Origin: Lachnospiraceae bacterium
GTDB lineage: Bacteria; Bacillota; Clostridia; Lachnospirales; Lachnospiraceae
Reading direction: 5' to 3'
NCBI GenBank assembly: GCA_024698885.1
Contig: JAILQQ010000039.1
Span: forward strand, 1 to 63,486
DNA: 63,486 bases
The translations under genes were made by a program, and so were the position numbers. Below the pieces are notes generated by a model that was not told the DNA's origin, searched no databases, and worked only from the letters and a program-made list of their open reading frames with translations. How positions within the stretch are numbered: the stretch's first letter is position 1; each line of letters opens with the position of its first letter. This document shows positions 1 through 63,486 of this stretch, in pieces.

Positions 1-495
1 ATCCTGTGTGAAAAAACTGAAATATAACCAAAGAATGATCATAGGTCCAGAGGGTGGTCCAAGGAATTTGAGATAGTCTTTTACCTCCTATTTTATTGTT
101 TGTGTGGTCCAAAACCCTCTTCGATTCCGCTACGAGCTGCGAAGAAATGCCCATAAACGTTATGTTGCGTTTGTGGGTTTTTTTATATCTCATTTCGGTG
201 ATCTGCAAAGTTCGGCAAAGGATATATACTGTAGACAGAGATGATATCCTTTGTACAGAACAGTGGGTTTCACGGGTGACAACTCAAAATATCATTTGAT
301 GAAATAGAAAAATCCGTTGGGGAAAGCTTTTTTTGGCTGATAACATAATAGGTATAGCAAGAGCAGTATGGTTTGCGGTATAATAAAATGAACGGCAGAC
401 GGATCCGCTATAATGATATGAAACAGACATGGCATGTTTTTTTGAGGAAACGATAAACATATAGGGGTGTTTGATATCAAGAGGGGAGGTTATTT
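1..495. other. Intergenic region without a recognised gene
   Basis: I see no convincing gene here. Short open frames exist on both strands, but none has a good ribosome binding site or a recognisable product. The stretch holds a strong rho-independent terminator near 150-186, presumably ending a gene to the left of the window. A TATAAT hexamer lies at 379-384, about 110 bases upstream of the chemoreceptor gene, but I cannot pair it with a good -35 box. The chemoreceptor's Shine-Dalgarno sequence (GGGGAGG) closes the region. Confidence 0.6.
150..186 (+). terminator. Rho-independent terminator
   Basis: CCCATAAACG pairs with CGTTTGTGGG (one G-T wobble) across an eight-base loop and is followed at once by a run of seven or more T. 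It probably ends a gene lying to the left of the window. Confidence 0.75.
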
Positions 496-1914
496 ATGTT
501 TAACGGAAAAAACAAGGCAAAAGAACAGGAGCTGACTGCACAGATCGAAGCGCAGAAAAAGGAGATAGAAGAGCTATACAGAAAGCTTGAGATCAGTGAG
601 ACAGAACTTGAAGCGGTCAATACAAGTACCCATCTCGGGATATGGAAATGTTATTATGACGAGAACGGTGATCAGTCGGTCATTTATACGGATGAATTCA
701 GACGGATGCTCGGGTTTAACAAACAGGAACTGCCGGATACGCTTGACTCTCTTGGCAAGATCATACATCCGGATGACGTGGAACTAGCGTTTGGCGCATA
801 CGGTGCAGCAGCGGGAGACAAGACCGGCCGGACCAGGTATGACATTGAATATCGTATCCTGACAAAATCAGGCAACTATAAGTGGTTTCACGCAGCCGGT
901 GAGTGCTTAAGGTATAAAAACGGGAATCCTAAAGAGTTTATAGGGACATTTTCCGATATTGATGAACAAAAAAGAGCTGCATTGATATTTGAGCATGATT
1001 CAAGACGTCAACAGGCTGTTGAGCTTATGATGTTAGAAGGAAGCTGGAGCATGGATCTTACAAAGTATGCAATAGATGATCCGAGTTCTCCGATGGTGTT
1101 TTCTGACCAATTCAAGAAAATATTGGGATATGCGCCGGGCTCGTCAGATTTCCCGGATATCATGCAGTCCTGGATAACCAAGATCCATCCCGATGATGTA
1201 CCGGGAGCTTCGGAAGCTATGGGTAAACAGCTCTCCGATCCGAGCGGGGCGACGGTATTTGACATGGAATACCGTATGAAACATAAAAACGGCGAGTACA
1301 TATGGGTTCGTGCTTCCAGCTACGTGGTTTGGTCGAAAGATAATGTTCCGCTTATGGCGGCCGGAACGATACTTGATATCACAGAGCAGAAGGTTAATAA
1401 GGAACGTTTCGAAACAGAAATGGAGCCTAATATAGAGTCTCTCAGAGCCGGAATATCGGAAATCGCTACCAATGTTGAGAAGGCTACAACGCAAATGCAG
1501 GAAGTATCAATAAAACAGCAGGAAGTAAGCGATGCCGCAAATGAGATAGAAAGTGCGGTAACTTCTTCCATGGAGATCATAGGAAGTATCCAGAGCATAG
1601 CGAGTCAGACCAATCTGTTGTCACTTAACGCATCCATCGAAGCGGCCAGAGCAGGAGACGCCGGCCGGGGATTTGCGGTAGTCGCAACGGAGGTGCAGTC
1701 CCTGTCTATTTCAACGCAGGAAACTACCGTTCATATAACCGAAAACCTTAATAACGTTAATGGATCGGTTAAAGGGATCCTGTCAAAGATAAGCATGATA
1801 AGCGATAGCATAGACCGGGAAAATGAGGAGATGGGAACGATCAACGCCACTGTGGCAGAACTGCACGCGGCGGCTGACAAGATCGCCCGCATGGCAGAGA
1901 CATTGTATAAGTAG
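496..1914 (+). CDS. Soluble PAS-PAS methyl-accepting chemotaxis protein
   Basis: This 472-residue protein is a cytoplasmic chemoreceptor-like signal transducer. It begins with a short coiled coil (residues 5-40). Two PAS_3-type domains follow, at about 45-155 and 175-300, each with the typical HPDD and D-I-x-E-x-K landmarks. The C-terminal part is a short methyl-accepting signalling helix pair. Its hairpin tip starts near residue 368 ([20 protein letters not shown]) and is close to the canonical CheA/CheW contact sequence. There is no transmembrane segment or HAMP domain, so it should sense an internal signal. The start is supported by GGGGAGG spaced eight bases from ATG. No chemotaxis genes lie nearby, so its kinase partner must be elsewhere. 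The assignment to the family is firm; the ligand is unknown. Confidence 0.9.
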
Positions 1915-1960
1915 TCATTAGACATAATAAATCATATTTTGAAGGGAGGAATCAAAAACC

Positions 1961-4003
1961 ATGAGAAACTCAATGAAAGCAACAGCGTTAATGGCAGCGG
2001 CGGCTCTTATGCTCAGCGGCTGCAACGTTGCGATGCCGATGCCGTACGCTGCAGGGCCGGCCGCCGGGCAGCCGGGGGAGGTCGAAGCTGTTACCGGGCA
2101 GGCAGACCTTGGGCTCAACACCGATGTCAAGGAGGCGACACAGTATACGATCGATGCGAATGATCAGGTATACGCGCTGCTTGATTTCGATGATGAACGT
2201 GAGCTTGAGAATGCGCAAAGAGGATTGATCGCTGCCCCCGACAAGCTTGAGATCACATCTGATACCGGCAAGGTCGTGTGGAGCCAGTCGGCATATGCGT
2301 TCCTCGAGAACGATGCTCCGCATACCGCCAATCCGAGTCTTTGGAGAAACGCGCAGCTTAACCACATATACGGCCTGTTTGAGGTCATGGACGGGATATA
2401 TCAGGTCAGAGGCTATGATATGTCAAATATCACCTTCATCAAGGGCGAAACGGGCTGGATCATATATGACCCTCTTATGACCGTGGAATGCGCGCAGGCG
2501 GCTTTTGAGCTCGTCAAGGAAAATCTGGGCGACTATCCGGTAAAGGCTATTATGTATTCGCATTCACACGTTGATCATTACGGTGGTGTGACAGGCATCG
2601 TGACAGAAGAGCAGGTTAATGATGAAGGAATACTGATCATCGCGCCCGAGGGCTTCGAAGAGCATGCCGTAAGCGAAAACATATATGCCGGCAATGCCAT
2701 GGCCAGGCGCGCGTCATATCAGTATGGCACACTGCTTGAAGGAAACGAGACCGGATCGCTCTGCATAGGTATCGGCATGGGACAATCCAAAGGCAGTTCA
2801 TCCTATTTATCCCCTAATACCGATATCACGAAAACGGGGCAGGTACTTACGGTTGACGGTGTCGTCATGGAATTCCAGCTGACGCCGGGCACGGAGGCTC
2901 CGGCTGAGATGAATACCTGGTTCCCGCAGAAGAACGCTTTGTGGATGGCTGAAAACTGCACGGGAACGCTGCATAACCTTTATACACTTAGAGGAGCTGA
3001 GGTGCGTGACGGACAGGCGTGGGCCGAGTTCCTGATGGAAACGTTAAAGCTTTACGGTGACAAGGCAGAGGTTGTATTCCAGGCACACAACTGGCCGCAT
3101 TGGGATAACGCGAACATCGTACAGTATATCGCGGATACCGCCGCCGTATACAAATTTATCAATGACCAGACCCTGTATTATCTCAATCTGGGTTATACGA
3201 GCACGGAGATCGCCAATATGATAAAGCTCCCCGACGAGCTTGAAAAGGTATGGTACACAAGACAGTATTACGGAACCGTTGCCCATAATTCAAAAGCGGT
3301 TTACCAGAAATATATGGGATGGTATGATGCTAATCCCATTCACCTCGGGCAGCTTCCTCCGTCCGAGAGCGCGAAGAAATATGTCGAGTACCTGGGCGAT
3401 ACTGATGAAGTTTTAAGAAAAGCGAAAGAGGATTATGATAAAGGACAGTACCAGTGGGTAGCAGAGATAACGAATACGCTGGTATTTGCCGATCCGGATA
3501 ATACGGATGCAAGGCTTCTTTGTGCGGATGCCCTGGAGCAGCTTGGATATCAGGCCGAGAGCGGAACGTGGAGAAATGCCTACATGTGCGCGGCGCAGGA
3601 GCTCCGTTTCGGGACCAATACCGATGACGCGACAAGAGCGGCCGGAACCGGTTCGATGGCCGCCCATATGACGCCTCTTATGATCCTTCAGTATATGGGA
3701 ATCATAACGGATACGATGAAGATACCGGATCTTACGTTTACGGCCAATATCATTCTGCCGGATGATTCGTATGTTCTTTATGTCAGGGACGGCGTGATAT
3801 TGTACGAAAAAGGAGCGCTGCTTGACAATCCCGATACGACCTGGAAAACGAATAAGGCAGGACTGTTTGCTATAGCCAATAAGGATACGGAGTCGATCGA
3901 AAAGCTTGTTACCCAGTCCGGGGACGAGACACTGATGGCAAAGCTCTTGGAAGGTATTTCAGGCTTTGGAGAGGCGGAATTCTTTAACATCATTGAGCCG
4001 TAA
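1961..4003 (+). CDS. Exported alkyl sulfatase-like metallo-beta-lactamase lipoprotein
   Basis: This 680-residue protein resembles SdsA1/YjcS-type alkyl sulfatases, which use a binuclear zinc site to hydrolyse sulfate esters. A lipoprotein signal peptide with lipobox LSGC puts the mature N-terminus at Cys21, so it should act outside the membrane. The metallo-beta-lactamase motif HSHVDH lies at residues 201-206 and is followed by GG. Further family features are an ENCTGTLHN segment, a downstream QAHNWPHW segment, the alkyl-sulfatase dimerisation helices, and a C-terminal SCP2-like domain from about residue 560. Length fits the family. The ribosome binding site is GAAGGGAGG. It appears monocistronic, ending before the terminator at 4122. 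The substrate is not evident from sequence. Confidence 0.85.
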   Translation: MRNSMKATALMAAAALMLSGCNVAMPMPYAAGPAAGQPGEVEAVTGQADLGLNTDVKEATQYTIDANDQVYALLDFDDERELENAQRGLIAAPDKLEITSDTGKVVWSQSAYAFLENDAPHTANPSLWRNAQLNHIYGLFEVMDGIYQVRGYDMSNITFIKGETGWIIYDPLMTVECAQAAFELVKENLGDYPVKAIMYSHSHVDHYGGVTGIVTEEQVNDEGILIIAPEGFEEHAVSENIYAGNAMARRASYQYGTLLEGNETGSLCIGIGMGQSKGSSSYLSPNTDITKTGQVLTVDGVVMEFQLTPGTEAPAEMNTWFPQKNALWMAENCTGTLHNLYTLRGAEVRDGQAWAEFLMETLKLYGDKAEVVFQAHNWPHWDNANIVQYIADTAAVYKFINDQTLYYLNLGYTSTEIANMIKLPDELEKVWYTRQYYGTVAHNSKAVYQKYMGWYDANPIHLGQLPPSESAKKYVEYLGDTDEVLRKAKEDYDKGQYQWVAEITNTLVFADPDNTDARLLCADALEQLGYQAESGTWRNAYMCAAQELRFGTNTDDATRAAGTGSMAAHMTPLMILQYMGIITDTMKIPDLTFTANIILPDDSYVLYVRDGVILYEKGALLDNPDTTWKTNKAGLFAIANKDTESIEKLVTQSGDETLMAKLLEGISGFGEAEFFNIIEP

Positions 4004-4121
4004 ATGCTATTGTAAACAGATTATGTAAACGTATCTGTACGGAACAGTTATATGTAAACATGCCTTCTGTCATGTGGCAAACCGTATCAACGTCGAAACC
4101 ATAGATAGAAGATCCACGAAG

Positions 4122-4165
4122 GCCGGGAATGGGGAAAAACGCTTCCTCATTCCCGGCTTTCATGT
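4122..4165 (+). terminator. Rho-independent terminator after the sulfatase gene
   Basis: GCCGGGAATG pairs perfectly with CATTCCCGGC. The stem extends inward through GGA/TCC around a loop of A-rich sequence, and T-rich sequence follows. Confidence 0.8.
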
Positions 4166-4261
4166 TATCTTATCTTTTCACAAAAAACAGGTCCTCTATT
4201 ATCTGTCAGAATAAGGTTTCGGCTTAAGGCTCAAATATTACGAGGCTTAAGATACGTCACC

Positions 4262-4290
4262 TTGTTTTAGGCTGATTTTTCCAGTATAAT
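4262..4290 (+). promoter_or_regulatory. Sigma-A-type promoter for the AAA-ATPase gene
   Basis: TTGTTT (4262-4267) and a perfect TATAAT (4285-4290) are separated by 17 bases. The start codon lies 54 bases downstream of the -10 box. Confidence 0.65.
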
Positions 4291-4344
4291 CAGGATAAAA
4301 GGTTTTCTAACGTACGGTACGCTGACTAACGAAAGGGATGAAGC

Positions 4345-5985
4345 ATGGCTATTTATCTGAATCCGGGGTATATTTCTTTTGAAGAAGAGCTGAATTCGGA
4401 AATATATGTGGATAAAACAGAGATGATCCTGCATACAAATTCTGTTATCAGGAGTAAGCAGAAATATATGTCCATCTCGCGACCACGCAGGTTTGGGAAA
4501 TCATATGCCGCAGATATGCTTTGCGCTTACTATGGCAAACCGGACAGTTCTGAACTGTTTAAGGGCTGCAAAGTGGCTGTGCATCCGGGATGGGACAGGT
4601 ACCTGGGACGGTTTGACGTCATACGTCTTGTAATGACCCGTTTTTTCAAAAGCAATGTTACGGCCGTAGATGCGCTGGCCAGTTTGCAGAAGCTGGTATG
4701 CCGGGAAATCTGCAACGAATATCCGGATGTGGATTATGCGGACAGGAACGACCTGATCCAGACGATTGAGGACGTGTATTATGCAAAGCAGAAACAGTTT
4801 GTGATTGTAATAGATGAATGGGATGCCATATTCCGGGAAAAAAAGAATGATACGGAAGGCCAGACATTGTACCTTGATTTTTTGCGGGACTGGCTGAAGG
4901 ATAAAGAATATATCGCGCTTGCCTATATGACGGGAATTCTCCCGATCAAGAAATATGGGAAGCATTCTGCGCTTAATATGTTTACGGAGTATTCCATGGT
5001 ATCCCCCAGGCAGCTTGCGCCGTATACGGGCTTTACCGAGGATGAGGTCAGGGAATTATGCCGCCGCTATGGACGGAGTTTTGATTCCATCAGGGAATGG
5101 TATAACGGATATGAGGTAAGCGACATCATACCTCCGGATCCGGATCATGAGCGGCAGATGGCAACGGGGGAAGAGCAACAGGCGCAGAGATATTCCCTTT
5201 ACAGCCCCTTATCCGTGGTAAATGCTGTCATAACCGGTGTAGTTGAGAACTATTGGAATCTTACAGAGAACTACGAGGCATTGGCGGAGTATATCCGGAA
5301 AGATTTTGACGGGCTGAAGGAAGTAACGGCTGTTTTAATGGATGGCGGCCGGGTAAAGGCAAATATCAGAAAATACCAGAACGATATGACTACCTTTGCG
5401 GGCAGGGATGATGTTCTTGCGCTGCTGATCCATCTGGGTTATCTCGGGTATGATAACAGGACCGGCGAAGTTTTTATACCCAATAAGGAAATACTTGACG
5501 TGTTCAAGGATTCGACCGAAAGTCCGGAGTGGGTGGATACCTTCCGTTCTTTCAGGACATCGATGGAACTCCTGGAGGCGATATGGACAGAAGATGCGGA
5601 AAAGACAGCAGAGTTAATGGAGCTTTCCCATGATCGGACGGAAAATAAGACTTATAACAATGAAGCCGCTCTCAGCTACGGGATTCAATATGGCCTTTAT
5701 GCCGCACAGAAGTATTATACGACCATACAGGAGCTCGACAGCGGAAAAGGGTATGCAGATCTGGTCTACCTTCCTTCGCCGCGGTATCCCGAAAAACCTG
5801 CTTTGGTCGTGGAACTGAAATACAATAAGGATGTCAGGACGGCGGCAGATCAGGTGAGAGATCGGAATTATCCGCAGATACTGGAACATTACGCCGGGAA
5901 TATCCTAATCGTCAGCGTGAATTACGATAAGGAATCAAAAAATACGGATTTTAAGAGGCATAGCTGTAGAATCGTGAGATGTTAG
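4345..5985 (+). CDS. AAA-ATPase-like / PD-(D/E)XK nuclease-family protein
   Basis: This 546-residue protein belongs to the AAA-ATPase_like plus PD-(D/E)XK_9 family, which is expanded in Clostridia and Bacteroidetes. The N-terminal ATPase carries the family's characteristic P-loop, SRPRRFGKS, around residues 47-55. A Walker B-like IVIDEWD lies near residue 155. The C-terminal 100 residues contain a nuclease-fold core: a D in YADLVYLPS and an E-x-K in VVELKY. Nothing nearby suggests a partner. The biological role of this family is not established; a link to mobile elements or defence has been suggested, but I cannot show it here. It has its own promoter at 4262. The ribosome binding site GAAAGGGATGAAGC sits before the ATG. 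Confidence 0.85.
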   Translation: MAIYLNPGYISFEEELNSEIYVDKTEMILHTNSVIRSKQKYMSISRPRRFGKSYAADMLCAYYGKPDSSELFKGCKVAVHPGWDRYLGRFDVIRLVMTRFFKSNVTAVDALASLQKLVCREICNEYPDVDYADRNDLIQTIEDVYYAKQKQFVIVIDEWDAIFREKKNDTEGQTLYLDFLRDWLKDKEYIALAYMTGILPIKKYGKHSALNMFTEYSMVSPRQLAPYTGFTEDEVRELCRRYGRSFDSIREWYNGYEVSDIIPPDPDHERQMATGEEQQAQRYSLYSPLSVVNAVITGVVENYWNLTENYEALAEYIRKDFDGLKEVTAVLMDGGRVKANIRKYQNDMTTFAGRDDVLALLIHLGYLGYDNRTGEVFIPNKEILDVFKDSTESPEWVDTFRSFRTSMELLEAIWTEDAEKTAELMELSHDRTENKTYNNEAALSYGIQYGLYAAQKYYTTIQELDSGKGYADLVYLPSPRYPEKPALVVELKYNKDVRTAADQVRDRNYPQILEHYAGNILIVSVNYDKESKNTDFKRHSCRIVRC

Positions 5986-6071
5986 GCTTTCGAGTTCTAT
6001 GCAGAAAGTTGGTTTACATAATGTTGAAAACCCGACGTGGATCGAAATGCCGGGCATTTTGACTGGAGGAA

Positions 6072-7076
6072 ATGATGTCTGATAAAAATAGGCGTATCAT
6101 CGCTTTTTTGCTTTTAATGGTTCTGACTGTCCTGCTGTTTCCCTGTAAAGGATATGCGCAGGATATCAAATCCGCGCCTTTCCAGATCGATTTCATAGAT
6201 GTCGGACAGGGCGATGCGGCCCTTGTAAAGTGCGACGGGCATTATATGCTGATCGACGGCGGAAGCGCGTCCAAATCCAGCCTGATTTATTCGTATCTTA
6301 AGGCCCGTTCGATCAGATACATCGATGTCATAATAGCCACCCATGAGCATGAGGATCATGTTGGCGGCCTTCCCGGAGCACTGAATTACGCCAATGTGGG
6401 AGCTGCGTTCTGCTCAGTCACAGACAGCGATTCAAAAGCTTTCCGGAATTCTAAGAAATATCTTGCGGCTCAGGGCAAATCAATATATGTCCCGAAAGCG
6501 GGAGACTCCTTTTATCTGGGATCTGCCCTTGTAACAATTCTCGCACCTGTCGTTGCCGGAACCGGACCGAACAATAATTCCATTGTCCTGAAAATAGCAT
6601 ATGGGGGTGTCTCTTTTCTGTTTGCGGGAGATGCGGAATGGGAGGAAGAAAACTCAATCGCCGGATACGGGGAGCTGTTGAGATCCACTGTCCTGAAGGT
6701 GGGACATCACGGAGGCGGTTCCTCGACGGGATATCAGTTCTTAAAGGCGGTTGCTCCGAGGTATGCCGTTATCTCCGTAGGCGCGGGCAATTCTTACGGC
6801 CATCCGGATGAAAATACGTTGAGCAGATTGCGGGACGCAGGCACGCAGGTTCTGAGAACAGATCTTCAGGGTGATATTGTCTGCACAACGGATGGGAATA
6901 ACATCACTTTCAACGTTCAACGGAACGCAAATATCAACACATTGGCAAATGCCGGACCGGGACAGAACCAGAACAAATCCTATCTTGTTCCGTTCGGAAA
7001 TTCTGCCCAGAATAATCAGGCAAGCGTACCGGACAGATCTGTTTCCGATACGAGGGATAACCAGGTAACCCGGTAA
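6072..7076 (+). CDS. Exported ComEC-like metallo-beta-lactamase hydrolase (copy 1)
   Basis: This 334-residue protein has a signal peptide (hydrophobic core about residues 8-25, ending near KGYAQD), so it should be secreted. The mature part matches the metallo-beta-lactamase domain of the competence protein ComEC/Rec2. It has FIDVGQGDA, the ID-GG turn, the zinc motif THEHEDHVGG, a FLFAGDAE segment, and KVGHHGG. It lacks ComEC's membrane channel, so it is a stand-alone extracellular hydrolase, possibly a nuclease or phosphodiesterase. The start has GGAGGAA upstream. The gene at 8068 is a close paralogue, nearly identical over the signal peptide and the first 75 residues. Copy 1 stops short of the cysteine-containing tail present in copy 2. 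Confidence 0.85.
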   Translation: MMSDKNRRIIAFLLLMVLTVLLFPCKGYAQDIKSAPFQIDFIDVGQGDAALVKCDGHYMLIDGGSASKSSLIYSYLKARSIRYIDVIIATHEHEDHVGGLPGALNYANVGAAFCSVTDSDSKAFRNSKKYLAAQGKSIYVPKAGDSFYLGSALVTILAPVVAGTGPNNNSIVLKIAYGGVSFLFAGDAEWEEENSIAGYGELLRSTVLKVGHHGGGSSTGYQFLKAVAPRYAVISVGAGNSYGHPDENTLSRLRDAGTQVLRTDLQGDIVCTTDGNNITFNVQRNANINTLANAGPGQNQNKSYLVPFGNSAQNNQASVPDRSVSDTRDNQVTR

Positions 7077-7109
7077 CATAGGATGTGCCTAGATAACACA
7101 AAATGAAAA

Positions 7110-7118
7110 TGCTATAAT
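7110..7118 (+). promoter_or_regulatory. Extended -10 promoter for the small AT-rich pair
   Basis: TGCTATAAT is an extended -10 element. It lies 53 bases ahead of the 7172 start codon and has no convincing -35 box, as is usual for this class. Confidence 0.5.
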
Positions 7119-7171
7119 TTTAAATACCATATTGATACATTGAACGCAAACTGAGAGAAGGAGGAATTTGC

Positions 7172-7441
7172 ATGAATGGCGTGACAAATGAGCACAAGAT
7201 GCTTTCCCTTGATGACATAAAAGTTGGTATGCGTGTATTTAAGGAGCAGCTTTCTAATATTTATGATACCTGGATAATTATTTATAGACCTAAGAACCTT
7301 CAAATGCAAGAAGATGGCATTATAGGTTTTATAGGTAAAGAGACTAACGAGGAAGCCGCTGCATTATATACACAGGATAATGTCATTACACCGGTGTTTA
7401 ATGACAGTATGGATCTTGAAGGGGACATCTATGAAGAGTGA
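7172..7441 (+). CDS. Hypothetical protein, 89 residues
   Basis: I do not recognise this protein. It begins with an SLDDIKVGMRV-type segment, a common opening of small beta-barrel domains. It has no signal peptide, cysteine or transmembrane segment and is acidic at the C-terminus. A good Shine-Dalgarno sequence (GAAGGAGG) precedes the ATG by 10 bases. The gene overlaps the next one by 11 bases, so the two are probably translated together. Both are noticeably more AT-rich than their neighbours and sit between two duplicated metallo-beta-lactamase genes, which suggests later arrival of the pair. Confidence 0.7.
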   Translation: MNGVTNEHKMLSLDDIKVGMRVFKEQLSNIYDTWIIIYRPKNLQMQEDGIIGFIGKETNEEAAALYTQDNVITPVFNDSMDLEGDIYEE

Positions 7442-7985
7442 ATATTTGAAAGTGATAATGACGGATAGAAATGAGTTTAAAACAACTGCGGATTTATCGT
7501 TCAGAGGTACTGATTATACAAAGGTTGATGTTAAAATAGATACAGGTTGTGGTTATTCATCATTTCCTGCTTTGAGGCTTGGGATTACTCCCAGTGATGC
7601 ATATAGATTAAAAGTGGTCGATTCATCTGATACAACCATTAGAAAAGCAATTTCATTTGGGGTAAATGATTCAAAATTGAAAAGGGAAGAGGATAAGAAG
7701 AAATTCAAAAACAAAATGTATATGGACTTGACAAGCATAACATTTCGGCATGACCTTTCGGGGCTTTCCATAGGTAATTATGCTATTGGAAATTGTGATG
7801 TTCGCATTAGCTATGATCGTACCGGAAATATTCTGATTGGAATGGACATACTGAAGCGGTTGGATATTCATATAGGAACGATTGATACAGGCCAGACTGT
7901 TTTGATAGGGTGTAGAAAAGGAATGCTTACTCAAGGATATCGAAATGAACTTAACAGATTATTTGATGTAAGAAAAGTCATATAA
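7431..7985 (+). CDS. Retropepsin-like aspartic protease domain protein
   Basis: This protein of 184 residues looks like a single-domain retropepsin-like (aspartyl protease fold) protein. A catalytic-type D-T-G lies in KIDTGCGYSSFP, and the second family signature, an I-L-I-G-M-D-I-L segment, lies about 100 residues later. Retropepsins act as dimers, each subunit giving one DTG. I chose the ATG at 7431 because it makes an 11-base overlap with the upstream gene, typical of translational coupling; an earlier start would run far into that gene. It has no signal peptide, so it should act in the cytoplasm. The substrate is unknown; the upstream 89-residue protein is the obvious candidate partner. 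Confidence 0.7.
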   Translation: MKSEYLKVIMTDRNEFKTTADLSFRGTDYTKVDVKIDTGCGYSSFPALRLGITPSDAYRLKVVDSSDTTIRKAISFGVNDSKLKREEDKKKFKNKMYMDLTSITFRHDLSGLSIGNYAIGNCDVRISYDRTGNILIGMDILKRLDIHIGTIDTGQTVLIGCRKGMLTQGYRNELNRLFDVRKVI

Positions 7986-8067
7986 CAGTAACTATAAAAG
8001 CTATCCAAAGGGTTGTCCCGAGAATCTCAAAGCGGGATGGAAGTACCGGCTGTTTTGGCTGGAGGGA

Positions 8068-9228
8068 ATGATGTTTAATAAAAATCAGCGTATTATCGCT
8101 TTTTTGCTTTTAATTGTTCTGACTGTCCTGTTGTTCCCGCATAAAGGATATGCGCAGGATATTAAGTCCGCGCCTTTTCAGATCGATTTCATAGATGTCG
8201 GACAGGGCGATGCCGCCCTTGTAAAGTGCGATGGGCATTATATGCTCATAGATGGCGGAAGCGCGTCAAAATCCAGTCTTATTTATTCGTATCTTAAATC
8301 CCGTTCTATCAAGAATATAGATGTTATGGTCGCCACACATCCGGACGAAGATCATATAGGAGGGTTGTCTGGCGCATTGAATTATGCGAATGTCGGGCTG
8401 GCTTTATGTCCGGTCACACAGCACAGCACGAAAACATTCCAAAGTTTTGTAAAATATCTGGGAGCACAGGGAAGAACCATTACTGTACCGAAAGCAGGAC
8501 AGTACTTTATGCTGGGATCTGCTGTTGTTTATATCTTGGGGCCGACCTATATCAGCGATGAAGCAAATAATAATTCCATTGTTTTGCGGATAGTTTATGG
8601 AAAAGCCTCTTTTCTGTTTACCGGCGATGCGGAAACGGAAGAGGAGAATGCGATCTTAAATTCCGGGCAGGCGGTTCAGAGCACGGTCTTAAAAGTCGCC
8701 CATCACGGAAGCGATTCATCGACAGGATACCAGTTCTTGAGGGCGGTTGCTCCGAAGTATGCCGTTATCTCTGTAGGCTCAGAAAATTCTTATGGACATC
8801 CGACTGAAAACACGTTAAGCAGATTGAGGGATGCAGGTGCGCAGGTCCTTAGAACAGATCTTCAGGGTGATATTGTCTGCACGACGGACGGGAATTACAT
8901 TACCTTTTACGTCCAGCGCAATGCAAATATCAATACGTTGGCAAATGCCGGACCGGGACAAAATCAGGATTTATCTTATCTTACGCCGTCCGGTAATTCT
9001 GCTCCAGATAATCAGGCAGGAATCCCGGACAGATATGTCTCTGATGCCGGGAATAACCAGTCAGCACAGTCATATTCCTATGTTCTCAATACAAATTCGC
9101 ATAATTTTCACCGTCCGGAATGCAGCAGTGTGAACGATATGAAAGAGAAGAACAAGCAGTATTTCAACGGGTCGCGGGAAGAAGCGATCGCGCTGGGGTA
9201 TGAACCCTGCAAGCGATGCAATCCTTAA
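8068..9228 (+). CDS. Exported ComEC-like metallo-beta-lactamase hydrolase with cysteine tail (copy 2)
   Basis: This 386-residue secreted protein is a paralogue of the one at 6072, with the same signal peptide, FIDVGQGDA motif and fold. Its zinc motif reads THPDEDHIGG, and KVAHHGS follows. It has an extra C-terminal module of about 45 residues of the form NTNSHNFHRPECSS ... GYEPCKRCNP. Such His/Cys-rich tails resemble the Ada-type metal-binding module found at the ends of secreted nucleases in Firmicutes. That similarity supports, but does not prove, a role in degrading extracellular DNA. GGAGGGA precedes the ATG. Conservation also extends into the upstream region, consistent with tandem duplication. 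Confidence 0.85.
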   Translation: MMFNKNQRIIAFLLLIVLTVLLFPHKGYAQDIKSAPFQIDFIDVGQGDAALVKCDGHYMLIDGGSASKSSLIYSYLKSRSIKNIDVMVATHPDEDHIGGLSGALNYANVGLALCPVTQHSTKTFQSFVKYLGAQGRTITVPKAGQYFMLGSAVVYILGPTYISDEANNNSIVLRIVYGKASFLFTGDAETEEENAILNSGQAVQSTVLKVAHHGSDSSTGYQFLRAVAPKYAVISVGSENSYGHPTENTLSRLRDAGAQVLRTDLQGDIVCTTDGNYITFYVQRNANINTLANAGPGQNQDLSYLTPSGNSAPDNQAGIPDRYVSDAGNNQSAQSYSYVLNTNSHNFHRPECSSVNDMKEKNKQYFNGSREEAIALGYEPCKRCNP

Positions 9229-9262
9229 GCTATGCTTGAAGATATCCCTGCCTTCCGAAGCG

Positions 9263-9499
9263 CTACTTAAACAGCTTTCTCCCGATAAAGATCACAACGC
9301 ATGCGCCGACGACGGACGTAATGATGGTTCCGATGATATTGGATGACTCGAAGCCGATCAGAGAGAACAGGAAACTTCCGACAAAACCGCCGATCAGGCC
9401 CATCACAACATTTCTGATAAGGCCGCCCTTGCTGTTCATTATTTTGTTCGCTATGCATCCGGATATTGCGCCGATAACAAGTCCCCATAACATACTCAT
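9263..9499 (-). CDS. GlsB/YeaQ/YmgE-family small membrane protein
   Basis: This 78-residue protein is a transglycosylase-associated family membrane protein, often annotated as a general-stress protein. It has three hydrophobic segments with the family's glycine pattern: WGLVIGAISGCIA at the start, IRNVVMGLIGGFVGSFLF in the middle, and IIGTIITSVVGACVVIFIGR at the end. The AGGGAGG ribosome binding site lies on the minus strand just upstream of the start. It is convergent with the gene at 8068. No specific biochemical function is established for the family. Confidence 0.85.
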   Translation of the reverse strand: MSMLWGLVIGAISGCIANKIMNSKGGLIRNVVMGLIGGFVGSFLFSLIGFESSNIIGTIITSVVGACVVIFIGRKLFK

Positions 9500-9877
9500 G
9501 ATCTAAACCTCCCTTTAACGAATATCAACACAGTGATCATACCATTTTTCATATAATATCTCAATAAAGTAGAACGGGAAACCAACAGCGAACCTTCAAA
9601 CTGGCAATGGATGATATATTAATTGAATTTTGGTCAGGTATATGATAATAAATGATACATACCTGACCAAAATGCGTATGATTTGGTATACTTTGGTCAA
9701 CTATAGAGAAGATCGACTCATAAGCATGTCCTCGCATTGCCGGCCGCCAAAGCTGCCCCTGTTCTTTCTATGCGCCCCTTTCGCCACAGATTTACAAATG
9801 TGCCTTCCCGTGTTAAAATAATACAATACAGATCATGATTATTTACGGAACCATGTACACATAATTATTCCGGAGGT
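9500..9877. other. Intergenic region with a 15-base perfect inverted repeat
   Basis: I see no gene in these 378 bases. The main structure is the inverted repeat at 9627-9673. A further partial half-site, TTTGGTCAA, occurs about 15 bases downstream of it. Confidence 0.6.
9627..9673. repeat. Perfect 15-base inverted repeat, 17-base spacer
   Basis: ATTTTGGTCAGGTAT at 9627-9641 is the exact reverse complement of 9659-9673. There is no T-run, so it is not a normal terminator. The ends are AT-rich and the cores are TGGTCAGG/CCTGACCA. It could be an operator for a dimeric regulator or the remnant of a small mobile element. A third partial copy (TTTGGTCAA) lies near 9691. Confidence 0.6.
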
Positions 9878-10486
9878 ATGAAAATGAAATCAGACGTGAT
9901 TACGGTTTCCAGTGATGGCGCACGCATGGAAGAAGCTTTAAATCAGGCAGCGAAGGTCGCGGATTATTCGGATTTATCGGGGAAAGATGCCCTTCATCTC
10001 CGTCTTCTCGGAGAGGAAATGCTGTGCGTTATGCGGGCGATCACAGGGGAGATGCAGGGAAAATTCTGGATCGAAAACGAGGATGGCCTATGCAGCCTTC
10101 ATCTTCTGGTGGAAACTCCGATCACTGCCGAGAAGAGAAAGCAGCTTTTATCCGTGTCGACCACCGGAAAAAATGAAGCTACAAAAAGCTTCATGGGACG
10201 GCTCAGAGAATTCTTTTTCAGCGGAGCCGATGAAGATATCGCTTCCTTCAGCAATCCGGTTCTTCTGGAGAAAGGAGCATCCTTTAACCAGCCGCCGGTT
10301 TTGGACTGGCAGTGGTCCATGCTTCGCTATCAGGAGGAGCTGAAACCGCTCGTGGAGAAAAAGGACGAGAATGCTCTGGTAGCCTAGGACGAGCTGGAAA
10401 AATCCATAGTCGCCAATGTGGCCGATGAAGTAAAGGTGAGTATCCGCGGCTGGGAAGTAGAGATGATCTTTGAGAAGAAAATGTAG
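9878..10486 (+). pseudogene. Conserved-looking protein interrupted by an in-frame UAG
   Basis: The reading frame gives 169 residues, meets TAG at 10385-10387, and continues in the same frame for 32 more codons to a second TAG at 10484. The continuation (DELEKSIVANVADEVKVSIR) looks like real protein, so the stop is probably a nonsense change, for instance from a tryptophan codon. Readthrough or amber recoding is the alternative. I do not firmly recognise the family. An early LRLLGEEML helix and a later STTGKNEATKSFMGRLREFF segment faintly recall GHKL-type ATPases such as anti-sigma kinases. That would fit the partner-switching genes at 19-22 kb, but this is weak. The ATG follows CCGGAGG. Confidence 0.55.
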
Positions 10487-10492
10487 TATAAT
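10487..10492 (+). promoter_or_regulatory. TATAAT box in front of the hairpin array
   Basis: A perfect TATAAT directly follows the second stop of the interrupted gene. The first hairpin of the array starts nine bases downstream, which is where transcription would begin. No good -35 box is visible at the standard spacing, so the promoter call is tentative. Confidence 0.4.
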
Positions 10493-10498
10493 ATTTCG

Positions 10499-10745
10499 TT
10501 GGATCCGTATGACGGATCCTGCAAAGAGAATGTGCGAAGGCACGTCTGCGGAGGGCGAAGCGGGGGCCGCAGCTTAGATCCACTTACGCGGATTTTTGTA
10601 CGGTTTGCAGACACCGGGTACCCGTTCAGTCCGGTCAACCATTCCATGGTTTCAAACCATTTCTCTTTGTCCGATCCGGCCAGTTCCCTGGCCGGATCAA
10701 TTCCTTTTTGCGGGGCAGAGAACCTGCCCCGCTGCTTATTTTTAA
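10499..10745 (+). ncRNA. Candidate structured non-coding RNA upstream of the reverse transcriptase
   Basis: This stretch has no plausible coding frame but a run of hairpins. They are: 8 bp (10501-10519, loop ATG); GTGC-GAAG-GCAC (10532-10543); CTGCGG/CCGCAG (10546-10572) enclosing GCGAAGC; a weak stem ending in T5 (10578-10597); alternative stems around 10602-10658, including ACCGG/CCGGT and AACCA/TGGTT; an 11-bp stem with TTCC loop (10673-10698); and a 9-bp GC-rich stem (10710-10732) followed by a T-rich run to 10745 that looks like a terminator. A further 11-bp hairpin, with one bulged T in its 3' arm, lies between this and the RT start (10747-10774). A TATAAT lies just upstream. Together this suggests a discrete RNA of about 245 bases. 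Expression is not shown. Confidence 0.5.
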
Positions 10746-10813
10746 CGCGTCAATCTGCAATACAGATTGTACGCATCATTTCCCAAAGCCACACGGCGGG
10801 CAGGAACGACGGT

Positions 10814-12016
10814 ATGAGCTCACTCCTTCAGGAATTAACCGATAAAGACCGCTGGGATGCTTTCCTGTGCGACAGGATCGCTTCGGGCCATCTGTCAGGA
10901 CGTGAGATTTCGGAGCTGTCCGCCTTTGTGGCGGAGGAGCGCTACCGTCCCATTGCGGAGGGGCTGGCCGCGGGGCGTTATACCTTCAGCATCCCCCGTC
11001 TTTCGCGGATCAGCAAGGGCGGCTCCGGGGAAAAGCGGATCATCTACCGCTTCGAAGAGGATGAGGTATGGATCCTCAAACACCTCGCATTCCTGCTGCA
11101 CAGCTACGACCATCTTTTCTCTGACGCCTGCTATTCCTTCCGCCGTGACAGAACCGTCCGGGACGCGGTAAAGACCATTCTTAGCCAGCCCGGGCTTCAT
11201 GAACTGTATTGCCTGAAGGCGGATATCCACGACTACTTCAATTCCATCCCGTCAGACCGGCTCTGCCGCAGGCTTTCCGCCTTTCTTTCCGATGATCCGG
11301 AACTGGTTGCCTTTCTGCGTAGCCTGCTTACGAAGGATCTGGCCCGGGATGAAAAAACGGGAGAGCTGCTCCATGGAAACAGAGGCGCCATGGCCGGAAC
11401 GCCTACCTCCCCCTTTCTGGCAAACCTTTATCTGCTGGATATGGACCGTTTGTTTACGGATGCGGGAATTACCTACCTGCGGTATGCGGACGATATCCTG
11501 CTGTTTGCCGGGAATGAATCGGAGGCGATAGAATATCGTGATCTGCTTTGCAAAACTGTCCAAAAAGAGGGACTCATTCTAAACGAAAAGAAATCCCGTC
11601 TGATCCCGCCTGGCGCGACATTAGAGTTTCTGGGATTCAAATATGAAAACGGCATTATCGATATTTCCGACCATACCGCGCAAAAGATCAAGGCAAAGAT
11701 CCGGCGTAAGGCACATTCCATTTACCGCTGGCGCCTGAAAAAACAGGCCACCTTCGAACAGGCTGCTTTTGTCCTGCTGCGCAGTATGAACGGAAAATTC
11801 TATGATGTGAGGGAGACCGGTGATTTTTCCTGGTCAAAATGGTTTTTCCCCATTATCAACACCTCTGCCTCCCTGAAGGAGATCGACGCGTATCTGCTCC
11901 AATATGTAAGATACCTTGATAAGGGACGCCACTACAAGGGAAACTACCGTATTTCCTATGACCGGATCAGGGAACTGGGCTTCCGCAGCCTGGTTCATGA
12001 ATACTACGGCGGATAG
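10814..12016 (+). CDS. Stand-alone reverse transcriptase of unassigned class
   Basis: This 400-residue protein is an RNA-directed DNA polymerase. The catalytic aspartates are present: D137 in KADIHDYFNSI, and D226/D227 in YADD (residues 224-227). Motif 4-5 reads GNRGAMAGTPTSPFLANLYL, and LEFLGFKYENG follows motif 7. The C-terminus is a helical thumb ending in LGFRSLVHEYY. It lacks a group II maturase/HNH region and I see no intron around it. It also lacks the retron NAxxH and VTG signatures and has no template/variable repeat pair nearby, so it is not a clear retron or diversity-generating RT. I chose the ATG at 10814 because upstream in-frame sequence falls in the hairpin array. The structured RNA candidate directly upstream is the likely substrate or regulator. 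Confidence 0.85.
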   Translation: MSSLLQELTDKDRWDAFLCDRIASGHLSGREISELSAFVAEERYRPIAEGLAAGRYTFSIPRLSRISKGGSGEKRIIYRFEEDEVWILKHLAFLLHSYDHLFSDACYSFRRDRTVRDAVKTILSQPGLHELYCLKADIHDYFNSIPSDRLCRRLSAFLSDDPELVAFLRSLLTKDLARDEKTGELLHGNRGAMAGTPTSPFLANLYLLDMDRLFTDAGITYLRYADDILLFAGNESEAIEYRDLLCKTVQKEGLILNEKKSRLIPPGATLEFLGFKYENGIIDISDHTAQKIKAKIRRKAHSIYRWRLKKQATFEQAAFVLLRSMNGKFYDVRETGDFSWSKWFFPIINTSASLKEIDAYLLQYVRYLDKGRHYKGNYRISYDRIRELGFRSLVHEYYGG

Positions 12017-12049
12017 TGCCGTGAACCCTGATGATCCGGCCCTTGTTCA

Positions 12050-12943
12050 TTATATGTTCTCTATCTCCTCACGCGTCGGGATCGACGGTGCCGCTCCCGG
12101 CCTTGTCACCGTGATGGAAGCCGCTTTTGACGCCATTTCCAGAGACTGCTGCACCGATCTTCCTTCCGTGATCCCTGCCAGAAAATAGCCGGTAAAGGTA
12201 TCGCCTGCTGCCGTTGTATCCACCGCACGCACAGGGAAGGCGTTCTGCCGGATCAGTTCCTTTGCGTCAAAATAGACGGAACCGGCGGATCCCAGCGTCA
12301 GGACGATCCGCGTTTTGGGAAAATGCTCCCTCAATGCCTTGATCAGAGGCTCCGGATCCTCCTCTTCAAAGGCGGTTGCGGTCAGCTGCGCCGCTTCGAT
12401 CTCATTTAACAGCAGATAATCAATATGATCCGGCTTCAGGGCACGGATCGTATCATCCATCGGAGAGGGGTTCAGCACAATGTGCATTCCCTTTTCATGC
12501 GCCTGTTCCACAAGGAACGGCAGGCCGCTGATCTCATTCTGCAGCACCAGATAGTCGCCGGCGGAAAAGCTCTGTAACGTGTCTTCGATCTGCTCCTTCG
12601 TGACCTGACGGTTCGCGCCGCCGTATAGCAGGATACAGTTGTCACCGTCCAGAGAATTCTGAATGACGGTATGCCCCGAAGGCGTGTCCGCCAGTACCCT
12701 GAGATGGTCACAGTTCACACCCGCCTCCGTCAGGAGCTTCATCAGAAAGCTTCCGTCCGTGCCAATACAGCCCGCATGCCAGATCGGGGCGCCGGCGCGC
12801 CCTAATGCCACCGACTGGTTCAGGCCCTTTCCGCCGGCAAAGATCTGCCGCGACGCAGAGGCCTGTGTTTCTCCCTTCTGCAAGATATGATCCACCTTAT
12901 ACACATAATCAATGTTCAGAGATCCATAATTCAGTATTTTCAT
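12050..12943 (-). CDS. PfkB-family carbohydrate kinase, ribokinase-like
   Basis: This 297-residue enzyme phosphorylates a sugar or related alcohol with ATP in the cytoplasm. It has the family's N-terminal GSLNIDYVYKVD segment and the GGKGLNQSVALGRAGA signature. NPSP is mid-chain. The catalytic motif DTTAAGDTFTGYF near residue 240 carries the general base aspartate. Length fits ribokinase. Ribokinase itself is the closest guess, but the substrate cannot be read from sequence, and no ribose transport genes are adjacent. It converges on the reverse transcriptase gene with only 33 bases between the stop codons. A minus-strand AAAGGTGG sequence precedes the start codon. Confidence 0.88.
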   Translation of the reverse strand: MKILNYGSLNIDYVYKVDHILQKGETQASASRQIFAGGKGLNQSVALGRAGAPIWHAGCIGTDGSFLMKLLTEAGVNCDHLRVLADTPSGHTVIQNSLDGDNCILLYGGANRQVTKEQIEDTLQSFSAGDYLVLQNEISGLPFLVEQAHEKGMHIVLNPSPMDDTIRALKPDHIDYLLLNEIEAAQLTATAFEEEDPEPLIKALREHFPKTRIVLTLGSAGSVYFDAKELIRQNAFPVRAVDTTAAGDTFTGYFLAGITEGRSVQQSLEMASKAASITVTRPGAAPSIPTREEIENI

Positions 12944-13224
12944 CCCATAACCACCTTTCCATCATGATCCGTGCGCATTCTCGCAGAGCGCTACCATGAA
13001 CAGCATATTTATCTGACACTTACTATATTTATATGCACACAAGCGGGAAAAAAGCAATAGAGTTATCTGAATTTTTCGGCACCCACCCCATTAAATATAG
13101 ACATTAATCTGTTTTTTTGATAGGATATAAGGTGGTTTAGTGGGTTTTTGTTCCCTGACTGCATCATTTCCCCGGATAACAGGATGCTTTGCCTGATATC
13201 CACGGACAAAGGAGATGGCCTCAG

Positions 13225-14115
13225 ATGAGCAATCTTTACAGAAAATCAGCGCTCGATAAGCTTTCAAGCCCCGAGCAGGTCGATAAAATGATACAGATCA
13301 CCTCGCCGATGTTCTGGATCGCCGCCCTCGGAGGCGGACTGATCATAGTGACGGCCATCATCTGGTCTGTTACGGCAAGACTTCCGGTCATCGTCCATTC
13401 GGAAGGCATATTTACGGGGGCGGAGAGTATCGGGACCGTATATGCGGCAGAAGAGGGGATGGTTGATGAGATTTACATATCGGAGGGAGATACAGTTAAT
13501 AAGGGACAGGTGATCGCGAAATTAACCATGCCTGCTTTCGGACAGGATCCTAAAACGCGCGAGAAGGCATCCGCCGATGACATCCTATCCAGTCTTGACG
13601 GGTATGTCGTTGATGTGTCTGTCGCGGAAGGAAGCGTCACAGTCCCCGGTGCTCCGGTCTGCCGTGTATTGAAAAAACCGGGGGAAGAAAACGACACCGT
13701 GATATGCTATGTTCCTGTTTCAGAGGGACGCAGGATAGAGAAGGGCATGAAAGCGCAGGTATATCCTTCTACGGTGAACCGGCAGGAATACGGACACATC
13801 GCTGCCGTGGTTTCAAAGGTGGACGAATATGTCACTTCGCAGGAGGATATCAGAAATACCCTTGCGGACCAATCGCTTGTGGAGGTTTTTTCCGCCGCCG
13901 GCCCCGTCGTCTGCGTGGAATGTGAGTTTGAAAAGGATCCTTCCGCCGCAGGCGGATATAAATGGTCGAGTAAAAAAGGCGGATCGGTTACGCTCGATCC
14001 GGGAACACTGGTGACCGTTGATATTGTAACAGAGGAAAAAGAGCCGATCACAATGCTTATCCCGTTCTTGCGGGAAAAGATGTCCGGGACGGAGCGCGGA
14101 AGGATCGGCGGATGA
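13225..14115 (+). CDS. NHLM-type peptide exporter, HlyD-like membrane fusion protein
   Basis: This 296-residue protein is the periplasmic-adaptor-like subunit of a peptide secretion system. One N-terminal transmembrane helix lies at about residues 30-55 (WIAALGGGLIIVTAIIWSV). A biotinyl-lipoyl-like beta-hairpin follows (GMVDEIYISEGDTVNKGQVI), then a second half-motif (DGYVVDVSVAEGSVT), and a C-terminal beta domain. The ATG at 13225 is preferred over an upstream one because AAGGAG sits at proper distance. Its stop overlaps the next start (ATGA, 14112-14115), so it is the first gene of the exporter operon. The family is associated with nitrile-hydratase-leader or double-glycine peptides. Confidence 0.85.
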   Translation: MSNLYRKSALDKLSSPEQVDKMIQITSPMFWIAALGGGLIIVTAIIWSVTARLPVIVHSEGIFTGAESIGTVYAAEEGMVDEIYISEGDTVNKGQVIAKLTMPAFGQDPKTREKASADDILSSLDGYVVDVSVAEGSVTVPGAPVCRVLKKPGEENDTVICYVPVSEGRRIEKGMKAQVYPSTVNRQEYGHIAAVVSKVDEYVTSQEDIRNTLADQSLVEVFSAAGPVVCVECEFEKDPSAAGGYKWSSKKGGSVTLDPGTLVTVDIVTEEKEPITMLIPFLREKMSGTERGRIGG

Positions 14116-16259
14116 ACAGAAACTATGCCAAAACGCCCACTGTATTTCAGATGGAGACCACAGAATGCGGAGCGGCATCCCTTGCGATGATCATGGGCTA
14201 TTACGGAAGGACCGTGCCGCTTGAACAGATGCGGATAGAGACCGGCGTTTCAAGGGACGGATGCAGCGCGAAAAACCTGATCCTTGCCGCGCAGAAATTC
14301 GGGTTGGAAGCACATGGCTACCGAAAGGATCTGGAAGGTCTGCTTACGATGCCGGTACCTGCGATCATTCACTGGAATTTCAATCATTTTGTGGTATGGG
14401 AGGGCAGACGCGGAAAATACTGTTATATCAACGATCCGAATACCGGCAGACGGAGAATGACCGTTGAGGATCTGGATGTGTGCTTTACGGGGATCGTTCT
14501 GACCTTTAAGCCTGCCGGAGCCTTTGAAAAGACGAAAAACAAAAATACCCTGTTTTCCTTTGCGGCCAAACGGCTTACGGGCCAGTACCGTGCGCTGGCG
14601 GCGCTTGTTATCACGGGGCTGTTCCTCGTGATCCCGGGACTTCTGACCCCGGTTTTTACGCAGGTTTTCATTGACGATATTTTTCTTTCGGGAAACTTCG
14701 ACTGGCTGGGTACGCTGATCGCCGTGATGGCGGGAACGGTGCTGCTTCAGGCCTTTCTCACGTTCTATCGCGGCAGGCTCCTGTTACTGCTGCAGAGAAA
14801 GCTGACGCTTTTAAGCACCCACGGGATGCTCACGCATATGTTCCGGCTCCCGGCTAATTTTTTTGAGCAGCGTTACGCGGGGGATCTGTCCCAGCGCGTG
14901 ACGAATAACAAAAATGTCAGCGAATTTCTTACCGGCGATCTTGCGCAGACGGCGCTTAACTGTTTTACGGCTGTTTTTTACCTTATTCTGTTAATGCTTT
15001 ACTCCCCGCTTCTTACCCTGATCGGAGTGGTCTGCATTTTTGCGGAGCTTCTGCTCATGTATGTCATGTCGGGACGTATGAAGGAATACAGCCAGAAGAC
15101 GCAGCAGGAAACGGGCAAGCTGACGGGAAATCTGTTCTCGGGACTGTCCATTACATCAACCCTGAAGGCAGCCGGAACGGAGAATGCGTTTGTCGGCAGG
15201 CTTTTAGGCAATTATGCCGTTTGCATCACGCTGCAGGAGGAGATGGGAGCGAGACAGGAACTGATCAACGCGATCCCGGAGGTATTTGAGAAGCTTCTTA
15301 TGATCCTGTCCCTGACCGTGGGTGGCCTGCAGATCATCAAAGGGAATATGACAGCGGGTATGCTGATCGGCTATACGGGACTGTTGACGGCTTTTGTCAC
15401 ACCGATCAACGAGCTGACCGCGTTCCTGCAGCGCATCCAGACGGCGAAGGCCGATATGGCCCGCGTCGAGGATATCATGCGCTATCAGGAGGATGCCAGG
15501 TATGAGGTTGCCGATTACGCGGACGGGGCAGACGGAAAGCTCGACGGAAAGGTGGAACTGAAAAATGTATCTTTCGGATACAATCTTTTAGAGCCCCCTT
15601 TGGTGACGGATTTTTCCTTTATGCTTCCGGCAGGGAGCTCGATTGCGTTTGTCGGAGCCTCCGGGAGCGGGAAATCCACTGTGTCCAAGATCTGCTCGGG
15701 ACTGTATGCGCCCTGGAACGGGCAGGTACTGGTTGACGGTATCCCGATGAAAAAGATAAAGCCCGAGGTGATTGCCGCGAGCGTAGCGACTGTCAGCCAG
15801 AACATCACGCTGTTTTCCGGTACGGTAAGAGAGAATCTTACCCTTTGGAACCGTTATATAGATGACGATGATATGATACGGGCCGCCAAGGATGCCTGCA
15901 TTCACGACGATATCAACGCAAAGCCCGGCGCCTATGATTTTATGCTTACGGAAAACGGTACAAATCTTTCCGGCGGACAGAGACAAAGACTGGAGATCGC
16001 AAGAGCGCTCATCCTTTCGCCGTCTGTTCTGATCATGGATGAGGCGACCTCGGCGCTTGACCCGATCGTTGAAAAGCAGATCCTTGACAATATCAAAAGA
16101 AGGGGCTGTACCTGCATCATCGTGGCGCACCGCCTCTCGGCCATCCGGGACTGTGACGAGATCCTCGTAATGGACGGGGGGAAGATCATACAGCGGGGAA
16201 CGCATGAAGAGCTTGCCGGGGTTCCCGGTCATTATCAGAGATTGATCAGGAATATATAG
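14112..16259 (+). CDS. NHLM-type ABC exporter with C39 leader peptidase
   Basis: This 715-residue protein both cleaves leader peptides and exports the product. The N-terminal C39 peptidase has Gln13, catalytic Cys19 in QMETTECGAAS, His92 in NHFVVW and Asp108 in NDP, so the triad is complete. Six transmembrane helices span about residues 155-430. The ATPase has Walker A GASGSGKST, signature LSGGQRQR, Walker B VLIMDEATSALD and a switch His in IVAHRLS. C39 peptidases cut after GG at the end of a helical leader. Matching peptides occur at 22792 (minus), 27950 and 28338. It is translationally coupled to the adaptor gene. Confidence 0.93.
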   Translation: MNRNYAKTPTVFQMETTECGAASLAMIMGYYGRTVPLEQMRIETGVSRDGCSAKNLILAAQKFGLEAHGYRKDLEGLLTMPVPAIIHWNFNHFVVWEGRRGKYCYINDPNTGRRRMTVEDLDVCFTGIVLTFKPAGAFEKTKNKNTLFSFAAKRLTGQYRALAALVITGLFLVIPGLLTPVFTQVFIDDIFLSGNFDWLGTLIAVMAGTVLLQAFLTFYRGRLLLLLQRKLTLLSTHGMLTHMFRLPANFFEQRYAGDLSQRVTNNKNVSEFLTGDLAQTALNCFTAVFYLILLMLYSPLLTLIGVVCIFAELLLMYVMSGRMKEYSQKTQQETGKLTGNLFSGLSITSTLKAAGTENAFVGRLLGNYAVCITLQEEMGARQELINAIPEVFEKLLMILSLTVGGLQIIKGNMTAGMLIGYTGLLTAFVTPINELTAFLQRIQTAKADMARVEDIMRYQEDARYEVADYADGADGKLDGKVELKNVSFGYNLLEPPLVTDFSFMLPAGSSIAFVGASGSGKSTVSKICSGLYAPWNGQVLVDGIPMKKIKPEVIAASVATVSQNITLFSGTVRENLTLWNRYIDDDDMIRAAKDACIHDDINAKPGAYDFMLTENGTNLSGGQRQRLEIARALILSPSVLIMDEATSALDPIVEKQILDNIKRRGCTCIIVAHRLSAIRDCDEILVMDGGKIIQRGTHEELAGVPGHYQRLIRNI

Positions 16260-16269
16260 CATTGGCGCG

Positions 16270-18873
16270 ATGGAAACGGTAAATATCAAAGGCGGAGAGA
16301 TCATACATACGGAAGGAAACCGGACGGCCTACGAGGTCGTTTCGGGGGAGGTGCTTGCTTACATCGTCCCTGTGAAGGGCGGTGAGCCGGGCAGGAGACT
16401 GTATCTGGGCAGCTTTATGGCAGGCAGCCGCATTCCGGGCTTCCAGCATTCTTCCGACATATACGGCTGCTTTGAGATCGTGCTCGGGACAGTGGGGGAA
16501 GCGGAGCTTCTGGTGCTTCCCGGTCAGACGGACGACAGATTATTGTATGCCTTTGCCGCCCGCACAAGGCTTCCGATGCCCGGAAAAAAGAGCCCGGATA
16601 CGGGCGAAACCGGAAAGCTCAGTGAAAACGTATACGAGCAGTTTGAGGAAGCGCTGATCGAAAAATACAATCGAAACGAGGTAAAGCAGGACGGCTATAT
16701 ATATGCCGCGATCCGGGAGAAGGAATATACCAGGGAGCAGACACTGCGCACTGTTTTAAACGCTTTTTCCAGACATGGGGTCTATAAAGGATTTCAGATC
16801 CGGGAAACGGGAAATGCCCTGTATGACGCGGTGGCGGTTTTATGCCAGGCAGAAAAGATAGACCTATCCCCCCTTGAAAAGATCGAGGAGAGTAACGGCC
16901 GCCGGTTCGATATCCATGACATGGCAAGGGTATCCCGTTTTGCGGTCCGGCAAGTGGCACTGGAGGAACGGTGGTTTCGGCATGACTGCGGCAGCTTCTT
17001 AGCGTTTGCCGGGGACAGGAAGCATCCGGTGGCTCTCCTGCCAAAGGGGCCAAGCAGGTATGTCCTGTTTGATCCGAAAAGAGGAACATATGAAAAGGTT
17101 ACGAGGGAGATGGCGGAAACGCTGATGCCGACGGCATACATGCTGTACCGTCCCTTTCCCGACAGAGCCATATCGGCAGGAGATCTGGTATCCTTTGGCC
17201 TGCAGAAGGTTTATTCCTCCGATATCGTCCGTCTGGTTATGATGTCGGTTTTCGGGGTTCTGATCGGGATGCTGATTCCCTATATCAACGAGCAGGCGTA
17301 TGACAGATTTATCCCCTTAGGCGATGCCCCGGGCTTTATCCGTCTGAGCGGCCTTCTTTTAGCGTGCGCCCTGGGCGGTCTTTCCTTTTCGATCGTAAAG
17401 AATCTGTCGGTTTTCAGGTCGTTAAACACGATGAAGTACGCGGTACAGTCCGCGGTCTTTGACAGGCTGTTCAAGCTTCCGGAGAGCTTTTACCGGGAGT
17501 ATGACGCGGCGATGCTCGGGATCAGAGCTATGGAGGTGACGAACATTTTTTCCGTCCTGGCTTCGGGCCTTGTCAATACCGCCCTGTCGGTTTTGTTCTC
17601 TCTTTTATATCTGTTTCAGATGTTTTCCTACGCGGCGGATATGGCGCTTTCCGCGCTTATCCTGATGGCGGGCGTCATAGCCATAGTCAGCTGGATCGGC
17701 TTAATGCACAGAAAGGTCTTAAGGACCATGCCGGTGGAAATGGGAGAGGAAGATTCCGCCATGTTCCAGTTTGTTAAGGGGATCTCAAAACTCCGGATGG
17801 CCGGGGCAGAGGACCGGGCCCTTGACCGATACATGGATAAGCTTGTGAGGAGCACTCAGTTTTCGGGAGCGGGGAAAAAACTACACAATGTCATCAAGGC
17901 TCTGACAGCCGGCCTTCCGACGGTGTTTTCCATGGTCTTTTACTGGCTGGCGGGCCGTCATAACACCGGGCTGTCAATCGGCGCGTTTTCGGCCTTCTGC
18001 GCATCGTTTGGCGCTTTTTCCGCCGCTGCTTTTACGCTGTTGGAAAGCTGTCTTGATCTTAACGAGATCAGGATTTCCTATGGATATGCAAGGCCCATCC
18101 TGGAAACACTGCCGGAGATATCCGATGATGTCGGGATGCCGGAAGAGCTGACAGGGGAGATTGAGATCAGCAGCATTACCTTCGCGTACGATAAGACGCA
18201 GGAACCTGTGCTGAAGGATCTGAGCCTTCATGTAAAGCCGGGCGAGTATGTCGGGATCGTCGGTCCCTCGGGCTGCGGCAAGTCAACGCTCCTAAAGCTG
18301 CTGCTTGGCTTTGAGAAGCCTCAGATAGGCCGGATCTATTATGACAATCAGGAGCTGGACGGACTCGACAAACGGGAGCTGAGAAAAAAACTCGGGGTCG
18401 TATTACAGGACGGCGGACTGATCTCGGGCAGTATTTATGAGAACATTACGATCACGTCGCCCGGTGTTAAGAAAGAGCGGGTGGAAGAGACTGTACGGGA
18501 TGTCGGCCTCGAGGAGGACATCCGGAATATGCCCATGGGACTTCATACGATCGTATCAGAGGAAGCGGAGACGATCTCCGGCGGCCAGAAGCAGCGGATC
18601 CTGATCGCGCGCGCGATGGCCGCAAGGCCTAAGATCATCTTCCTTGATGAGGCGACAAGTGCCCTGGATAACGCAGCCCAGGCGCAGGTTGTAGAGACAC
18701 TGGAAAGACTTCAGGCTACGAAGGTTGTGATCGCCCACCGCCTGTCAACCGTTGTAAACTGTGACCGTATTATCGTGATGGATCACGGCTCCATAAAAGA
18801 GGAGGGGACTTATAAAGAGCTTATGGCAAGAAAGGGGATGTTTTATGAACTTGCAATCCGACAGATCTCATAA
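16270..18873 (+). CDS. NHLM-type ABC exporter, second ATP-binding subunit
   Basis: This 867-residue protein is the partner ABC subunit usual in NHLM export loci. A long N-terminal cytoplasmic region (residues 1-300) lacks the C39 catalytic motif and starts with a cyclic-nucleotide-binding-like beta stretch. A six-helix membrane domain follows (about 310-600). The ATPase has Walker [10 protein letters not shown], signature ISGGQKQR, Walker B IIFLDEATSALD and IAHRLS. It probably forms a heterodimer with the preceding subunit or a second exporter. There is no strong Shine-Dalgarno sequence and the gap to the previous gene is 10 bases, so re-initiation is likely. Its 3' end overlaps the sigma factor gene by 29 bases. 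Confidence 0.9.
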   Translation: METVNIKGGEIIHTEGNRTAYEVVSGEVLAYIVPVKGGEPGRRLYLGSFMAGSRIPGFQHSSDIYGCFEIVLGTVGEAELLVLPGQTDDRLLYAFAARTRLPMPGKKSPDTGETGKLSENVYEQFEEALIEKYNRNEVKQDGYIYAAIREKEYTREQTLRTVLNAFSRHGVYKGFQIRETGNALYDAVAVLCQAEKIDLSPLEKIEESNGRRFDIHDMARVSRFAVRQVALEERWFRHDCGSFLAFAGDRKHPVALLPKGPSRYVLFDPKRGTYEKVTREMAETLMPTAYMLYRPFPDRAISAGDLVSFGLQKVYSSDIVRLVMMSVFGVLIGMLIPYINEQAYDRFIPLGDAPGFIRLSGLLLACALGGLSFSIVKNLSVFRSLNTMKYAVQSAVFDRLFKLPESFYREYDAAMLGIRAMEVTNIFSVLASGLVNTALSVLFSLLYLFQMFSYAADMALSALILMAGVIAIVSWIGLMHRKVLRTMPVEMGEEDSAMFQFVKGISKLRMAGAEDRALDRYMDKLVRSTQFSGAGKKLHNVIKALTAGLPTVFSMVFYWLAGRHNTGLSIGAFSAFCASFGAFSAAAFTLLESCLDLNEIRISYGYARPILETLPEISDDVGMPEELTGEIEISSITFAYDKTQEPVLKDLSLHVKPGEYVGIVGPSGCGKSTLLKLLLGFEKPQIGRIYYDNQELDGLDKRELRKKLGVVLQDGGLISGSIYENITITSPGVKKERVEETVRDVGLEEDIRNMPMGLHTIVSEEAETISGGQKQRILIARAMAARPKIIFLDEATSALDNAAQAQVVETLERLQATKVVIAHRLSTVVNCDRIIVMDHGSIKEEGTYKELMARKGMFYELAIRQIS

Positions 18874-19372
18874 CGGCTCACTGTCTTTTGAAGAGATATA
18901 TGAGCAGTATTATGAGAAGGTTTTCAACTTCGTGTATATGCGGCTTCTGCACAGAGAGGACGCGGAGGACGTTACGGAGGATACCTTTGTCAAGGCAATG
19001 GCGGCTTATGAAAGCTACAATCCGGAAAAGGCGTCTTATATGACATGGCTTTGCACGATCGCAAGGAACAGTATGATCGACCATATCCGAAAGGCTCACC
19101 GGGATAAGATCATACCGTTTGATGAAACCTTTGACAAAGGCGAGATGGATCATGAACTGGAGAGCCTTACAGACGATACGCAAAAAAGAGTCTTTGAGAT
19201 CTTTTCCCATCTCAGGCAGGAGGAGCGTGAGCTTCTTTCCCTGCGCTACGGCATGGAACTGGGATATCAGGACATAGCAAAACTCCTTGGGATAGAACCC
19301 AAGGCGGCGGCCAAGCGCGTCGAGAGGCTGCTCAAAAAATGCAGAGAAATTGGCGGAAATGATTCGGTCTGA
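18845..19372 (+). CDS. ECF-type RNA polymerase sigma factor
   Basis: This 175-residue protein has sigma region 2 (YEQYYEKVFNFVYMRLLHREDAEDVTEDTF, quoted here only for its landmarks DAEDVTEDTF and TWLCTIARN) and region 4 (LRQEERELLSLRYGMELGYQDIAKLLGI). It should direct RNA polymerase to a dedicated promoter set. Its gene overlaps the exporter gene by 29 bases, so it is co-expressed. There is no classical transmembrane anti-sigma factor next to it; instead STAS, SpoIIE and STAS-kinase genes follow, suggesting partner-switching control. The last codons (GGAAATGATTCGGTCTGA, giving GNDSV-stop) lie inside the palindromic element at 19355, which is unusual. Confidence 0.88.
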   Translation: MNLQSDRSHNGSLSFEEIYEQYYEKVFNFVYMRLLHREDAEDVTEDTFVKAMAAYESYNPEKASYMTWLCTIARNSMIDHIRKAHRDKIIPFDETFDKGEMDHELESLTDDTQKRVFEIFSHLRQEERELLSLRYGMELGYQDIAKLLGIEPKAAAKRVERLLKKCREIGGNDSV

Positions 19373-19440
19373 AAAACAGACCGAATCGGCATGAACAGGT
19401 TCATGCCTAAGCGCACAATTTGCATGCAAATTGGCGCAGA
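19355..19440 (+). repeat. Palindromic element, copy A (three hairpins plus ribosome-binding edge)
   Basis: Three hairpins follow each other. The first is GATTCGGTCTG/CAGACCGAATC (19361-19387). The second is GGCATGAAC-AG-GTTCATGCC (19388-19407). The third is CAATTTGC-AT-GCAAATTG inside GCGC...GCGC (19411-19437). It starts inside the sigma factor gene and ends at GCGCAGA, directly before AAGGAG of the STAS gene. Related copies occur at 23221, 23271, 34219, 40693 and 45745. Confidence 0.85.
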
Positions 19441-19457
19441 TAAGGAGAATGGAAAGC

Positions 19458-19754
19458 ATGACGGTTACGAAGGAACAGGACGGAAGTAAGCTTACCGTAT
19501 ATATCGAGGGAAAGCTGGACGCGGTCACCTCACCGGTGCTTGAAAAAGAACTGAGCGATCTGTCCGGTGTCGAGGATCTGACGTTTGATCTGAAGGATAT
19601 GCCCTATACTTCATCAGCGGGACTTCGCGTCCTCTTAAACTGCCAGAGGATCATGGATGACCAGGGCAGCATGGTGATCATCCACGCGAATGAGGATGTT
19701 ATGGATATCTTCCGGGAAACGGGATTTAACAAGATCCTTGATATAGAGGATTAA
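19458..19754 (+). CDS. STAS-domain anti-sigma factor antagonist
   Basis: This 98-residue protein is a SpoIIAA/RsbV-like STAS protein. It binds or releases an anti-sigma kinase according to its phosphorylation state. The conserved segment is LKDMPYTSSAGLRVLL, where the second serine of SSAG is the usual phosphorylation site. I chose ATG 19458 because AAGGAG lies 10 bases upstream; the ATG at 19449 is too close. The ribosome binding site directly follows palindromic element A. The phosphatase gene starts 35 bases downstream. No dedicated anti-sigma kinase is in this operon. Confidence 0.88.
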   Translation: MTVTKEQDGSKLTVYIEGKLDAVTSPVLEKELSDLSGVEDLTFDLKDMPYTSSAGLRVLLNCQRIMDDQGSMVIIHANEDVMDIFRETGFNKILDIED

Positions 19755-19789
19755 TGTTGACAGGTCAAAAGATCTGATGAGTGATCGGG

Positions 19790-21676
19790 ATGAAAAAGAA
19801 ACGTTTATCACAAATTCTATATCGCGGATTGCTCAGGGTAATGCTGATCGCGTTCCTGGCCTCCCTGATCGGTGCTTTCGCCGTACAGAAGATTTATCAG
19901 CAGATCTATACATGGTCCCTGACGGAGGCGTACCTGAATGATGTGACGGAAGCGATGGATTCGGAGTTTGATACGTCATTATATGTCTATACCACTCATT
20001 TGATGGGCTATTTTGAGGAGAACAGGGAGTATTTTTTTAACAACGATAACCTTGAAAATTATGTCGGCAGAGATCACATTTATGATGAGATCAATCTGAT
20101 AGATGAAAACGGTATTATCGCTTATTCGTCGAATCCTGACTATATCGGCTATGATATGGACTCCGGGGAACAGTCACGTGAATTCCTGTGTCTTCTGCAC
20201 GGAACGGATTATTATATACAGGATCTGAAGGAGATTTCTTATGATAAAAGCATCGCCATGAAGTATATAGGCGTTGCCTATGATGGCGGCGGCGGATTTC
20301 TGCAGGCGGGAATAGAACGGGATCATTACTGTTTGCTGAAAGAGGAAATGATGGTGGATACCGTGGCGGAGCACCGGGTCGGTATCACAGGATTTGCGCT
20401 GGTCTGCGACATGGATCGGAAAATTGTGGCCAGCACGAAGGATGAATATAACGGACAGATTATTGAAGATATAAATCTCCTGCCGGAAACGGAAGGAGAG
20501 TATGAAAAAACCGTACAGAATATTTTTGGCCGGAAATGCTATATCCTGGCAGAGAAGAGACCGGATTACTATGTATTATGCTGTTTGCCGGAATCAGAGG
20601 CGGAGCGCTCGGGCCTGATCAACATTATTCTTACCGCGGCCATGTTCGTACTGATCCTTGTGTGTGTGCTGATCGGGCTGACAGTATTGGTAAGGAAGCA
20701 TGTCCTCCGGGGCGTGGAGGACATTCTGGGCTCTCTGAAAAAGATCACTTCCGGGGATCTTGACGAACGTGCCGATTTCAGGGATTCATCGGAGCTTGAT
20801 GAGTTATCCGACGGTATCAACTTTACGGTCGATCGTTTGAAAGAACTGATAAAAGAAGCCGAGGAGCGGATCGACGCGGAGCTTTCTCTGGCCGCAAAGA
20901 TCCAGAATTCGTTCATCCCTCATCAGTTCCCGCCCTTTCCCGACAGGGATGAATTCGAGCTGTATGCCGCCATGGTTCCCGCAAAGGAAGTCGGGGGCGA
21001 TTTCTATGATTTCTTCCTCATAGACGAGGATCATCTGGCACTGGTGATAGCCGATGTATCGGGGAAGGGAATACCGGCGGCCCTGTTTATGGTCATGACA
21101 AAGGACAAGCTCAGGCACAGCGTTCAGAAATACGGGACGGATACGGCGGCGGCTGTGAGGGAGGTCAATCTGGAGCTTTGCCGGGAAAATGACGCGGGGC
21201 TCTTTGTGACGGTCTGGCTCGGGGTTGTCACGATCTCAACCGGCCATGTCGACTATGTGGATGCCGGGCACGAATATCCGGCGATCTGCAGGAGGGGACA
21301 GGAGTTCACGGCGGATGAGGATGTACACTGCGCGCCGGTGGCCGCCAGAAAAAAGACTGAATTCGAGGCCGGTTCTTTTGAACTGGGTGTAGGAGATGTA
21401 CTGTATCTGTACACCGACGGCGTGACCGAGGCCAATGATCCGGCGGGAGAGATGTTCCGAAGAGGCAGGATGCTTAAGGCGCTGAATGATACAAAGGATT
21501 CCCCGGTGGAGCTGATCGATGCGGCGGTAAGAAAAGCCATCTCGGAATTCATTCAGGATACCCCGCAGTTTGATGATACGACAACGATGGTATTTCGGTA
21601 CCGGGGAAAGACCGAAGCGGACGGATCAATCGTAAAACCAAATGAGAACGAGTGGTTTGATACGCTGTTTACATAG
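19790..21676 (+). CDS. Membrane SpoIIE-family PP2C protein phosphatase
   Basis: This roughly 628-residue protein is a sensor phosphatase of the RsbU/SpoIIE type. It has an N-terminal transmembrane helix, an extracellular sensor region of about 240 residues (dCache-like), a second helix (IINIILTAAMFVLILVCVLI), and a HAMP-like linker. The PP2C domain follows, with AKEVGGDFYDFF, VSGKGIPAALFM, VDAGHEYP and TDGVTEA, and a C-terminal FDDTTTMV. The metal-binding aspartates are present. It should dephosphorylate STAS proteins, the neighbours at 19458 and 21689 being obvious candidates. The start may be ATG 19790 or GTG 19781 three codons earlier. The extracellular domain suggests sensing of a small molecule or secreted product. 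Confidence 0.9.
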   Translation: MKKKRLSQILYRGLLRVMLIAFLASLIGAFAVQKIYQQIYTWSLTEAYLNDVTEAMDSEFDTSLYVYTTHLMGYFEENREYFFNNDNLENYVGRDHIYDEINLIDENGIIAYSSNPDYIGYDMDSGEQSREFLCLLHGTDYYIQDLKEISYDKSIAMKYIGVAYDGGGGFLQAGIERDHYCLLKEEMMVDTVAEHRVGITGFALVCDMDRKIVASTKDEYNGQIIEDINLLPETEGEYEKTVQNIFGRKCYILAEKRPDYYVLCCLPESEAERSGLINIILTAAMFVLILVCVLIGLTVLVRKHVLRGVEDILGSLKKITSGDLDERADFRDSSELDELSDGINFTVDRLKELIKEAEERIDAELSLAAKIQNSFIPHQFPPFPDRDEFELYAAMVPAKEVGGDFYDFFLIDEDHLALVIADVSGKGIPAALFMVMTKDKLRHSVQKYGTDTAAAVREVNLELCRENDAGLFVTVWLGVVTISTGHVDYVDAGHEYPAICRRGQEFTADEDVHCAPVAARKKTEFEAGSFELGVGDVLYLYTDGVTEANDPAGEMFRRGRMLKALNDTKDSPVELIDAAVRKAISEFIQDTPQFDDTTTMVFRYRGKTEADGSIVKPNENEWFDTLFT

Positions 21677-21688
21677 GGAAAAGATATT

Positions 21689-22714
21689 ATGGAAGGAACG
21701 GATATCCGCTGGGATAACGAAAAGAATACGTTATATGTCACGTTTGCGGGCCGTATCGATTCGCTGACGACGCAGGGGCTTGACAGAAAAATATCCTTTG
21801 CCCTGGAGGGGCATGTCAATCCGTCCTGTGTCGTGGATGCGGAAAAGCTCGGCTATATATCGAGCGCGGGCATACGGATCCTGATCGGTCTTGCCGGACA
21901 GTGCAGGGATATGAAGATCGTCGGGGTCTCCATGGACGTATATGATATTTTTTCCATGACAGGCTTAACAAATCTGGTCAGCGTGGAGCGGAGGATCAGA
22001 AAGATCAGACAGCCGGTTCCGGGCATGCTTTTAAGCAGGGAAAAGGAAGCGGATATCTACCGGGATACGGAAGACCTCGTCATAAAGATCTTTCATCCGG
22101 AGATTTCCCTGGAAGAGGTGCAGCGCAGATGGAAGCTGTCCAATGTGGCGACCTCCCACGGGATACCGTCGCCGATCGCCTTTGAGGTTGTTTCCTGCAA
22201 CGGCAGCTACGGCATCATATATGAAAAAATGCACGGACGCACCCTTGACGAACTGTGGCGGGAACGGCCGGATGATATGGAGGATGAGATAAGACTGTTT
22301 TCGGAGCTTATGACCCGGATGCACCATTGTCAGATCAGAGAGCAGGAGCTGCCGGACATAGCGGAGCGTACGTTAAGGGAGATAGAAAGGACAAAGATCT
22401 TAGCGGAGGATGAAAAGCGGTTCATGAAGCATCTGATCGGCTCTCTCGGACGGAAGGATATTTTTGTCTGCGGCAATCTCCGCCTGAACAATGTGCTGCT
22501 TCAGGACGGCCGGCTGATGATCCTTGATCTGACCCGCGCGGGCCGCGGAAACCCGGTTCTTGATCTGCAGTTTACCGCCTCCGCCATGTGCGAGGACGGG
22601 CACGCCGCGTTCTGGAAGCGTCTTTTTGCCAGATATGCCGGAAAGCTTGCGCCGGAAAGACGTTACATCCTGGAGAGCGCGTTGGATCCGGGGATCAGAC
22701 CCTGGTGGAAATGA
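21689..22714 (+). CDS. STAS domain fused to a degenerate aminoglycoside-phosphotransferase-like kinase
   Basis: This 341-residue protein joins a STAS domain (residues 1-105, with EKLGYISSAGIRILIG) to an APH/choline-kinase-like domain (about 115-341). In that fold the catalytic loop is normally HGDxHxxN. Here it reads CGNLRLNNVLL, so the catalytic aspartate is Asn and the leading His is Cys. The next motif, MILDLTRAG, keeps the metal-binding aspartate. An N-lobe VIKIF Lys is present. It may therefore bind nucleotide without normal transfer, as a pseudokinase. It follows the phosphatase by 12 bases and ends the operon. A role in partner switching is inferred from the STAS domain. Confidence 0.85.
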   Translation: MEGTDIRWDNEKNTLYVTFAGRIDSLTTQGLDRKISFALEGHVNPSCVVDAEKLGYISSAGIRILIGLAGQCRDMKIVGVSMDVYDIFSMTGLTNLVSVERRIRKIRQPVPGMLLSREKEADIYRDTEDLVIKIFHPEISLEEVQRRWKLSNVATSHGIPSPIAFEVVSCNGSYGIIYEKMHGRTLDELWRERPDDMEDEIRLFSELMTRMHHCQIREQELPDIAERTLREIERTKILAEDEKRFMKHLIGSLGRKDIFVCGNLRLNNVLLQDGRLMILDLTRAGRGNPVLDLQFTASAMCEDGHAAFWKRLFARYAGKLAPERRYILESALDPGIRPWWK

Positions 22715-22737
22715 CCAATATACAGGAAACAAACAAA

Positions 22738-22773
22738 AACAGGTCAGATCCTTCTTTTGGATTCTGACCTGTT
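22738..22773 (-). terminator. Terminator of the minus-strand peptide gene
   Basis: AACAGGTCAGA and TCTGACCTGTT form the stem, extended by TCC/GGA. Read on the minus strand it is followed by TTTTGTTTG, so it mainly serves the peptide gene at 22792. It may also stop plus-strand transcription from the STAS-kinase gene. Confidence 0.7.
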
Positions 22774-22791
22774 CGTGTCGAAAAATGTACT

Positions 22792-22971
22792 TTATCCGTT
22801 CAGCTGCTTATCAAAATCCTGTGCGTCCTCAAGTCTGTCGAATGTCCCGTGCAGTTCACCGGTGCAGTCGTCATAGACGTTATAATCTCCGTCGGGAAGC
22901 TGCTCGATCCTTCCGCCGCTTACCTGCTCCAGGGCTTCTTCTGTCATTTTCTTTTCATTTAAATCCTTCAT
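22792..22971 (-). CDS. Double-glycine leader peptide, 59 residues
   Basis: This small gene encodes MKDLNEKKMTEEALEQVSGG followed by a 39-residue acidic segment ending KQLNG. The LEQVSGG end of the leader is a canonical C39 cleavage site. The predicted mature part has one cysteine and many Asp/Glu/Tyr residues. GGAG lies seven bases before the ATG, and a terminator follows at 22738-22773, so it is a complete unit. It faces the exporter operon in convergent orientation. It is a probable substrate of the C39 exporter at 14112. No modification enzyme of known lanthipeptide or nitrile-hydratase type is visible. Confidence 0.75.
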   Translation of the reverse strand: MKDLNEKKMTEEALEQVSGGRIEQLPDGDYNVYDDCTGELHGTFDRLEDAQDFDKQLNG

Positions 22972-22988
22972 TGTATTCTCCTTTCATT

Positions 22989-23030
22989 TGAAGAGCCGTT
23001 TTCCGAACGAACCAAAGAACCGGCTCTTCA
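22989..23030. repeat. Ten-base inverted repeat in the peptide gene leader
   Basis: TGAAGAGCCG (22989-22998) is the reverse complement of CGGCTCTTCA (23021-23030), separated by 22 bases. A plus-strand T-run follows about ten bases later. It lies in the 5' region of the minus-strand peptide gene and could be a leader hairpin or an imperfect plus-strand terminator. Confidence 0.5.
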
Positions 23031-23112
23031 TTCGTTGGCTTTTTTCTTGTTTCACTTCTTTATACGCATGAAGTTTATAAATGGCGACAGAAAATTTTAA
23101 AAACTTGTAAAC

Positions 23113-23141
23113 TTGTAACTGATACTTTTTTTCTCTATAAT
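23113..23141 (+). promoter_or_regulatory. Promoter for the exported clostripain-family gene
   Basis: TTGTAA (23113-23118) and TATAAT (23136-23141) are spaced exactly 17 bases apart in an AT-rich stretch. Transcription from here gives a leader of about 220 bases containing both palindromic elements. Confidence 0.65.
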
Positions 23142-23220
23142 GAAATAAATTGATATTTTTTCGCTTTTTTCCTCAAAATTTGTCACATTTTTAAATTTGA
23201 TGCGTATAAATTAGTGAAAC

Positions 23221-23267
23221 ACAGGTTCATGCCTAAGCGCACGATCCGCGAGCGGATCGGCGCAGAG
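23221..23267 (+). repeat. Palindromic element, partial copy B1
   Basis: This copy lacks the first hairpin and half of the second. It starts at CAGGTTCATGCC and keeps the third stem as CGATCCGC/GCGGATCG followed by GCGCAGAGAG. Confidence 0.8.
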
Positions 23268-23270
23268 AGA

Positions 23271-23360
23271 GGAAATGATTCGGTCTGCGGGCAGACCGAA
23301 TCGGCATGAACAGGTTCATGCCTAAGCGCACGATCCGCAAGCGGATCGGCGCAGAGAGAG
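23271..23360 (+). repeat. Palindromic element, full copy B2
   Basis: It has GATTCGGTCTGC/GCAGACCGAATC, then GGCATGAAC/GTTCATGCC, then CGATCCGC/GCGGATCG, and ends GCGCAGAGAGAGG as the Shine-Dalgarno region of the clostripain gene. The third stem differs from copy A (AATTTGC) on both arms together, so pairing is preserved. Confidence 0.85.
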
Positions 23361-23368
23361 GTTTCATT

Positions 23369-26300
23369 ATGAAGAAAAGAATCGGTTACTATCATAAGTA
23401 CATCGCCCTTATGCTTGCGGTTCTCCTGACATTTCAGACTTTTTCCGCGGTGCCTGCCTGTGCGGCTGACATCGCGCAGGATGAGCAGACGGCCGTTTCG
23501 GAAACCGTTCCGGATCCCAATACGGAAATACCGGATCAGACAGGGGGTTCCGAAACAGCGCCGGGCAGTGAAGAGGCGCCGGCGCAGGAGTCGATGCCGT
23601 CAGAGGGGAAGGATGAGGAAGCCGCTCCGCAGGACACCACGGAAGAAGAGGCGATTCCGGTAGAAGAGGTGATCCCGCAGGAAAACGCCTCCCCGGATCC
23701 TGCTGCCGAAGAAACGGTGCCGGAAGAGAAGGCGTCGGAAGAGAAGCTGCCGGAAGAAGGGAATGGCAGCGGTACCTTTGATGCGGAAGGAACCGCTGTT
23801 TTCCGGGAAGAAGCCGCAGAGGTGACAGAGGCAGCAGAGACAGAGCAGACGGTGGATGCCGATCTTCTGTCCGCGGGAGAGAGCAACGCGGATGCCACGC
23901 TGGCTGTTGCCGATGTGACGGTCATGGCGTATATGGTGGGAAGCAATCTCGAAGGGGACAGTATGGCCGCCACGCTCGATATCTGCGAGATCATGGAAGG
24001 TATTTCGATTTCCCAGTCAAGCGGCAAGGACGTTCATTTCATCATTGAGACCGGAGGCGTGGATACCGATAAGAAAAACAGATCCCGGGCAGATATCATA
24101 GCAGACGGCAAAAAAAATATCGAAACCAACTATCCGAATAAAAAGGACGCATATACGACGCGGTATACGAAGATAACCACGGGCAATAACAAGATCTCCT
24201 GGCTTAAGAACGAACGCTGGGAGGTATACGCGGATGAACTGAAGAAGGCGGCAAAAATCCAGCCTTCCGACGCAGACCGCTACATGACAGTGGCAAATAG
24301 TGAAAACGTACAGCCGGAGCTTGCGGAGTTTATCCAAAAGACAAGGGAACAATATCCGGCCAGGCAATATATGCTTATCTTATGGGATCACGGCGGCGGC
24401 CCTGCGGGAGGATTGGGCCATGATGAACGGGATCCGAATGAATCCACCTTCCAGGCATGGCATATTGCGCCGACTCTGGAGAAGGCCGGCATTAAGAACG
24501 GCGAAAAGTTTGCCTATGTCAATTATGACGCCTGTCTGATGGGGAATCTGGAGAATGCTTTGGTCTGGGCCCCGTACGCGCATTACTACTGCGGTTCGGA
24601 GGATTTAGAGCCCGGTGACGGGGATTTTTACGAGAACTGGGTATCGCTCCTGTATCAGGAAACGGACAAGCCCGAGGTTGATTTTTCGAATGAAACTCAG
24701 GTGGCAAACGTGATGCAGCGGATCGGTGAGAAAAACGTTGATGACTTCTATACCTGGTATGATGAGGTAAAGGACAGAGGGACAAAGTCGCTGATCAAGC
24801 TGAGTGAATCCTCATCGCTTTCGACTGCCCTTTCCGCCTACGCAAAGAGGTTGAGCGAGCTTTTTGAAGTGGATCCCTTGGAAGCTTATTATGGCACTTA
24901 CTGCTTAAGAAACCGCACGCAGGATTTCGGCGGACGTGATTTCGGGATCATGGATCTGCGTGATTTTGTCACCAATATGGATGAGCGCTTTACCGCTGTC
25001 ATCAATCAGGAACTGGCGAATAACAGCGAGATAAAAACAGCGGTCTTAAATTTTAAAAACGCGGGAAATGAACTGCTGACCGCCATGGGAAAGGCTGTTG
25101 TAAAGCACAGGGAGACGACGGAATATGATCTCTATAAAATGGGCGGACTTACGGTATATCTGCCATATCTTACCGCGCCTGAGAGAATAGAGGAATATTT
25201 TACCGGCTACAGCTCGATCCAGGCAACGGACGGGATAAAGGATTACCGGAATTTTGTCGGCACCTTCTGCGCGATACAGGAGGCCGGGAAGCTTGTTAAG
25301 GATAATAACAAAGGGCAGGATGCGATAGCTGCGGCGCTTTCAGCCGCTCTGAAAAAATACGGCGTAACGCAAAGCAGTTCTCTGAGCAGGGTTTCGGGCG
25401 AGATCACGGGCCACCGCCTCCAGAAGGAGGGCATGAAGATCCATAAGGACAGTAAAACCAACAAGTATTATTATTCCCGGCGCAATTTCAAGCTGGTCTA
25501 TGAGGCGTATCAGGGGCCGAAGATCGATATGAACGGAAAAACCCATTATCTCGGCTATCTGGCGGCAGGCGCCTTTACGGTCAATGGGGATCTCGAGAGT
25601 CAGGAGCTGACCAATTACGGGGAAAAGAAATGGTTTGGTTTTAAGACTGCCGATAATAAATATGTTCCTGTGGCAGTCTGCCGCATAGATTCAGGATATA
25701 CGGACACCGAAAAGAAAGTGCCGGGCGATCCCTTTTCGACAAAGACTTATCTGGAGGTGCCGGTTTTATATGAGGGCAAGCTGAGCCTGTTAGACGTGGA
25801 ATTTGCGCAGAACAGCAGCGAAGGAAGCATTCTCGGGTTGTGGCCCTTTGACTTTGCCAGCAGGACCTACGGCCGTTATATCAAGGCCGATGAGCTCAAA
25901 AATAAAAAGATCACGCCGCTTGCGGATGTTCCGAATGAACTGGAGGGTGAGATCGAAAATGTATATGATAAGGATAACCCGGCGGGATCGTGTGGCTTCG
26001 GCATAGACATTACCGTTACTGACAGTACGAAGCTGTCAAGAGGGATCACACTGTGCGCCGGAGGAACGAATACCCTGGCGATCAGCGGGACCATGGAAAT
26101 GCGGTATTTCATGCGGGATATGTTCGGCGCGCTGTATCCCTTTGAGACCCTGAAGGAAACCGTTGAGGGATCGCTCATAACCAGGGACGACCAGAAACCG
26201 AAGGGCTCTTCCCTGTCTACCGGCGATATCGGCATGAAGCTTACGGGCCAGAAAGGCGAGACCTACAACGATTCTGAGTATGGCAAGCAGCTGCCCTTAT

Positions 26301-27853
26301 ATTACTATGATGTTAACGGCAATAAGGTACCTCTTACCGAAATAGACGGCGAATATTACGAAGAGGATAAAAGCGGACAGGGGCAGGCAAACAGTGCTGC
26401 AGACGGTCTTAGCCTTGCATCCGCAGCTTCCGAAAAACGCTACAAAAAGTTTATCCTGCAAAAGGATACCAAAATATACGCCGAGGCAGATCAGATCACC
26501 ATCGGTAATTTTACTAAGATAGACGGCGCGACGGAAGACCTGGAAAAATACTTTACACTGAAAAACGGCGTACTGGAGATCCTGATCCGGGTAGCGGATG
26601 TCCCGGGAGAGGGGCAGGGACAGTTTGTCAATAAGAGCAAGCCCTATGCCAAACAGGCCATGCTCTGTGATATCAAGCCCGTGACCTATACCGGGAAAAA
26701 TCTCCTCACGACGCAGTCAACCGCAAACGGCTCCAAGGTGATCGACCTGGTCCTCTATGATGAGGACGGAAAAAGTATCCTCAGAGAGGGCATCGATTAC
26801 AGCGTTTCATATAAAAACAACAAAAATGCGGCGGATATGACCCAGTCGAGGAATGTGCCTACGCTTACGATCAAGGGGAAGGGCGACTACGCAGGCATGA
26901 AGTATGTCGCGAAATATACGATTCAAAAGGCGTCGATGTCCGACGTGACGCTGACGTTTGAAAGACATTTTGTTCCGCTTTCCGCAAAGGGTCTCTCTCT
27001 GACGGCCACGGCGGTAACGCCGGCCGGTGCCAAGATTCCCTCGGGCAATATTAAGCTTCACTACTATGACCTGGATGGGAATGAGATCAGTCAGCAGAAG
27101 TTCGCGGATGCCTACCGCACCGGGCAGGCAATGATCCCGTTTACCGTAAAGGCGGAAGCCCTTTCCAAGGCGAAGAATTTTGAGACCGGAAGCTTTAGCG
27201 CCGCGTATCCCGCCAATGATGTATTATATGCCTTTCCGAAGTCAAAGGGCAGCTTCAGCGTCAGTCTGTATGCCAATAAGGTGAACCTGAATGATCAGGT
27301 ATCGGGATACAGCTTCTTTACGCAGAATTTTAAAAAAGCCGTGATCGGAAAGACGGCGCTTGGTATCGGGGACCTGCAGTTTTACGGCGTATATACGGAC
27401 AGCAAGTTTATAAACCCGGTGGAAAACGATATGCTCACCAATGCGGGAACATGTTATATCGCCGTATCCCTGAATCCGGCAAACCAGAAGCTCTACGGCA
27501 ATTACTCGGTACGGGCGTTAAAGGTAAGCGTATCGGGCGGGAAAAAGCTTAAAAAAAGCAATGTTTCGATGGAGGCGTCCGCTTACCCGGTCAGGCTGGA
27601 TCAGCTGGCGGAAACGCCGATACCGGTAACGCTAAAGTTTTCCGACAGCTTTAACTGGGACAGGCTTACCCTTACTTGTTCGACCAGGAACGGCGGCAGT
27701 ATTGTGAAAACGATCAAGGTCTCCGACCTGAAGGATAAAAAGCTCACCCTGAGTAATATCGATAACAGCGCCCCCGGCACGTATACGATCCAGATCAAGG
27801 GCGCGGGGCGCAGTACCGGAAGCCTGAAGCTGACCTATAAGATCAGAAGATGA
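23369..27853 (+). CDS. Large secreted clostripain-family (C11) cysteine protease
   Basis: This protein of 1,494 residues is exported; its signal peptide core lies at about residues 11-32. An acidic, Glu/Pro-rich low-complexity linker (about 35-190) follows. The C11 peptidase domain begins at VTVMAYMVGSNLEGD. Catalytic His341 lies in LWDHGGG and catalytic Cys389 in YDACLMGN, giving an intact dyad. C11 enzymes cleave after Arg or Lys. The long C-terminal region consists of beta-rich repeats. Translation appears to start at ATG 23369 behind GCGCAGAGAGAGG, the edge of element B2. It may mature or degrade secreted peptides of this locus, but this is inferred from position only. Confidence 0.88.
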   Translation: MKKRIGYYHKYIALMLAVLLTFQTFSAVPACAADIAQDEQTAVSETVPDPNTEIPDQTGGSETAPGSEEAPAQESMPSEGKDEEAAPQDTTEEEAIPVEEVIPQENASPDPAAEETVPEEKASEEKLPEEGNGSGTFDAEGTAVFREEAAEVTEAAETEQTVDADLLSAGESNADATLAVADVTVMAYMVGSNLEGDSMAATLDICEIMEGISISQSSGKDVHFIIETGGVDTDKKNRSRADIIADGKKNIETNYPNKKDAYTTRYTKITTGNNKISWLKNERWEVYADELKKAAKIQPSDADRYMTVANSENVQPELAEFIQKTREQYPARQYMLILWDHGGGPAGGLGHDERDPNESTFQAWHIAPTLEKAGIKNGEKFAYVNYDACLMGNLENALVWAPYAHYYCGSEDLEPGDGDFYENWVSLLYQETDKPEVDFSNETQVANVMQRIGEKNVDDFYTWYDEVKDRGTKSLIKLSESSSLSTALSAYAKRLSELFEVDPLEAYYGTYCLRNRTQDFGGRDFGIMDLRDFVTNMDERFTAVINQELANNSEIKTAVLNFKNAGNELLTAMGKAVVKHRETTEYDLYKMGGLTVYLPYLTAPERIEEYFTGYSSIQATDGIKDYRNFVGTFCAIQEAGKLVKDNNKGQDAIAAALSAALKKYGVTQSSSLSRVSGEITGHRLQKEGMKIHKDSKTNKYYYSRRNFKLVYEAYQGPKIDMNGKTHYLGYLAAGAFTVNGDLESQELTNYGEKKWFGFKTADNKYVPVAVCRIDSGYTDTEKKVPGDPFSTKTYLEVPVLYEGKLSLLDVEFAQNSSEGSILGLWPFDFASRTYGRYIKADELKNKKITPLADVPNELEGEIENVYDKDNPAGSCGFGIDITVTDSTKLSRGITLCAGGTNTLAISGTMEMRYFMRDMFGALYPFETLKETVEGSLITRDDQKPKGSSLSTGDIGMKLTGQKGETYNDSEYGKQLPLYYYDVNGNKVPLTEIDGEYYEEDKSGQGQANSAADGLSLASAASEKRYKKFILQKDTKIYAEADQITIGNFTKIDGATEDLEKYFTLKNGVLEILIRVADVPGEGQGQFVNKSKPYAKQAMLCDIKPVTYTGKNLLTTQSTANGSKVIDLVLYDEDGKSILREGIDYSVSYKNNKNAADMTQSRNVPTLTIKGKGDYAGMKYVAKYTIQKASMSDVTLTFERHFVPLSAKGLSLTATAVTPAGAKIPSGNIKLHYYDLDGNEISQQKFADAYRTGQAMIPFTVKAEALSKAKNFETGSFSAAYPANDVLYAFPKSKGSFSVSLYANKVNLNDQVSGYSFFTQNFKKAVIGKTALGIGDLQFYGVYTDSKFINPVENDMLTNAGTCYIAVSLNPANQKLYGNYSVRALKVSVSGGKKLKKSNVSMEASAYPVRLDQLAETPIPVTLKFSDSFNWDRLTLTCSTRNGGSIVKTIKVSDLKDKKLTLSNIDNSAPGTYTIQIKGAGRSTGSLKLTYKIRR

Positions 27854-27949
27854 AAAAAATTTCCGAAAAACCTGTCGCATTTTTGGATCCAATCCGTATA
27901 TATAGTTATAAGAGATCCCGATATTGACAGAGACAGGAGGCGATAAACC

Positions 27950-28114
27950 ATGACGACGGATAATAAAAAAGGGCTTTTTAAGCAGGACGGCAGCGATGAA
28001 GAGCTGCGAAAGAACGGTAAGAACACAGAAAAGGCAACAGACGACGAACTGGACCCGGCTGAGCTTTCGGATATCCGGGGTGGCAGGCTCAATCTGCCGA
28101 ACAGGGAAAAGTGA
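27950..28114 (+). CDS. Double-glycine-type leader peptide, 54 residues
   Basis: This short gene encodes a charged 45-residue segment ending ELDPAELSDIRGG, followed by only nine residues (RLNLPNREK). The leader ends in GG with hydrophobic positions L and I at -7 and -4, as in C39 substrates. A mature part of nine residues would be a small signalling-type peptide. AGGAGG lies eight bases before ATG. Two further small genes follow at 12 and 16 bases and the three end at one terminator (28706), so they are probably one transcript. Confidence 0.7.
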   Translation: MTTDNKKGLFKQDGSDEELRKNGKNTEKATDDELDPAELSDIRGGRLNLPNREK

Positions 28115-28126
28115 CAGGTAAGCACT

Positions 28127-28321
28127 ATGGGAAATGATGATCTGGAAATGGAAAAATTACTGCGGGAGGTTGATTTCACGCAGGGAAGCGATCACAAGGA
28201 ATTGCTTCGGGAAAAATTGTTCGGAAAGAAGCACGGGGAGTCTTTCTCTGATGAGCTCAGTCTGGACGAGCTGAAAAACGTAAAGGCCGCCCGTAAGGAC
28301 AACTTTCAAACTTTCAAATGA
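28127..28321 (+). CDS. Leader-like small protein with AA in place of GG
   Basis: This 64-residue protein ends with LSLDELKNVKAARKDNFQTFK. The segment LDELKNVKAA aligns with the leader end LSDDELKEVSGG of the next gene, but the cleavage doublet is AA. The N-terminal MEKLLREVDFTQGSDHKELL is helical and charged. It may be a variant substrate, a decoy that binds the C39 peptidase, or an unrelated small regulator. The ATG at 28127 has only a weak ribosome binding site; an internal ATG at 28148 is an alternative. It lies inside the three-gene peptide operon. Confidence 0.65.
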   Translation: MGNDDLEMEKLLREVDFTQGSDHKELLREKLFGKKHGESFSDELSLDELKNVKAARKDNFQTFK

Positions 28322-28337
28322 AAAAGGAGGAGAAAAA

Positions 28338-28631
28338 ATGGAAAGAGAAATGAAAGATCTGTTGAAGAACGCAAAGATGAGTGACAAGACGGTAAAGGGT
28401 ATGCAGAAGCTCAGTGATGATGAGCTTAAAGAAGTATCGGGCGGTTTCATTGAGGATGAAGGATATGCCGCGGGCCATGAGGTCCACTGCCCGAATTGCC
28501 AGGCGGATACAAAGAGCAGCTTTATCACCTACATTGCAAGCGATGAGCTTAAGCTCGACGGTTATGAGTGCCAGAATCCGGCCTGCAGGTTTGTCTTCGG
28601 CGTAGACTATCTGGGGAGATACTGGTGGTAA
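28338..28631 (+). CDS. Double-glycine leader peptide with four-cysteine core
   Basis: This 97-residue protein has a leader ending LSDDELKEVSGG at residues 25-36. A mature part of about 61 residues follows. It contains two cysteine pairs, CPNC and CQNPAC, spaced as in a zinc ribbon, and ends in a Tyr/Trp-rich GRYWW. It could be exported as a disulfide- or metal-stabilised peptide. AAGGAGG precedes the ATG. It is the last gene of the peptide operon, with a terminator 75 bases downstream. A homology search on the core would be needed to name it. Confidence 0.72.
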   Translation: MEREMKDLLKNAKMSDKTVKGMQKLSDDELKEVSGGFIEDEGYAAGHEVHCPNCQADTKSSFITYIASDELKLDGYECQNPACRFVFGVDYLGRYWW

Positions 28632-28705
28632 GAACAGTGGACGACACAAGCCAAAGGGTTCTGAACAGATCCGGATCACTTTTATCTTGGCTATGAGGTG
28701 CAGAG

Positions 28706-28745
28706 AGGGACTGTTTCCGATATGAGGCAGTCCCTTTCGTTCATG
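28706..28745 (+). terminator. Terminator of the small peptide operon
   Basis: AGGGACTG pairs with CAGTCCCT across a 14-base loop, followed by a T-rich stretch. It separates the peptide genes from the second clostripain gene. Confidence 0.7.
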
Positions 28746-28843
28746 TTTGCCGGTCGCATTTTGGGATACTGAACGTATAATATGGCAAAGGGCAGCAGAA
28801 CCAACAGCTTTTCATTTACCAATTATTTATGGAGGACAAAACG

Positions 28844-31054
28844 ATGAGAGACAACAGCATGAAAGCGCGTATCAGAAAATGGATCGTTTTTTGCATTGCC
28901 ATCGGCCTGACCGGCGGACTTCTTGCCGGCTGCGGACGCGACAAGGAGGACCGTTCGCTGCAGGATACGGAGCAGGAAGCAGAGCTCTATGACTGGCCGG
29001 ACGAAGAGCAGGCGGCAGAGCCGGAGGAGAAAGTGCAGGAAGAACAGCCGGAAACCGGCTCAGAGCAGGAAAACCGCAGTGCCGGGAAAAAAGACGGCAC
29101 CTGGACTGTCATGGTCTATATGTGCGGGACGGATCTGGAAAGTATGGGAGCCTGCGCCTCGGAGAATCTGTTGGAGATGATGTTTGCCGAAAAGACAGAT
29201 CAGGTGAACGTTCTCGTGCAGACCGGCGGCTGTTCGCAGTGGTACATCAATGAGGATGCCGATCAAATGGAACAGTTCCCGGGGATCAAAACGGATGTGT
29301 TAGGCCGTTACCGTGTTGTCAATGAGGATATCATTCTCGAGGATACGGAAACCCTTGCTTCCATGGGTGATCCGGAGACGCTGAAGGAATTTATCCTTTG
29401 GGGTTCCGAGAGCTTTCCGGCGGACAAATATATGCTGATCTTTTGGGATCACGGCGGCGGATCCATGGGCGGCGTCTGCGCGGATGAGCTTTATGAGGGA
29501 GAAACGCTGTCCCTCAAGGATATTAAGGAAGCGGTCAGCGAAGCGGATATTCCGCTGGAAGCGGTGGGATTTGACGCCTGCCTGATGGCAACGTTAGAAA
29601 CGGCAGAGTCCATTCAGGGTTACGCTCATTATATGATCGCTTCAGAAGAGACGGAACCCGGCGGCGGATGGGATTACGAGGATTTCCTCAGTTATCTGTG
29701 CGAGTCTCCGGGAATGGGCGGAGATGAGCTCGGGCAGCGGATCGCGGACGGATTCATGGCAAAATGCGCTTATTCGGACGAAGAGGATACGTGCACGCTG
29801 TCCGTGACGGATCTGACAAGGATCCCGGCCCTTTCGGCAGCATACCGTGCCTTATCGGGAGAGTTCCTGCTTTCCACGACGGATTCGGAGAGCTTTACCG
29901 CTGTCTACCAGGGTGCGGCGAGAGCCGTAAACTACGGCGGCAATACGGAGGCGGAAGGTTTTACGAACATGGTGGATCTCGGCGACCTGGTCGACCAGAC
30001 AGGAGATCTGTTAAACCTGAATGCCGCGGCTGTGGAGGGAGCGCTTCATGACGCCGTGAAATATGAGATCCACGGGGATAACCGAAAGGGCTCTCACGGC
30101 CTTTCCGTATTCTATCCCTTAGGCCTTGACGAAGATACCGTCGGAACCTATGCACAGATCACGGATAACACGACTTTCCTTGAATACACCAATATCCTGA
30201 TCGGCGACTTCGACAGCGCAGAGTGGGAAGAAAAATGGGAAAAAGCCTGGGAAGAGGCCTACGGGGAGACAAAACCGGAAGAAGGAAAATACGACAGCCT
30301 GTTTAACGAGGGCCAGACCCCCATTACGGAATATGTGCCGCAGGAGGAGCCGGAGGAGTTTTATGAAGCCTTAAGTGATCTGGATCCGATAAACGAGCAG
30401 GATTATAAGGTTGAATTTACCGAGAGGATCAATGATAACGGATATCATCAGCTCAAGATCACTTCCGGCCTTGACGTCGTATCGGAGGTCAGCTTCGAAC
30501 TGTATTATGAAGTCCCGGAAACCGGAGAGTTCATGTATCTGGGCTCTGACAACGACCTGAACGCCAATTGGGACACCGGTGTGTTTACGGATAATTTCGA
30601 GGGCTCCTGGATCACCATCGGGGACGAATTTGTTTACGCGGAACTGATCGAGCAGAATGAGGAATACAGTCTTTACTCGGTTCCCGCTTTGGTAAACGGC
30701 AAGGAAAAGCATTTAAAAGCCGTTTATGACTATGAAAAAGGGAAATTCCGTATTCTCGGCATGAGGGACGGTATCGACGAGTCAACCGGACAGTGCGGCC
30801 GTGATGAGAAGCTGCGGGACGGTGACAGGATCGAGTTTCTGTTCTATGTCTATGATCCGGAATCCGATAATGAGGAAATGGTTACCGCAGGGGAGATCGA
30901 GTGGAGAAACAATACAAAAATGGAAGACACCTATATGGATGACGACCGGTTCCTGTATATATTCAGGGTGAAGGATGTATTCGGCAACGTTTATTACGGC
31001 GACCCTGTTTATATGGAGATCATTGACGGTGAGATTTCGGTTTATGAACCGTAA
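28844..31054 (+). CDS. Clostripain-family (C11) cysteine protease lipoprotein
   Basis: This 736-residue protein has a lipoprotein signal ending LLAGC, so it should be anchored outside the membrane. An acidic linker follows. The C11 domain starts at WTVMVYMCGTDLES. His203 lies in FWDHGGG and Cys246 in FDACLMAT, giving the complete catalytic dyad. A beta-rich C-terminal region of about 230 residues follows. The start at 28844 is chosen because GGAGG sits eight bases upstream; the earlier in-frame ATG overlaps that site. The wall hydrolase gene starts nine bases after its stop. With the larger C11 protein at 23369 it brackets the three peptide genes, which suggests processing or cleanup of secreted peptides. 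Confidence 0.9.
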   Translation: MRDNSMKARIRKWIVFCIAIGLTGGLLAGCGRDKEDRSLQDTEQEAELYDWPDEEQAAEPEEKVQEEQPETGSEQENRSAGKKDGTWTVMVYMCGTDLESMGACASENLLEMMFAEKTDQVNVLVQTGGCSQWYINEDADQMEQFPGIKTDVLGRYRVVNEDIILEDTETLASMGDPETLKEFILWGSESFPADKYMLIFWDHGGGSMGGVCADELYEGETLSLKDIKEAVSEADIPLEAVGFDACLMATLETAESIQGYAHYMIASEETEPGGGWDYEDFLSYLCESPGMGGDELGQRIADGFMAKCAYSDEEDTCTLSVTDLTRIPALSAAYRALSGEFLLSTTDSESFTAVYQGAARAVNYGGNTEAEGFTNMVDLGDLVDQTGDLLNLNAAAVEGALHDAVKYEIHGDNRKGSHGLSVFYPLGLDEDTVGTYAQITDNTTFLEYTNILIGDFDSAEWEEKWEKAWEEAYGETKPEEGKYDSLFNEGQTPITEYVPQEEPEEFYEALSDLDPINEQDYKVEFTERINDNGYHQLKITSGLDVVSEVSFELYYEVPETGEFMYLGSDNDLNANWDTGVFTDNFEGSWITIGDEFVYAELIEQNEEYSLYSVPALVNGKEKHLKAVYDYEKGKFRILGMRDGIDESTGQCGRDEKLRDGDRIEFLFYVYDPESDNEEMVTAGEIEWRNNTKMEDTYMDDDRFLYIFRVKDVFGNVYYGDPVYMEIIDGEISVYEP

Positions 31055-31063
31055 GGAGAGCTT

Positions 31064-34000
31064 ATGAAAAAAAAGATCATTGCATTAATTCTGTCGTTTT
31101 CAATCGCGCTTCCGGCACAGGCTTTTGCGGCCATGGAGACCATGCCGACGGTATCGCAGGAGATGCTTGCGCCCTCTTACTGGATAAAGGATGACGCGCA
31201 AGCGCAGACGATCCTCGCGGACAGCGATACGGTCAGGCGGCTTAATGCGTCCTTCCTTTCCTGCCCCGATTGCAAGATGAACGATCTGGCCTCGGCGGAG
31301 GGAACCTATGACGGCGAAAACGCAAACTTACGCCGATGGAAAGCGACGATGTCGGAGCTTTCCGGCTTTCTTGACGGAAAGCATTATGATGAAGAGGGAA
31401 ATATCCTGCAGGGCAGATCCGCTTTTGAGATCCTGAAGAACCTCGAGGACCCGTACGCGTCCGCCGAGGAGGAGATACAGTATGGTATCTGTGTTGCGCG
31501 CACGGATGTCAGAGCTTATCCGACGGATATCATCATTGCCGATGATCCCGGCGATAATGATTTTGACAACGTGCAGATCGCAGGCCTCAGGGTGGGGGAA
31601 CCGGTCACGGTACTTGCAACTTCCGCCGACGGAGGATATTATTATTGTAATACCACCTGCGTATCCGGGTGGATCCCCTCGAAGGATATCGCGCTCTGCA
31701 AAAACAAGGAGGAATGGTTTGGCGCCTGGGATTTTGCGGAGGATCAGGTCATGGTGGTGACGTCTTCCAAGGTAAGGCTTGAGGAATCCAATACCAGTCC
31801 GGAGATTTCAGAGCTGATGCTCACGATGGGGACGGTGCTTGAAAAGGTAAAGCCTTCGGAAGCCGACGGGATGATCACCAACCGGTCCCTGTATTATAAC
31901 TATCCCGTATGGATCCCTGTCAGGAACGCGAGAGGGATGTATGAAAGAAGGCAGGCCCTGATCTCGGCGCACCACGGTGTGAGCGACGGATTTCTGCCGC
32001 TTACGCGGGAAAACATCCTGACGCAGGCGTATGAAATGCTGGGGGATACCTACGGCTGGGGCGGAATGCTTTCTTCCGCCGACTGCTCAAGCTATGTACG
32101 GGATGTCTATAAATGCTTCGGGCTGGAGCTACCGCGCAATACGACCTGGCAGTCTGCGATGCCGGTCCTCAAATATGATCTGTCTGCCGCGGACGACGAT
32201 GATAAGAAAGAGCTGCTGAATGAGCTGCCGGCGGGGACGATCCTGTTCATCAAAGGACATGAGATGATCTACCTTGGCCATGAGGACGATAACTACTACG
32301 TGATCAGCTCCTCAAGCTCGATATATGATCAGGAAACCGAGGGAAAGAAACGCATACGGAGCGTCATCATCAACAGCCTGGAGGAGAGAAGAGTAAACGG
32401 TAATACCTGGCTCAGCGAGCTTTACGAGGCGGCGGTCCCTTATGTCGAAAACGAGGAAAACGTTATAATCCCCGTATTTTCGATCAAAGAGGAAAGAAAG
32501 GTTACGGAACCTGCGCCGGAAGATACGGCGGCGGAAGCATCTTCTGAAGAAACCGGAGAAGAAGACGGAGACGAAGCAGAAGAAGAGGCAGTGTCTCTCC
32601 CGTATGAAGAGATCGCGTTTGATGAGACCTGGGAATATGCCGGCAATTCAAGGATCCATGACGGCATCGCAAGGCTTTACCGTTCCGACGCCGAGGACCG
32701 CAAGGAGATCACCATATGCGTTAATGCGGGCCACGGCACATCAAACGGTGCGGATTATAAGACGCTCTGCCATCCCGACGGAAGCCCGAAGATCGTATCC
32801 GGTTCGACGGCAGCCGGCGCGACTGAGGCAACGGCGATCGCGCCGTTTGGCGTGACGATGGTAACCGGCGAACTTGAGGCTGCCGCGACTCTTAAGGCTG
32901 CGATGGTGGTAAAGGAGGAGCTTTTAAAGGCCGGCTACGACGTGCTGATGATCCGGGAAACGGAGGATGTTCCGCTTGATAATATCGCGAGAACCTTAAT
33001 TGCCAATAACTACGCGGATGCGCATATCGCGCTGCATTACGATTACACGGATACGGATAAGGGCATTTTCTACTGCAGCGTACCGGATGAGGAATCCTAT
33101 AAAAACATGGAGCCGGTAAAGTCGTGCTGGGAGCTTCACGAAAAGCTCGGGAAGAGCCTGATATACGGGCTGACGGAGGAAGGCTTTGCCAAATGGAACA
33201 GCGGGGCGCTTGCCATGGATCTGACCCAGACCTCCTACAGCACGATCCCGTCGATCGATCTGGAGATCGGAGATACCGTTACGGACTATTCCTACGCGGC
33301 TCTGGTACGGGTTGCTTTCGGCGTGACGGAAGGACTCAATTACTTCTTCGACAGTTACCGCGTGCCGGCATCGGAGGAGGAATCGGACGAGGCTCTCTAC
33401 GGGGAGCTTGAGAGCGCTAATTCCTACGATGCGATCCTTAAAAGAAACGGAGACGTTTATTATACGATCACCTGCTATCCGAAGGAAGGATCGGAATGGA
33501 CGGATTATGTCTACGGAGACGCCAACCGGTATATCAGCAAAGACGAGCGGGGAACCCTTGTGATCGAACCCGGGGAAGCCTATGGGTGGTACGCAGAAAC
33601 GGATACACCTTTCCGTTATCTGTTTGTCAGTGACTTCGACTCCTTTGCGGATGCTTACTACTATACCCTGTGTCCGGATGAAACAGAAACGATCGTTTCG
33701 CAGGAAACGGAGAACGGACAGATCCTCCTTGAGACAAGCATGACCGGGGAATTGGACGATTATTTCTATGCCTATTACGGTTATACCAGTGATGAGGTGG
33801 ATGAGATCGTTACGGAATATGTGATCGATGAGGGTACCAGGGAGATCCTTGAGAGCAGGGGCTATATGGTGAAGGACGGTGAAAGGACGCTCTACCTGGA
33901 AACAATCCTGCACAAAGAAGCGGTGAAGATGGTTCCCGATCATCAGATCATGGACGGGGTATTCGGCGGGGATGAGCGGACCGTAACCGTTATCACGGAC

Positions 34001-34177
34001 GCCGGTACGGAGCAGGAAAAAACCTATACGCAGACTATCCGTAAGGGTGGCAGGATCAACGTATGGACCGGACCTGATTTTGACAGTATCCTTTATGAGG
34101 ATCCCGCCTGCAAAATGGAGATCGGAGAAACAGACAATGAAGCGGATATGACCGCGTATCTTAAGCGTGCTTCGTGA
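31064..34177 (+). CDS. Secreted cell-wall hydrolase: SH3, NlpC/P60 and amidase_3 domains
   Basis: This 1,037-residue protein has a signal peptide (LILSFSIALPAQAFA). An SH3-like region lies around residues 140-240. An NlpC/P60-like peptidase follows, with Cys341 in SADCSSYVRDVY and a His in IKGHEMIYLG. An acidic linker separates it from an N-acetylmuramoyl-alanine amidase_3 domain. That domain has zinc His557 in VNAGHG and another in IALHYDYT. So it carries two peptidoglycan-cleaving activities, cutting stem peptides and the amide bond. The C-terminal 300 residues are not recognised. AAGGAG precedes its ATG, nine bases after the C11 lipoprotein gene. Having both enzyme types in one chain is less common than either alone. 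Confidence 0.85.
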   Translation: MKKKIIALILSFSIALPAQAFAAMETMPTVSQEMLAPSYWIKDDAQAQTILADSDTVRRLNASFLSCPDCKMNDLASAEGTYDGENANLRRWKATMSELSGFLDGKHYDEEGNILQGRSAFEILKNLEDPYASAEEEIQYGICVARTDVRAYPTDIIIADDPGDNDFDNVQIAGLRVGEPVTVLATSADGGYYYCNTTCVSGWIPSKDIALCKNKEEWFGAWDFAEDQVMVVTSSKVRLEESNTSPEISELMLTMGTVLEKVKPSEADGMITNRSLYYNYPVWIPVRNARGMYERRQALISAHHGVSDGFLPLTRENILTQAYEMLGDTYGWGGMLSSADCSSYVRDVYKCFGLELPRNTTWQSAMPVLKYDLSAADDDDKKELLNELPAGTILFIKGHEMIYLGHEDDNYYVISSSSSIYDQETEGKKRIRSVIINSLEERRVNGNTWLSELYEAAVPYVENEENVIIPVFSIKEERKVTEPAPEDTAAEASSEETGEEDGDEAEEEAVSLPYEEIAFDETWEYAGNSRIHDGIARLYRSDAEDRKEITICVNAGHGTSNGADYKTLCHPDGSPKIVSGSTAAGATEATAIAPFGVTMVTGELEAAATLKAAMVVKEELLKAGYDVLMIRETEDVPLDNIARTLIANNYADAHIALHYDYTDTDKGIFYCSVPDEESYKNMEPVKSCWELHEKLGKSLIYGLTEEGFAKWNSGALAMDLTQTSYSTIPSIDLEIGDTVTDYSYAALVRVAFGVTEGLNYFFDSYRVPASEEESDEALYGELESANSYDAILKRNGDVYYTITCYPKEGSEWTDYVYGDANRYISKDERGTLVIEPGEAYGWYAETDTPFRYLFVSDFDSFADAYYYTLCPDETETIVSQETENGQILLETSMTGELDDYFYAYYGYTSDEVDEIVTEYVIDEGTREILESRGYMVKDGERTLYLETILHKEAVKMVPDHQIMDGVFGGDERTVTVITDAGTEQEKTYTQTIRKGGRINVWTGPDFDSILYEDPACKMEIGETDNEADMTAYLKRAS

Positions 34178-34218
34178 TGATATCGTAAATGAATTGCGGA
34201 AATCCGTTTATAGAAAAC

Positions 34219-34304
34219 GGAAATGATTCGGCCTGCAAAGCAGGCCGAATCGGCATGAACAGGTTCATGCCTAAGCGCACGACTTGCAAAGCAAGTCGGC
34301 GCAG
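34219..34304 (+). repeat. Palindromic element, copy C
   Basis: The first stem is GATTCGGCCTGC/GCAGGCCGAATC, with a T-to-C change compensated on the other arm relative to copies A and B2. The second stem GGCATGAAC/GTTCATGCC is unchanged. The third stem is CGACTTGC/GCAAGTCG. It ends GCGCAGAAGGAG, which is the Shine-Dalgarno site of the STAS-NRPS gene. Confidence 0.85.
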
Positions 34305-34312
34305 AAGGAGTC

Positions 34313-37300
34313 ATGATGGAAATTCGGGGAGAGATAAAAGACGGCGTTCTTTTCATAGAAATCACCGGAAGACTAAACGGGGACAATGCGGAAAACGCTG
34401 AGAAGCTGCTTAGGGAAGAAAGGGCCGGGGAAGGTTACGAGCGGACAGTCTTTGACCTGAAGGGACTTGAATATATCTCTTCCGCGGGGCTGCGTATCTT
34501 TATGAAGCTCTACCGGGAGGATAAAAAGCTTCAGTTTATCAATGCTTCTCCCGCGGTCTATGATACCTTTGACCTGACCGGCTTTACCGATCTTCTGGAG
34601 ATCCGAAGGGTAGAGGAGATAAGCTCTTCAGGAGAGGAGGATCCCTTAAACGATACCTTCTGGCCGGTGGAATTCAAACCGGTCTCGTATCTTTTTGAAG
34701 AACAGGCCAGGAAGCATCCGGACCGGACAGCCGTGGTGGGCGACGGACTCTCCATGACCTATGGGGAGCTAAACGAGGCAGCCAACCGGATCGCCAATGC
34801 CCTGCGCTATTATAATGTAAGACCGAATGACACGATCATGATCTTACTTCCCAGAAATATCATGTATTACGCGGTCAATCTGGGAATCTTGAAGGCTGGT
34901 GCCGCCTTTGTCACGGCGAGCATCAATTATCCGGATGAGAGGATCCGTTTTATTTACCAGGACGCGGCATGCCGCTTTCTGATCACGACCCACCGGATCA
35001 CCTTCGACAAACTGGATCTTATCATTGATCTGGGAAAACGCCCTTTATTTTTAGAGGATATCGTGACCTCACCCTGGCCGGAGAATCCTCAGGTCAGAAT
35101 AGACGAATCGGATCTTGCCTACTGTATCTATACCTCCGGTTCCACCGGAAAGCCCAAAGGCGTTATGATCACGCAGGGGAATCTCTGCAACTATCTGGAT
35201 CATAATCCGAAAAACCGACAGACCGTGGCGATCGCCGAACATGGCAGCGTGCTTTTGGCAAACGCGGCGCTGACCTTTGATGTTTCCCTGAAGGAGGAGC
35301 TGATCGGGCTGACCTCCGGCATGACGGTGGCGCTTGCGTCATACGCACAGATCATGAATCCTTTCTTAATGCGGGATTTCATGATCGAAAACGGGGTGGA
35401 CGCCATGTGCGCGACCCCAAGCTATGTCCGCACCCTCCTTTCGATTCCAAAGCTGAAGGAAGCGCTTTCACGGATCAAAGTCTTTGCGATCGGCGCCGAG
35501 CAGTTTCCGCAGGGCCTTTATGAAAAGATCCGGGAGATAAATGAAAGCGCGCTTGTGATGAACAGCTACGGCCCCACGGAGACCACGATCAGCGCCTGCA
35601 TGAAGGAAATAGATGGCTCTTTTCCCATCACGATCGGCAGGCCCTTAGGCAATGTAGCCTGCTATGTGGTCAATGAGGCGAATGAGGAAGTTAAGCTCGG
35701 AGAGATCGGGGAGCTTCTGATCTGCGGAAAGGGCGTGGGTCTGGGCTATAAAAATCTGCCGGAAAAAACGGCCGCCTCCTTTATAGATTTTCACGGAAAG
35801 CGCGCCTATAAGACAGGGGATTTTGCCCGCATCACGGACAACTATGAGATCGAGTTTCACGGAAGACGGGATAACCAGGTAAAATACCACGGACTCAGGA
35901 TCGAACTCGGGGAGATCGAGGAGATCATGTCCGGCTGCCCGTATATTGATGCCTGTGCAGCGGTCGTCGTAGAGGACCGCTTTCTCTGCCTTTATTATGT
36001 GAGCGCGGACGGCATGTGCTTTACCGGGGATGATCTCAGGGATTACGCGAAAAAACATCTGGCGCCCTATATGATGCCGGATCTCTTTCAGGAGGTGGAG
36101 GCGTTTTCCATGAACGCCAATATGAAGTTAGACAGGAAAAAGCTTCCAAAGCCCGTGATCCCGAAAAAAGAGATTGTTCCTGCGCAGAATGAAACGCAGG
36201 AGAGGATCCTTTCGATCCTCAGAGGGCTTGCGCCCGATACGGAGCTTGGCATCACGACGGATCTCAGAGACCTGGGTTTAACCTCCTTATCGTTTATGGC
36301 TTTTTTAGCGGAGCTTGGAGACGCGTTTCGGATCGGACTCAACATGGCGGAGCTTCGGGAGAACCCCACGGTCTCCGATCTGGAAAAGCTGATCCTTAAA
36401 AAACCGAAGACGGGGGCAGAAGCGTTCGATAAAGACCGCTATCCCATGGTTCCTCTTCAGCTGTTTATGTATGATGAAATGCTCCGCATGAACAACCCGG
36501 AAAACGTCCTGCTTGCCCTGTTTGAGATGGCGGGGGATATCGATATACTGCGGCTTAGGCAGGCAGTCCAAAAAGCGGTAAAGAACCATCCCATCCTGTT
36601 CACAAGGCTTCAAAAGGGAGAGGGGAGAGCGGCCTTTATGCTTCCTGCGAAAGGAAAGGTCACGCTACCGGCAATTCCCGTTATGGAGGTAAGGGAAGAG
36701 GAAATGCCTGCTCTTAGGGGGAGGCTCGCGCTTGAACTGGCAGACCCGCAGGCTTATCCGCTTTTTGAATTTAGGATCTATAAAACAGAGAAAAGGCTCT
36801 TTCTCTTCCATAAGGTTCCGCATGCGATCAGCGACGGAGAGAGTCTGGATATTCTTTTTTCGGACATCGCGGATGCTTATGCGGGAAAGACGATAAAACC
36901 GGAGGGAATATCCCTGTTTGGCATCTGTGACGAGCTGAACCGGCTGATCGAATCACCGCTGTACGCGCAGATCGTTTCGTATTACAAAAGACTGCTCCGG
37001 GGGCTTGAAAGGTGGACCGCTGTCCCGGAAGATCAAACGGGGATGTCTGTGGGACAGGACAGGGTCGTTAAAACGCTCGGCGCTGATACCGGCCAGATCG
37101 CCGTCGCGAAAAAGGCGCTGAAGGTTTCCGGAAATGTACTGTATATGGGACTCATGGCACTTTCCATGGCACGCCAGACCGGAGACGGGGAGATCACCTT
37201 TGCCTTTACGCATAACGGCAGGAATGATTCCAGGGTGAAAAGGACCTACGGCTTTCTGCTTAACGAAGGGGTCTGCCGGCTGGACGTATCGCCGTCCCAG

Positions 37301-37783
37301 GCGCTTACCGCCTTTTTTTCGCAGGTACAGAATCAGGTTTTTGACGCCATGAGCTGTCAGCTTCTCCCTTTTGAGGAAATAGCAGAGTGGTATCCGGGCT
37401 TTATGGATTATGGCTATCTCTATCAGCCCAGACATCTGGAAACGGAAATGAACGGGGAAAAAGCCGTACTGCACAGTCTTTCGATCCGGGATGACTGCGA
37501 GGAGGGACTGGTGGTACAGGAAGCTGCCAACGAAGATATGAAGTCCTCTGCGGCCTGCGAAGACGGCCTGTTCAAGATCCTGACCCAGGTATATGAATTT
37601 GATCCTGTGGTATATGAACTGACCTATATGGTTAGCCGCTACAGCCGGAAGCGGATCGAAGAAATGGCTGAGGATGTGGACCGGATGCTCTTAAGGATCG
37701 TTACCGGGGATGCAGCGCATCTTACGGTCGGCGATGTCTGTATAAAAAACAGTTTGGAAAGGAATGCGAAAAGCAGTGTTTGA
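34313..37783 (+). CDS. STAS domain fused to an NRPS-like adenylation-carrier-condensation protein
   Basis: This 1,156-residue protein starts with a STAS domain (residues 1-105, LEYISSAGLRIFMKL). It continues as a nonribosomal peptide synthetase-like module. The adenylation domain (about 120-610) carries YTSGSTGKPKG at residues 273-283 and later NSYGPTETT and Y-K-T-G-D. A carrier domain follows, with DLGLTSLSF and phosphopantetheine Ser658. The condensation-like domain (about 690-1,120) has PHAISDG in place of HHxxxDG; His837 and Asp841 remain. Linking a STAS domain to NRPS enzymology is unusual and hints that activity or location is tied to the partner-switching module. There is no thioesterase. 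The start follows palindromic element C and AGAAGGAG. Confidence 0.88.
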   Translation: MMEIRGEIKDGVLFIEITGRLNGDNAENAEKLLREERAGEGYERTVFDLKGLEYISSAGLRIFMKLYREDKKLQFINASPAVYDTFDLTGFTDLLEIRRVEEISSSGEEDPLNDTFWPVEFKPVSYLFEEQARKHPDRTAVVGDGLSMTYGELNEAANRIANALRYYNVRPNDTIMILLPRNIMYYAVNLGILKAGAAFVTASINYPDERIRFIYQDAACRFLITTHRITFDKLDLIIDLGKRPLFLEDIVTSPWPENPQVRIDESDLAYCIYTSGSTGKPKGVMITQGNLCNYLDHNPKNRQTVAIAEHGSVLLANAALTFDVSLKEELIGLTSGMTVALASYAQIMNPFLMRDFMIENGVDAMCATPSYVRTLLSIPKLKEALSRIKVFAIGAEQFPQGLYEKIREINESALVMNSYGPTETTISACMKEIDGSFPITIGRPLGNVACYVVNEANEEVKLGEIGELLICGKGVGLGYKNLPEKTAASFIDFHGKRAYKTGDFARITDNYEIEFHGRRDNQVKYHGLRIELGEIEEIMSGCPYIDACAAVVVEDRFLCLYYVSADGMCFTGDDLRDYAKKHLAPYMMPDLFQEVEAFSMNANMKLDRKKLPKPVIPKKEIVPAQNETQERILSILRGLAPDTELGITTDLRDLGLTSLSFMAFLAELGDAFRIGLNMAELRENPTVSDLEKLILKKPKTGAEAFDKDRYPMVPLQLFMYDEMLRMNNPENVLLALFEMAGDIDILRLRQAVQKAVKNHPILFTRLQKGEGRAAFMLPAKGKVTLPAIPVMEVREEEMPALRGRLALELADPQAYPLFEFRIYKTEKRLFLFHKVPHAISDGESLDILFSDIADAYAGKTIKPEGISLFGICDELNRLIESPLYAQIVSYYKRLLRGLERWTAVPEDQTGMSVGQDRVVKTLGADTGQIAVAKKALKVSGNVLYMGLMALSMARQTGDGEITFAFTHNGRNDSRVKRTYGFLLNEGVCRLDVSPSQALTAFFSQVQNQVFDAMSCQLLPFEEIAEWYPGFMDYGYLYQPRHLETEMNGEKAVLHSLSIRDDCEEGLVVQEAANEDMKSSAACEDGLFKILTQVYEFDPVVYELTYMVSRYSRKRIEEMAEDVDRMLLRIVTGDAAHLTVGDVCIKNSLERNAKSSV

Positions 37784-38874
37784 AAAGAAGATAGTCTGTC
37801 TACTGGCCATACCGTTAGCGGCGCTTGCTCTGACGGGTTGCCTGACGGAGTCCTCTCCGTCCGGAGGCTCTAAGACGGCCCCTGCGGAAAATACGGAGAG
37901 TTCTTCCACAGGCTCCGGGGACGCCGTGCTTACGGCGGTGAATTTTGACCGGAGTCTTGATACCTACGTGCCAAAGAAGGATCATTATAATTTTTACTTT
38001 ACCTATAAGATCGTCCATCCCTGGTGGGATGCCGTGGCGCTTGGCATGGAGGAGGCCCAGAGACAGTATCTGGATAAGGGCATCACGGTCACCTACGAGT
38101 ATATGGCACCGGATACCGCCTCCGCGCAGGATCAGAAGGAAAGACTGCTTTTGGCGGAGCAGGGGAGCTATGATGTGATCGGGGTGGATGTGGCTGATCA
38201 GGCGGTCATTTCCCCCATTCTCGATCAGATGGTGGATGCCGGCTCTAAGGTGATGACCTTTTCAAGCTCCGATGCGGCACCGGGCTGCCGCCGGATCGCC
38301 TATGTAGGGAATACGCATAATTATGAGGACGGCGCCGACCTCACGGAAGCGCTCTGTGAAAAGCTCGGGTATGAGGGGAAGGTCGCGATCCTCGTGGGAA
38401 CTGCCGGCGCGCCCTGCCATGAGGACCGGGCCAGGGGCGCGGAGAACACCATCGCGCGCTACGGCGGGATGGAGATTGTCGCAAAGGAATATGATATGGA
38501 TTCCGTTGATCTGGCCTATGATCTCACGATGCAGATTCTGAAGGAGCATCCGGATCTTGACGGCCTTGTGTGCTGTAATATGAGCAATCCCGTGTGCTGC
38601 CAGGGCGGTGACGGAAACCGGAAGCGATACGGTCATCGTCGGCATGGATCATGATAAAGAAGCGCTGCACTATCTGAAAAACGGGGTGATCTACTGTCTT
38701 GGCGTGCAGGACTGCTACTCCATCGGTTTTGATACGCTGCAGGTAGCAGTAAAGACCGCGGACGGCCATCTGCCCGGCGAGCTGTTTTCGGAGGAAACAA
38801 ATGAAATTACAACTGTCATTTATCAGGAGGATGCGGCCTTAATGCTGGAGCTGCTGTATGGTGATATTTCATGA
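37764..38874 (+). pseudogene. Sugar-type substrate-binding lipoprotein, frameshifted
   Basis: The gene encodes a lipoprotein (lipobox ALTGC) of the periplasmic-binding-protein type 4 family, which binds sugars or autoinducer-like ligands. The frame runs from ATG 37764 through FTYKIVHPWWDAVALGMEEA and VIGVDVADQAVISPILDQMVD. Around 38595-38605 it leaves the family sequence and ends at 38654. The proper continuation (VTETGSDTVIVGMDHD) is in another frame and runs to 38874. A net shift of one or two bases near CCCGTGTGCTGCC explains this. It is either a real frameshift or a sequence error. It overlaps the STAS-NRPS gene end by 20 bases and the next gene by 4 (ATGA), so it belonged to the same transcript. 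Confidence 0.8.
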
Positions 38875-40369
38875 AAAAGAAAAAGATTACCCAGAAAACC
38901 TTTATTGTGACAGCGATCGTCGAAGCGTTCTGATCATGACCATGGTGCTGCTCAGCACGCTGTGGGCTTCCAGACAGATCATATCCTCAACGGATGAGGC
39001 CGTTTCTGCCGTAAGCTCCTTCTATCTGAAGGCGATGGCGGACCGGCGCGCGAAGACCATCACGAACCTGATCAGTAATAATTTTTACCAGATGGAAGCG
39101 GCCATTGATGTGATCCGGGACGAGGAGATCGAAACCGAGGAAGAGCTGCGCGCGATGGTGGGAAAGATCACGTCGCTGTTGTCCCTGAGCCGTCTTGCCC
39201 TGGTCGATGAGGACAATATCGTTTATACGCAGTATACCACCTATACCGGCGGAAGCCGCCATGAATTTCTGGCACAGGACCAGATGGACGAGAGGATTGT
39301 GAACACTGTGTATCTCTATGGCTCCTCCAAGCAGCTTTGCCTTGCGGTTCCGACCACAGACCTTACGATCTTAGGAAAGCCCTTTAAGGCCTGCTTTGTC
39401 CAGATCGATATCAACGATATCGTTGAGCTTTTAGCATTTGATGATTATGACAGGACGTCCTTCGGGCTGTATTCGAAGAACGGGGGAAATCTTTCCGATA
39501 CCGAGCTGCGGCCCTATATCCGGGATCAGAATCTTTTCGACGCGATGAAGGATGTTGTTCCGCCCCGGGAATGGGATGCGCTTTGCGATGATTTCCTCGA
39601 GGAAAAAGAGGGAAGCCTGACATTTGTTACCGACGGGATCGCAGAGACGCTCTGCTATGTCCCCGTCCCGGATACGGGCTGGGAAACGGTGGTGCTGATC
39701 CGCGAGAGCGTTATCCGCGACCAGATACACGGGATCAGTGAGAACAATCTCGCCGTCAGCCGGAAGCAGATCATACTGGTGCTTTTGTCCATGCTGGTAT
39801 TCGCGGTCATTCTCCTGTTAATGGCGCGCAAGATCGCGCGGGATAAGCTGGAGGCCGAGCAGGAGAACAGCCGAAACTTCCGCAGCATGGCCAATACGGA
39901 CTCCATGACCGGTGTCAGGAACAAGCATGCCTATTCCGAGGCTGAGCTGTCCTTAAACCGGAAGATCCATGAAAATGAGATCGGGAATTTAGCTGTCGTG
40001 GTATGTGATATCAACGGACTGAAGTATGTTAACGATACCCAGGGGCATGCGGCGGGAGATAAGCTGATCAAGGACGCCAGCAATATGATCTGTGAGTATT
40101 TTCCCCACGGGGCCGTATACCGGATCGGCGGCGATGAATTCGTGGTGCTTCTTCAGGGGAAGGGCTATGATATGATGCATGAAACGATAAACGACCTGAA
40201 CCGGCGGATCGAAGCAAATATTGCGGAGCATGCCGTCGTCATCGCGATCGGGTATTCCACTCTGGGGACGCAGGATGAGCAGCTTCGCGATGTGTTTGAA
40301 AGAGCGGATCAGATGATGTATGAACGAAAGAAGCAGTTGAAGGAGATGGGCGCCAGAACGAGAGAGTAG
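38871..40369 (+). pseudogene. Membrane diguanylate cyclase (GGDEF) with frameshift in the first helix
   Basis: From ATG 38871 the frame reads MKKKKITQKTFIVTAIVEAF and stops at TGA 38931. The membrane helix continues in another frame as LIMTMVLLSTLWASRQIIS and runs to 40369. Inserting one C at the junction restores a single protein. That protein has a transmembrane helix, an extracellular sensor of about 280 residues, a second helix, and a GGDEF domain with RIGGDEF and DINGLKYVNDTQGHAAGD. The active site is intact, so the ancestral protein made c-di-GMP. Alternatively translation could start inside. It is coupled to the binding protein, which may have delivered the ligand to its sensor domain. 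This is the second frameshift within 350 bases. Confidence 0.8.
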
Positions 40370-40430
40370 GGGAGAGGCTTCCCCGGGCATACCCTCCAGG
40401 CAGCCATGGACACTGATTTCAGCGAATGAA

Positions 40431-40459
40431 TTGACGGAACGTAAGAAAACAGATATAAT
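40431..40459 (+). promoter_or_regulatory. Sigma-A-type promoter of the riboswitch transcript
   Basis: TTGACG (40431-40436) and TATAAT (40454-40459) with a 17-base spacer, ideally placed a few bases ahead of the riboswitch. Confidence 0.8.
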
Positions 40460-40479
40460 GCGTAGGAAATGACTCTATA

Positions 40480-40822
40480 TTGAAAAGTCTGCAGGTGTCT
40501 CTGCCAGGCAGATTCAGTCAGGTTCCCTGACTGGATTATTTCCATTATGGCCGGCAGAGGTGAAAAGGGAAGCAGGTGCGAATCCTGCACGAACTCGTCA
40601 CTGTAAGAGGGAGCAAATGCCATACGGAACTGTCACAAGTTATTTTGTGACAGTTCCGTAGCCACTGGGCAACCGGGAAGGCGGCATAACTAGGAAATGA
40701 CCCGATCCAAAAAGCGGATCGGATCGGCGCACGGTTCACAAACGAACCGGCGCAGTGCGGAGAACTCAAGTCAGGAGACCTGCCTGTGGACAGTACGGGG
40801 ACAACCGTCCCGGGCCACGAGT
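40480..40822 (+). promoter_or_regulatory. Cobalamin (adenosylcobalamin-type) riboswitch with enlarged peripheral arms
   Basis: The B12 aptamer is recognisable. It has a GGTG segment (40493), the core GAAAAGGGAAGCAGGTGCGAATCCTGC beginning at 40562, CACTGTAA, GCCACTG, CCGGGAAGG, and the B12 box AGTCAGGAGACCTGCCT (40769-40785), quoted in parts. A long P6-type stem (ACGGAACTGTCACAA with its complement) and an inserted palindromic element (40693-40756) enlarge it. A terminator at 40903-40933 follows, so high cobalamin should stop transcription of the CbiK-like gene. The 5' boundary is approximate. Confidence 0.88.
40693..40756 (+). repeat. Palindromic element, copy D, inside the riboswitch
   Basis: It begins GGAAATGACCCGATCC, with stem CCGATCC/GGATCGG, lacks the middle hairpin, and continues GCGCA-CGGTTC...GAACCG-GCGCAG. 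It lies between the GGGAAGGC segment and the B12 box, where natural cobalamin riboswitches have only a short variable region. Confidence 0.7.
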
Positions 40823-40902
40823 AATTGGTCGTACATCGGCGCATTTATAGTGAACGAAATAAATTCGTTTCCTATAAGTAAAATGCGTTGATTTTAATGT
40901 GG

Positions 40903-40933
40903 TCTTTGGCGGAAAGCCAGAGACATTTTTTTA
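40903..40933 (+). terminator. Riboswitch expression-platform terminator
   Basis: GTCTTTGGC pairs with GCCAGAGAC (one G-T wobble) over a five-base loop, followed by A and seven T. It lies 56 bases before the CbiK-like start codon. Confidence 0.8.
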
Positions 40934-40988
40934 TAACAAAAAGCGCGCGGACTGTCATGGCAGATCGACGCGGAGAAGGAGGCATGTA

Positions 40989-42641
40989 ATGAAAAAGGGT
41001 TTGATGAAGTTTGTTCTGGTGACGGCGGTGAGCGCTCTGCTTACCGGCTGCGCGGTCTATCCGCAGATACCGGGCGGCATGGAAACGTCCGGGGAAGCCG
41101 CGTCAGAGACGGATCCTGCCGGGGAGGAAGCCGCAGAGACGGGTTCTGACGAGGAAGCGGCTGCAGAGGTGGCTGCACTGATCGATGCGATCTATGTACA
41201 GGAATGGACACCGGAAACAGATGCGCTCTGCGCGGAAGCAAAGGCAAAATGGGATGCGCTGACAGAGGAACAGAAGGCACTCGTGGAAGGCGAGGAGGCG
41301 GATCCGGATTATTTCGGAAGGGATACCGGGGACGCGTCTTTGGATGATCCTCTGAACGAAGACGGGATCGGAGAAAACGAGATCCTTGTGGTCAGCTTCG
41401 GCACTTCCTTCAACGACAGCCGCGCTAAGGATATAAAGGGCATTGAGGATGCCATCGTAGCGGCCAATCCCGACTGGTCCGTCAGACGTGCCTTTACCGC
41501 GCAGATCATCATTAACCATGTGCAGGCCAGGGACGGTGAGAAGATCGACAACATGGAACAGGCTCTTGAAAGAGCCGTTCAGAACGGCGTTAAGAACCTG
41601 GTGATCCAGCCCACCCATCTGATGCATGGCGCGGAATACGATGAGATCATCGCCGCGGTGGATGCGTGCGCGGATCAGTTTGAATCCGTGAAGATCGCAG
41701 AGCCCCTGCTTGGCGAGGTAGGCGCGGATGTGACGGATATTAATGAGGACAAGAAGGCTGTCGCAGAGGCGGTGACCGAGGAAGCGGTAAGCCTTGCGGG
41801 CTATGCGTCTGCCGAAGAAGCGAAAAATGACGGAACCGCTTTTGTATTCATGGGTCACGGAACCTCTCACGCGGCAAAGATCAGCTACAGCCAGATGGCC
41901 TCTCAGGTCGCTGACCTCGACTATGATAATGTCTTTATCGGAACCGTGGAGGGAGAGCCGGAGGAAACCGCCTGCGAAAACGTCATTGATGCGGTAAAGG
42001 AAGCAGGCTATAAAAAGGTTATTCTGCGGCCGCTTATGGTAGTGGCCGGAGATCATGCCAATAACGACATGGCAGGAGACGATGAGGACTCCTGGAAGAG
42101 CATGTTTGAAGCTTCCGGTGCTTTTGACGAGATATCCTGCCAGATCGAGGGCCTCGGAAGGATCGGGACCGTGCAGGATCTGTATGTCGCGCATACAGAG
42201 GCCGTTGTTTCCGGGGAAGGAGCTTCCAAAGAGGAGACTTCCGGGACGGACGAGGCAGAGACAGAAGAAGCGCTGCCCGACGGGACGTATCCGGTAAAGT
42301 TTACGACAGACAGCTCCATGTTCCATGTATCGGAGGCGCTGTCCGATATAGGAGAGCTGCAGGTCAAGGATGGTGAGATGACGGTTCATGTCAGCCTGCA
42401 GTCTAAAAACATCGTAAATCTGTACCCGGGAACAGCAGAGGAAGCGAAAGCGGACGGCGCGCTGCTTTTGGAGCCGACCACCGATACGGTGACCTATGAG
42501 GACGGGACGACAGAGGAAGTATACGGCTTTGACGTGCCCGTGCCCTTCTTAGACCGGGAATTTGATCTGGCGCTGATCGGGACCAAGGGGAAATGGTATG
42601 ACCATAAGGTGGTCGTTTCGAGCCCGGATGCCTCGGAATAA
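40989..42641 (+). CDS. cbiK: CbiK-like sirohydrochlorin cobaltochelatase lipoprotein
   Basis: This 550-residue protein has a lipoprotein signal (LLTGC, Cys17 or so) and an acidic linker. A CbiK-type chelatase domain spans about residues 120-420. Family landmarks are ILVVSFGTSFNDSRAKDI, VIQPTHLMHGAEYDE and FMGHGTSHAAK, in which the histidines are the metal-handling residues. CbiK inserts cobalt into sirohydrochlorin in anaerobic B12 synthesis, normally in the cytoplasm. Export as a lipoprotein suggests cobalt or tetrapyrrole handling at the surface instead. The C-terminal 120 residues form a beta-rich domain of a type common on Lachnospiraceae surface proteins. It is controlled by the cobalamin riboswitch. 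GAGAAGGAGG precedes the ATG at 40989, which I prefer over an upstream start within the leader. Confidence 0.85.
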   Translation: MKKGLMKFVLVTAVSALLTGCAVYPQIPGGMETSGEAASETDPAGEEAAETGSDEEAAAEVAALIDAIYVQEWTPETDALCAEAKAKWDALTEEQKALVEGEEADPDYFGRDTGDASLDDPLNEDGIGENEILVVSFGTSFNDSRAKDIKGIEDAIVAANPDWSVRRAFTAQIIINHVQARDGEKIDNMEQALERAVQNGVKNLVIQPTHLMHGAEYDEIIAAVDACADQFESVKIAEPLLGEVGADVTDINEDKKAVAEAVTEEAVSLAGYASAEEAKNDGTAFVFMGHGTSHAAKISYSQMASQVADLDYDNVFIGTVEGEPEETACENVIDAVKEAGYKKVILRPLMVVAGDHANNDMAGDDEDSWKSMFEASGAFDEISCQIEGLGRIGTVQDLYVAHTEAVVSGEGASKEETSGTDEAETEEALPDGTYPVKFTTDSSMFHVSEALSDIGELQVKDGEMTVHVSLQSKNIVNLYPGTAEEAKADGALLLEPTTDTVTYEDGTTEEVYGFDVPVPFLDREFDLALIGTKGKWYDHKVVVSSPDASE

Positions 42642-42643
42642 AA

Positions 42644-44074
42644 CTACTGTGCGCAATAGTCCGTAAGCATTGCCAGATATATCAGAAAGGCGCACTCGCT
42701 TTCCTGCCAGAGGCGGTGCCTTCTGCGGGATGCGCAGATGAGATAGCCGGACCGGTCCGGCATATGCCGTGTTTTTGCGGCGATAAAGGATGAAATTCCC
42801 TGCTTTTGCAGAGATGCTGCGAAAGCAGGACTTTCCTCCCTGATATCATAAACGGAATGACAGATATGAAAGGCCTCATGCAGGGAATTTCCCGCGTCGG
42901 AAGCGTCTTCCTGCAGGCTTTTGTCAAGGACGGTCCTTAATACGCCCTGCTCATCAATGTAATGCAGATCTTTGACATGCAGCATCTCTTTTAAAAGCGG
43001 CATAGTACAGGCCAGCCCGTCAACGGGATCCTTCGCGTTTTCCATCGTTTCCCGCAGATAGATCATGTCAGTGCTCATATGGCGCTTTGCGAGTTCCTTT
43101 ATCTCTACATCCTGATGCTTTTGTGCGTCATAGACGATAAAGCAGTTCCGCCCGCGTCTTTTTCCGATATATAACGTTTTATCGATCATGGAAAAGAGCT
43201 TTGTGAGGTTCTTTGAATCGGCCGGGCAGGATGCGCTGCCGCAGGTACCGGTCACGAAGGCATTTCCGCCCTCAACTTCGACATCCCGTCTAAAGACACT
43301 GTGCGAAGTATACAGATCCTCCCAGAAGGTCACACATGCGTCATAATCCGTATCCTTTAGATTGATAAGCAAAAGTTCATCGCCTCCGTAACGCCCCACA
43401 AATCCGTATCCGTCGGTATATTCCGCCAAGGCCTTCGTCACGGCCTTTAACACCAGGTCGCCGGAATGGTGCCCGTACTGGTCATTGATGAATTTAAAAT
43501 TGTCGAGGTCGAGAAGGGAAAGTGAAAACGGCGTTCCTCTGGTGATCAGATAATGGGCAAAATCAGTCATATGGTTTCTTTTGATCACGCCCGTGAGAGG
43601 ATCGAGGATCTCGTCCAACGGGGTATCATCGAGAACCTTATCCCAGAAATCGACACGCCGCAGTTTCTCCACGGAGTACATGATCTGCTGATCGTTCCTG
43701 CTTTTCTGCCTGCGCACGATCTCCGTAATATCGACAAAGCTTCCCACCAGTCCGACGATCTTATCACCTTCATAGAGCGGCCGTTTGGAAGCGACGATAT
43801 CCCGCTCCTCGCCCTGTACCATGCATTTGCCTTGCACTTTATAAGTGGATTCTCCCGAAAGGACCCGCAGCTCGTCCTGTCTGTAGGGCTCCGGATCATT
43901 ATGCCAGCCCATATCCTCGTCGGTTTTGCCGATCAGGATGTCTTCGGAGTCAAAGCCGTAAAAATCCAGAAAAGCCCGGTTGACCCCCATAAACCGCCTT
44001 TCCCTGTCCTTCCAGAAAACACAGTCCTGTGATGTATTGATGATGCTGTCAAAAAGGGAGATCGTCATATTCAT
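42644..44074 (-). CDS. PAS-GGDEF signalling protein with C-terminal sensor-like region
   Basis: This 476-residue cytoplasmic protein has a PAS domain (about 1-120, ending GSFVDITE) and a GGDEF-type domain (about 160-310). The active-site loop reads YGGDELL instead of GGDEF, a conservative change (Leu for Phe) that is often tolerated. DLDNFKFINDQYGHHSGD is typical. The last 150 residues look like a GAF-type or redox-sensing region and include several cysteines (CTMPLL, HICHSVY, ICASRR). It could make c-di-GMP in response to a ligand. It is divergent from nothing close, and its 3' end converges on the CbiK-like gene with a two-base gap. Confidence 0.85.
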   Translation of the reverse strand: MNMTISLFDSIINTSQDCVFWKDRERRFMGVNRAFLDFYGFDSEDILIGKTDEDMGWHNDPEPYRQDELRVLSGESTYKVQGKCMVQGEERDIVASKRPLYEGDKIVGLVGSFVDITEIVRRQKSRNDQQIMYSVEKLRRVDFWDKVLDDTPLDEILDPLTGVIKRNHMTDFAHYLITRGTPFSLSLLDLDNFKFINDQYGHHSGDLVLKAVTKALAEYTDGYGFVGRYGGDELLLINLKDTDYDACVTFWEDLYTSHSVFRRDVEVEGGNAFVTGTCGSASCPADSKNLTKLFSMIDKTLYIGKRRGRNCFIVYDAQKHQDVEIKELAKRHMSTDMIYLRETMENAKDPVDGLACTMPLLKEMLHVKDLHYIDEQGVLRTVLDKSLQEDASDAGNSLHEAFHICHSVYDIREESPAFAASLQKQGISSFIAAKTRHMPDRSGYLICASRRRHRLWQESECAFLIYLAMLTDYCAQ

Positions 44075-44209
44075 GATAGAATCAAGCCTCGCGCAGGGGA
44101 TATGTATTTTGGGAAATTATTTCTGAGAATATTTCCGCTACAGGTGATTTTAGCAGGGAACCCTGAAAATTGCAAGGTATGGCTATAGCTGGCCGCCATT
44201 TAAAGGGTA

Positions 44210-45631
44210 CTAAGCCCGGTGCCCGCCGATCTGGGTATTTCTTTCCAAAACGGTGGAGGCTTCCAGGAGGTTTGAAGCCTTAAATATGGCGTTGGCGCCG
44301 TATCTCTGCCGGACCTTGAGCATGGCGTGCTGGATCTTGCGTTCTTTTTCCAGCGCGCCGTAATCCGTGAAAAAGTCGAGCTGATATATGCCGTCATCCG
44401 CTTTGATATCATCGGCGCAGACCCCGAGCCTTCGAAACAGCAGCCGGTGATCCGTCTTCCGATCAAAGGAGGGAAGCATAGAATCCGTGATAAGACGGAC
44501 CGAATTGGTATCCGTGCCGAGCTTTATTGTCCCGTTACTGTGCTTTGGATGAACGCGGCCGTAAAAATCGATGGAGAGGCCGCCGGAATAATCCGGGACG
44601 GCCTCAAGGCTTTTGTAGTCGTAGGAGACCCACCAGGAAAAGACACGGGCCGTCAGGCATTTTACGACCATATCCGCGCACAGGACATCTATCATTTCCT
44701 TAAAGACCAGCCGTGCTTCCGGGTACCGGTAGGGGCGGGGCAGTACCTGGCCGTGCGAAAGGCTGTGAGCGTTTGCGTGATAATTTTTGATATCGGCCAT
44801 AGTGACCGGCTCCGCGCCCCAGGCATGATCCGTCAGGATCTCGCCGTCAACGCCGAAGGTCTTATAGAAGTATTCCTCGTCCCACTGCGTTCTTTCCGCG
44901 ATGTCGCCCATCGTGAAGATGGCGGATGCGGCGAGCCGCTTTGCCTTCCCGGGGCCGACCTGCCAGAAATCCGTAAGAGGCCTGTGCTCCCAGAGGATAT
45001 AGCGGTAGGTATCTTCATCAAGCTCTGCTATGCGGACCCCGTATGCATCAGGAGCGGATCTCTTCGCGACGATATCCATCGCGACCTTGGCAAGGTACAG
45101 GTTTGTGCCTATTCCTACCGTGGCGGTGATGCCGGTGGTCTTCAGGACATCCCGGATCATTGTGATCGCGAGCATACGGGCGGGCGTGACATTTTCCTCC
45201 GCCGCCTTTTTCCTGTAGAGGTGGAGATAATCGCTGCAGTCTATGAAGCACTCGTCGATGGAGTATACATGGATATCCTCCGGTGCGATGTATCTGAGAT
45301 ATATCGAATAGATCAGGGAAGAAATACGGACATACTCTGCCATACGGGGCATAGCTGTGATATACTGTATATGGGTATGATGCAGGGTTTCGTATCGTCT
45401 GATCGCCTGCTTCGCTTCAAAGAGCCTTGGCCGCGACGGAACGCCGATCGCCTTTAAGGAAGGAGAGACCGCAAGACAGATGGTCTGGTCGGATCTTGAC
45501 GCATCGGCTACAATAAGATTGGTCCGCAGCGGATCCAGCCCTCTGCAGACGCATTCCACGGAGGCATAGTAGCTCTTGAGGTCTATGCAGATATACCGGT
45601 ATTCGGTTCTTAAATGCCTGCCTTTGGTCAT
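44210..45631 (-). CDS. Y-family DNA polymerase, DinB/UmuC-like, SOS-controlled
   Basis: This 473-residue enzyme is a translesion DNA polymerase. The catalytic parts are visible: YICIDLKSYYASVECV with the first metal-binding aspartate, and HVYSIDECFIDCSDY with the second Asp-Glu pair. The helix-hairpin-helix region carries LTDFWQVGPGKAKRL, and the little-finger domain follows. Length and layout fit the UmuC-like branch of Firmicutes (YqjW/UvrX type). A perfect Gram-positive LexA site, GAACATATGTTC, lies about 60 bases upstream of the start, so DNA damage should induce it. There is no UmuD partner. Its ribosome binding site is weak. Confidence 0.9.
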   Translation of the reverse strand: MTKGRHLRTEYRYICIDLKSYYASVECVCRGLDPLRTNLIVADASRSDQTICLAVSPSLKAIGVPSRPRLFEAKQAIRRYETLHHTHIQYITAMPRMAEYVRISSLIYSIYLRYIAPEDIHVYSIDECFIDCSDYLHLYRKKAAEENVTPARMLAITMIRDVLKTTGITATVGIGTNLYLAKVAMDIVAKRSAPDAYGVRIAELDEDTYRYILWEHRPLTDFWQVGPGKAKRLAASAIFTMGDIAERTQWDEEYFYKTFGVDGEILTDHAWGAEPVTMADIKNYHANAHSLSHGQVLPRPYRYPEARLVFKEMIDVLCADMVVKCLTARVFSWWVSYDYKSLEAVPDYSGGLSIDFYGRVHPKHSNGTIKLGTDTNSVRLITDSMLPSFDRKTDHRLLFRRLGVCADDIKADDGIYQLDFFTDYGALEKERKIQHAMLKVRQRYGANAIFKASNLLEASTVLERNTQIGGHRA

Positions 45632-45691
45632 GATGCGCGCCCCTGCCGGAAATCCGAACGGATTGTGATTGTTTTTTCAGTTCTGATTATA

Positions 45692-45703
45692 GAACATATG
45701 TTC
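45692..45703. promoter_or_regulatory. LexA (SOS) box
   Basis: GAACATATGTTC is a perfect palindrome matching the Gram-positive LexA operator. It lies in the short divergent region between the Y-family polymerase (minus) and the lipoprotein gene (plus), so both might respond. Confidence 0.85.
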
Positions 45704-45744
45704 GGTTAATGCAAGTGATGCATAACAAATAAAGAAATAAAGAC

Positions 45745-45773
45745 GCGCACGATTCGCAGACGGATCGGCGCGG
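45745..45773 (+). repeat. Palindromic element, third-hairpin-only copy
   Basis: GCGCA-CGATTCG-CAGA-CGGATCG-GCGCGG keeps only the last hairpin of the family (one G-T pair) and again ends just before the GAAAGAAGGG ribosome binding site of the next gene. Confidence 0.65.
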
Positions 45774-45786
45774 AAAGAAGGGAAAA

Positions 45787-47220
45787 ATGGAAATGAGAAC
45801 ATCTGTAAGAAAGAACGCCTGCCTCGTCTTATTCCTGGTGCTTTCCATGCTTACCGCCTGTACGGCTCTGCCGGCCACGGAAGCAGGCCTTCAAAAGGCT
45901 GCGGAAAGCTTTACGCTCTATCAGCCGGTCTATCTGGGAAAGGCGGAAAACGGCTGCCCCCGGTTTTTGCTGAAATGGAAAAGCTTTCCCGGCGCTTCGG
46001 ATTATCAGATCGCATTCTTTGCCGAGGGAGAGGATCCCTACGGCAGGGGAGATTTCGCAATCCGCTCGACGGAGAACGTATACAACAGCGCCAGCCGGAT
46101 GGTGGTTTTTTTGCAGGGTGTCTATACAGATACAGTCACTTACCGGATCAAGGTAAAGCCAGACGTCCGGGACAGTAAAAACAATCAGGTCTATCCGGGC
46201 GGCCTCTGGTCGAACATCTGGGAGGTCAGGTTCACGGACGGAGCATACAGCGTTTCCGAGACGGCGGCGGATTTTGATGAAGAGCTGAAAGCAGAGGAAG
46301 AGAAGAATGCTGACAGTAAAAAGGAGAATGATGAACGTCCGGAAAAAACGCCGCTGCCGCATACTTTCCCGGAACCGCTGCTTCTTTATCTGGCACGGGA
46401 ACAGGGAAGGGAAGAAGCGTTTACTGCGGATGACATCGACAGCTTCCTGGTAAATATAAATGCCGGGGGATACGGCAATCCTGCCCAGAGCTTTGAGGAA
46501 GGAGCTGCCCTTGCGGCATTTAAGAAGGCTGTTTCTCAGATGACGGTGGAGGAAGAAGCGTCCGACGCAGTAATGATCACGGAGGGCGAGACGTTTTACG
46601 CGGCTTTTGACCGGGACGGGAACAGGCTCTTTACCTTTGCGGTCTTTCAGGATCATTTCCTGGAGGGAGACCGTGGCGCGCTCTATCCGTTAAGCGGGGC
46701 ACAGGACCTTGACGGGATAGAGGGAGTGATGAGCACAGCTGACTGGGAAAACTATTACGCTGATTATCATGAAAAGGAAGATGCCTATGAGGTTTCGGAA
46801 AACCCAGAAGGGAGCGGGGTTTTGGAGGCTTCCTACGGAACGCATCTTCTGGCGCAGGCCGGCGCGGAAAGCGTCAGAGATATGGAAGCGTATATCGACT
46901 GGAATAAAGAGGCAGGAGAGTTTTTTACCTCAGACAAAGAGGCTGTCACGGCCGTTTTTGAGGCTCTTTCCGGTATGACCGTCGGGGAAAGGGTGCAAAA
47001 CCCCTCCGGGCAGATGTGGCATATGATCATAGATTACAGGGTCCCCGGGCAGAATTTCAACAGTACCGCGACGCTTTCCTTTACCGGAAACTGTATAGAG
47101 ATCGACAGCAGATACTATGTGCCGGAAGGGATCGGAGCGCTTTATGATTCCGTGGACTGTGAATTGTTCCGTTATCTGAGGGATTACAGCGAGGCGCCGA
47201 AGATAGACCCGCAGTATTAA
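45787..47220 (+). CDS. Lipoprotein with fibronectin-like region, function unknown
   Basis: I do not recognise this 477-residue protein as a whole. A lipoprotein signal ends at LTAC. Residues about 45-155 look like a fibronectin type III-like beta sandwich, with the FLLKWKSFPGASDYQI and YRIKVKPDVR pattern. A Lys/Glu-rich linker (170-195) follows, and then a region of about 280 residues with repeated D-x-x-A patterns but no known motif. It should be exposed on the cell surface. GAAAGAAGGG precedes ATG; the second in-frame ATG (45793) is possible. It is followed by a terminator at 47226. Confidence 0.75.
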   Translation: MEMRTSVRKNACLVLFLVLSMLTACTALPATEAGLQKAAESFTLYQPVYLGKAENGCPRFLLKWKSFPGASDYQIAFFAEGEDPYGRGDFAIRSTENVYNSASRMVVFLQGVYTDTVTYRIKVKPDVRDSKNNQVYPGGLWSNIWEVRFTDGAYSVSETAADFDEELKAEEEKNADSKKENDERPEKTPLPHTFPEPLLLYLAREQGREEAFTADDIDSFLVNINAGGYGNPAQSFEEGAALAAFKKAVSQMTVEEEASDAVMITEGETFYAAFDRDGNRLFTFAVFQDHFLEGDRGALYPLSGAQDLDGIEGVMSTADWENYYADYHEKEDAYEVSENPEGSGVLEASYGTHLLAQAGAESVRDMEAYIDWNKEAGEFFTSDKEAVTAVFEALSGMTVGERVQNPSGQMWHMIIDYRVPGQNFNSTATLSFTGNCIEIDSRYYVPEGIGALYDSVDCELFRYLRDYSEAPKIDPQY

Positions 47221-47225
47221 GGGAT

Positions 47226-47263
47226 AAAATGATCCGGCCTGCCTGCCAGACCGGATCATTTTT
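47226..47263. terminator. Bidirectional terminator with element-like stem
   Basis: AAAATGATCCGG pairs with CCGGATCATTTT, flanked by A- and T-runs, so it serves both the lipoprotein gene and the convergent hydrogenase operon. The stem (GATCCGG-CTG/CAG-CCGGATC) resembles the first hairpin of the palindromic elements. Confidence 0.8.
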
Positions 47264-47284
47264 ATAGTAGTGCTGATATGTTCC

Positions 47285-48988
47285 TTAGGCATGAACTTCG
47301 GTTTCCATGGCACGGTGCAGCAATTCATGCTCCCTGCCTTCGATGATATCCTCCCAGATCCGCCCGATCAGAGGATTTTCATCCGTATAACGGATGCTCG
47401 AAAGCTGATCCACCTGATAGATCCCGTCCATTCTGGCGGTCCTGGTCGTAGGTCCCATGGGAACAGGCTGGCCGCCTCCGAGGATACAGCCGCGCCGGCA
47501 GGCCATCACCTCAACAAAGTCGTAATGTGCCGTTCCTGCTTTGATCCCGTCCAGAAGATCGGCGGCGTTCTTCAGGCCGTGCACCACGGCGATCTTCAGC
47601 TCACGATCCCCAAACGTCACGGAAGCTTCCTTGAACCCCTGCTTGCCGCGGACCCCGGAGTACTTGATGTTTTCGAGGGTGGCATGATCCTTGTCCGGAG
47701 AAAGGTGCCTGAGCACCGCTTCGGTCACGCCGCCGGTGATACCGAAGATCGAGGCGCCGCCGGAAGCCATGGAAAAGGGCATATCGCAGGCTTCGCTGTG
47801 CAGCGTTTCGAACTTGATACCGACCTGTTTGATCATACGGATGATCTCCTGGGTCGTGATGACGATATCCGTATCCTGCCTGCCGTTTGTGAAGTTATCC
47901 GGCCGGAGGATCTCGGCCTTCTTTGCGGTACAGGGCATGATCGCCACGATATAGGTGGTTTTTCCCTCTTCCTTATCCTTTTCCGCGAAATATTCCCGGA
48001 TCACCGGAGAAAACATGCTCATGGGCGAACGGCAGGTACTGACGTTTCCTGCAAATTCAGGGTATTTGTTTTCGCAGAATTTGACCCAGCCGGGGCAGCA
48101 GGAGGTAAAGAGCGGAAGCTTTTCTCCCGATTTCAGCCTTTCGGCGAATTCCTTTGATTCTTCTATAATGGTCAGATCCGCGCCGAAGTTCGTATCATAT
48201 ACTTCGTCAAAGCCCATGATGCGCAGTGCTTTGACAAGCTTGCCCATGGTATTTTCCCCCTTGGGGATATTGAACTTATCGCCGACGGCGATCCTGACGG
48301 CAGGAGCGATCTGGGCGACCACCCGGATATTCGGATTCTCGATGGCGTCCCAGACCTCGGTAACGTTCGTCCGGATGGATATGGCGGCAGTGGGGCATAC
48401 CACGGCGCACTGGCCGCAGCCGACGCAGTCTGTTTCGGCGATATCCTTTCCGAAAGCGGGCGTGATCTGCATTTTCGATCCGCGGTACGCGAAATCGATG
48501 GCGCCGATCCCCTGATTTTCCGAGCAGGTTCTGACACAGTCACCGCAGAGGATGCATTTATTGGGATCCCGCACGATGCATTTGGAGCTCATATCGATGG
48601 GCAGCGGCTTCTTTTCATTGGGAAATCTGACCGCGTGCACCCCTACGCGGTAAGCCAGACTCTGCAGCTCGCACATGCCGTTCTTTGTGCAGGTGGTGCA
48701 GTCCCTGCAGTGCGTTGACAGCAGAAGCTCGATGATGAGCTTTCTGTACTGCTGAAGCTTTTTGGTGTTTGTATGGATGACCATTCCCGGGCGGGGCTGC
48801 TCGGAGCAGGACGCGAACATCTTGCCGCGGTCGTCCTCCACCATGCACATCCTGCACGCGCCGTAAATGGACAGATCCGAATGATAACAGAATGTCGGGA
48901 TATCGATCCCGGCCTTTCTGATCAGCGACAGAATATTCTTTTCTCCCTCCATCGGCACCTTGATGCCGTCTATTGTCATGTAATCCAT
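47285..48988 (-). CDS. hndD: [FeFe] hydrogenase catalytic subunit (HydA/HndD type)
   Basis: This 567-residue enzyme interconverts protons and hydrogen in the cytoplasm. It starts with a [2Fe-2S] domain (CYHSDLSIYGACRMC), then a His-Cys3 cluster region (HCRDCTTC) and two [4Fe-4S] motifs (CILCGDCVRTC and CVGCGQCAVVC). The H-cluster domain has L1 TSCCPGW, L2 MPCTAKK and L3 EVMACRRGCILGGGQP. All cluster cysteines appear present. The form ACRRGCILGG and the adjacent HndC and HndA genes point to an NAD(P)-linked, probably electron-bifurcating trimer. The gene is last in the operon, 12 bases after HndC. Confidence 0.93.
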   Translation of the reverse strand: MDYMTIDGIKVPMEGEKNILSLIRKAGIDIPTFCYHSDLSIYGACRMCMVEDDRGKMFASCSEQPRPGMVIHTNTKKLQQYRKLIIELLLSTHCRDCTTCTKNGMCELQSLAYRVGVHAVRFPNEKKPLPIDMSSKCIVRDPNKCILCGDCVRTCSENQGIGAIDFAYRGSKMQITPAFGKDIAETDCVGCGQCAVVCPTAAISIRTNVTEVWDAIENPNIRVVAQIAPAVRIAVGDKFNIPKGENTMGKLVKALRIMGFDEVYDTNFGADLTIIEESKEFAERLKSGEKLPLFTSCCPGWVKFCENKYPEFAGNVSTCRSPMSMFSPVIREYFAEKDKEEGKTTYIVAIMPCTAKKAEILRPDNFTNGRQDTDIVITTQEIIRMIKQVGIKFETLHSEACDMPFSMASGGASIFGITGGVTEAVLRHLSPDKDHATLENIKYSGVRGKQGFKEASVTFGDRELKIAVVHGLKNAADLLDGIKAGTAHYDFVEVMACRRGCILGGGQPVPMGPTTRTARMDGIYQVDQLSSIRYTDENPLIGRIWEDIIEGREHELLHRAMETEVHA

Positions 48989-49000
48989 GTAAATTCCTCC

Positions 49001-50893
49001 TTATGATCGCGAGATCGCCTTAAACGGGCAGTTTTCGGCACATGCACCGCATTTGATACATTTACTCTGATCGATCACATAGGGCGACCGCAGCTGCCCT
49101 GTTATCGCGCCGACCGGACAGTTCCTTGCGCATTTGCTGCAGCCTTTGCAAAGCTCCGGAGAGATCCTGTAGCTTGCGAGAGCCTTACAGGTTCCGGTGC
49201 GGCATTTTTTATCACGCACATGCTCCAAATATTCCTCACGGAATACCTTCAGCGTGGAAAGAACGGGAAGCGCGGCGGATTTGCCGAGGCCGCAGAGTGC
49301 CGTATCCTTGATCGCGGATCCGAGCTCCCAGAGAAGATCCAGCTGTTCTTCTGTGCCGCGTCCGTTTACGATATCCTCGAGTATCTCAAGCATCCGCATG
49401 GTGCCTTCTCTGCAGGGAACGCATTTTCCGCAGCTTTCGTTCTGTGTAAAGTTCATAAAGAACCTGGCCACCTCGACCATACAGGTATCCTCGTCCATGA
49501 TCACGAGACCGCCCGATCCGATCATGGCGCCTTTGGCCTTCAGAGAATCAAAATCAAGAGGATCGTCCAGGTCCGCGGAGATCAGACAGCCGCCCGAGGG
49601 GCCGCCGATCTGAACCGCCTTGAACTGCTTGCCGCCCTTGATGCCGCCGCCGATATCGTAAATGATCTCGCGAAGCGTCGTTCCCATCGGCACCTCGATA
49701 AGCCCTGTATTGTTGATGCTTCCGGTTACCGCGAAGGCCTTGGTCCCGGGGCTTTTTTCGGTTCCGATCGAACGGTACCAGTCGGCGCCGTTTAAAATGA
49801 TCATCGGAACGTTGGCGTAGGTTTCCACGTTATTGAGCACGGTGGGTTTGCCGAACAGGCCCTGCTCAACCGTGCGGGGAGGCTTCGTACGCGGCATGCC
49901 GCGCTCCCCCTCGATGGAGGCCGTTAAGGCGCTGCCTTCGCCGCAGACGAAGGCGCCGGCTCCTTTATTGATATGGATCCGGAAGGAAAAATCGGTCCCG
50001 AGGATATGATCGCCGAGGAGCCCGGCCGCTTCATCCTGCGCGATCGCTGTTTTCAGACGGGAGACGGCAAGGGGGTATTCCGCGCGGACGTAGATATAGC
50101 CCTCTGCCGCACCGACGGCGTAGCCGGCGATCATCATTCCCTCGAGCATTTTATGCGGATCGCCCTCCATGACGGAGCGGTCCATGAATGCCCCGGGATC
50201 GCCTTCGTCGCCGTTGCACACGATATATCTGGTCTTTTCGGCCTGTCTGGCCACCTGCTTCCATTTATAGCCGGTCTGGAAACCGCCGCCGCCGCGCCCT
50301 CTCAGATTCGAATCGTAGATCACATTCACGACTTCCTCGGGCGTCATGGAAAAAAGAACCTTTTCGAGGGCCTTGTAACCGTCGAAGGCAAACGCTTCCT
50401 CGATATGCTCGGCGCCGATATGCCCGCAGTTTTTCAGGACGAGGCGCATCTGTCTTGCATAGAACGGAATATCCTCCTGGGCGGGATAGGTTACACCGTT
50501 CATCTGATAGAGGAGGCGCTCCACGGGTTTGCCGTTTAAAACGGTCGTGTTGTATATTTCCTCACAGTCCTCGGGCTTTACCCGGATATAAAGGAAATTG
50601 CAGGGCTCTATACGAACGAGGGGTCCCATCTCGCAGAAACCGTGGCAGCCGCTCTTCTGAACATCCGTGCCGTTTCCGGCGCAGTCTGCGTGAGCGGCCT
50701 CCGGTGCAAAGACGATCTCCGCGTTCGGATCTTTTCCGCAGAGCTCGCACATTTTTTCGTAAATCTTATGGGATCCGCCGGCAAGACAGCCTGTTCCCGC
50801 ACAGATGAGGATGCGGCATTTGATATTCGCGATCCGTTCCTGCGCTTTTTGACGTACTGCCGCCAGATCTTCACGGGAATTAAGTCTATTCAT
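49001..50893 (-). CDS. hndC: NAD(P)-binding flavoprotein subunit of the hydrogenase (HndC/HydB, NuoF-like)
   Basis: This 630-residue subunit exchanges electrons with NAD(P)H through FMN. The N-terminal 110 residues form a thioredoxin-like [2Fe-2S] domain (CAGTGC ... CHGFCEMGP). The NuoF core follows, with SNLRGRGGGGFQTGYKW for flavin and nucleotide binding, CGEGSAL, and the N3-type cluster CGKCVPCREGT. The C-terminus adds two [4Fe-4S] motifs (CKGCSKCARNCP and CIKCGACAENCP). The fused thioredoxin-like domain replaces the separate HndB subunit of some operons. The start overlaps the HndA stop by eight bases. Confidence 0.93.
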   Translation of the reverse strand: MNRLNSREDLAAVRQKAQERIANIKCRILICAGTGCLAGGSHKIYEKMCELCGKDPNAEIVFAPEAAHADCAGNGTDVQKSGCHGFCEMGPLVRIEPCNFLYIRVKPEDCEEIYNTTVLNGKPVERLLYQMNGVTYPAQEDIPFYARQMRLVLKNCGHIGAEHIEEAFAFDGYKALEKVLFSMTPEEVVNVIYDSNLRGRGGGGFQTGYKWKQVARQAEKTRYIVCNGDEGDPGAFMDRSVMEGDPHKMLEGMMIAGYAVGAAEGYIYVRAEYPLAVSRLKTAIAQDEAAGLLGDHILGTDFSFRIHINKGAGAFVCGEGSALTASIEGERGMPRTKPPRTVEQGLFGKPTVLNNVETYANVPMIILNGADWYRSIGTEKSPGTKAFAVTGSINNTGLIEVPMGTTLREIIYDIGGGIKGGKQFKAVQIGGPSGGCLISADLDDPLDFDSLKAKGAMIGSGGLVIMDEDTCMVEVARFFMNFTQNESCGKCVPCREGTMRMLEILEDIVNGRGTEEQLDLLWELGSAIKDTALCGLGKSAALPVLSTLKVFREEYLEHVRDKKCRTGTCKALASYRISPELCKGCSKCARNCPVGAITGQLRSPYVIDQSKCIKCGACAENCPFKAISRS

Positions 50894-51377
50894 TTTGGCC
50901 TCCTTGATCTTCCCTGATCCTGTTAAGTACCTCCGTCACCTTGTCGGGCGTCATGGCGGGATGAACCTCGTCATTTACCGTCATAACGGGAGCCAGACCG
51001 CAGGCCCCCAGGCACGATACGGTTTCTACCGTAAAGAGCATATCGCCGGTTGTGTTCTTTCCGTCCTTCAGGCCGAGCTCGCTGTTTAACTTTTCCAGGA
51101 TCAGCGTGCCTTTTCTGACATGACAGGCTGTCCCGTCACAAACCTTGATCACATATCTGCCCTTTTTGTCAAAGGAGAAATTTTCGTAGAAGGTCGCGAC
51201 GGAATAGGCCTTCGCCTCGGTTATCCCGATCTTTTTCGCCACATAGCTTAAGAGCTCCGGCGGGATATACCGGTAAACCGCCTGGATATCCTGCATGATC
51301 GGTATCAGGGATTCCTTTCCCCTGCTGTGTTCGGATATTATTTCATCCGCCTTTTCATAAAATGATTTATCAAGCAT
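50886..51377 (-). CDS. hndA: [2Fe-2S] thioredoxin-like subunit of the hydrogenase (HndA/HydC, NuoE-like)
   Basis: This 163-residue protein is the NuoE-like small subunit. A helical N-terminal part contains IMQDIQAVYRYIPPELL. The thioredoxin-like domain has the cluster cysteines in CDGTACHVRKG and CLGACGLAP. I prefer the ATG at 51377 (MLDKSFYEKADE) because GGAGG lies four bases upstream; a start 16 codons earlier has no such site. It is the first gene of the three-gene operon. The upstream region to the response regulator gene is divergent and should contain both promoters. Confidence 0.9.
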   Translation of the reverse strand: MLDKSFYEKADEIISEHSRGKESLIPIMQDIQAVYRYIPPELLSYVAKKIGITEAKAYSVATFYENFSFDKKGRYVIKVCDGTACHVRKGTLILEKLNSELGLKDGKNTTGDMLFTVETVSCLGACGLAPVMTVNDEVHPAMTPDKVTEVLNRIREDQGGQNE

Positions 51378-51645
51378 AGAACCTCCGATGATCTGATGAT
51401 TGACATGTGATTTCTGGCGTCTCAATCATCTGATGATTACCCCGCATGTTCCGGGTAAAGGGTAAAAAATAATCAATCAGCCATATTATATCACATATAA
51501 AGAGGAAAGGGTCAAAAATGTAATGCCCCTCAGAACACATTATTGTGTTATAATGCCATAGGAGATTTCGGCATAAATATCTGGTAGACAGAAACCGAGG
51601 CTATTAGGTATATTATTATAGAGAAGAAAACGCAGGGAGGAAGAA

Positions 51646-52656
51646 ATGGCTGACTGGATAATCGTAGTGGATGACGACATGACAAACCTGAAGGTGGCGG
51701 GGCATATCCTGAGCAAGGAGGGCTTCAGGGTCACGGCATTAAAAAGCGGACCGGCACTGCTTGAATATGTGAAGGAAAACGGGTACCCCGATCTGATCCT
51801 TTTAGATATCAAAATGCCCGTGATGGATGGGTTTGAGACATTAGGTGCCCTCAGAAAGCAGCAGGAGAACAAAGATGAGGTGCCGGTGATCTTTCTGACA
51901 GCCGACGAGAATGAAGAATCGGAAACCAGAGGCTTACAGCTTGGGGCCATGGATTTTATCAAAAAACCGTTCATTCCCGATGTGCTGAACCTGCGCGTGC
52001 ACCATATCATCGATCTGAATCATCTGCAGAAGGATCTGGCCAGAGAGGTGGACAAGAAAACAGCGGAAAACGAGAGACTGTTCATCCACGTGGTGGAAGC
52101 CCTGGCCGAGGCGATTGACGCAAAGGATACCTATACGAACGGTCATTCCGGCCGGGTGGCGAAATACGCCAGGGAGATCGCCAAACGCTACGGCTATAAG
52201 GATAAGAAGCTGGACGGGATCTATATGATGGGGCTTCTGCACGATGTGGGAAAGATCGGCATACCGGACGCGATCATCAATAAACCGGCGAAGCTGACGA
52301 ACGAAGAATTCGAGGCCATCAAGAATCATCCGGTCATGGGCGCGAGGATCCTAAAGAGCATCAAGGAAATGCCGGGATTATCCATCGGTGCCAGGTGGCA
52401 CCATGAACGCTTCGGCGGCAACGGTTATCCGGACGGGCTGTCCGGAACGGATATTCCGGAGGAGGCGCGGATCATAGCGGTGGCGGATGCCTATGACGCC
52501 ATGAGCAGCAGAAGAAGCTATCGTGATGTGCTGCCGCAGGGTATCATACGGGAGGAAATAGAGAAGGGACGCGGAACCCAGTTTGATCCGACGTTTGCGG
52601 ATATCATGCTCCAGATGATCGACGATGACAAGGAGTTTAAGCTCAGAGAGGAATAG
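51646..52656 (+). CDS. Response regulator with HD-GYP c-di-GMP phosphodiesterase
   Basis: This 336-residue protein has a receiver domain (residues 1-125) with acidic pocket VVDDD, phospho-acceptor Asp in LLDIKMPVMDG, and the KKPF lysine. The HD-GYP domain spans about 150-320. It has LLHDVGKIGIPD, the HHE of RWHHERFGGNGYPDGLSG, and GYP intact. It should hydrolyse c-di-GMP when phosphorylated. GGGAGGAAG precedes the ATG. A TATAAT box lies at 51549-51554 without a clear -35. It is the first gene of a four-gene operon with two hybrid kinases. Confidence 0.92.
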   Translation: MADWIIVVDDDMTNLKVAGHILSKEGFRVTALKSGPALLEYVKENGYPDLILLDIKMPVMDGFETLGALRKQQENKDEVPVIFLTADENEESETRGLQLGAMDFIKKPFIPDVLNLRVHHIIDLNHLQKDLAREVDKKTAENERLFIHVVEALAEAIDAKDTYTNGHSGRVAKYAREIAKRYGYKDKKLDGIYMMGLLHDVGKIGIPDAIINKPAKLTNEEFEAIKNHPVMGARILKSIKEMPGLSIGARWHHERFGGNGYPDGLSGTDIPEEARIIAVADAYDAMSSRRSYRDVLPQGIIREEIEKGRGTQFDPTFADIMLQMIDDDKEFKLREE

Positions 52657-52659
52657 AAC

Positions 52660-55248
52660 GTGACGGAATTATCAGAGGAAAGGCAGAAGGAAGAGTTTCG
52701 TACGGCAGCGCATCTGATCATGCTGATCACGATGGGGATATTGGGTCTTGTCCTGATCATCCTGAACCGGGTCCTGCGGTGGGAGATTTGGATGATCCCT
52801 GTCATTGTCGCCGGGATCGTGGTCTGCTTCAGTATGTATATTTCCCATCGGGTCAGGGAGCAGATACAGATCTATATCTGCGGTGTGTTCCTTCTGTTTT
52901 TAACATTTTACTATGTTTCCAATATAGACACGGTTTATGACAGCTCCGCGCTTGTGATCATCATGATCATGATCTTTGCCTTTGCCGGCGAAAGGGTACT
53001 GACGATAGCAAGCCTTTTGATCGGACTCGGCGGCATGGGACTTCACCTCGTGCTCAGACAGACTTCCGGTAAGGGGCTGATACTTGAAACCAGCAGTATC
53101 ATCCGTACCTGCTGGGCTTTTGTGATCGTGGGATTAGCCTATATGCTGATCGTAAGGATCATGCACGTCTGGGAGAGGACGCAGAAGGAATTCACGGAGC
53201 AGGTGGAGCGCATTACGGAAGAGAACGCGCGGGCGAATAATTTCCTCGCCAACGTATCCCATGAGATCCGGACCCCCATTAACGCGGTGATCGGGCTTTC
53301 TGCCGTGATGGAGAAGGATGAACTCCCGGAACGGGTCAGGGACAGCATGGAGGCCATTTCCGAAGCGGGCCACCGGGTGGCCGAGCAGATCGGGGATATT
53401 CTCGATTTTACCGAGATCGATATGAAGAGACTGGCCGTTACGAAGGAGAGCTATATTATTGATTCCCTGATCAATGATCTGCTGGTGCAGCTTTCTTTCA
53501 CCGAGAATTACGGCCTGGACCTGGTGATCGATATGGAACCCGATATTCCGTTAGAGCTGGTGGGGGACGGCACAAAGATCAAAAAAATACTCTGGCATCT
53601 GATCTCAAACGGATATAAGTTTACGAGGGAGGGCGGGGTTTACGTCCATCTGCATGCCGTTCCGAGAGAGTACGGCATTAATCTCGTGATAGAGGTTACC
53701 GATACCGGCATCGGTATGTCGGCGGATGACATTGAGCATATCTACGACAGATTTTTCCAGCTGGATTCCGGCCGTTCCCGCACGACGGGAGGCCTGGGTC
53801 TCGGAATTCCCATCGCGAACGGCTTTACGAAGGCTATGGGAGGTGTCCTTGCCATTGACAGTGTGCCGGGGGAGGGAACGACCGCGCGTGTCAGTCTGCC
53901 GCAGGGCGTGATCAACGCTGCGCCGTGTCTTTCCGTCAGAAATAAGGAAAACTGTGTGGTGGCGGGATTTCTCGGCTTTATGACCACAGGGCATCCGAAG
54001 ATCCGGGAATTCTACATGGAATTCATTTCGCATCTTGTGATCGGGCTTGGGGTCTCCTTTTACCGCATCCAGTCCCGGGAAGAGCTGGAGAGATTTGTCA
54101 AAGTGAACCGCATCACCCATTTTTTCGTGGGTACCGGTGAATATCTGGAAAACAGGGAATATATTGAAGAGCTCTCCCATCAGATGAATGTGGCGCTAGT
54201 GGCGGATATCGGCTTTAAGGGCGAGGTGCCCCGCAATATCACCATGCTGCCCAAGCCCTTCCACGGCGCACAGGTGGCGAACTTCCTTAACCAGGGCTTT
54301 TCAACCGGGGATACTGTCAGTGACGAAGTGATGACCTGCCCGGGGCTTCCCTGTCTTGTCGTGGATGATGAACCGATGAATCTGTTAGTCGCCCGGGGTA
54401 TTTTTGAAACCTACGGCATGGTCGTCACCACCGTGTCCGGCGGACAGGAGGCGATCGATATCTGCGGGCGGCAGGATTTCGGGATCATTTTCATGGACCA
54501 TATGATGCCCGGCATGGACGGCGTGGAGGCGATGAAACTGCTCAGGAAAAACGCTGCCCGGGAAAAGAAGGAATTATGCATCGTGGCGCTGACTGCCAAT
54601 GCCATCAGCTCCGCCAAGGAAATGTTCCTGTCAGAAGGATTTGACGGGTTTGTGCCAAAACCCATAGAGATCCCGGAACTGGAACGCGTGTTAAAGCGTG
54701 TGCTGCCGAAATCCGTTATCGTCTACGAGCAGGCTCCCAAAAAGAAAAAAACAGCGTCTGCGTCCAAAAAAAAGGCGGATATCCGTAAAAAAGCGCCTGA
54801 GACAGAAACGAAAAAGGATGATGAATATTCCGGCATAAGGGCCTGTGGAGTGGATCCGGAGCAGGGAATACAATACTGCATGGGCGACCGTAATTTTTAT
54901 AAGGAGCTGCTTTCGGAATACATAAAGGATAGGCAGTTTAAGCTGAGTGAGCTTGCAGCCTATGTAAAAGAGGAGGATCTGAAGGATTACGCGATCCGGA
55001 TCCATGCGCTGAAGAGTACCTCAAAGATGATCGGCGCATTGAGCCTGTCAGAGCAGGCCAGGGTACTCGAGGAGGCCGCCAAGGAAGGAGACGGGGAGAC
55101 TGTCAGAAAGAAGCATCCTGCATTGTTAACGGCCTATGAGGAGCTGCTGAATGCGATAGAAGCCTTATCGGGAGAAAAGGAACCGGAGAAAAAGAGCGCT
55201 TCCGATGATGAGATTCTGGAATTTGATCCGGAAGGGAGTGACTTATGA
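52660..55248 (+). CDS. Hybrid sensor histidine kinase with receiver and HPt domains
   Basis: This 862-residue membrane protein starts at GTG 52660, three bases after the previous stop. About five or six transmembrane helices fill residues 15-165. The kinase has the H-box FLANVSHEIRTPINAV and the ATP-binding GGLGLGIP and DTGIGMS boxes. A pseudo-receiver-like stretch precedes the true receiver, which has VVDDEPMNL and MDHMMPGMDG. A Lys-rich linker leads to an HPt domain with IRIHALKSTSKMIGA. It thus has all four phosphorelay parts in one chain. A likely output is the HD-GYP regulator encoded just upstream. Confidence 0.9.
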   Translation: MTELSEERQKEEFRTAAHLIMLITMGILGLVLIILNRVLRWEIWMIPVIVAGIVVCFSMYISHRVREQIQIYICGVFLLFLTFYYVSNIDTVYDSSALVIIMIMIFAFAGERVLTIASLLIGLGGMGLHLVLRQTSGKGLILETSSIIRTCWAFVIVGLAYMLIVRIMHVWERTQKEFTEQVERITEENARANNFLANVSHEIRTPINAVIGLSAVMEKDELPERVRDSMEAISEAGHRVAEQIGDILDFTEIDMKRLAVTKESYIIDSLINDLLVQLSFTENYGLDLVIDMEPDIPLELVGDGTKIKKILWHLISNGYKFTREGGVYVHLHAVPREYGINLVIEVTDTGIGMSADDIEHIYDRFFQLDSGRSRTTGGLGLGIPIANGFTKAMGGVLAIDSVPGEGTTARVSLPQGVINAAPCLSVRNKENCVVAGFLGFMTTGHPKIREFYMEFISHLVIGLGVSFYRIQSREELERFVKVNRITHFFVGTGEYLENREYIEELSHQMNVALVADIGFKGEVPRNITMLPKPFHGAQVANFLNQGFSTGDTVSDEVMTCPGLPCLVVDDEPMNLLVARGIFETYGMVVTTVSGGQEAIDICGRQDFGIIFMDHMMPGMDGVEAMKLLRKNAAREKKELCIVALTANAISSAKEMFLSEGFDGFVPKPIEIPELERVLKRVLPKSVIVYEQAPKKKKTASASKKKADIRKKAPETETKKDDEYSGIRACGVDPEQGIQYCMGDRNFYKELLSEYIKDRQFKLSELAAYVKEEDLKDYAIRIHALKSTSKMIGALSLSEQARVLEEAAKEGDGETVRKKHPALLTAYEELLNAIEALSGEKEPEKKSASDDEILEFDPEGSDL

Positions 55249-57923
55249 GGGATAGATTTCGGACGTGGGCGGCCAGCCTGTTTGACCCTGAAAAGGATTT
55301 TCGGGAACGTACCTTTCAGCTGATCGTTTTTATTGCGATCGCAGCTGTTTTTCTGGCGGCATTGGGAGACCTGCTGTCAGGAGAGAATGTTGTCGAAACG
55401 GTCGTACTTTTTGTCAGCTGTTTTATGGCTGTTTTTGTGGCTGCGGTTACGTTAAAAAGACATCAGGTTCAGTTAGGCGGAGCATTGATCACCGGTGGGA
55501 TCATTTTTGTGATCCACCCCGTGACTTTCTTCTTCGGCGGGGGGCTTGAGGGAGGCTCCGTGCTGTGGATCAGCTGCTGTTTTCTGTTTATCGGTCTGAT
55601 CTTAACCGGGCGGCTCAGGATCATCATGCTTGTTCTGATGATCCTTTTGACCGCCGCAGAGTTTATCATATCTTACTTTTTTCCGGAGGTGATCGTGTCG
55701 GGACATACCAGGGAGCTTTGGTATGTCGACATGGCGATCTCCGCATTTGTGGTAGGCCTTTCGACCTATATCATGGTATGGTTCCAGAGTAAGCTGTATA
55801 CCGTTGAAAATAACAGGACGCGGGAACAGGCAAAGCAGATCGAGACGTTAAACCAAGCCCAGAACCGTTTCTTCTCCAGCATGAGCCATGAGATCAGAAC
55901 GCCGATCAATACCATCATCGGCCTGAATGAAATGATCCTCCGGGAAGATGTTTCCGACGAGGTGGCTGAGGATGCGCGGAATATCCAGTCTGCTTCCAAG
56001 ACGCTTTTATCTCTCATTAATGATATCCTGGATATGTCCAAGATCGAATCCGGCAGAATGGATATCCTGCCGGCACCCTATGATGTGGGAAAGATGCTTT
56101 CCGAGCTCGTGAACATGATCTGGATCCGGGCAAAGGAAAAGAACCTGCAGTTTACGGTGGATGTGGATCCGAGCCTTCCGGAGCAGTTATATTCCGATGA
56201 AGTCAGGATAAAACAGATCCTGATCAACCTCTTGAACAACGCGATCAAGTATACGGAGGAGGGAAAGGTATCTTTAGGGGTCCACTGCAGAAAGATCGGG
56301 GAAAGAAAGGTCGTGGTGACCTATACCGTAGAGGATACGGGAATGGGCATCCGAAAGGAGAGCATTCCCCATCTGTTTGACGCCTTCAGACGGGAGGACG
56401 AGAGCAAGAACCGTTATATCGAGGGTACGGGGCTTGGCCTTTCCATCGTAAAGCAGTTAGTGGACCTCATGGGCGGTGAGATAACCGTTAACAGTGTCTA
56501 TACCAAGGGCTCCACCTTTGAAGTCATTTTGGAGCAGGAGATCGTTTCCGACAAAGTCCTCGGAAAGTACGATCCTACCACGATGCACAGGGGCGCCCAA
56601 CGGAACAGATATCATCAGAGCTTTGAAGCGCCGGAAGCCAGAGTGCTGATCGTTGATGACGATCCGGCAAATCTCATGGTGGCGGAAAAGCTCCTCAGGG
56701 AGACCATGGTACAGATCACAACGGCGCGAAGCGGTGCCGAAGCTCTGGATCATACGCTGGAGCAGCATTTTGACGCTATCTTTATGGATCATTTGATGCC
56801 GGGAATGGACGGGATTGAATGCCTTCACGCGATCAGAGAACAGTCCGGCGGCCTGAACAAGGAAACGCCGGTGGCAGCGCTTACGGCCAATGCCGGCAGT
56901 GCCAATCAGGCGCTTTACCGGCATGAGGGCTTTGACGGATATCTGGTCAAGCCTGTAGATGCCGCGCTTTTTGAAGATCTGCTGCTTTCCATGCTGCCGC
57001 AGGAGATCGTGCAGATCACTGACGAGGGCGTGGAGAGCTTCGCATCGGACAAGATCGTCCGCGCGTTGCAGCGCAAGGTCCCTCTGCTGATCACGACGGA
57101 CAGTATCTCAGACCTGCCGAAAGACTTACTGAATACGTTAAAGATCCCGGTGCTGTCCTACAAGGTTTATATGGAGGGAGGCGTTTTCAGCGACGGCCTG
57201 GAAGCAGAGGGGGATGTGATCATCCGCTATATGGGCGACAGAGCCATTACGGCGCGAAGTGAGGCGCCTGAGGTTTCGGAATACGAAGAGTTCTTCTCGA
57301 GACAATTGCTGAACGCGCAGCATGTCATACACCTTGTGATGTCCCGCCATACCAGCAGGGGCTATGAGAATGCCACGGAGGCGGCGCTCGCGTTTTATAA
57401 TGTCAGGGTATATGATTCGGGACATCTGTCAAGCGGTACCGGCCTTCTGACACTGTATGCCAAAAAGCTGACGGATTCTGGCATAACGGATGCGGAAACG
57501 CTGACGCGGGAGCTGGATAAGAAGAGAGCGAAGATACAGACCTCCTTTATTGTGGACAGCCCCGATTATCTCTACCGCAGCGGCAGGCTTTCGAGGACAG
57601 TCCAGAAGCTGTGCCGGGCCTTTCTCCTGCATCCTGTGCTAAGGCTGAAGAACGGCTATATGACGGTAGGGGCTGTTATTGTAGGAAATACCGACAGGGC
57701 CAGGTCGATCTATATCAGAAATACCCTGAGGAATCCTGAAGAAATCGATCGGTCCATGCTCTTTATCACCTATGTCGGCATGAAAAAAAGTGAGGTGGAA
57801 GCCATCCGGGAGGAGGTACTGAAAAAGGTGCCCTTCGAAAAGGTCTATCTGCAGAAGGCCTCTCCGGCTGTCTCCATCAACAGCGGACCGGGAACCTTCG
57901 GACTTTTGTTTATGAGGAAATAA
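55245..57923 (+). CDS. Hybrid histidine kinase-receiver fused to a DegV-type lipid-binding domain
   Basis: This 892-residue protein overlaps the previous gene by four bases (ATGA). About six transmembrane helices lie in residues 25-180. The kinase has H-box FFSSMSHEIRTPINTIIG, an N-box, and DTGMGIR and GTGLGLSIV. The receiver domain has LIVDDDPANLM and MDHLMPGMDG. Residues about 605-892 match the DegV family: ITTDSISDLP, a serine-bearing YDSGHLSSGTG, VDSPDYLYRSGRLSR, and a C-terminal INSGPGTFGLLF. DegV proteins bind fatty acids. A covalent kinase-receiver-DegV link is unusual and suggests that lipid status feeds the relay or that phosphorylation gates lipid binding. Confidence 0.88.
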   Translation: MRDRFRTWAASLFDPEKDFRERTFQLIVFIAIAAVFLAALGDLLSGENVVETVVLFVSCFMAVFVAAVTLKRHQVQLGGALITGGIIFVIHPVTFFFGGGLEGGSVLWISCCFLFIGLILTGRLRIIMLVLMILLTAAEFIISYFFPEVIVSGHTRELWYVDMAISAFVVGLSTYIMVWFQSKLYTVENNRTREQAKQIETLNQAQNRFFSSMSHEIRTPINTIIGLNEMILREDVSDEVAEDARNIQSASKTLLSLINDILDMSKIESGRMDILPAPYDVGKMLSELVNMIWIRAKEKNLQFTVDVDPSLPEQLYSDEVRIKQILINLLNNAIKYTEEGKVSLGVHCRKIGERKVVVTYTVEDTGMGIRKESIPHLFDAFRREDESKNRYIEGTGLGLSIVKQLVDLMGGEITVNSVYTKGSTFEVILEQEIVSDKVLGKYDPTTMHRGAQRNRYHQSFEAPEARVLIVDDDPANLMVAEKLLRETMVQITTARSGAEALDHTLEQHFDAIFMDHLMPGMDGIECLHAIREQSGGLNKETPVAALTANAGSANQALYRHEGFDGYLVKPVDAALFEDLLLSMLPQEIVQITDEGVESFASDKIVRALQRKVPLLITTDSISDLPKDLLNTLKIPVLSYKVYMEGGVFSDGLEAEGDVIIRYMGDRAITARSEAPEVSEYEEFFSRQLLNAQHVIHLVMSRHTSRGYENATEAALAFYNVRVYDSGHLSSGTGLLTLYAKKLTDSGITDAETLTRELDKKRAKIQTSFIVDSPDYLYRSGRLSRTVQKLCRAFLLHPVLRLKNGYMTVGAVIVGNTDRARSIYIRNTLRNPEEIDRSMLFITYVGMKKSEVEAIREEVLKKVPFEKVYLQKASPAVSINSGPGTFGLLFMRK

Positions 57924-57924
57924 T

Positions 57925-59820
57925 ATGCAGGGAAAGATCATTTATTTTGACATCGCAGCTGTGCCGATCTATATTCTGATTCTGCTCACCATCGTGTACC
58001 GGAGGCTTGCAAAGGGCAGGACCAATGCATTGTTTTTGATCGTCGCAAGCGCGGCACTGATCACGGTGCTTTGTGATATCGCGGCGGAGGCAGGTATGTG
58101 GGAATACCCCCTGACGCAGGCCGAGGTGGGTTTTGTCAAGGTAACACAGTACCTGTATTTTGCCATGAGAAACGGATTCAATATGGTCTATCTGTTTTTC
58201 ATCTATTCTGTGATGAGATGCTGGTATCGTATCGTGCCGCATTACAGGAAGGCTCTTCTTACGGTGCCGTATCTGCTGATCCTTCTTATGCTTTTTACCA
58301 ATGAGAAGACCCATGCGGTATTCAGCGTGACGCCGGAGAGCGGCTATGTCCGCGGCAGTCTGATCCTCGCCGTTTATGTTTTTGCCATGTTTTATTTCGC
58401 ATACGGCGTGACCTTCCTCATTATCTACAGAAAGACGGTGGATGTCGGTGCGTGGGTATCGCTGTTAGCTCTTTATATGGTTAATCTGGTCGGTGTCCTC
58501 ATTCAGCTCGTATATCCGCGATTGCTGGTCGAGTGCTTCTTGACCAGCGTGACGCTGCTTCTTGTGATCCTCTTTGTGCAACGGCCGGAGAAGCAGGCGG
58601 ATATCAGCACGGGTCTTCCGGCCTACCGCGCTTTCCGCGAGGAAATGGAGAAGATAAAGATTACCGGGCAGAGAGTGCAGATCGTGATCGTTTCCGTTAA
58701 AAATGCCGATGAATTAAACCGGTTCCTGGGGGATAAGAACTACTCCGATTATATCCATTCGATCGAACGGTCCGTAAAGAGATTTACCGGAAAGGAAAGA
58801 ATCTCCTGTGAGCTCTATTATGAGCAGCCGGGCTTTTTCTATATCATTCTGGATGACGCAGCGTATAATCCGGTACAGGCGATCCCTATGATCCGGGAGA
58901 CCGTCCGGAAAGCAGAGGGCGGTGCTTATGACCGGGGAGCGGTTCCGGATATCCGGATCGTGACCGTAGCCTTTCCGGAGGAAATATCCGATACCAGGGA
59001 GTTGTTCCGCTTCGCGCATGATTTTGACCGCTTTGCGGATGTGGACCGGGTATTTGTCAGGGCGAAGAGCATTATCGAGCAGAGACCGTACCAGATCGAA
59101 GCGCATCTGGAGGAGATCCTCGAGCGGGCGATCGAGTCAAACCAGCTGATCATCGAGTACCAGCCGGTGTGGTCGGTAAAGGATCGGGTAAACCGCTCGG
59201 CAGAGGCTGTGATCAGTATCCGGGATGATGTTTTCGGCGAAATAGACGGAAACCTTCTGATGAAAGCAGCGGAGGCCAGAGGGCTTTCCATACGGCTGGG
59301 AGAACTCGTGATGGGGCAGGTGTTTGCCTTTGTGGGGAGCAGGGCCTTTTCCGAAAAGGGATTTTCCACGGTAACGATCATGCTTTCCATGAATCACTGC
59401 ATGCAGTTGAATTTTGTGGATATCGTCTGGAACCTGCGGGAGAAATACGAAGTGCATCCGGAACAGATCTGCTTTGCCATCAAGGAAACGGTGTATGAAA
59501 ACATGAGCGCCCAGTTTGACGAGAATATCCGGCAGCTGCATCTTCAGGGCTATCTTTTCTCCCTGGACGGCTATGGCAGGGGGTATTCGAATATGCAACA
59601 TATTCTGGAGCTGCCGATCGAATCCGTCAGACTGGACAGGTCGATGCTTGATTCCGCGTCGTCGGAGGGAGGCAGAGCGCTCTTAAAGGGCAGCATCCAG
59701 ATGTTAAAGAGCATACCGCTTGAAGTGATCGCACAGGGCGTTGATACGAGAGAAACCGCGGAAATGCTGATCGATATGGGCTGCGACTGCCTGCAGGGGG
59801 CCATCACATACATGGTTTAG
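57925..59820 (+). CDS. Seven-helix membrane protein with degenerate GGDEF and EAL domains
   Basis: This 631-residue protein starts one base after the kinase-DegV stop. Residues 1-225 form about seven transmembrane helices. A GGDEF-like region (230-385) has lost the GGDEF motif. The EAL-like domain (390-631) keeps traces: AEAVISIRD for EAL, and LDGYGRGYSN for DDFGTGYS, with the second catalytic Asp changed to Gly. Other traces are RLDRSM for K-I-D and QGVD for EGVE. Several metal or catalytic residues are therefore missing. It probably binds rather than hydrolyses c-di-GMP, or works through protein contacts. It ends the operon. Confidence 0.85.
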   Translation: MQGKIIYFDIAAVPIYILILLTIVYRRLAKGRTNALFLIVASAALITVLCDIAAEAGMWEYPLTQAEVGFVKVTQYLYFAMRNGFNMVYLFFIYSVMRCWYRIVPHYRKALLTVPYLLILLMLFTNEKTHAVFSVTPESGYVRGSLILAVYVFAMFYFAYGVTFLIIYRKTVDVGAWVSLLALYMVNLVGVLIQLVYPRLLVECFLTSVTLLLVILFVQRPEKQADISTGLPAYRAFREEMEKIKITGQRVQIVIVSVKNADELNRFLGDKNYSDYIHSIERSVKRFTGKERISCELYYEQPGFFYIILDDAAYNPVQAIPMIRETVRKAEGGAYDRGAVPDIRIVTVAFPEEISDTRELFRFAHDFDRFADVDRVFVRAKSIIEQRPYQIEAHLEEILERAIESNQLIIEYQPVWSVKDRVNRSAEAVISIRDDVFGEIDGNLLMKAAEARGLSIRLGELVMGQVFAFVGSRAFSEKGFSTVTIMLSMNHCMQLNFVDIVWNLREKYEVHPEQICFAIKETVYENMSAQFDENIRQLHLQGYLFSLDGYGRGYSNMQHILELPIESVRLDRSMLDSASSEGGRALLKGSIQMLKSIPLEVIAQGVDTRETAEMLIDMGCDCLQGAITYMV

Positions 59821-60329
59821 GAGTGGGACGGAAGGGCACCGATGAGAGGAAATGATCCGTTCTGAAAAGCAGACCGAATCGGCGCAATTTGAGGGATAAC
59901 GCTGAAAGGGCACCGGTGGTTTCGAGAGATAACGTCGAAAGGGCATCGGTGGTCTGAGGGTCAGGGTTTTGAAAGGGCATCGGTGATCTGAGGGTCAGCG
60001 GTTTTGAACGGGCATACATGATCTGAGGGTCAGAAGGCAGCATGCAGCAAAGCTGCATGTGCAATTTGCGCAAGGAACCGTCTCTGCAAGCTAGCTTGCG
60101 AGAGCGGTTCTTTGCGCAAATTGTCCCAGGCACTACGTGCCTTGGACCTTCTGACCCTCAGATCATGTATGCCCCCCGACATTTTGATGCCCTCAGACCA
60201 CCGATGCCCCCACGTATCCTCGCCCTCAGACCACCGATGCCCCTAACGCACCCTCGCCATCAGATCCCTGCGTCTCCACGACGCTTTAATCCCGCGGATC
60301 GTCGCTCCCCTTTCAACGCACCCTGCACC
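59821..60329. repeat. Symmetrical repeat region between convergent genes
   Basis: Left of centre, units starting GAAAGGGCA(T/C)CGGTG occur at about 59904, 59937, 59971 and 60006 (periods 33-35), with a weaker one at 59831. Most units end with TCTGAGGGTCAG. Right of centre the same unit appears inverted (CTCAGACCACCGATGCCCC at 60192-60210 and 60225-60243, and decayed copies beyond). A decayed palindromic element (GGAAATGATCCGTTCTG...CAGACCGAATCGGCGC) lies at 59849-59885. I see no gene here. The centre is listed separately. Confidence 0.85.
60010..60174. repeat. Large nested palindrome: 28-base closing stem enclosing three hairpins
   Basis: Positions 60010-60037 are the exact reverse complement of 60147-60174. 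Inside are three hairpins. The first is CATGCAGC/GCTGCATG (60041-60059). The second is a long hairpin at 60062-60123: CAATTTGCGCAA with its complement, then GAACCG/CGGTTC, then GCAAG/CTTGC around CTAG. The third is AGGCAC/GTGCCT (60128-60142). As RNA or single-stranded DNA it would fold into a cloverleaf-like multibranch shape. It has no T-run, so it is not an ordinary terminator. Confidence 0.85.
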
Positions 60330-62483
60330 CTATATCACCATTAAAGCATATTTTCGTCTCTCCTCCTCCATAAAATGCCGTACCCACTCACGGTCCATCA
60401 GGTTTTCCGTGGCGTCTGCCATGGCGGATTCATCGGCAAAGGCGTCAAACTCCGACTGCTTTTCCGCGAGGAGATCGACCATGGCTTCGTCGACGGTGTT
60501 TTCACAGAGCAGGTGGTAGATCAGCACATTTCGGACCTGGCCCATGCGGTAAACCCGGGAAATGGCCTGCACGGTGAGAGAGGGCTTGATCTGCGGTTCG
60601 CAGAAGATGACGATGCTGGCGGCCTGAATATTGAGTCCCGTTCCGCCGGCCTGGATCTGGCAGAGCAGGACGCTGCCATCCCCGGCACGGCCGAAGCTGT
60701 CGATGATGGCCTGTCTGGCGTTGATCTCCGTATCGCCCGTGATCTCCCCGATACAGACCTCCTGCAGCAGTCCCCGAAGCTTTTGCACGGTTTCCCTGAA
60801 AAAGGAATAGATTAAGATCTTACGGCCTTCCGCCTTCGCTTCGGCGCAGAGTTCCAAAAGCCTTATGGCCTTTGCGGAGCCTGAGAGATCATCCTGCAGA
60901 AAAGAGACCCGTCTCATCTTCATGAAATTCTGTTCGTTTACCGCCTGCAGATAGGCGTTTCTGTCCGCCTCTGTCAGGACGCACCATTCCTGTTCCTCCT
61001 CAACGGGCGGAAGCTCCGCCAGAACCTGTTCCCTGAGCCTTCTCAGATAAACCGGGGCGAGTAATTCGCGAAACTGCGCCGCATGGCTTAACTGCGCGGC
61101 ACCCTTTACCCGGGTCGACATGTCGGGCCTGATGAAGTCGATCAGAGAGCACATTTCCTCCACATGGTTTTCAAGCGGCGTACCGGTCATCATGACGATC
61201 CGTTCCGCTTCATCCTCTAACAACCGGATATACCGGGTACGTCTGGCCTCCGGGTTTTTGATATAATGCGCCTCATCGATGACGAGCATCGAAAGCTTCA
61301 TATGGTCATTGATCCTGTCTACGATCTTTCCCATGGATTCATAGTTCGTGACCGCAGCGCCGCCCTCGGCCTGCCAGCACTGAAAGGCCTCCTCCAGAGC
61401 AAAGCCGTGTATCAGGTATGTCCGGATGGGACTGAACTTTTTGATCTCCCGGCACCAGTTGATCAGGACACTGGCGGGGCATACAATAAGAAAGAAAGCG
61501 CCCGGGTCGGATGCGTAGAGGTGCGACATCGCGGCGATGGCCTGTACGGTCTTTCCGAGCCCCATTTCATCTCCCAGGAGAACATGGCCCTGATGCAGGA
61601 TATATTTTGTGCCAAAGGCCTGATAGGCTCTGAGCTCACCCCGGAAGCAGGACAGATCCAGGGAGAACGCGTCTATTTCCTGCGCCAGTCTTACCGGTAT
61701 ACTGCTGTAGAGCAGAGGCTTTTCCGCTTTCTGCCCGCCGAGCTTCTCTAAGATCGCGTAAAAATCCGCGGCGTTATTTGTAAAATCAGACAGAGCTTCC
61801 TGCTCCGACTGGGAAAGCGCTTCCTGATAGAGCGCCAGAAAGTGACTGACTCTTTCATAAAAGGGGCTCTGAAAGAACGCTATGAGCTCGCCTAACGCTG
61901 AAACCGAAAAGGCCTTCGCGGTCTTTGAGGAAAACATCCATTTGAGACGGCTTTTAATGATCCCGACGCTCTGAAAGTGCTCCACCGTGTTATGGAGGTT
62001 TTCCTGCAGTGGAGCGGCGTCTCTCCGGATCATTTCGTGTTTTCGGTAAAGGGAAAGAGCGGCAATGAGCTCCCGGGAACGTGCGGTGTTTTCTTCTCCG
62101 TCAACGGACAGCCGGATCGAGGAGTACTCCGTGAGGCGGTTTAAAAATTCCGCGATGATATGACGGATGGCTTCGATCTGTTTTTCGCCGATGCCTTCAA
62201 TGGACGAAAGCTCCCAGTTGGATGCCGACGAAAGCTTCTGAAGGTCGGTATAGCCCGCCTCCGTCAGCGCGTTTACCCTTATGCCGGCCTTGGATTTCCT
62301 AAGCTCCTCTACGGGAATCTCCGAAAGAGAGGCCTTGGCTTTTTCCATGGCAAGAGCCCGGGAAAGCTCCCGGATCCGTTCCTCCTGCGGACTGCGGCTT
62401 AAAAACATGCCCTGAAAGGACTGATCCAGCTTTGCGAGGGCGTCCATCAAACGATTGATCTCTTTAAAATTCAGTTTTTCCAT
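60330..62483 (-). CDS. SNF2-family DEAD/DEAH-box helicase
   Basis: This 717-residue protein is a Swi2/Snf2-type ATP-dependent DNA translocase. The N-terminal 120 residues include a helix-hairpin-helix segment (SSIEGIGEKQIEAIR) that suggests DNA binding. The ATPase core has motif I LLGDEMGLGKTVQAI, DEAH-type VIDEAHYIKNPEARR, and motif III MMTGTPLEN. The second lobe has ILIYSFFRETV, QAGGTGLNIQAA and the arginine-containing AISRVYRMGQ. Such stand-alone SNF2 proteins are common in Firmicutes; their cellular jobs vary. It converges on the repeat region at 59821-60329 and is divergent from the PotA-like gene. Confidence 0.9.
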   Translation of the reverse strand: MEKLNFKEINRLMDALAKLDQSFQGMFLSRSPQEERIRELSRALAMEKAKASLSEIPVEELRKSKAGIRVNALTEAGYTDLQKLSSASNWELSSIEGIGEKQIEAIRHIIAEFLNRLTEYSSIRLSVDGEENTARSRELIAALSLYRKHEMIRRDAAPLQENLHNTVEHFQSVGIIKSRLKWMFSSKTAKAFSVSALGELIAFFQSPFYERVSHFLALYQEALSQSEQEALSDFTNNAADFYAILEKLGGQKAEKPLLYSSIPVRLAQEIDAFSLDLSCFRGELRAYQAFGTKYILHQGHVLLGDEMGLGKTVQAIAAMSHLYASDPGAFFLIVCPASVLINWCREIKKFSPIRTYLIHGFALEEAFQCWQAEGGAAVTNYESMGKIVDRINDHMKLSMLVIDEAHYIKNPEARRTRYIRLLEDEAERIVMMTGTPLENHVEEMCSLIDFIRPDMSTRVKGAAQLSHAAQFRELLAPVYLRRLREQVLAELPPVEEEQEWCVLTEADRNAYLQAVNEQNFMKMRRVSFLQDDLSGSAKAIRLLELCAEAKAEGRKILIYSFFRETVQKLRGLLQEVCIGEITGDTEINARQAIIDSFGRAGDGSVLLCQIQAGGTGLNIQAASIVIFCEPQIKPSLTVQAISRVYRMGQVRNVLIYHLLCENTVDEAMVDLLAEKQSEFDAFADESAMADATENLMDREWVRHFMEEERRKYALMVI

Positions 62484-62581
62484 TTTCCTGACCGGATTAT
62501 TACCTATATGAAACAGTTGCTTCCGACAGGGTCAGTATATCAAACGGCGGATGGTTTGACAATGCGATCACCGGTTTATAC

Positions 62582-62609
62582 TTGACAGTATCATTGTTTT
62601 TGGTAAACT
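62582..62609 (+). promoter_or_regulatory. Promoter of the PotA-like gene
   Basis: A perfect TTGACA (62582-62587) and TAAACT (62604-62609) are separated by 16 bases; the start codon is 55 bases downstream of the -10 box. Confidence 0.55.
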
Positions 62610-62663
62610 TATTAATTAGTGTAAATTTATGAGCAGAGCTAGCCATCGCTGGGAGAAGCCGGG

Positions 62664-63486
62664 ATGAATGACGTTATTCTGAAGCTCGAAGGCATCAGCA
62701 AGTCCTTTGACGGTAAGAACATTATCAATAAACTGGACCTGGAGATCAAAAGAAACGAATTCGTGACTCTTTTGGGTCCTTCGGGCTGCGGGAAATCCAC
62801 GACCCTGAGAATTATCGGCGGCTTTGAAAAACCGGATGAAGGAAGGGTTTTGTTTGAAGGGCGGGATATTACCGACCTGACGCCTGACAAGCGGAATATC
62901 AATACGGTCTTTCAGAAATATTCGCTGTTTCCGCATATGAATGTCGCGGAAAACATAGCCTTCGGTCTGAAACTGAAGAAAAAGGATTCTGCCTATATCC
63001 GCGACAAGATCGCCTATGCGCTGAAGCTTGTCAATATGGAGGGGTATGAAAACCGCGCGCCGAATTCTCTTTCGGGCGGGCAGCAGCAGCGGATCGCCAT
63101 CGCACGAGCCATCGTGAATGAACCGGAGATCCTGCTGCTTGACGAACCCTTAGGCGCTCTTGACCTGAAGCTTCGTCATAATATGCAGCGGGAGCTGATC
63201 AAGATCAAGCAGGAGGTTGGGATCACCTTTGTCTATGTGACGCATGACCAGGAGGAGGCTCTGACCATGTCCGACCGGATCGTCGTCATGAACATGGGGA
63301 TCATCCAGCAGATGGGAACCTCAAAGAGTATTTATGACGAACCGCAGAATGCTTTTGTGGCCGATTTTATCGGGGACAGTAATATCATAGACGGGATCAT
63401 GGTCCGGGATTGTCTTGTGAAGATCGAGGGCGTGGATTTCGAATGCGTCGATGTCGGAGTCCTCGAAAATGAGCCGGTAGATGTGG
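62664..63486 (+). CDS. potA: Spermidine/putrescine-type ABC transporter ATPase, cut by the window end
   Basis: The first 274 codons are present and the frame is open at the right edge. The protein has Walker [11 protein letters not shown]-loop [10 protein letters not shown] (a typical PotA form), signature LSGGQQQR, Walker [12 protein letters not shown] and VTHDQEEAL. The start of a C-terminal TOBE-like domain follows. It powers import of polyamines or a related solute. Permease and binding protein genes are expected just beyond the window. The ATG at 62664 has GGGAGAAG upstream and the promoter at 62582. Confidence 0.9.

Follow-up and report, generated by a model that had tools for sequence, protein, structure and literature searches.

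Class 2 reverse transcriptases (RTs) of the UG and DRT groups are encoded together with a non-coding RNA (ncRNA) in cis, adjoining the RT gene. Two such systems, DRT9, which we take to be UG28, and DRT10, invite comparison with the locus described here. According to PMC12483538, DRT9 primes DNA synthesis from tyrosines in its tail and copies a U tract. DRT10 is UG17, and its priming residue is a C-terminal serine or tyrosine (both from PMC12632851). In DRT10, a SLATT protein accompanies the ncRNA.

The locus lies in a 63,486-nucleotide stretch of Lachnospiraceae DNA (the window). Here, a structured RNA is followed by an RT of group UG26, and by analogy the unit looks like a cousin of RTs that act against phages by copying a short RNA template into long, repetitive DNA. 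With DRT10 it shares a compact class 2 RT, a long helix that closes the ncRNA, the presence of a partner in most relatives, and a candidate template lying 3' of a stable hairpin. It differs from DRT10 in the partner. The SLATT model of Pfam found nothing in the window's upstream open reading frame (ORF), 8068-9225 or the downstream gene, nor in eight partner-family proteins of relatives. The partner of UG26 relatives belongs to another family, is encoded upstream of the RNA, and is absent from the window genome.

DRT9 is alike in having its ncRNA upstream of the RT, tyrosines in the tail and, by eye, a terminator-like hairpin 3' of the RNA. Its U-tract template differs from the UUYAA of the UG26 joining strand J6/1, where no U tract is universal. 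Nor does our own covariance model of the UG26 RNA, called R1, recognise the RNAs of either system; its best match among them scores 14.7 bits (E 0.44), and the DRT9 RNA is not matched above chance.

The UG26 reverse transcriptase

The RT gene is the anchor of the locus.

10814 to 12016, + strand: UG26 reverse transcriptase, 400 amino acids, ATG at 10814, YADD motif (profile searches, sequence)

The mechanical ORF begins at a TTG at 10499; the ATG at 10814 was taken as the start. The protein matches the PADLOC profile RT_UG26 (PDLC03764) over residues 3-398 of 400, with 491.6 bits and E 3.6e-148, and no difference from that group was found. The original prediction had suggested that the RT and its ncRNA might be an undescribed unit; the RT falls inside a catalogued group. 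Other parts of that prediction have held: the active site is intact, and the enzyme is not a group II maturase, as RVT_1 is its sole Pfam match and the NCBIfam maturase model TIGR04416 gives 112.9 of a required 300. No group II intron RNA appeared in the Rfam scan. The retron St85 model NF038233 likewise stays below its cut-off, with 67.7 of 235 bits, as do the NCBIfam Drt models (Drt2, 45.1 of 390).

After UG26, the PADLOC ranking continues with a generic RT profile (127.3 bits) and then UG27 (110.9), Drt9 and UG17, at 102-111 bits. A fold search against the PDB places the DRT9 entries 9vma and 9nlv at ranks 7 and 9 and the DRT2 entry 9c0i at rank 48; group II intron RTs and G2L4 occupy ranks above those of the DRT9 entries or between them. 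The RT is placed with class 2 on the grounds that UG27, Drt9 and UG17 come next in the profile ranking. In the fold search, the DRT9 ranks speak for the DRT9-like mechanism proposed below, and the ranks of the group II intron RTs and G2L4 against it. A search for UG27 itself in 249 genomes gave no match, and its controls were equally silent.

The C-terminal tail reads LVHEYYGG, and its tyrosines, Y397 and Y398, are possible priming residues by analogy with DRT9 and DRT10. Among 106 UG26 proteins, ten had no match to the tail pattern and were left unscored; 94 of the 96 scored have a tyrosine downstream of the LV motif. The two main tail positions vary among Y, F, W and H, so that no tyrosine position is fixed. 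Y382 shows no variation among 22 UG26 RTs.

Architecture of the upstream RNA

The 315 nucleotides that precede the RT gene (10499-10813) fold with -134 kcal/mol, against -100.9 +- 5.4 for 100 shuffled sequences (z -6.1; no shuffle was equal). The features of this region are as follows.

10487 to 10492, + strand: TATAAT, a possible -10 box with no matching -35 box (sequence; sigma-70 scan)
10501 to 10519, + strand: leader hairpin outside the conserved RNA, 8 bp GGATCCGT/ACGGATCC, 3-nt loop (inverted-repeat search, fold)
10521 to 10670, + strand: full ncRNA of the RT-5 family, with closing helix P1 10521-10530/10661-10670 (alignments, covariation, fold)
10532 to 10543, + strand: hairpin P2, GUGC/GCAC, two-sided changes at 5 of 5 pairs (alignment A3)
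10540 to 10664, + strand: match to Rfam RF03026 (RT-5), 48.7 bits, above the gathering score (45.7) (Rfam scan)
10544 to 10549, + strand: pseudoknot strand 1, GUCUGC, two-sided changes at 6 of 6 pairs (alignment A3)
10553 to 10632, + strand: P3, 10553-10556/10629-10632 (alignments)
from 10560, to 10625, + strand: P4, with a variable loop (10568-10600) and P5 inside it (alignments)
10601 to 10604/10613 to 10616, + strand: P5 (alignments)
10607 to 10612, + strand: pseudoknot strand 2, GCAGAC, inside the P5 loop (alignment A3)
10637 to 10651, + strand: hairpin P6, AACCAU-UCC-AUGGUU (stem count over 97 RNAs)
10652 to 10660, + strand: J6/1 (UCAAACCAU), unpaired stretch that links P6 to the 3' strand of P1, a candidate template (conserved UUYAA core)
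10673 to 10698, + strand: terminator-like hairpin 1, 3' of the ncRNA, 11-bp GATCCGGCCAG-TTCC-CTGGCCGGATC (inverted-repeat and terminator scans)
10710 to 10732, + strand: terminator-like hairpin 2, 9-bp GCGGGGCAG/CTGCCCCGC, then a T-rich tail (inverted-repeat and terminator scans)
10751 to 10769, + strand: small hairpin CAATCTG/CAGATTG, 5' of the RT gene (inverted-repeat search)

The solid stems that had been predicted ahead of the RT are thus present, including the 11-bp stem with its TTCC loop and the 9-bp stem with its T-rich tail. Their description as an array of hairpins holds for the leader hairpin, the two terminator-like hairpins and the small hairpin; the remainder, 10521-10670, is one multi-branched and pseudoknotted RNA of about 150 nucleotides. 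The TATAAT is also there, eight bases (not nine) before the first stem, but a sigma-70 scan found no two-hexamer promoter. Two terminator-like hairpins were observed where shuffled sequences give 0.5 +- 0.9. The inverted-repeat search also reported an 18-nt pair of 83% (10513-10530/10661-10678), which contains the 10-bp closing helix.

RF03026 is the sole Rfam match in the region preceding the RT. The window RNA agrees with that model in P3, P4, P5 and P6 and in the conserved UUGCAGGC loop. It is longer, however: the Rfam model includes neither P1 nor P2, and it also lacks the pseudoknot. R1 matches the window at 10520-10672 with 81.8 bits, and the minimum-energy fold of the window RNA shows P1 to P6.

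The case for this architecture rests on its relatives. Two alignments were used: A2, with the 43 RNAs that seeded R1, and A3, with 97 RNAs aligned to R1. In A3, the whole structure has 37 pairs, 34 of them with two-sided changes, and 95.2% of its 3535 cells are paired, compared with 75.3% after shuffling. Cells changed on both sides number 844 against 241.8, and none of 500 shuffles was as high on any of five measures. A second control, in which helix partners are slid, brings pairing down to 44-49%. The covariation that had been proposed as a check on the upstream regions of homologues is therefore found.

For the individual helices the paired cells of A3 amount to 93.2% (P1), 90.1% (P2), 97.2% (P3), 96.0% (P4) and 95.9% (P5); as A3 was fitted to R1, these nested helices are biased towards it. 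The pseudoknot, formed by the strand after P2 and the P5 loop, is absent from R1, and is paired in 99.5% of cells. This value comes from 97 matches of a pseudoknot-free model, which include most of the 43 seed RNAs; an earlier figure of 100% was biased, since a script that scores pseudoknot complementarity had picked the seeds. RNAalifold on A2 draws 17 pairs (P2, P3 and P4), and not P1 or P5; P1 is out of register in A2. P6 has at least 5 pairs in 88 of 97 RNAs, against 28% in shuffles. After it, and before the 3' strand of P1, comes the conserved single strand UUYAA(A)G (90 RNAs). The sole variable single-stranded loop within the core is that between P4 and P5, which is short in relatives (median 9 nt over 90 RNAs) and in the window has 33 nt with a hairpin of its own.

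This architecture gives exact boundaries for cloning and points to a few bases and residues whose mutation is predicted to abolish or alter the product.

Co-occurrence of RT, RNA and a third component

The window's family was sampled with 200 genomes, of which 24 have a UG26 RT (E 1e-40 or better). Within these 24, RF03026 is found in 22 (21 above the cut-off), while none of the 16 UG26-less genomes tried has it. R1 agrees genome by genome: it finds the RNA in those 22 and has no match in the 176 family genomes without UG26. The wider sample comprises 105 UG26 loci besides the window, 25 from the family genomes and 80 from genome_contigs (the best 80 of at least 409); two pairs among them have identical RTs (L009/L079 and L023/L080). 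R1 matches 97 of 100 sources including the window and 5 of the 6 remaining UG26 loci, which makes 101 of 105 besides the window; the 43 RNAs that seeded R1 match by construction. Two of the four misses lie at contig edges (L005, L089) and two have diverged RTs (L025, L026).

From these sequence comparisons, it is as good as certain that the RT and the RNA belong together. The unit of RT and ncRNA that was predicted is, thus, real and conserved. It joins an orphan RNA family to an orphan RT group, two halves that co-occur tightly, usually with a third component. It is not categorically new, since its pieces were already catalogued separately, the RNA as RF03026 (RT-5) and the RT as PADLOC UG26; the claim that they were undescribed did not survive. 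In the open-licence literature, which gives partial coverage, no work on the function of UG26 or RT-5 was found, nor any account of a three-part unit, of the RNA's full architecture or of a partnerless clade. Earlier notice of a link between UG26 and RT-5, or between UG26 and COG2852, is possible.

The third component emerged from clustering the ORFs of the 80 genome_contigs loci. One cluster spans 52 loci and is mostly the first same-strand upstream gene; it includes a few unrelated elongation-factor-like proteins, joined through a fused frame. Most partner proteins have 129-215 amino acids; they begin with an MGLFDKLL-like stretch, which a variable linker connects to a conserved C-terminal domain (alignment A4, 40 proteins). 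A profile from 48 proteins finds the partner at 79 of 105 UG26 loci, always upstream on the RT strand; among the 26 partnerless loci, the upstream sequence is shorter than 700 nt in 7 and at least 984 nt long in 19. The gene sits just upstream of the RNA. In the family it occurs in 14 of 200 genomes, all positive for UG26 and the RNA, in 16 copies, each no more than 150 nt ahead of the RNA.

The same profile has no match in the window or its own genome. An empty own-genome search would by itself prove little, but this model does recognise the partner in those 14 family genomes. The window's upstream ORF (9878-10387) was considered as a partner and rejected, as it has no relative among the UG26 loci. 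In the RT tree the window groups with L018 and L017, all three partnerless, with a support of 99; the partner label requires 11 changes on this tree, at least 6 of them forced. The tree was made by a quick method with SH-aLRT support, from 100 UG26 rows and 4 DRT9 and DRT10 rows on long branches, with L024, L025, L026, L070, L086 and L089 omitted beforehand.

The PADLOC profile RTasCOG2852 weakly matches 17 of the 40 partners of relatives (best 3.9e-6) and, outside these, that of L102 (2.2e-9). A predicted model of one partner has a pLDDT of about 97 in the domain. Its best Foldseek match is EcoT38I (E 0.047) and its second 3ijm (E 0.22), both of the restriction-endonuclease-like kind, with many unrelated folds at similar E values. 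These weak matches, and the lack by eye of a catalytic D or E-x-K in the strands, speak against an active PD-(D/E)XK nuclease. The modelled domain may at most be called nuclease-fold-like, a lead.

Proposed mechanism, template and role

Class 2 DRT-like chemistry is the best inference by analogy for UG26 and RT-5. Here, the stand-alone RT and the RNA of about 150 nucleotides would form one ribonucleoprotein, in which the RT binds the pseudoknotted core of an RNA that, from its anatomy, would be a separate transcript that stops at intrinsic terminators. DNA synthesis would be primed from a tyrosine in the RT's own C-terminal tail, as in DRT9 and DRT10. J6/1 (10652-10660, with the first bases of the P1 strand) would be copied repeatedly, giving a repetitive single-stranded cDNA. 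In most relatives, the product or the ribonucleoprotein would act with the small protein encoded upstream; in this genome, it would act without a partner. The likeliest role, by analogy with the family, would be phage defence. For the proposal as a whole, protein-primed repetitive cDNA from J6/1 and probable defence included, we consider the chances evenly balanced.

The template should be J6/1 because it has the same position as the template in DRT10 and DRT9. By eye, two DRT10 RNAs have an A-B-A' arrangement between the last hairpin and P1, TCAA-CGGTAC-TCAA (L135) and TAAC-TTATTG-TAAC (L136). The repeat of a third, L134, is shorter (TAA). In a DRT9 RNA (L137), the U tract lies between the last hairpin and P1. 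In the window, J6/1 with its borders reads TTTC-AAACCA-TTTC. A free A-B-A' chimera test in J6/1 gave 3.73 against 3.68 over 89 RNAs, with 1438 of 5000 permutations as high. A core-anchored test, from whose counts L095 had been dropped, gave p values of 0.0039 (89 RNAs), 0.047 (49) and 0.24 (24), fading as redundancy was removed. The DRT10-type, telomerase-like repeat-alignment signature is, on these sequences, not established in UG26 RNAs.

Two other templates were rejected. In the P4-P5 loop, the longest-repeat statistics equal those of shuffles (z -0.5 to 0.7; 79 of 90 non-redundant RNAs, loops of at most 15 nt). Position tests there gave 4 of 36 uncorrected fractions below 0.05 (k=3: end -3, 0.048; end 5, 0.018; end 6, 0.010; k=4: end 6, 0.037), as 36 tests can give. 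Poly-dT copied from the conserved A tract, a mirror of DRT9, is unlikely, since some RNAs have just AA.

A more specific version is that UG26 and RT-5 are a further telomerase-like system, in which a Tyr-primed RT would copy J6/1 (UUUC-AAACCA(-UUUC)) into tandem TGGTTTGAAA-type single-stranded DNA, outside defence islands, usually on or through a nuclease-fold-like partner and partnerless in this clade. This version is tentative, and we think it unlikely. Were repetitive DNA in fact made outside defence islands, telomerase-like chemistry in bacteria would extend beyond phage defence.

Other explanations start from the same data. That the hairpins arose by chance in a GC-rich spacer has a negligible probability: single stems of 7-9 bp can occur by chance, but the homologues refute this reading, with covariation over 97 RNAs in addition to the folding energy. 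The RNA might also be a cis-acting leader or attenuator that controls RT expression alone. The terminators do sit between the RNA and the RT, and a strand of the leader hairpin can extend P1 against terminator 1 (repeat I1). The leader hairpin and the terminators lie outside the conserved RNA, however, which is itself helix-closed with a covarying pseudoknot and which, across 200 genomes, is present only alongside the UG26 RT; such control is very improbable. Copying primed by RNA is doubtful, although less so. Here, as with retrons and DRT2, the RT would prime from the 3' end of the ncRNA or from a branch, and it would copy a longer stretch, either a single time or by rolling circle. A base-paired 3' end suits self-priming, the PADLOC Drt2 profile matches 22 of 22 UG26 RTs, and DRT2 appears in the fold search. 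Against this, the NCBIfam Drt2 and retron St85 matches are weaker than those to UG27, Drt9 and UG17, and the variable loop of the core is short.

The proposed role in defence has a competitor in a housekeeping or regulatory role for the ribonucleoprotein, for example through a DNA product that serves in signalling or as a structure, which we hold to be somewhat unlikely. In its favour, the flanking proteins are seldom defence-like: at 1e-15, PADLOC has a match for 2 of 115, an uncontrolled count over genome_contigs loci with at most one gene per side (115 of 141 prepared proteins). Also in its favour, none of 15 pattern matches to UG26 relatives in viral_contigs was confirmed, metagenome-assembled genomes of Bacillota, Bacteroidota, Actinomycetota and one Acidobacteriota carry UG26, and so do 24 of the 200 family genomes. 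Conversely, the discussion in PMC12632851 implicates every UG enzyme characterised by experiment in phage defence, and the patchy presence of UG26 (those 24 family genomes) is that of defence genes. UG26 RTs are also reported in cold-seep viruses in PMC10504277, which counts against a strictly chromosomal view. The original prediction had allowed for defence or another role; given this neighbourhood, its defence half draws wholly on family analogy.

In the window, PADLOC profiles hit three of nine neighbours; two of these are metallo-beta-lactamase proteins and the third is an ABC exporter, and all were judged generic. A phage search returned 21 matching records, all below 60% identity. A plasmid search returned at least 5000, of which the 5000 kept are again all below 60%. 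The matches listed have identities of 22-33%. The host is a gut-type bacterium, where the RT and RNA unit is chromosomal.

Sequences flanking the ncRNA

The RT-5 RNA (RF03026) of the window is closed by a helix, P1, and is flanked by a leader hairpin and by a terminator-like hairpin, terminator 1. Across these elements runs an imperfect inverted repeat of 18 nt (83%), 10513-10530 and 10661-10678, in which a strand of the leader hairpin together with P1 is set against P1 together with the first strand of terminator 1. Judged from the sequence, this pairing might offer an alternative fold, and possibly a switch.

Upstream of the RNA lies an open reading frame:

9878 to the TAG stop at 10385-10387: ORF of 169 amino acids

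Its product has no match in Pfam, PADLOC or NCBIfam, and no relative among the UG26 loci. Past this TAG the frame continues open to a second stop immediately before the RNA (region 9878-10486).

Related loci

In genome G193, of the same genus as the window, a long open frame (L025:70-2700) has as its C-terminal part a UG26-like RT with an intact RYSDD; its front part we take to resemble a radical-SAM protein. Searches with RF03026 and the R1 model found no RT-5 RNA at this locus or elsewhere in that genome.

In two partner proteins of other UG26 loci (L102:811-1611 and L109:2827-3819), what appears by eye to be a cysteine-rich, zinc-ribbon-like N-terminus replaces the MGLFDKLL-like helix; their Pfam matches are all sub-threshold. 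The RT frame of the DRT9 locus L137 carries one in-frame TAA.

Other features of the window

Two highly similar metallo-beta-lactamase proteins (6072-7076 and 8068-9228), apparently a tandem duplication, both have starts that look signal-like by eye. The protein at 8068-9228 also carries an Ada-type zinc-binding domain at its C-terminal end. From the translations, 13189-19372 presumably encodes a secretion-adaptor-like protein followed by two consecutive ABC exporter-like proteins, with a sigma-factor-like gene behind them. Farther along lies a riboswitch:

40503-40801: cobalamin riboswitch (RF00174, 63.3 bits)
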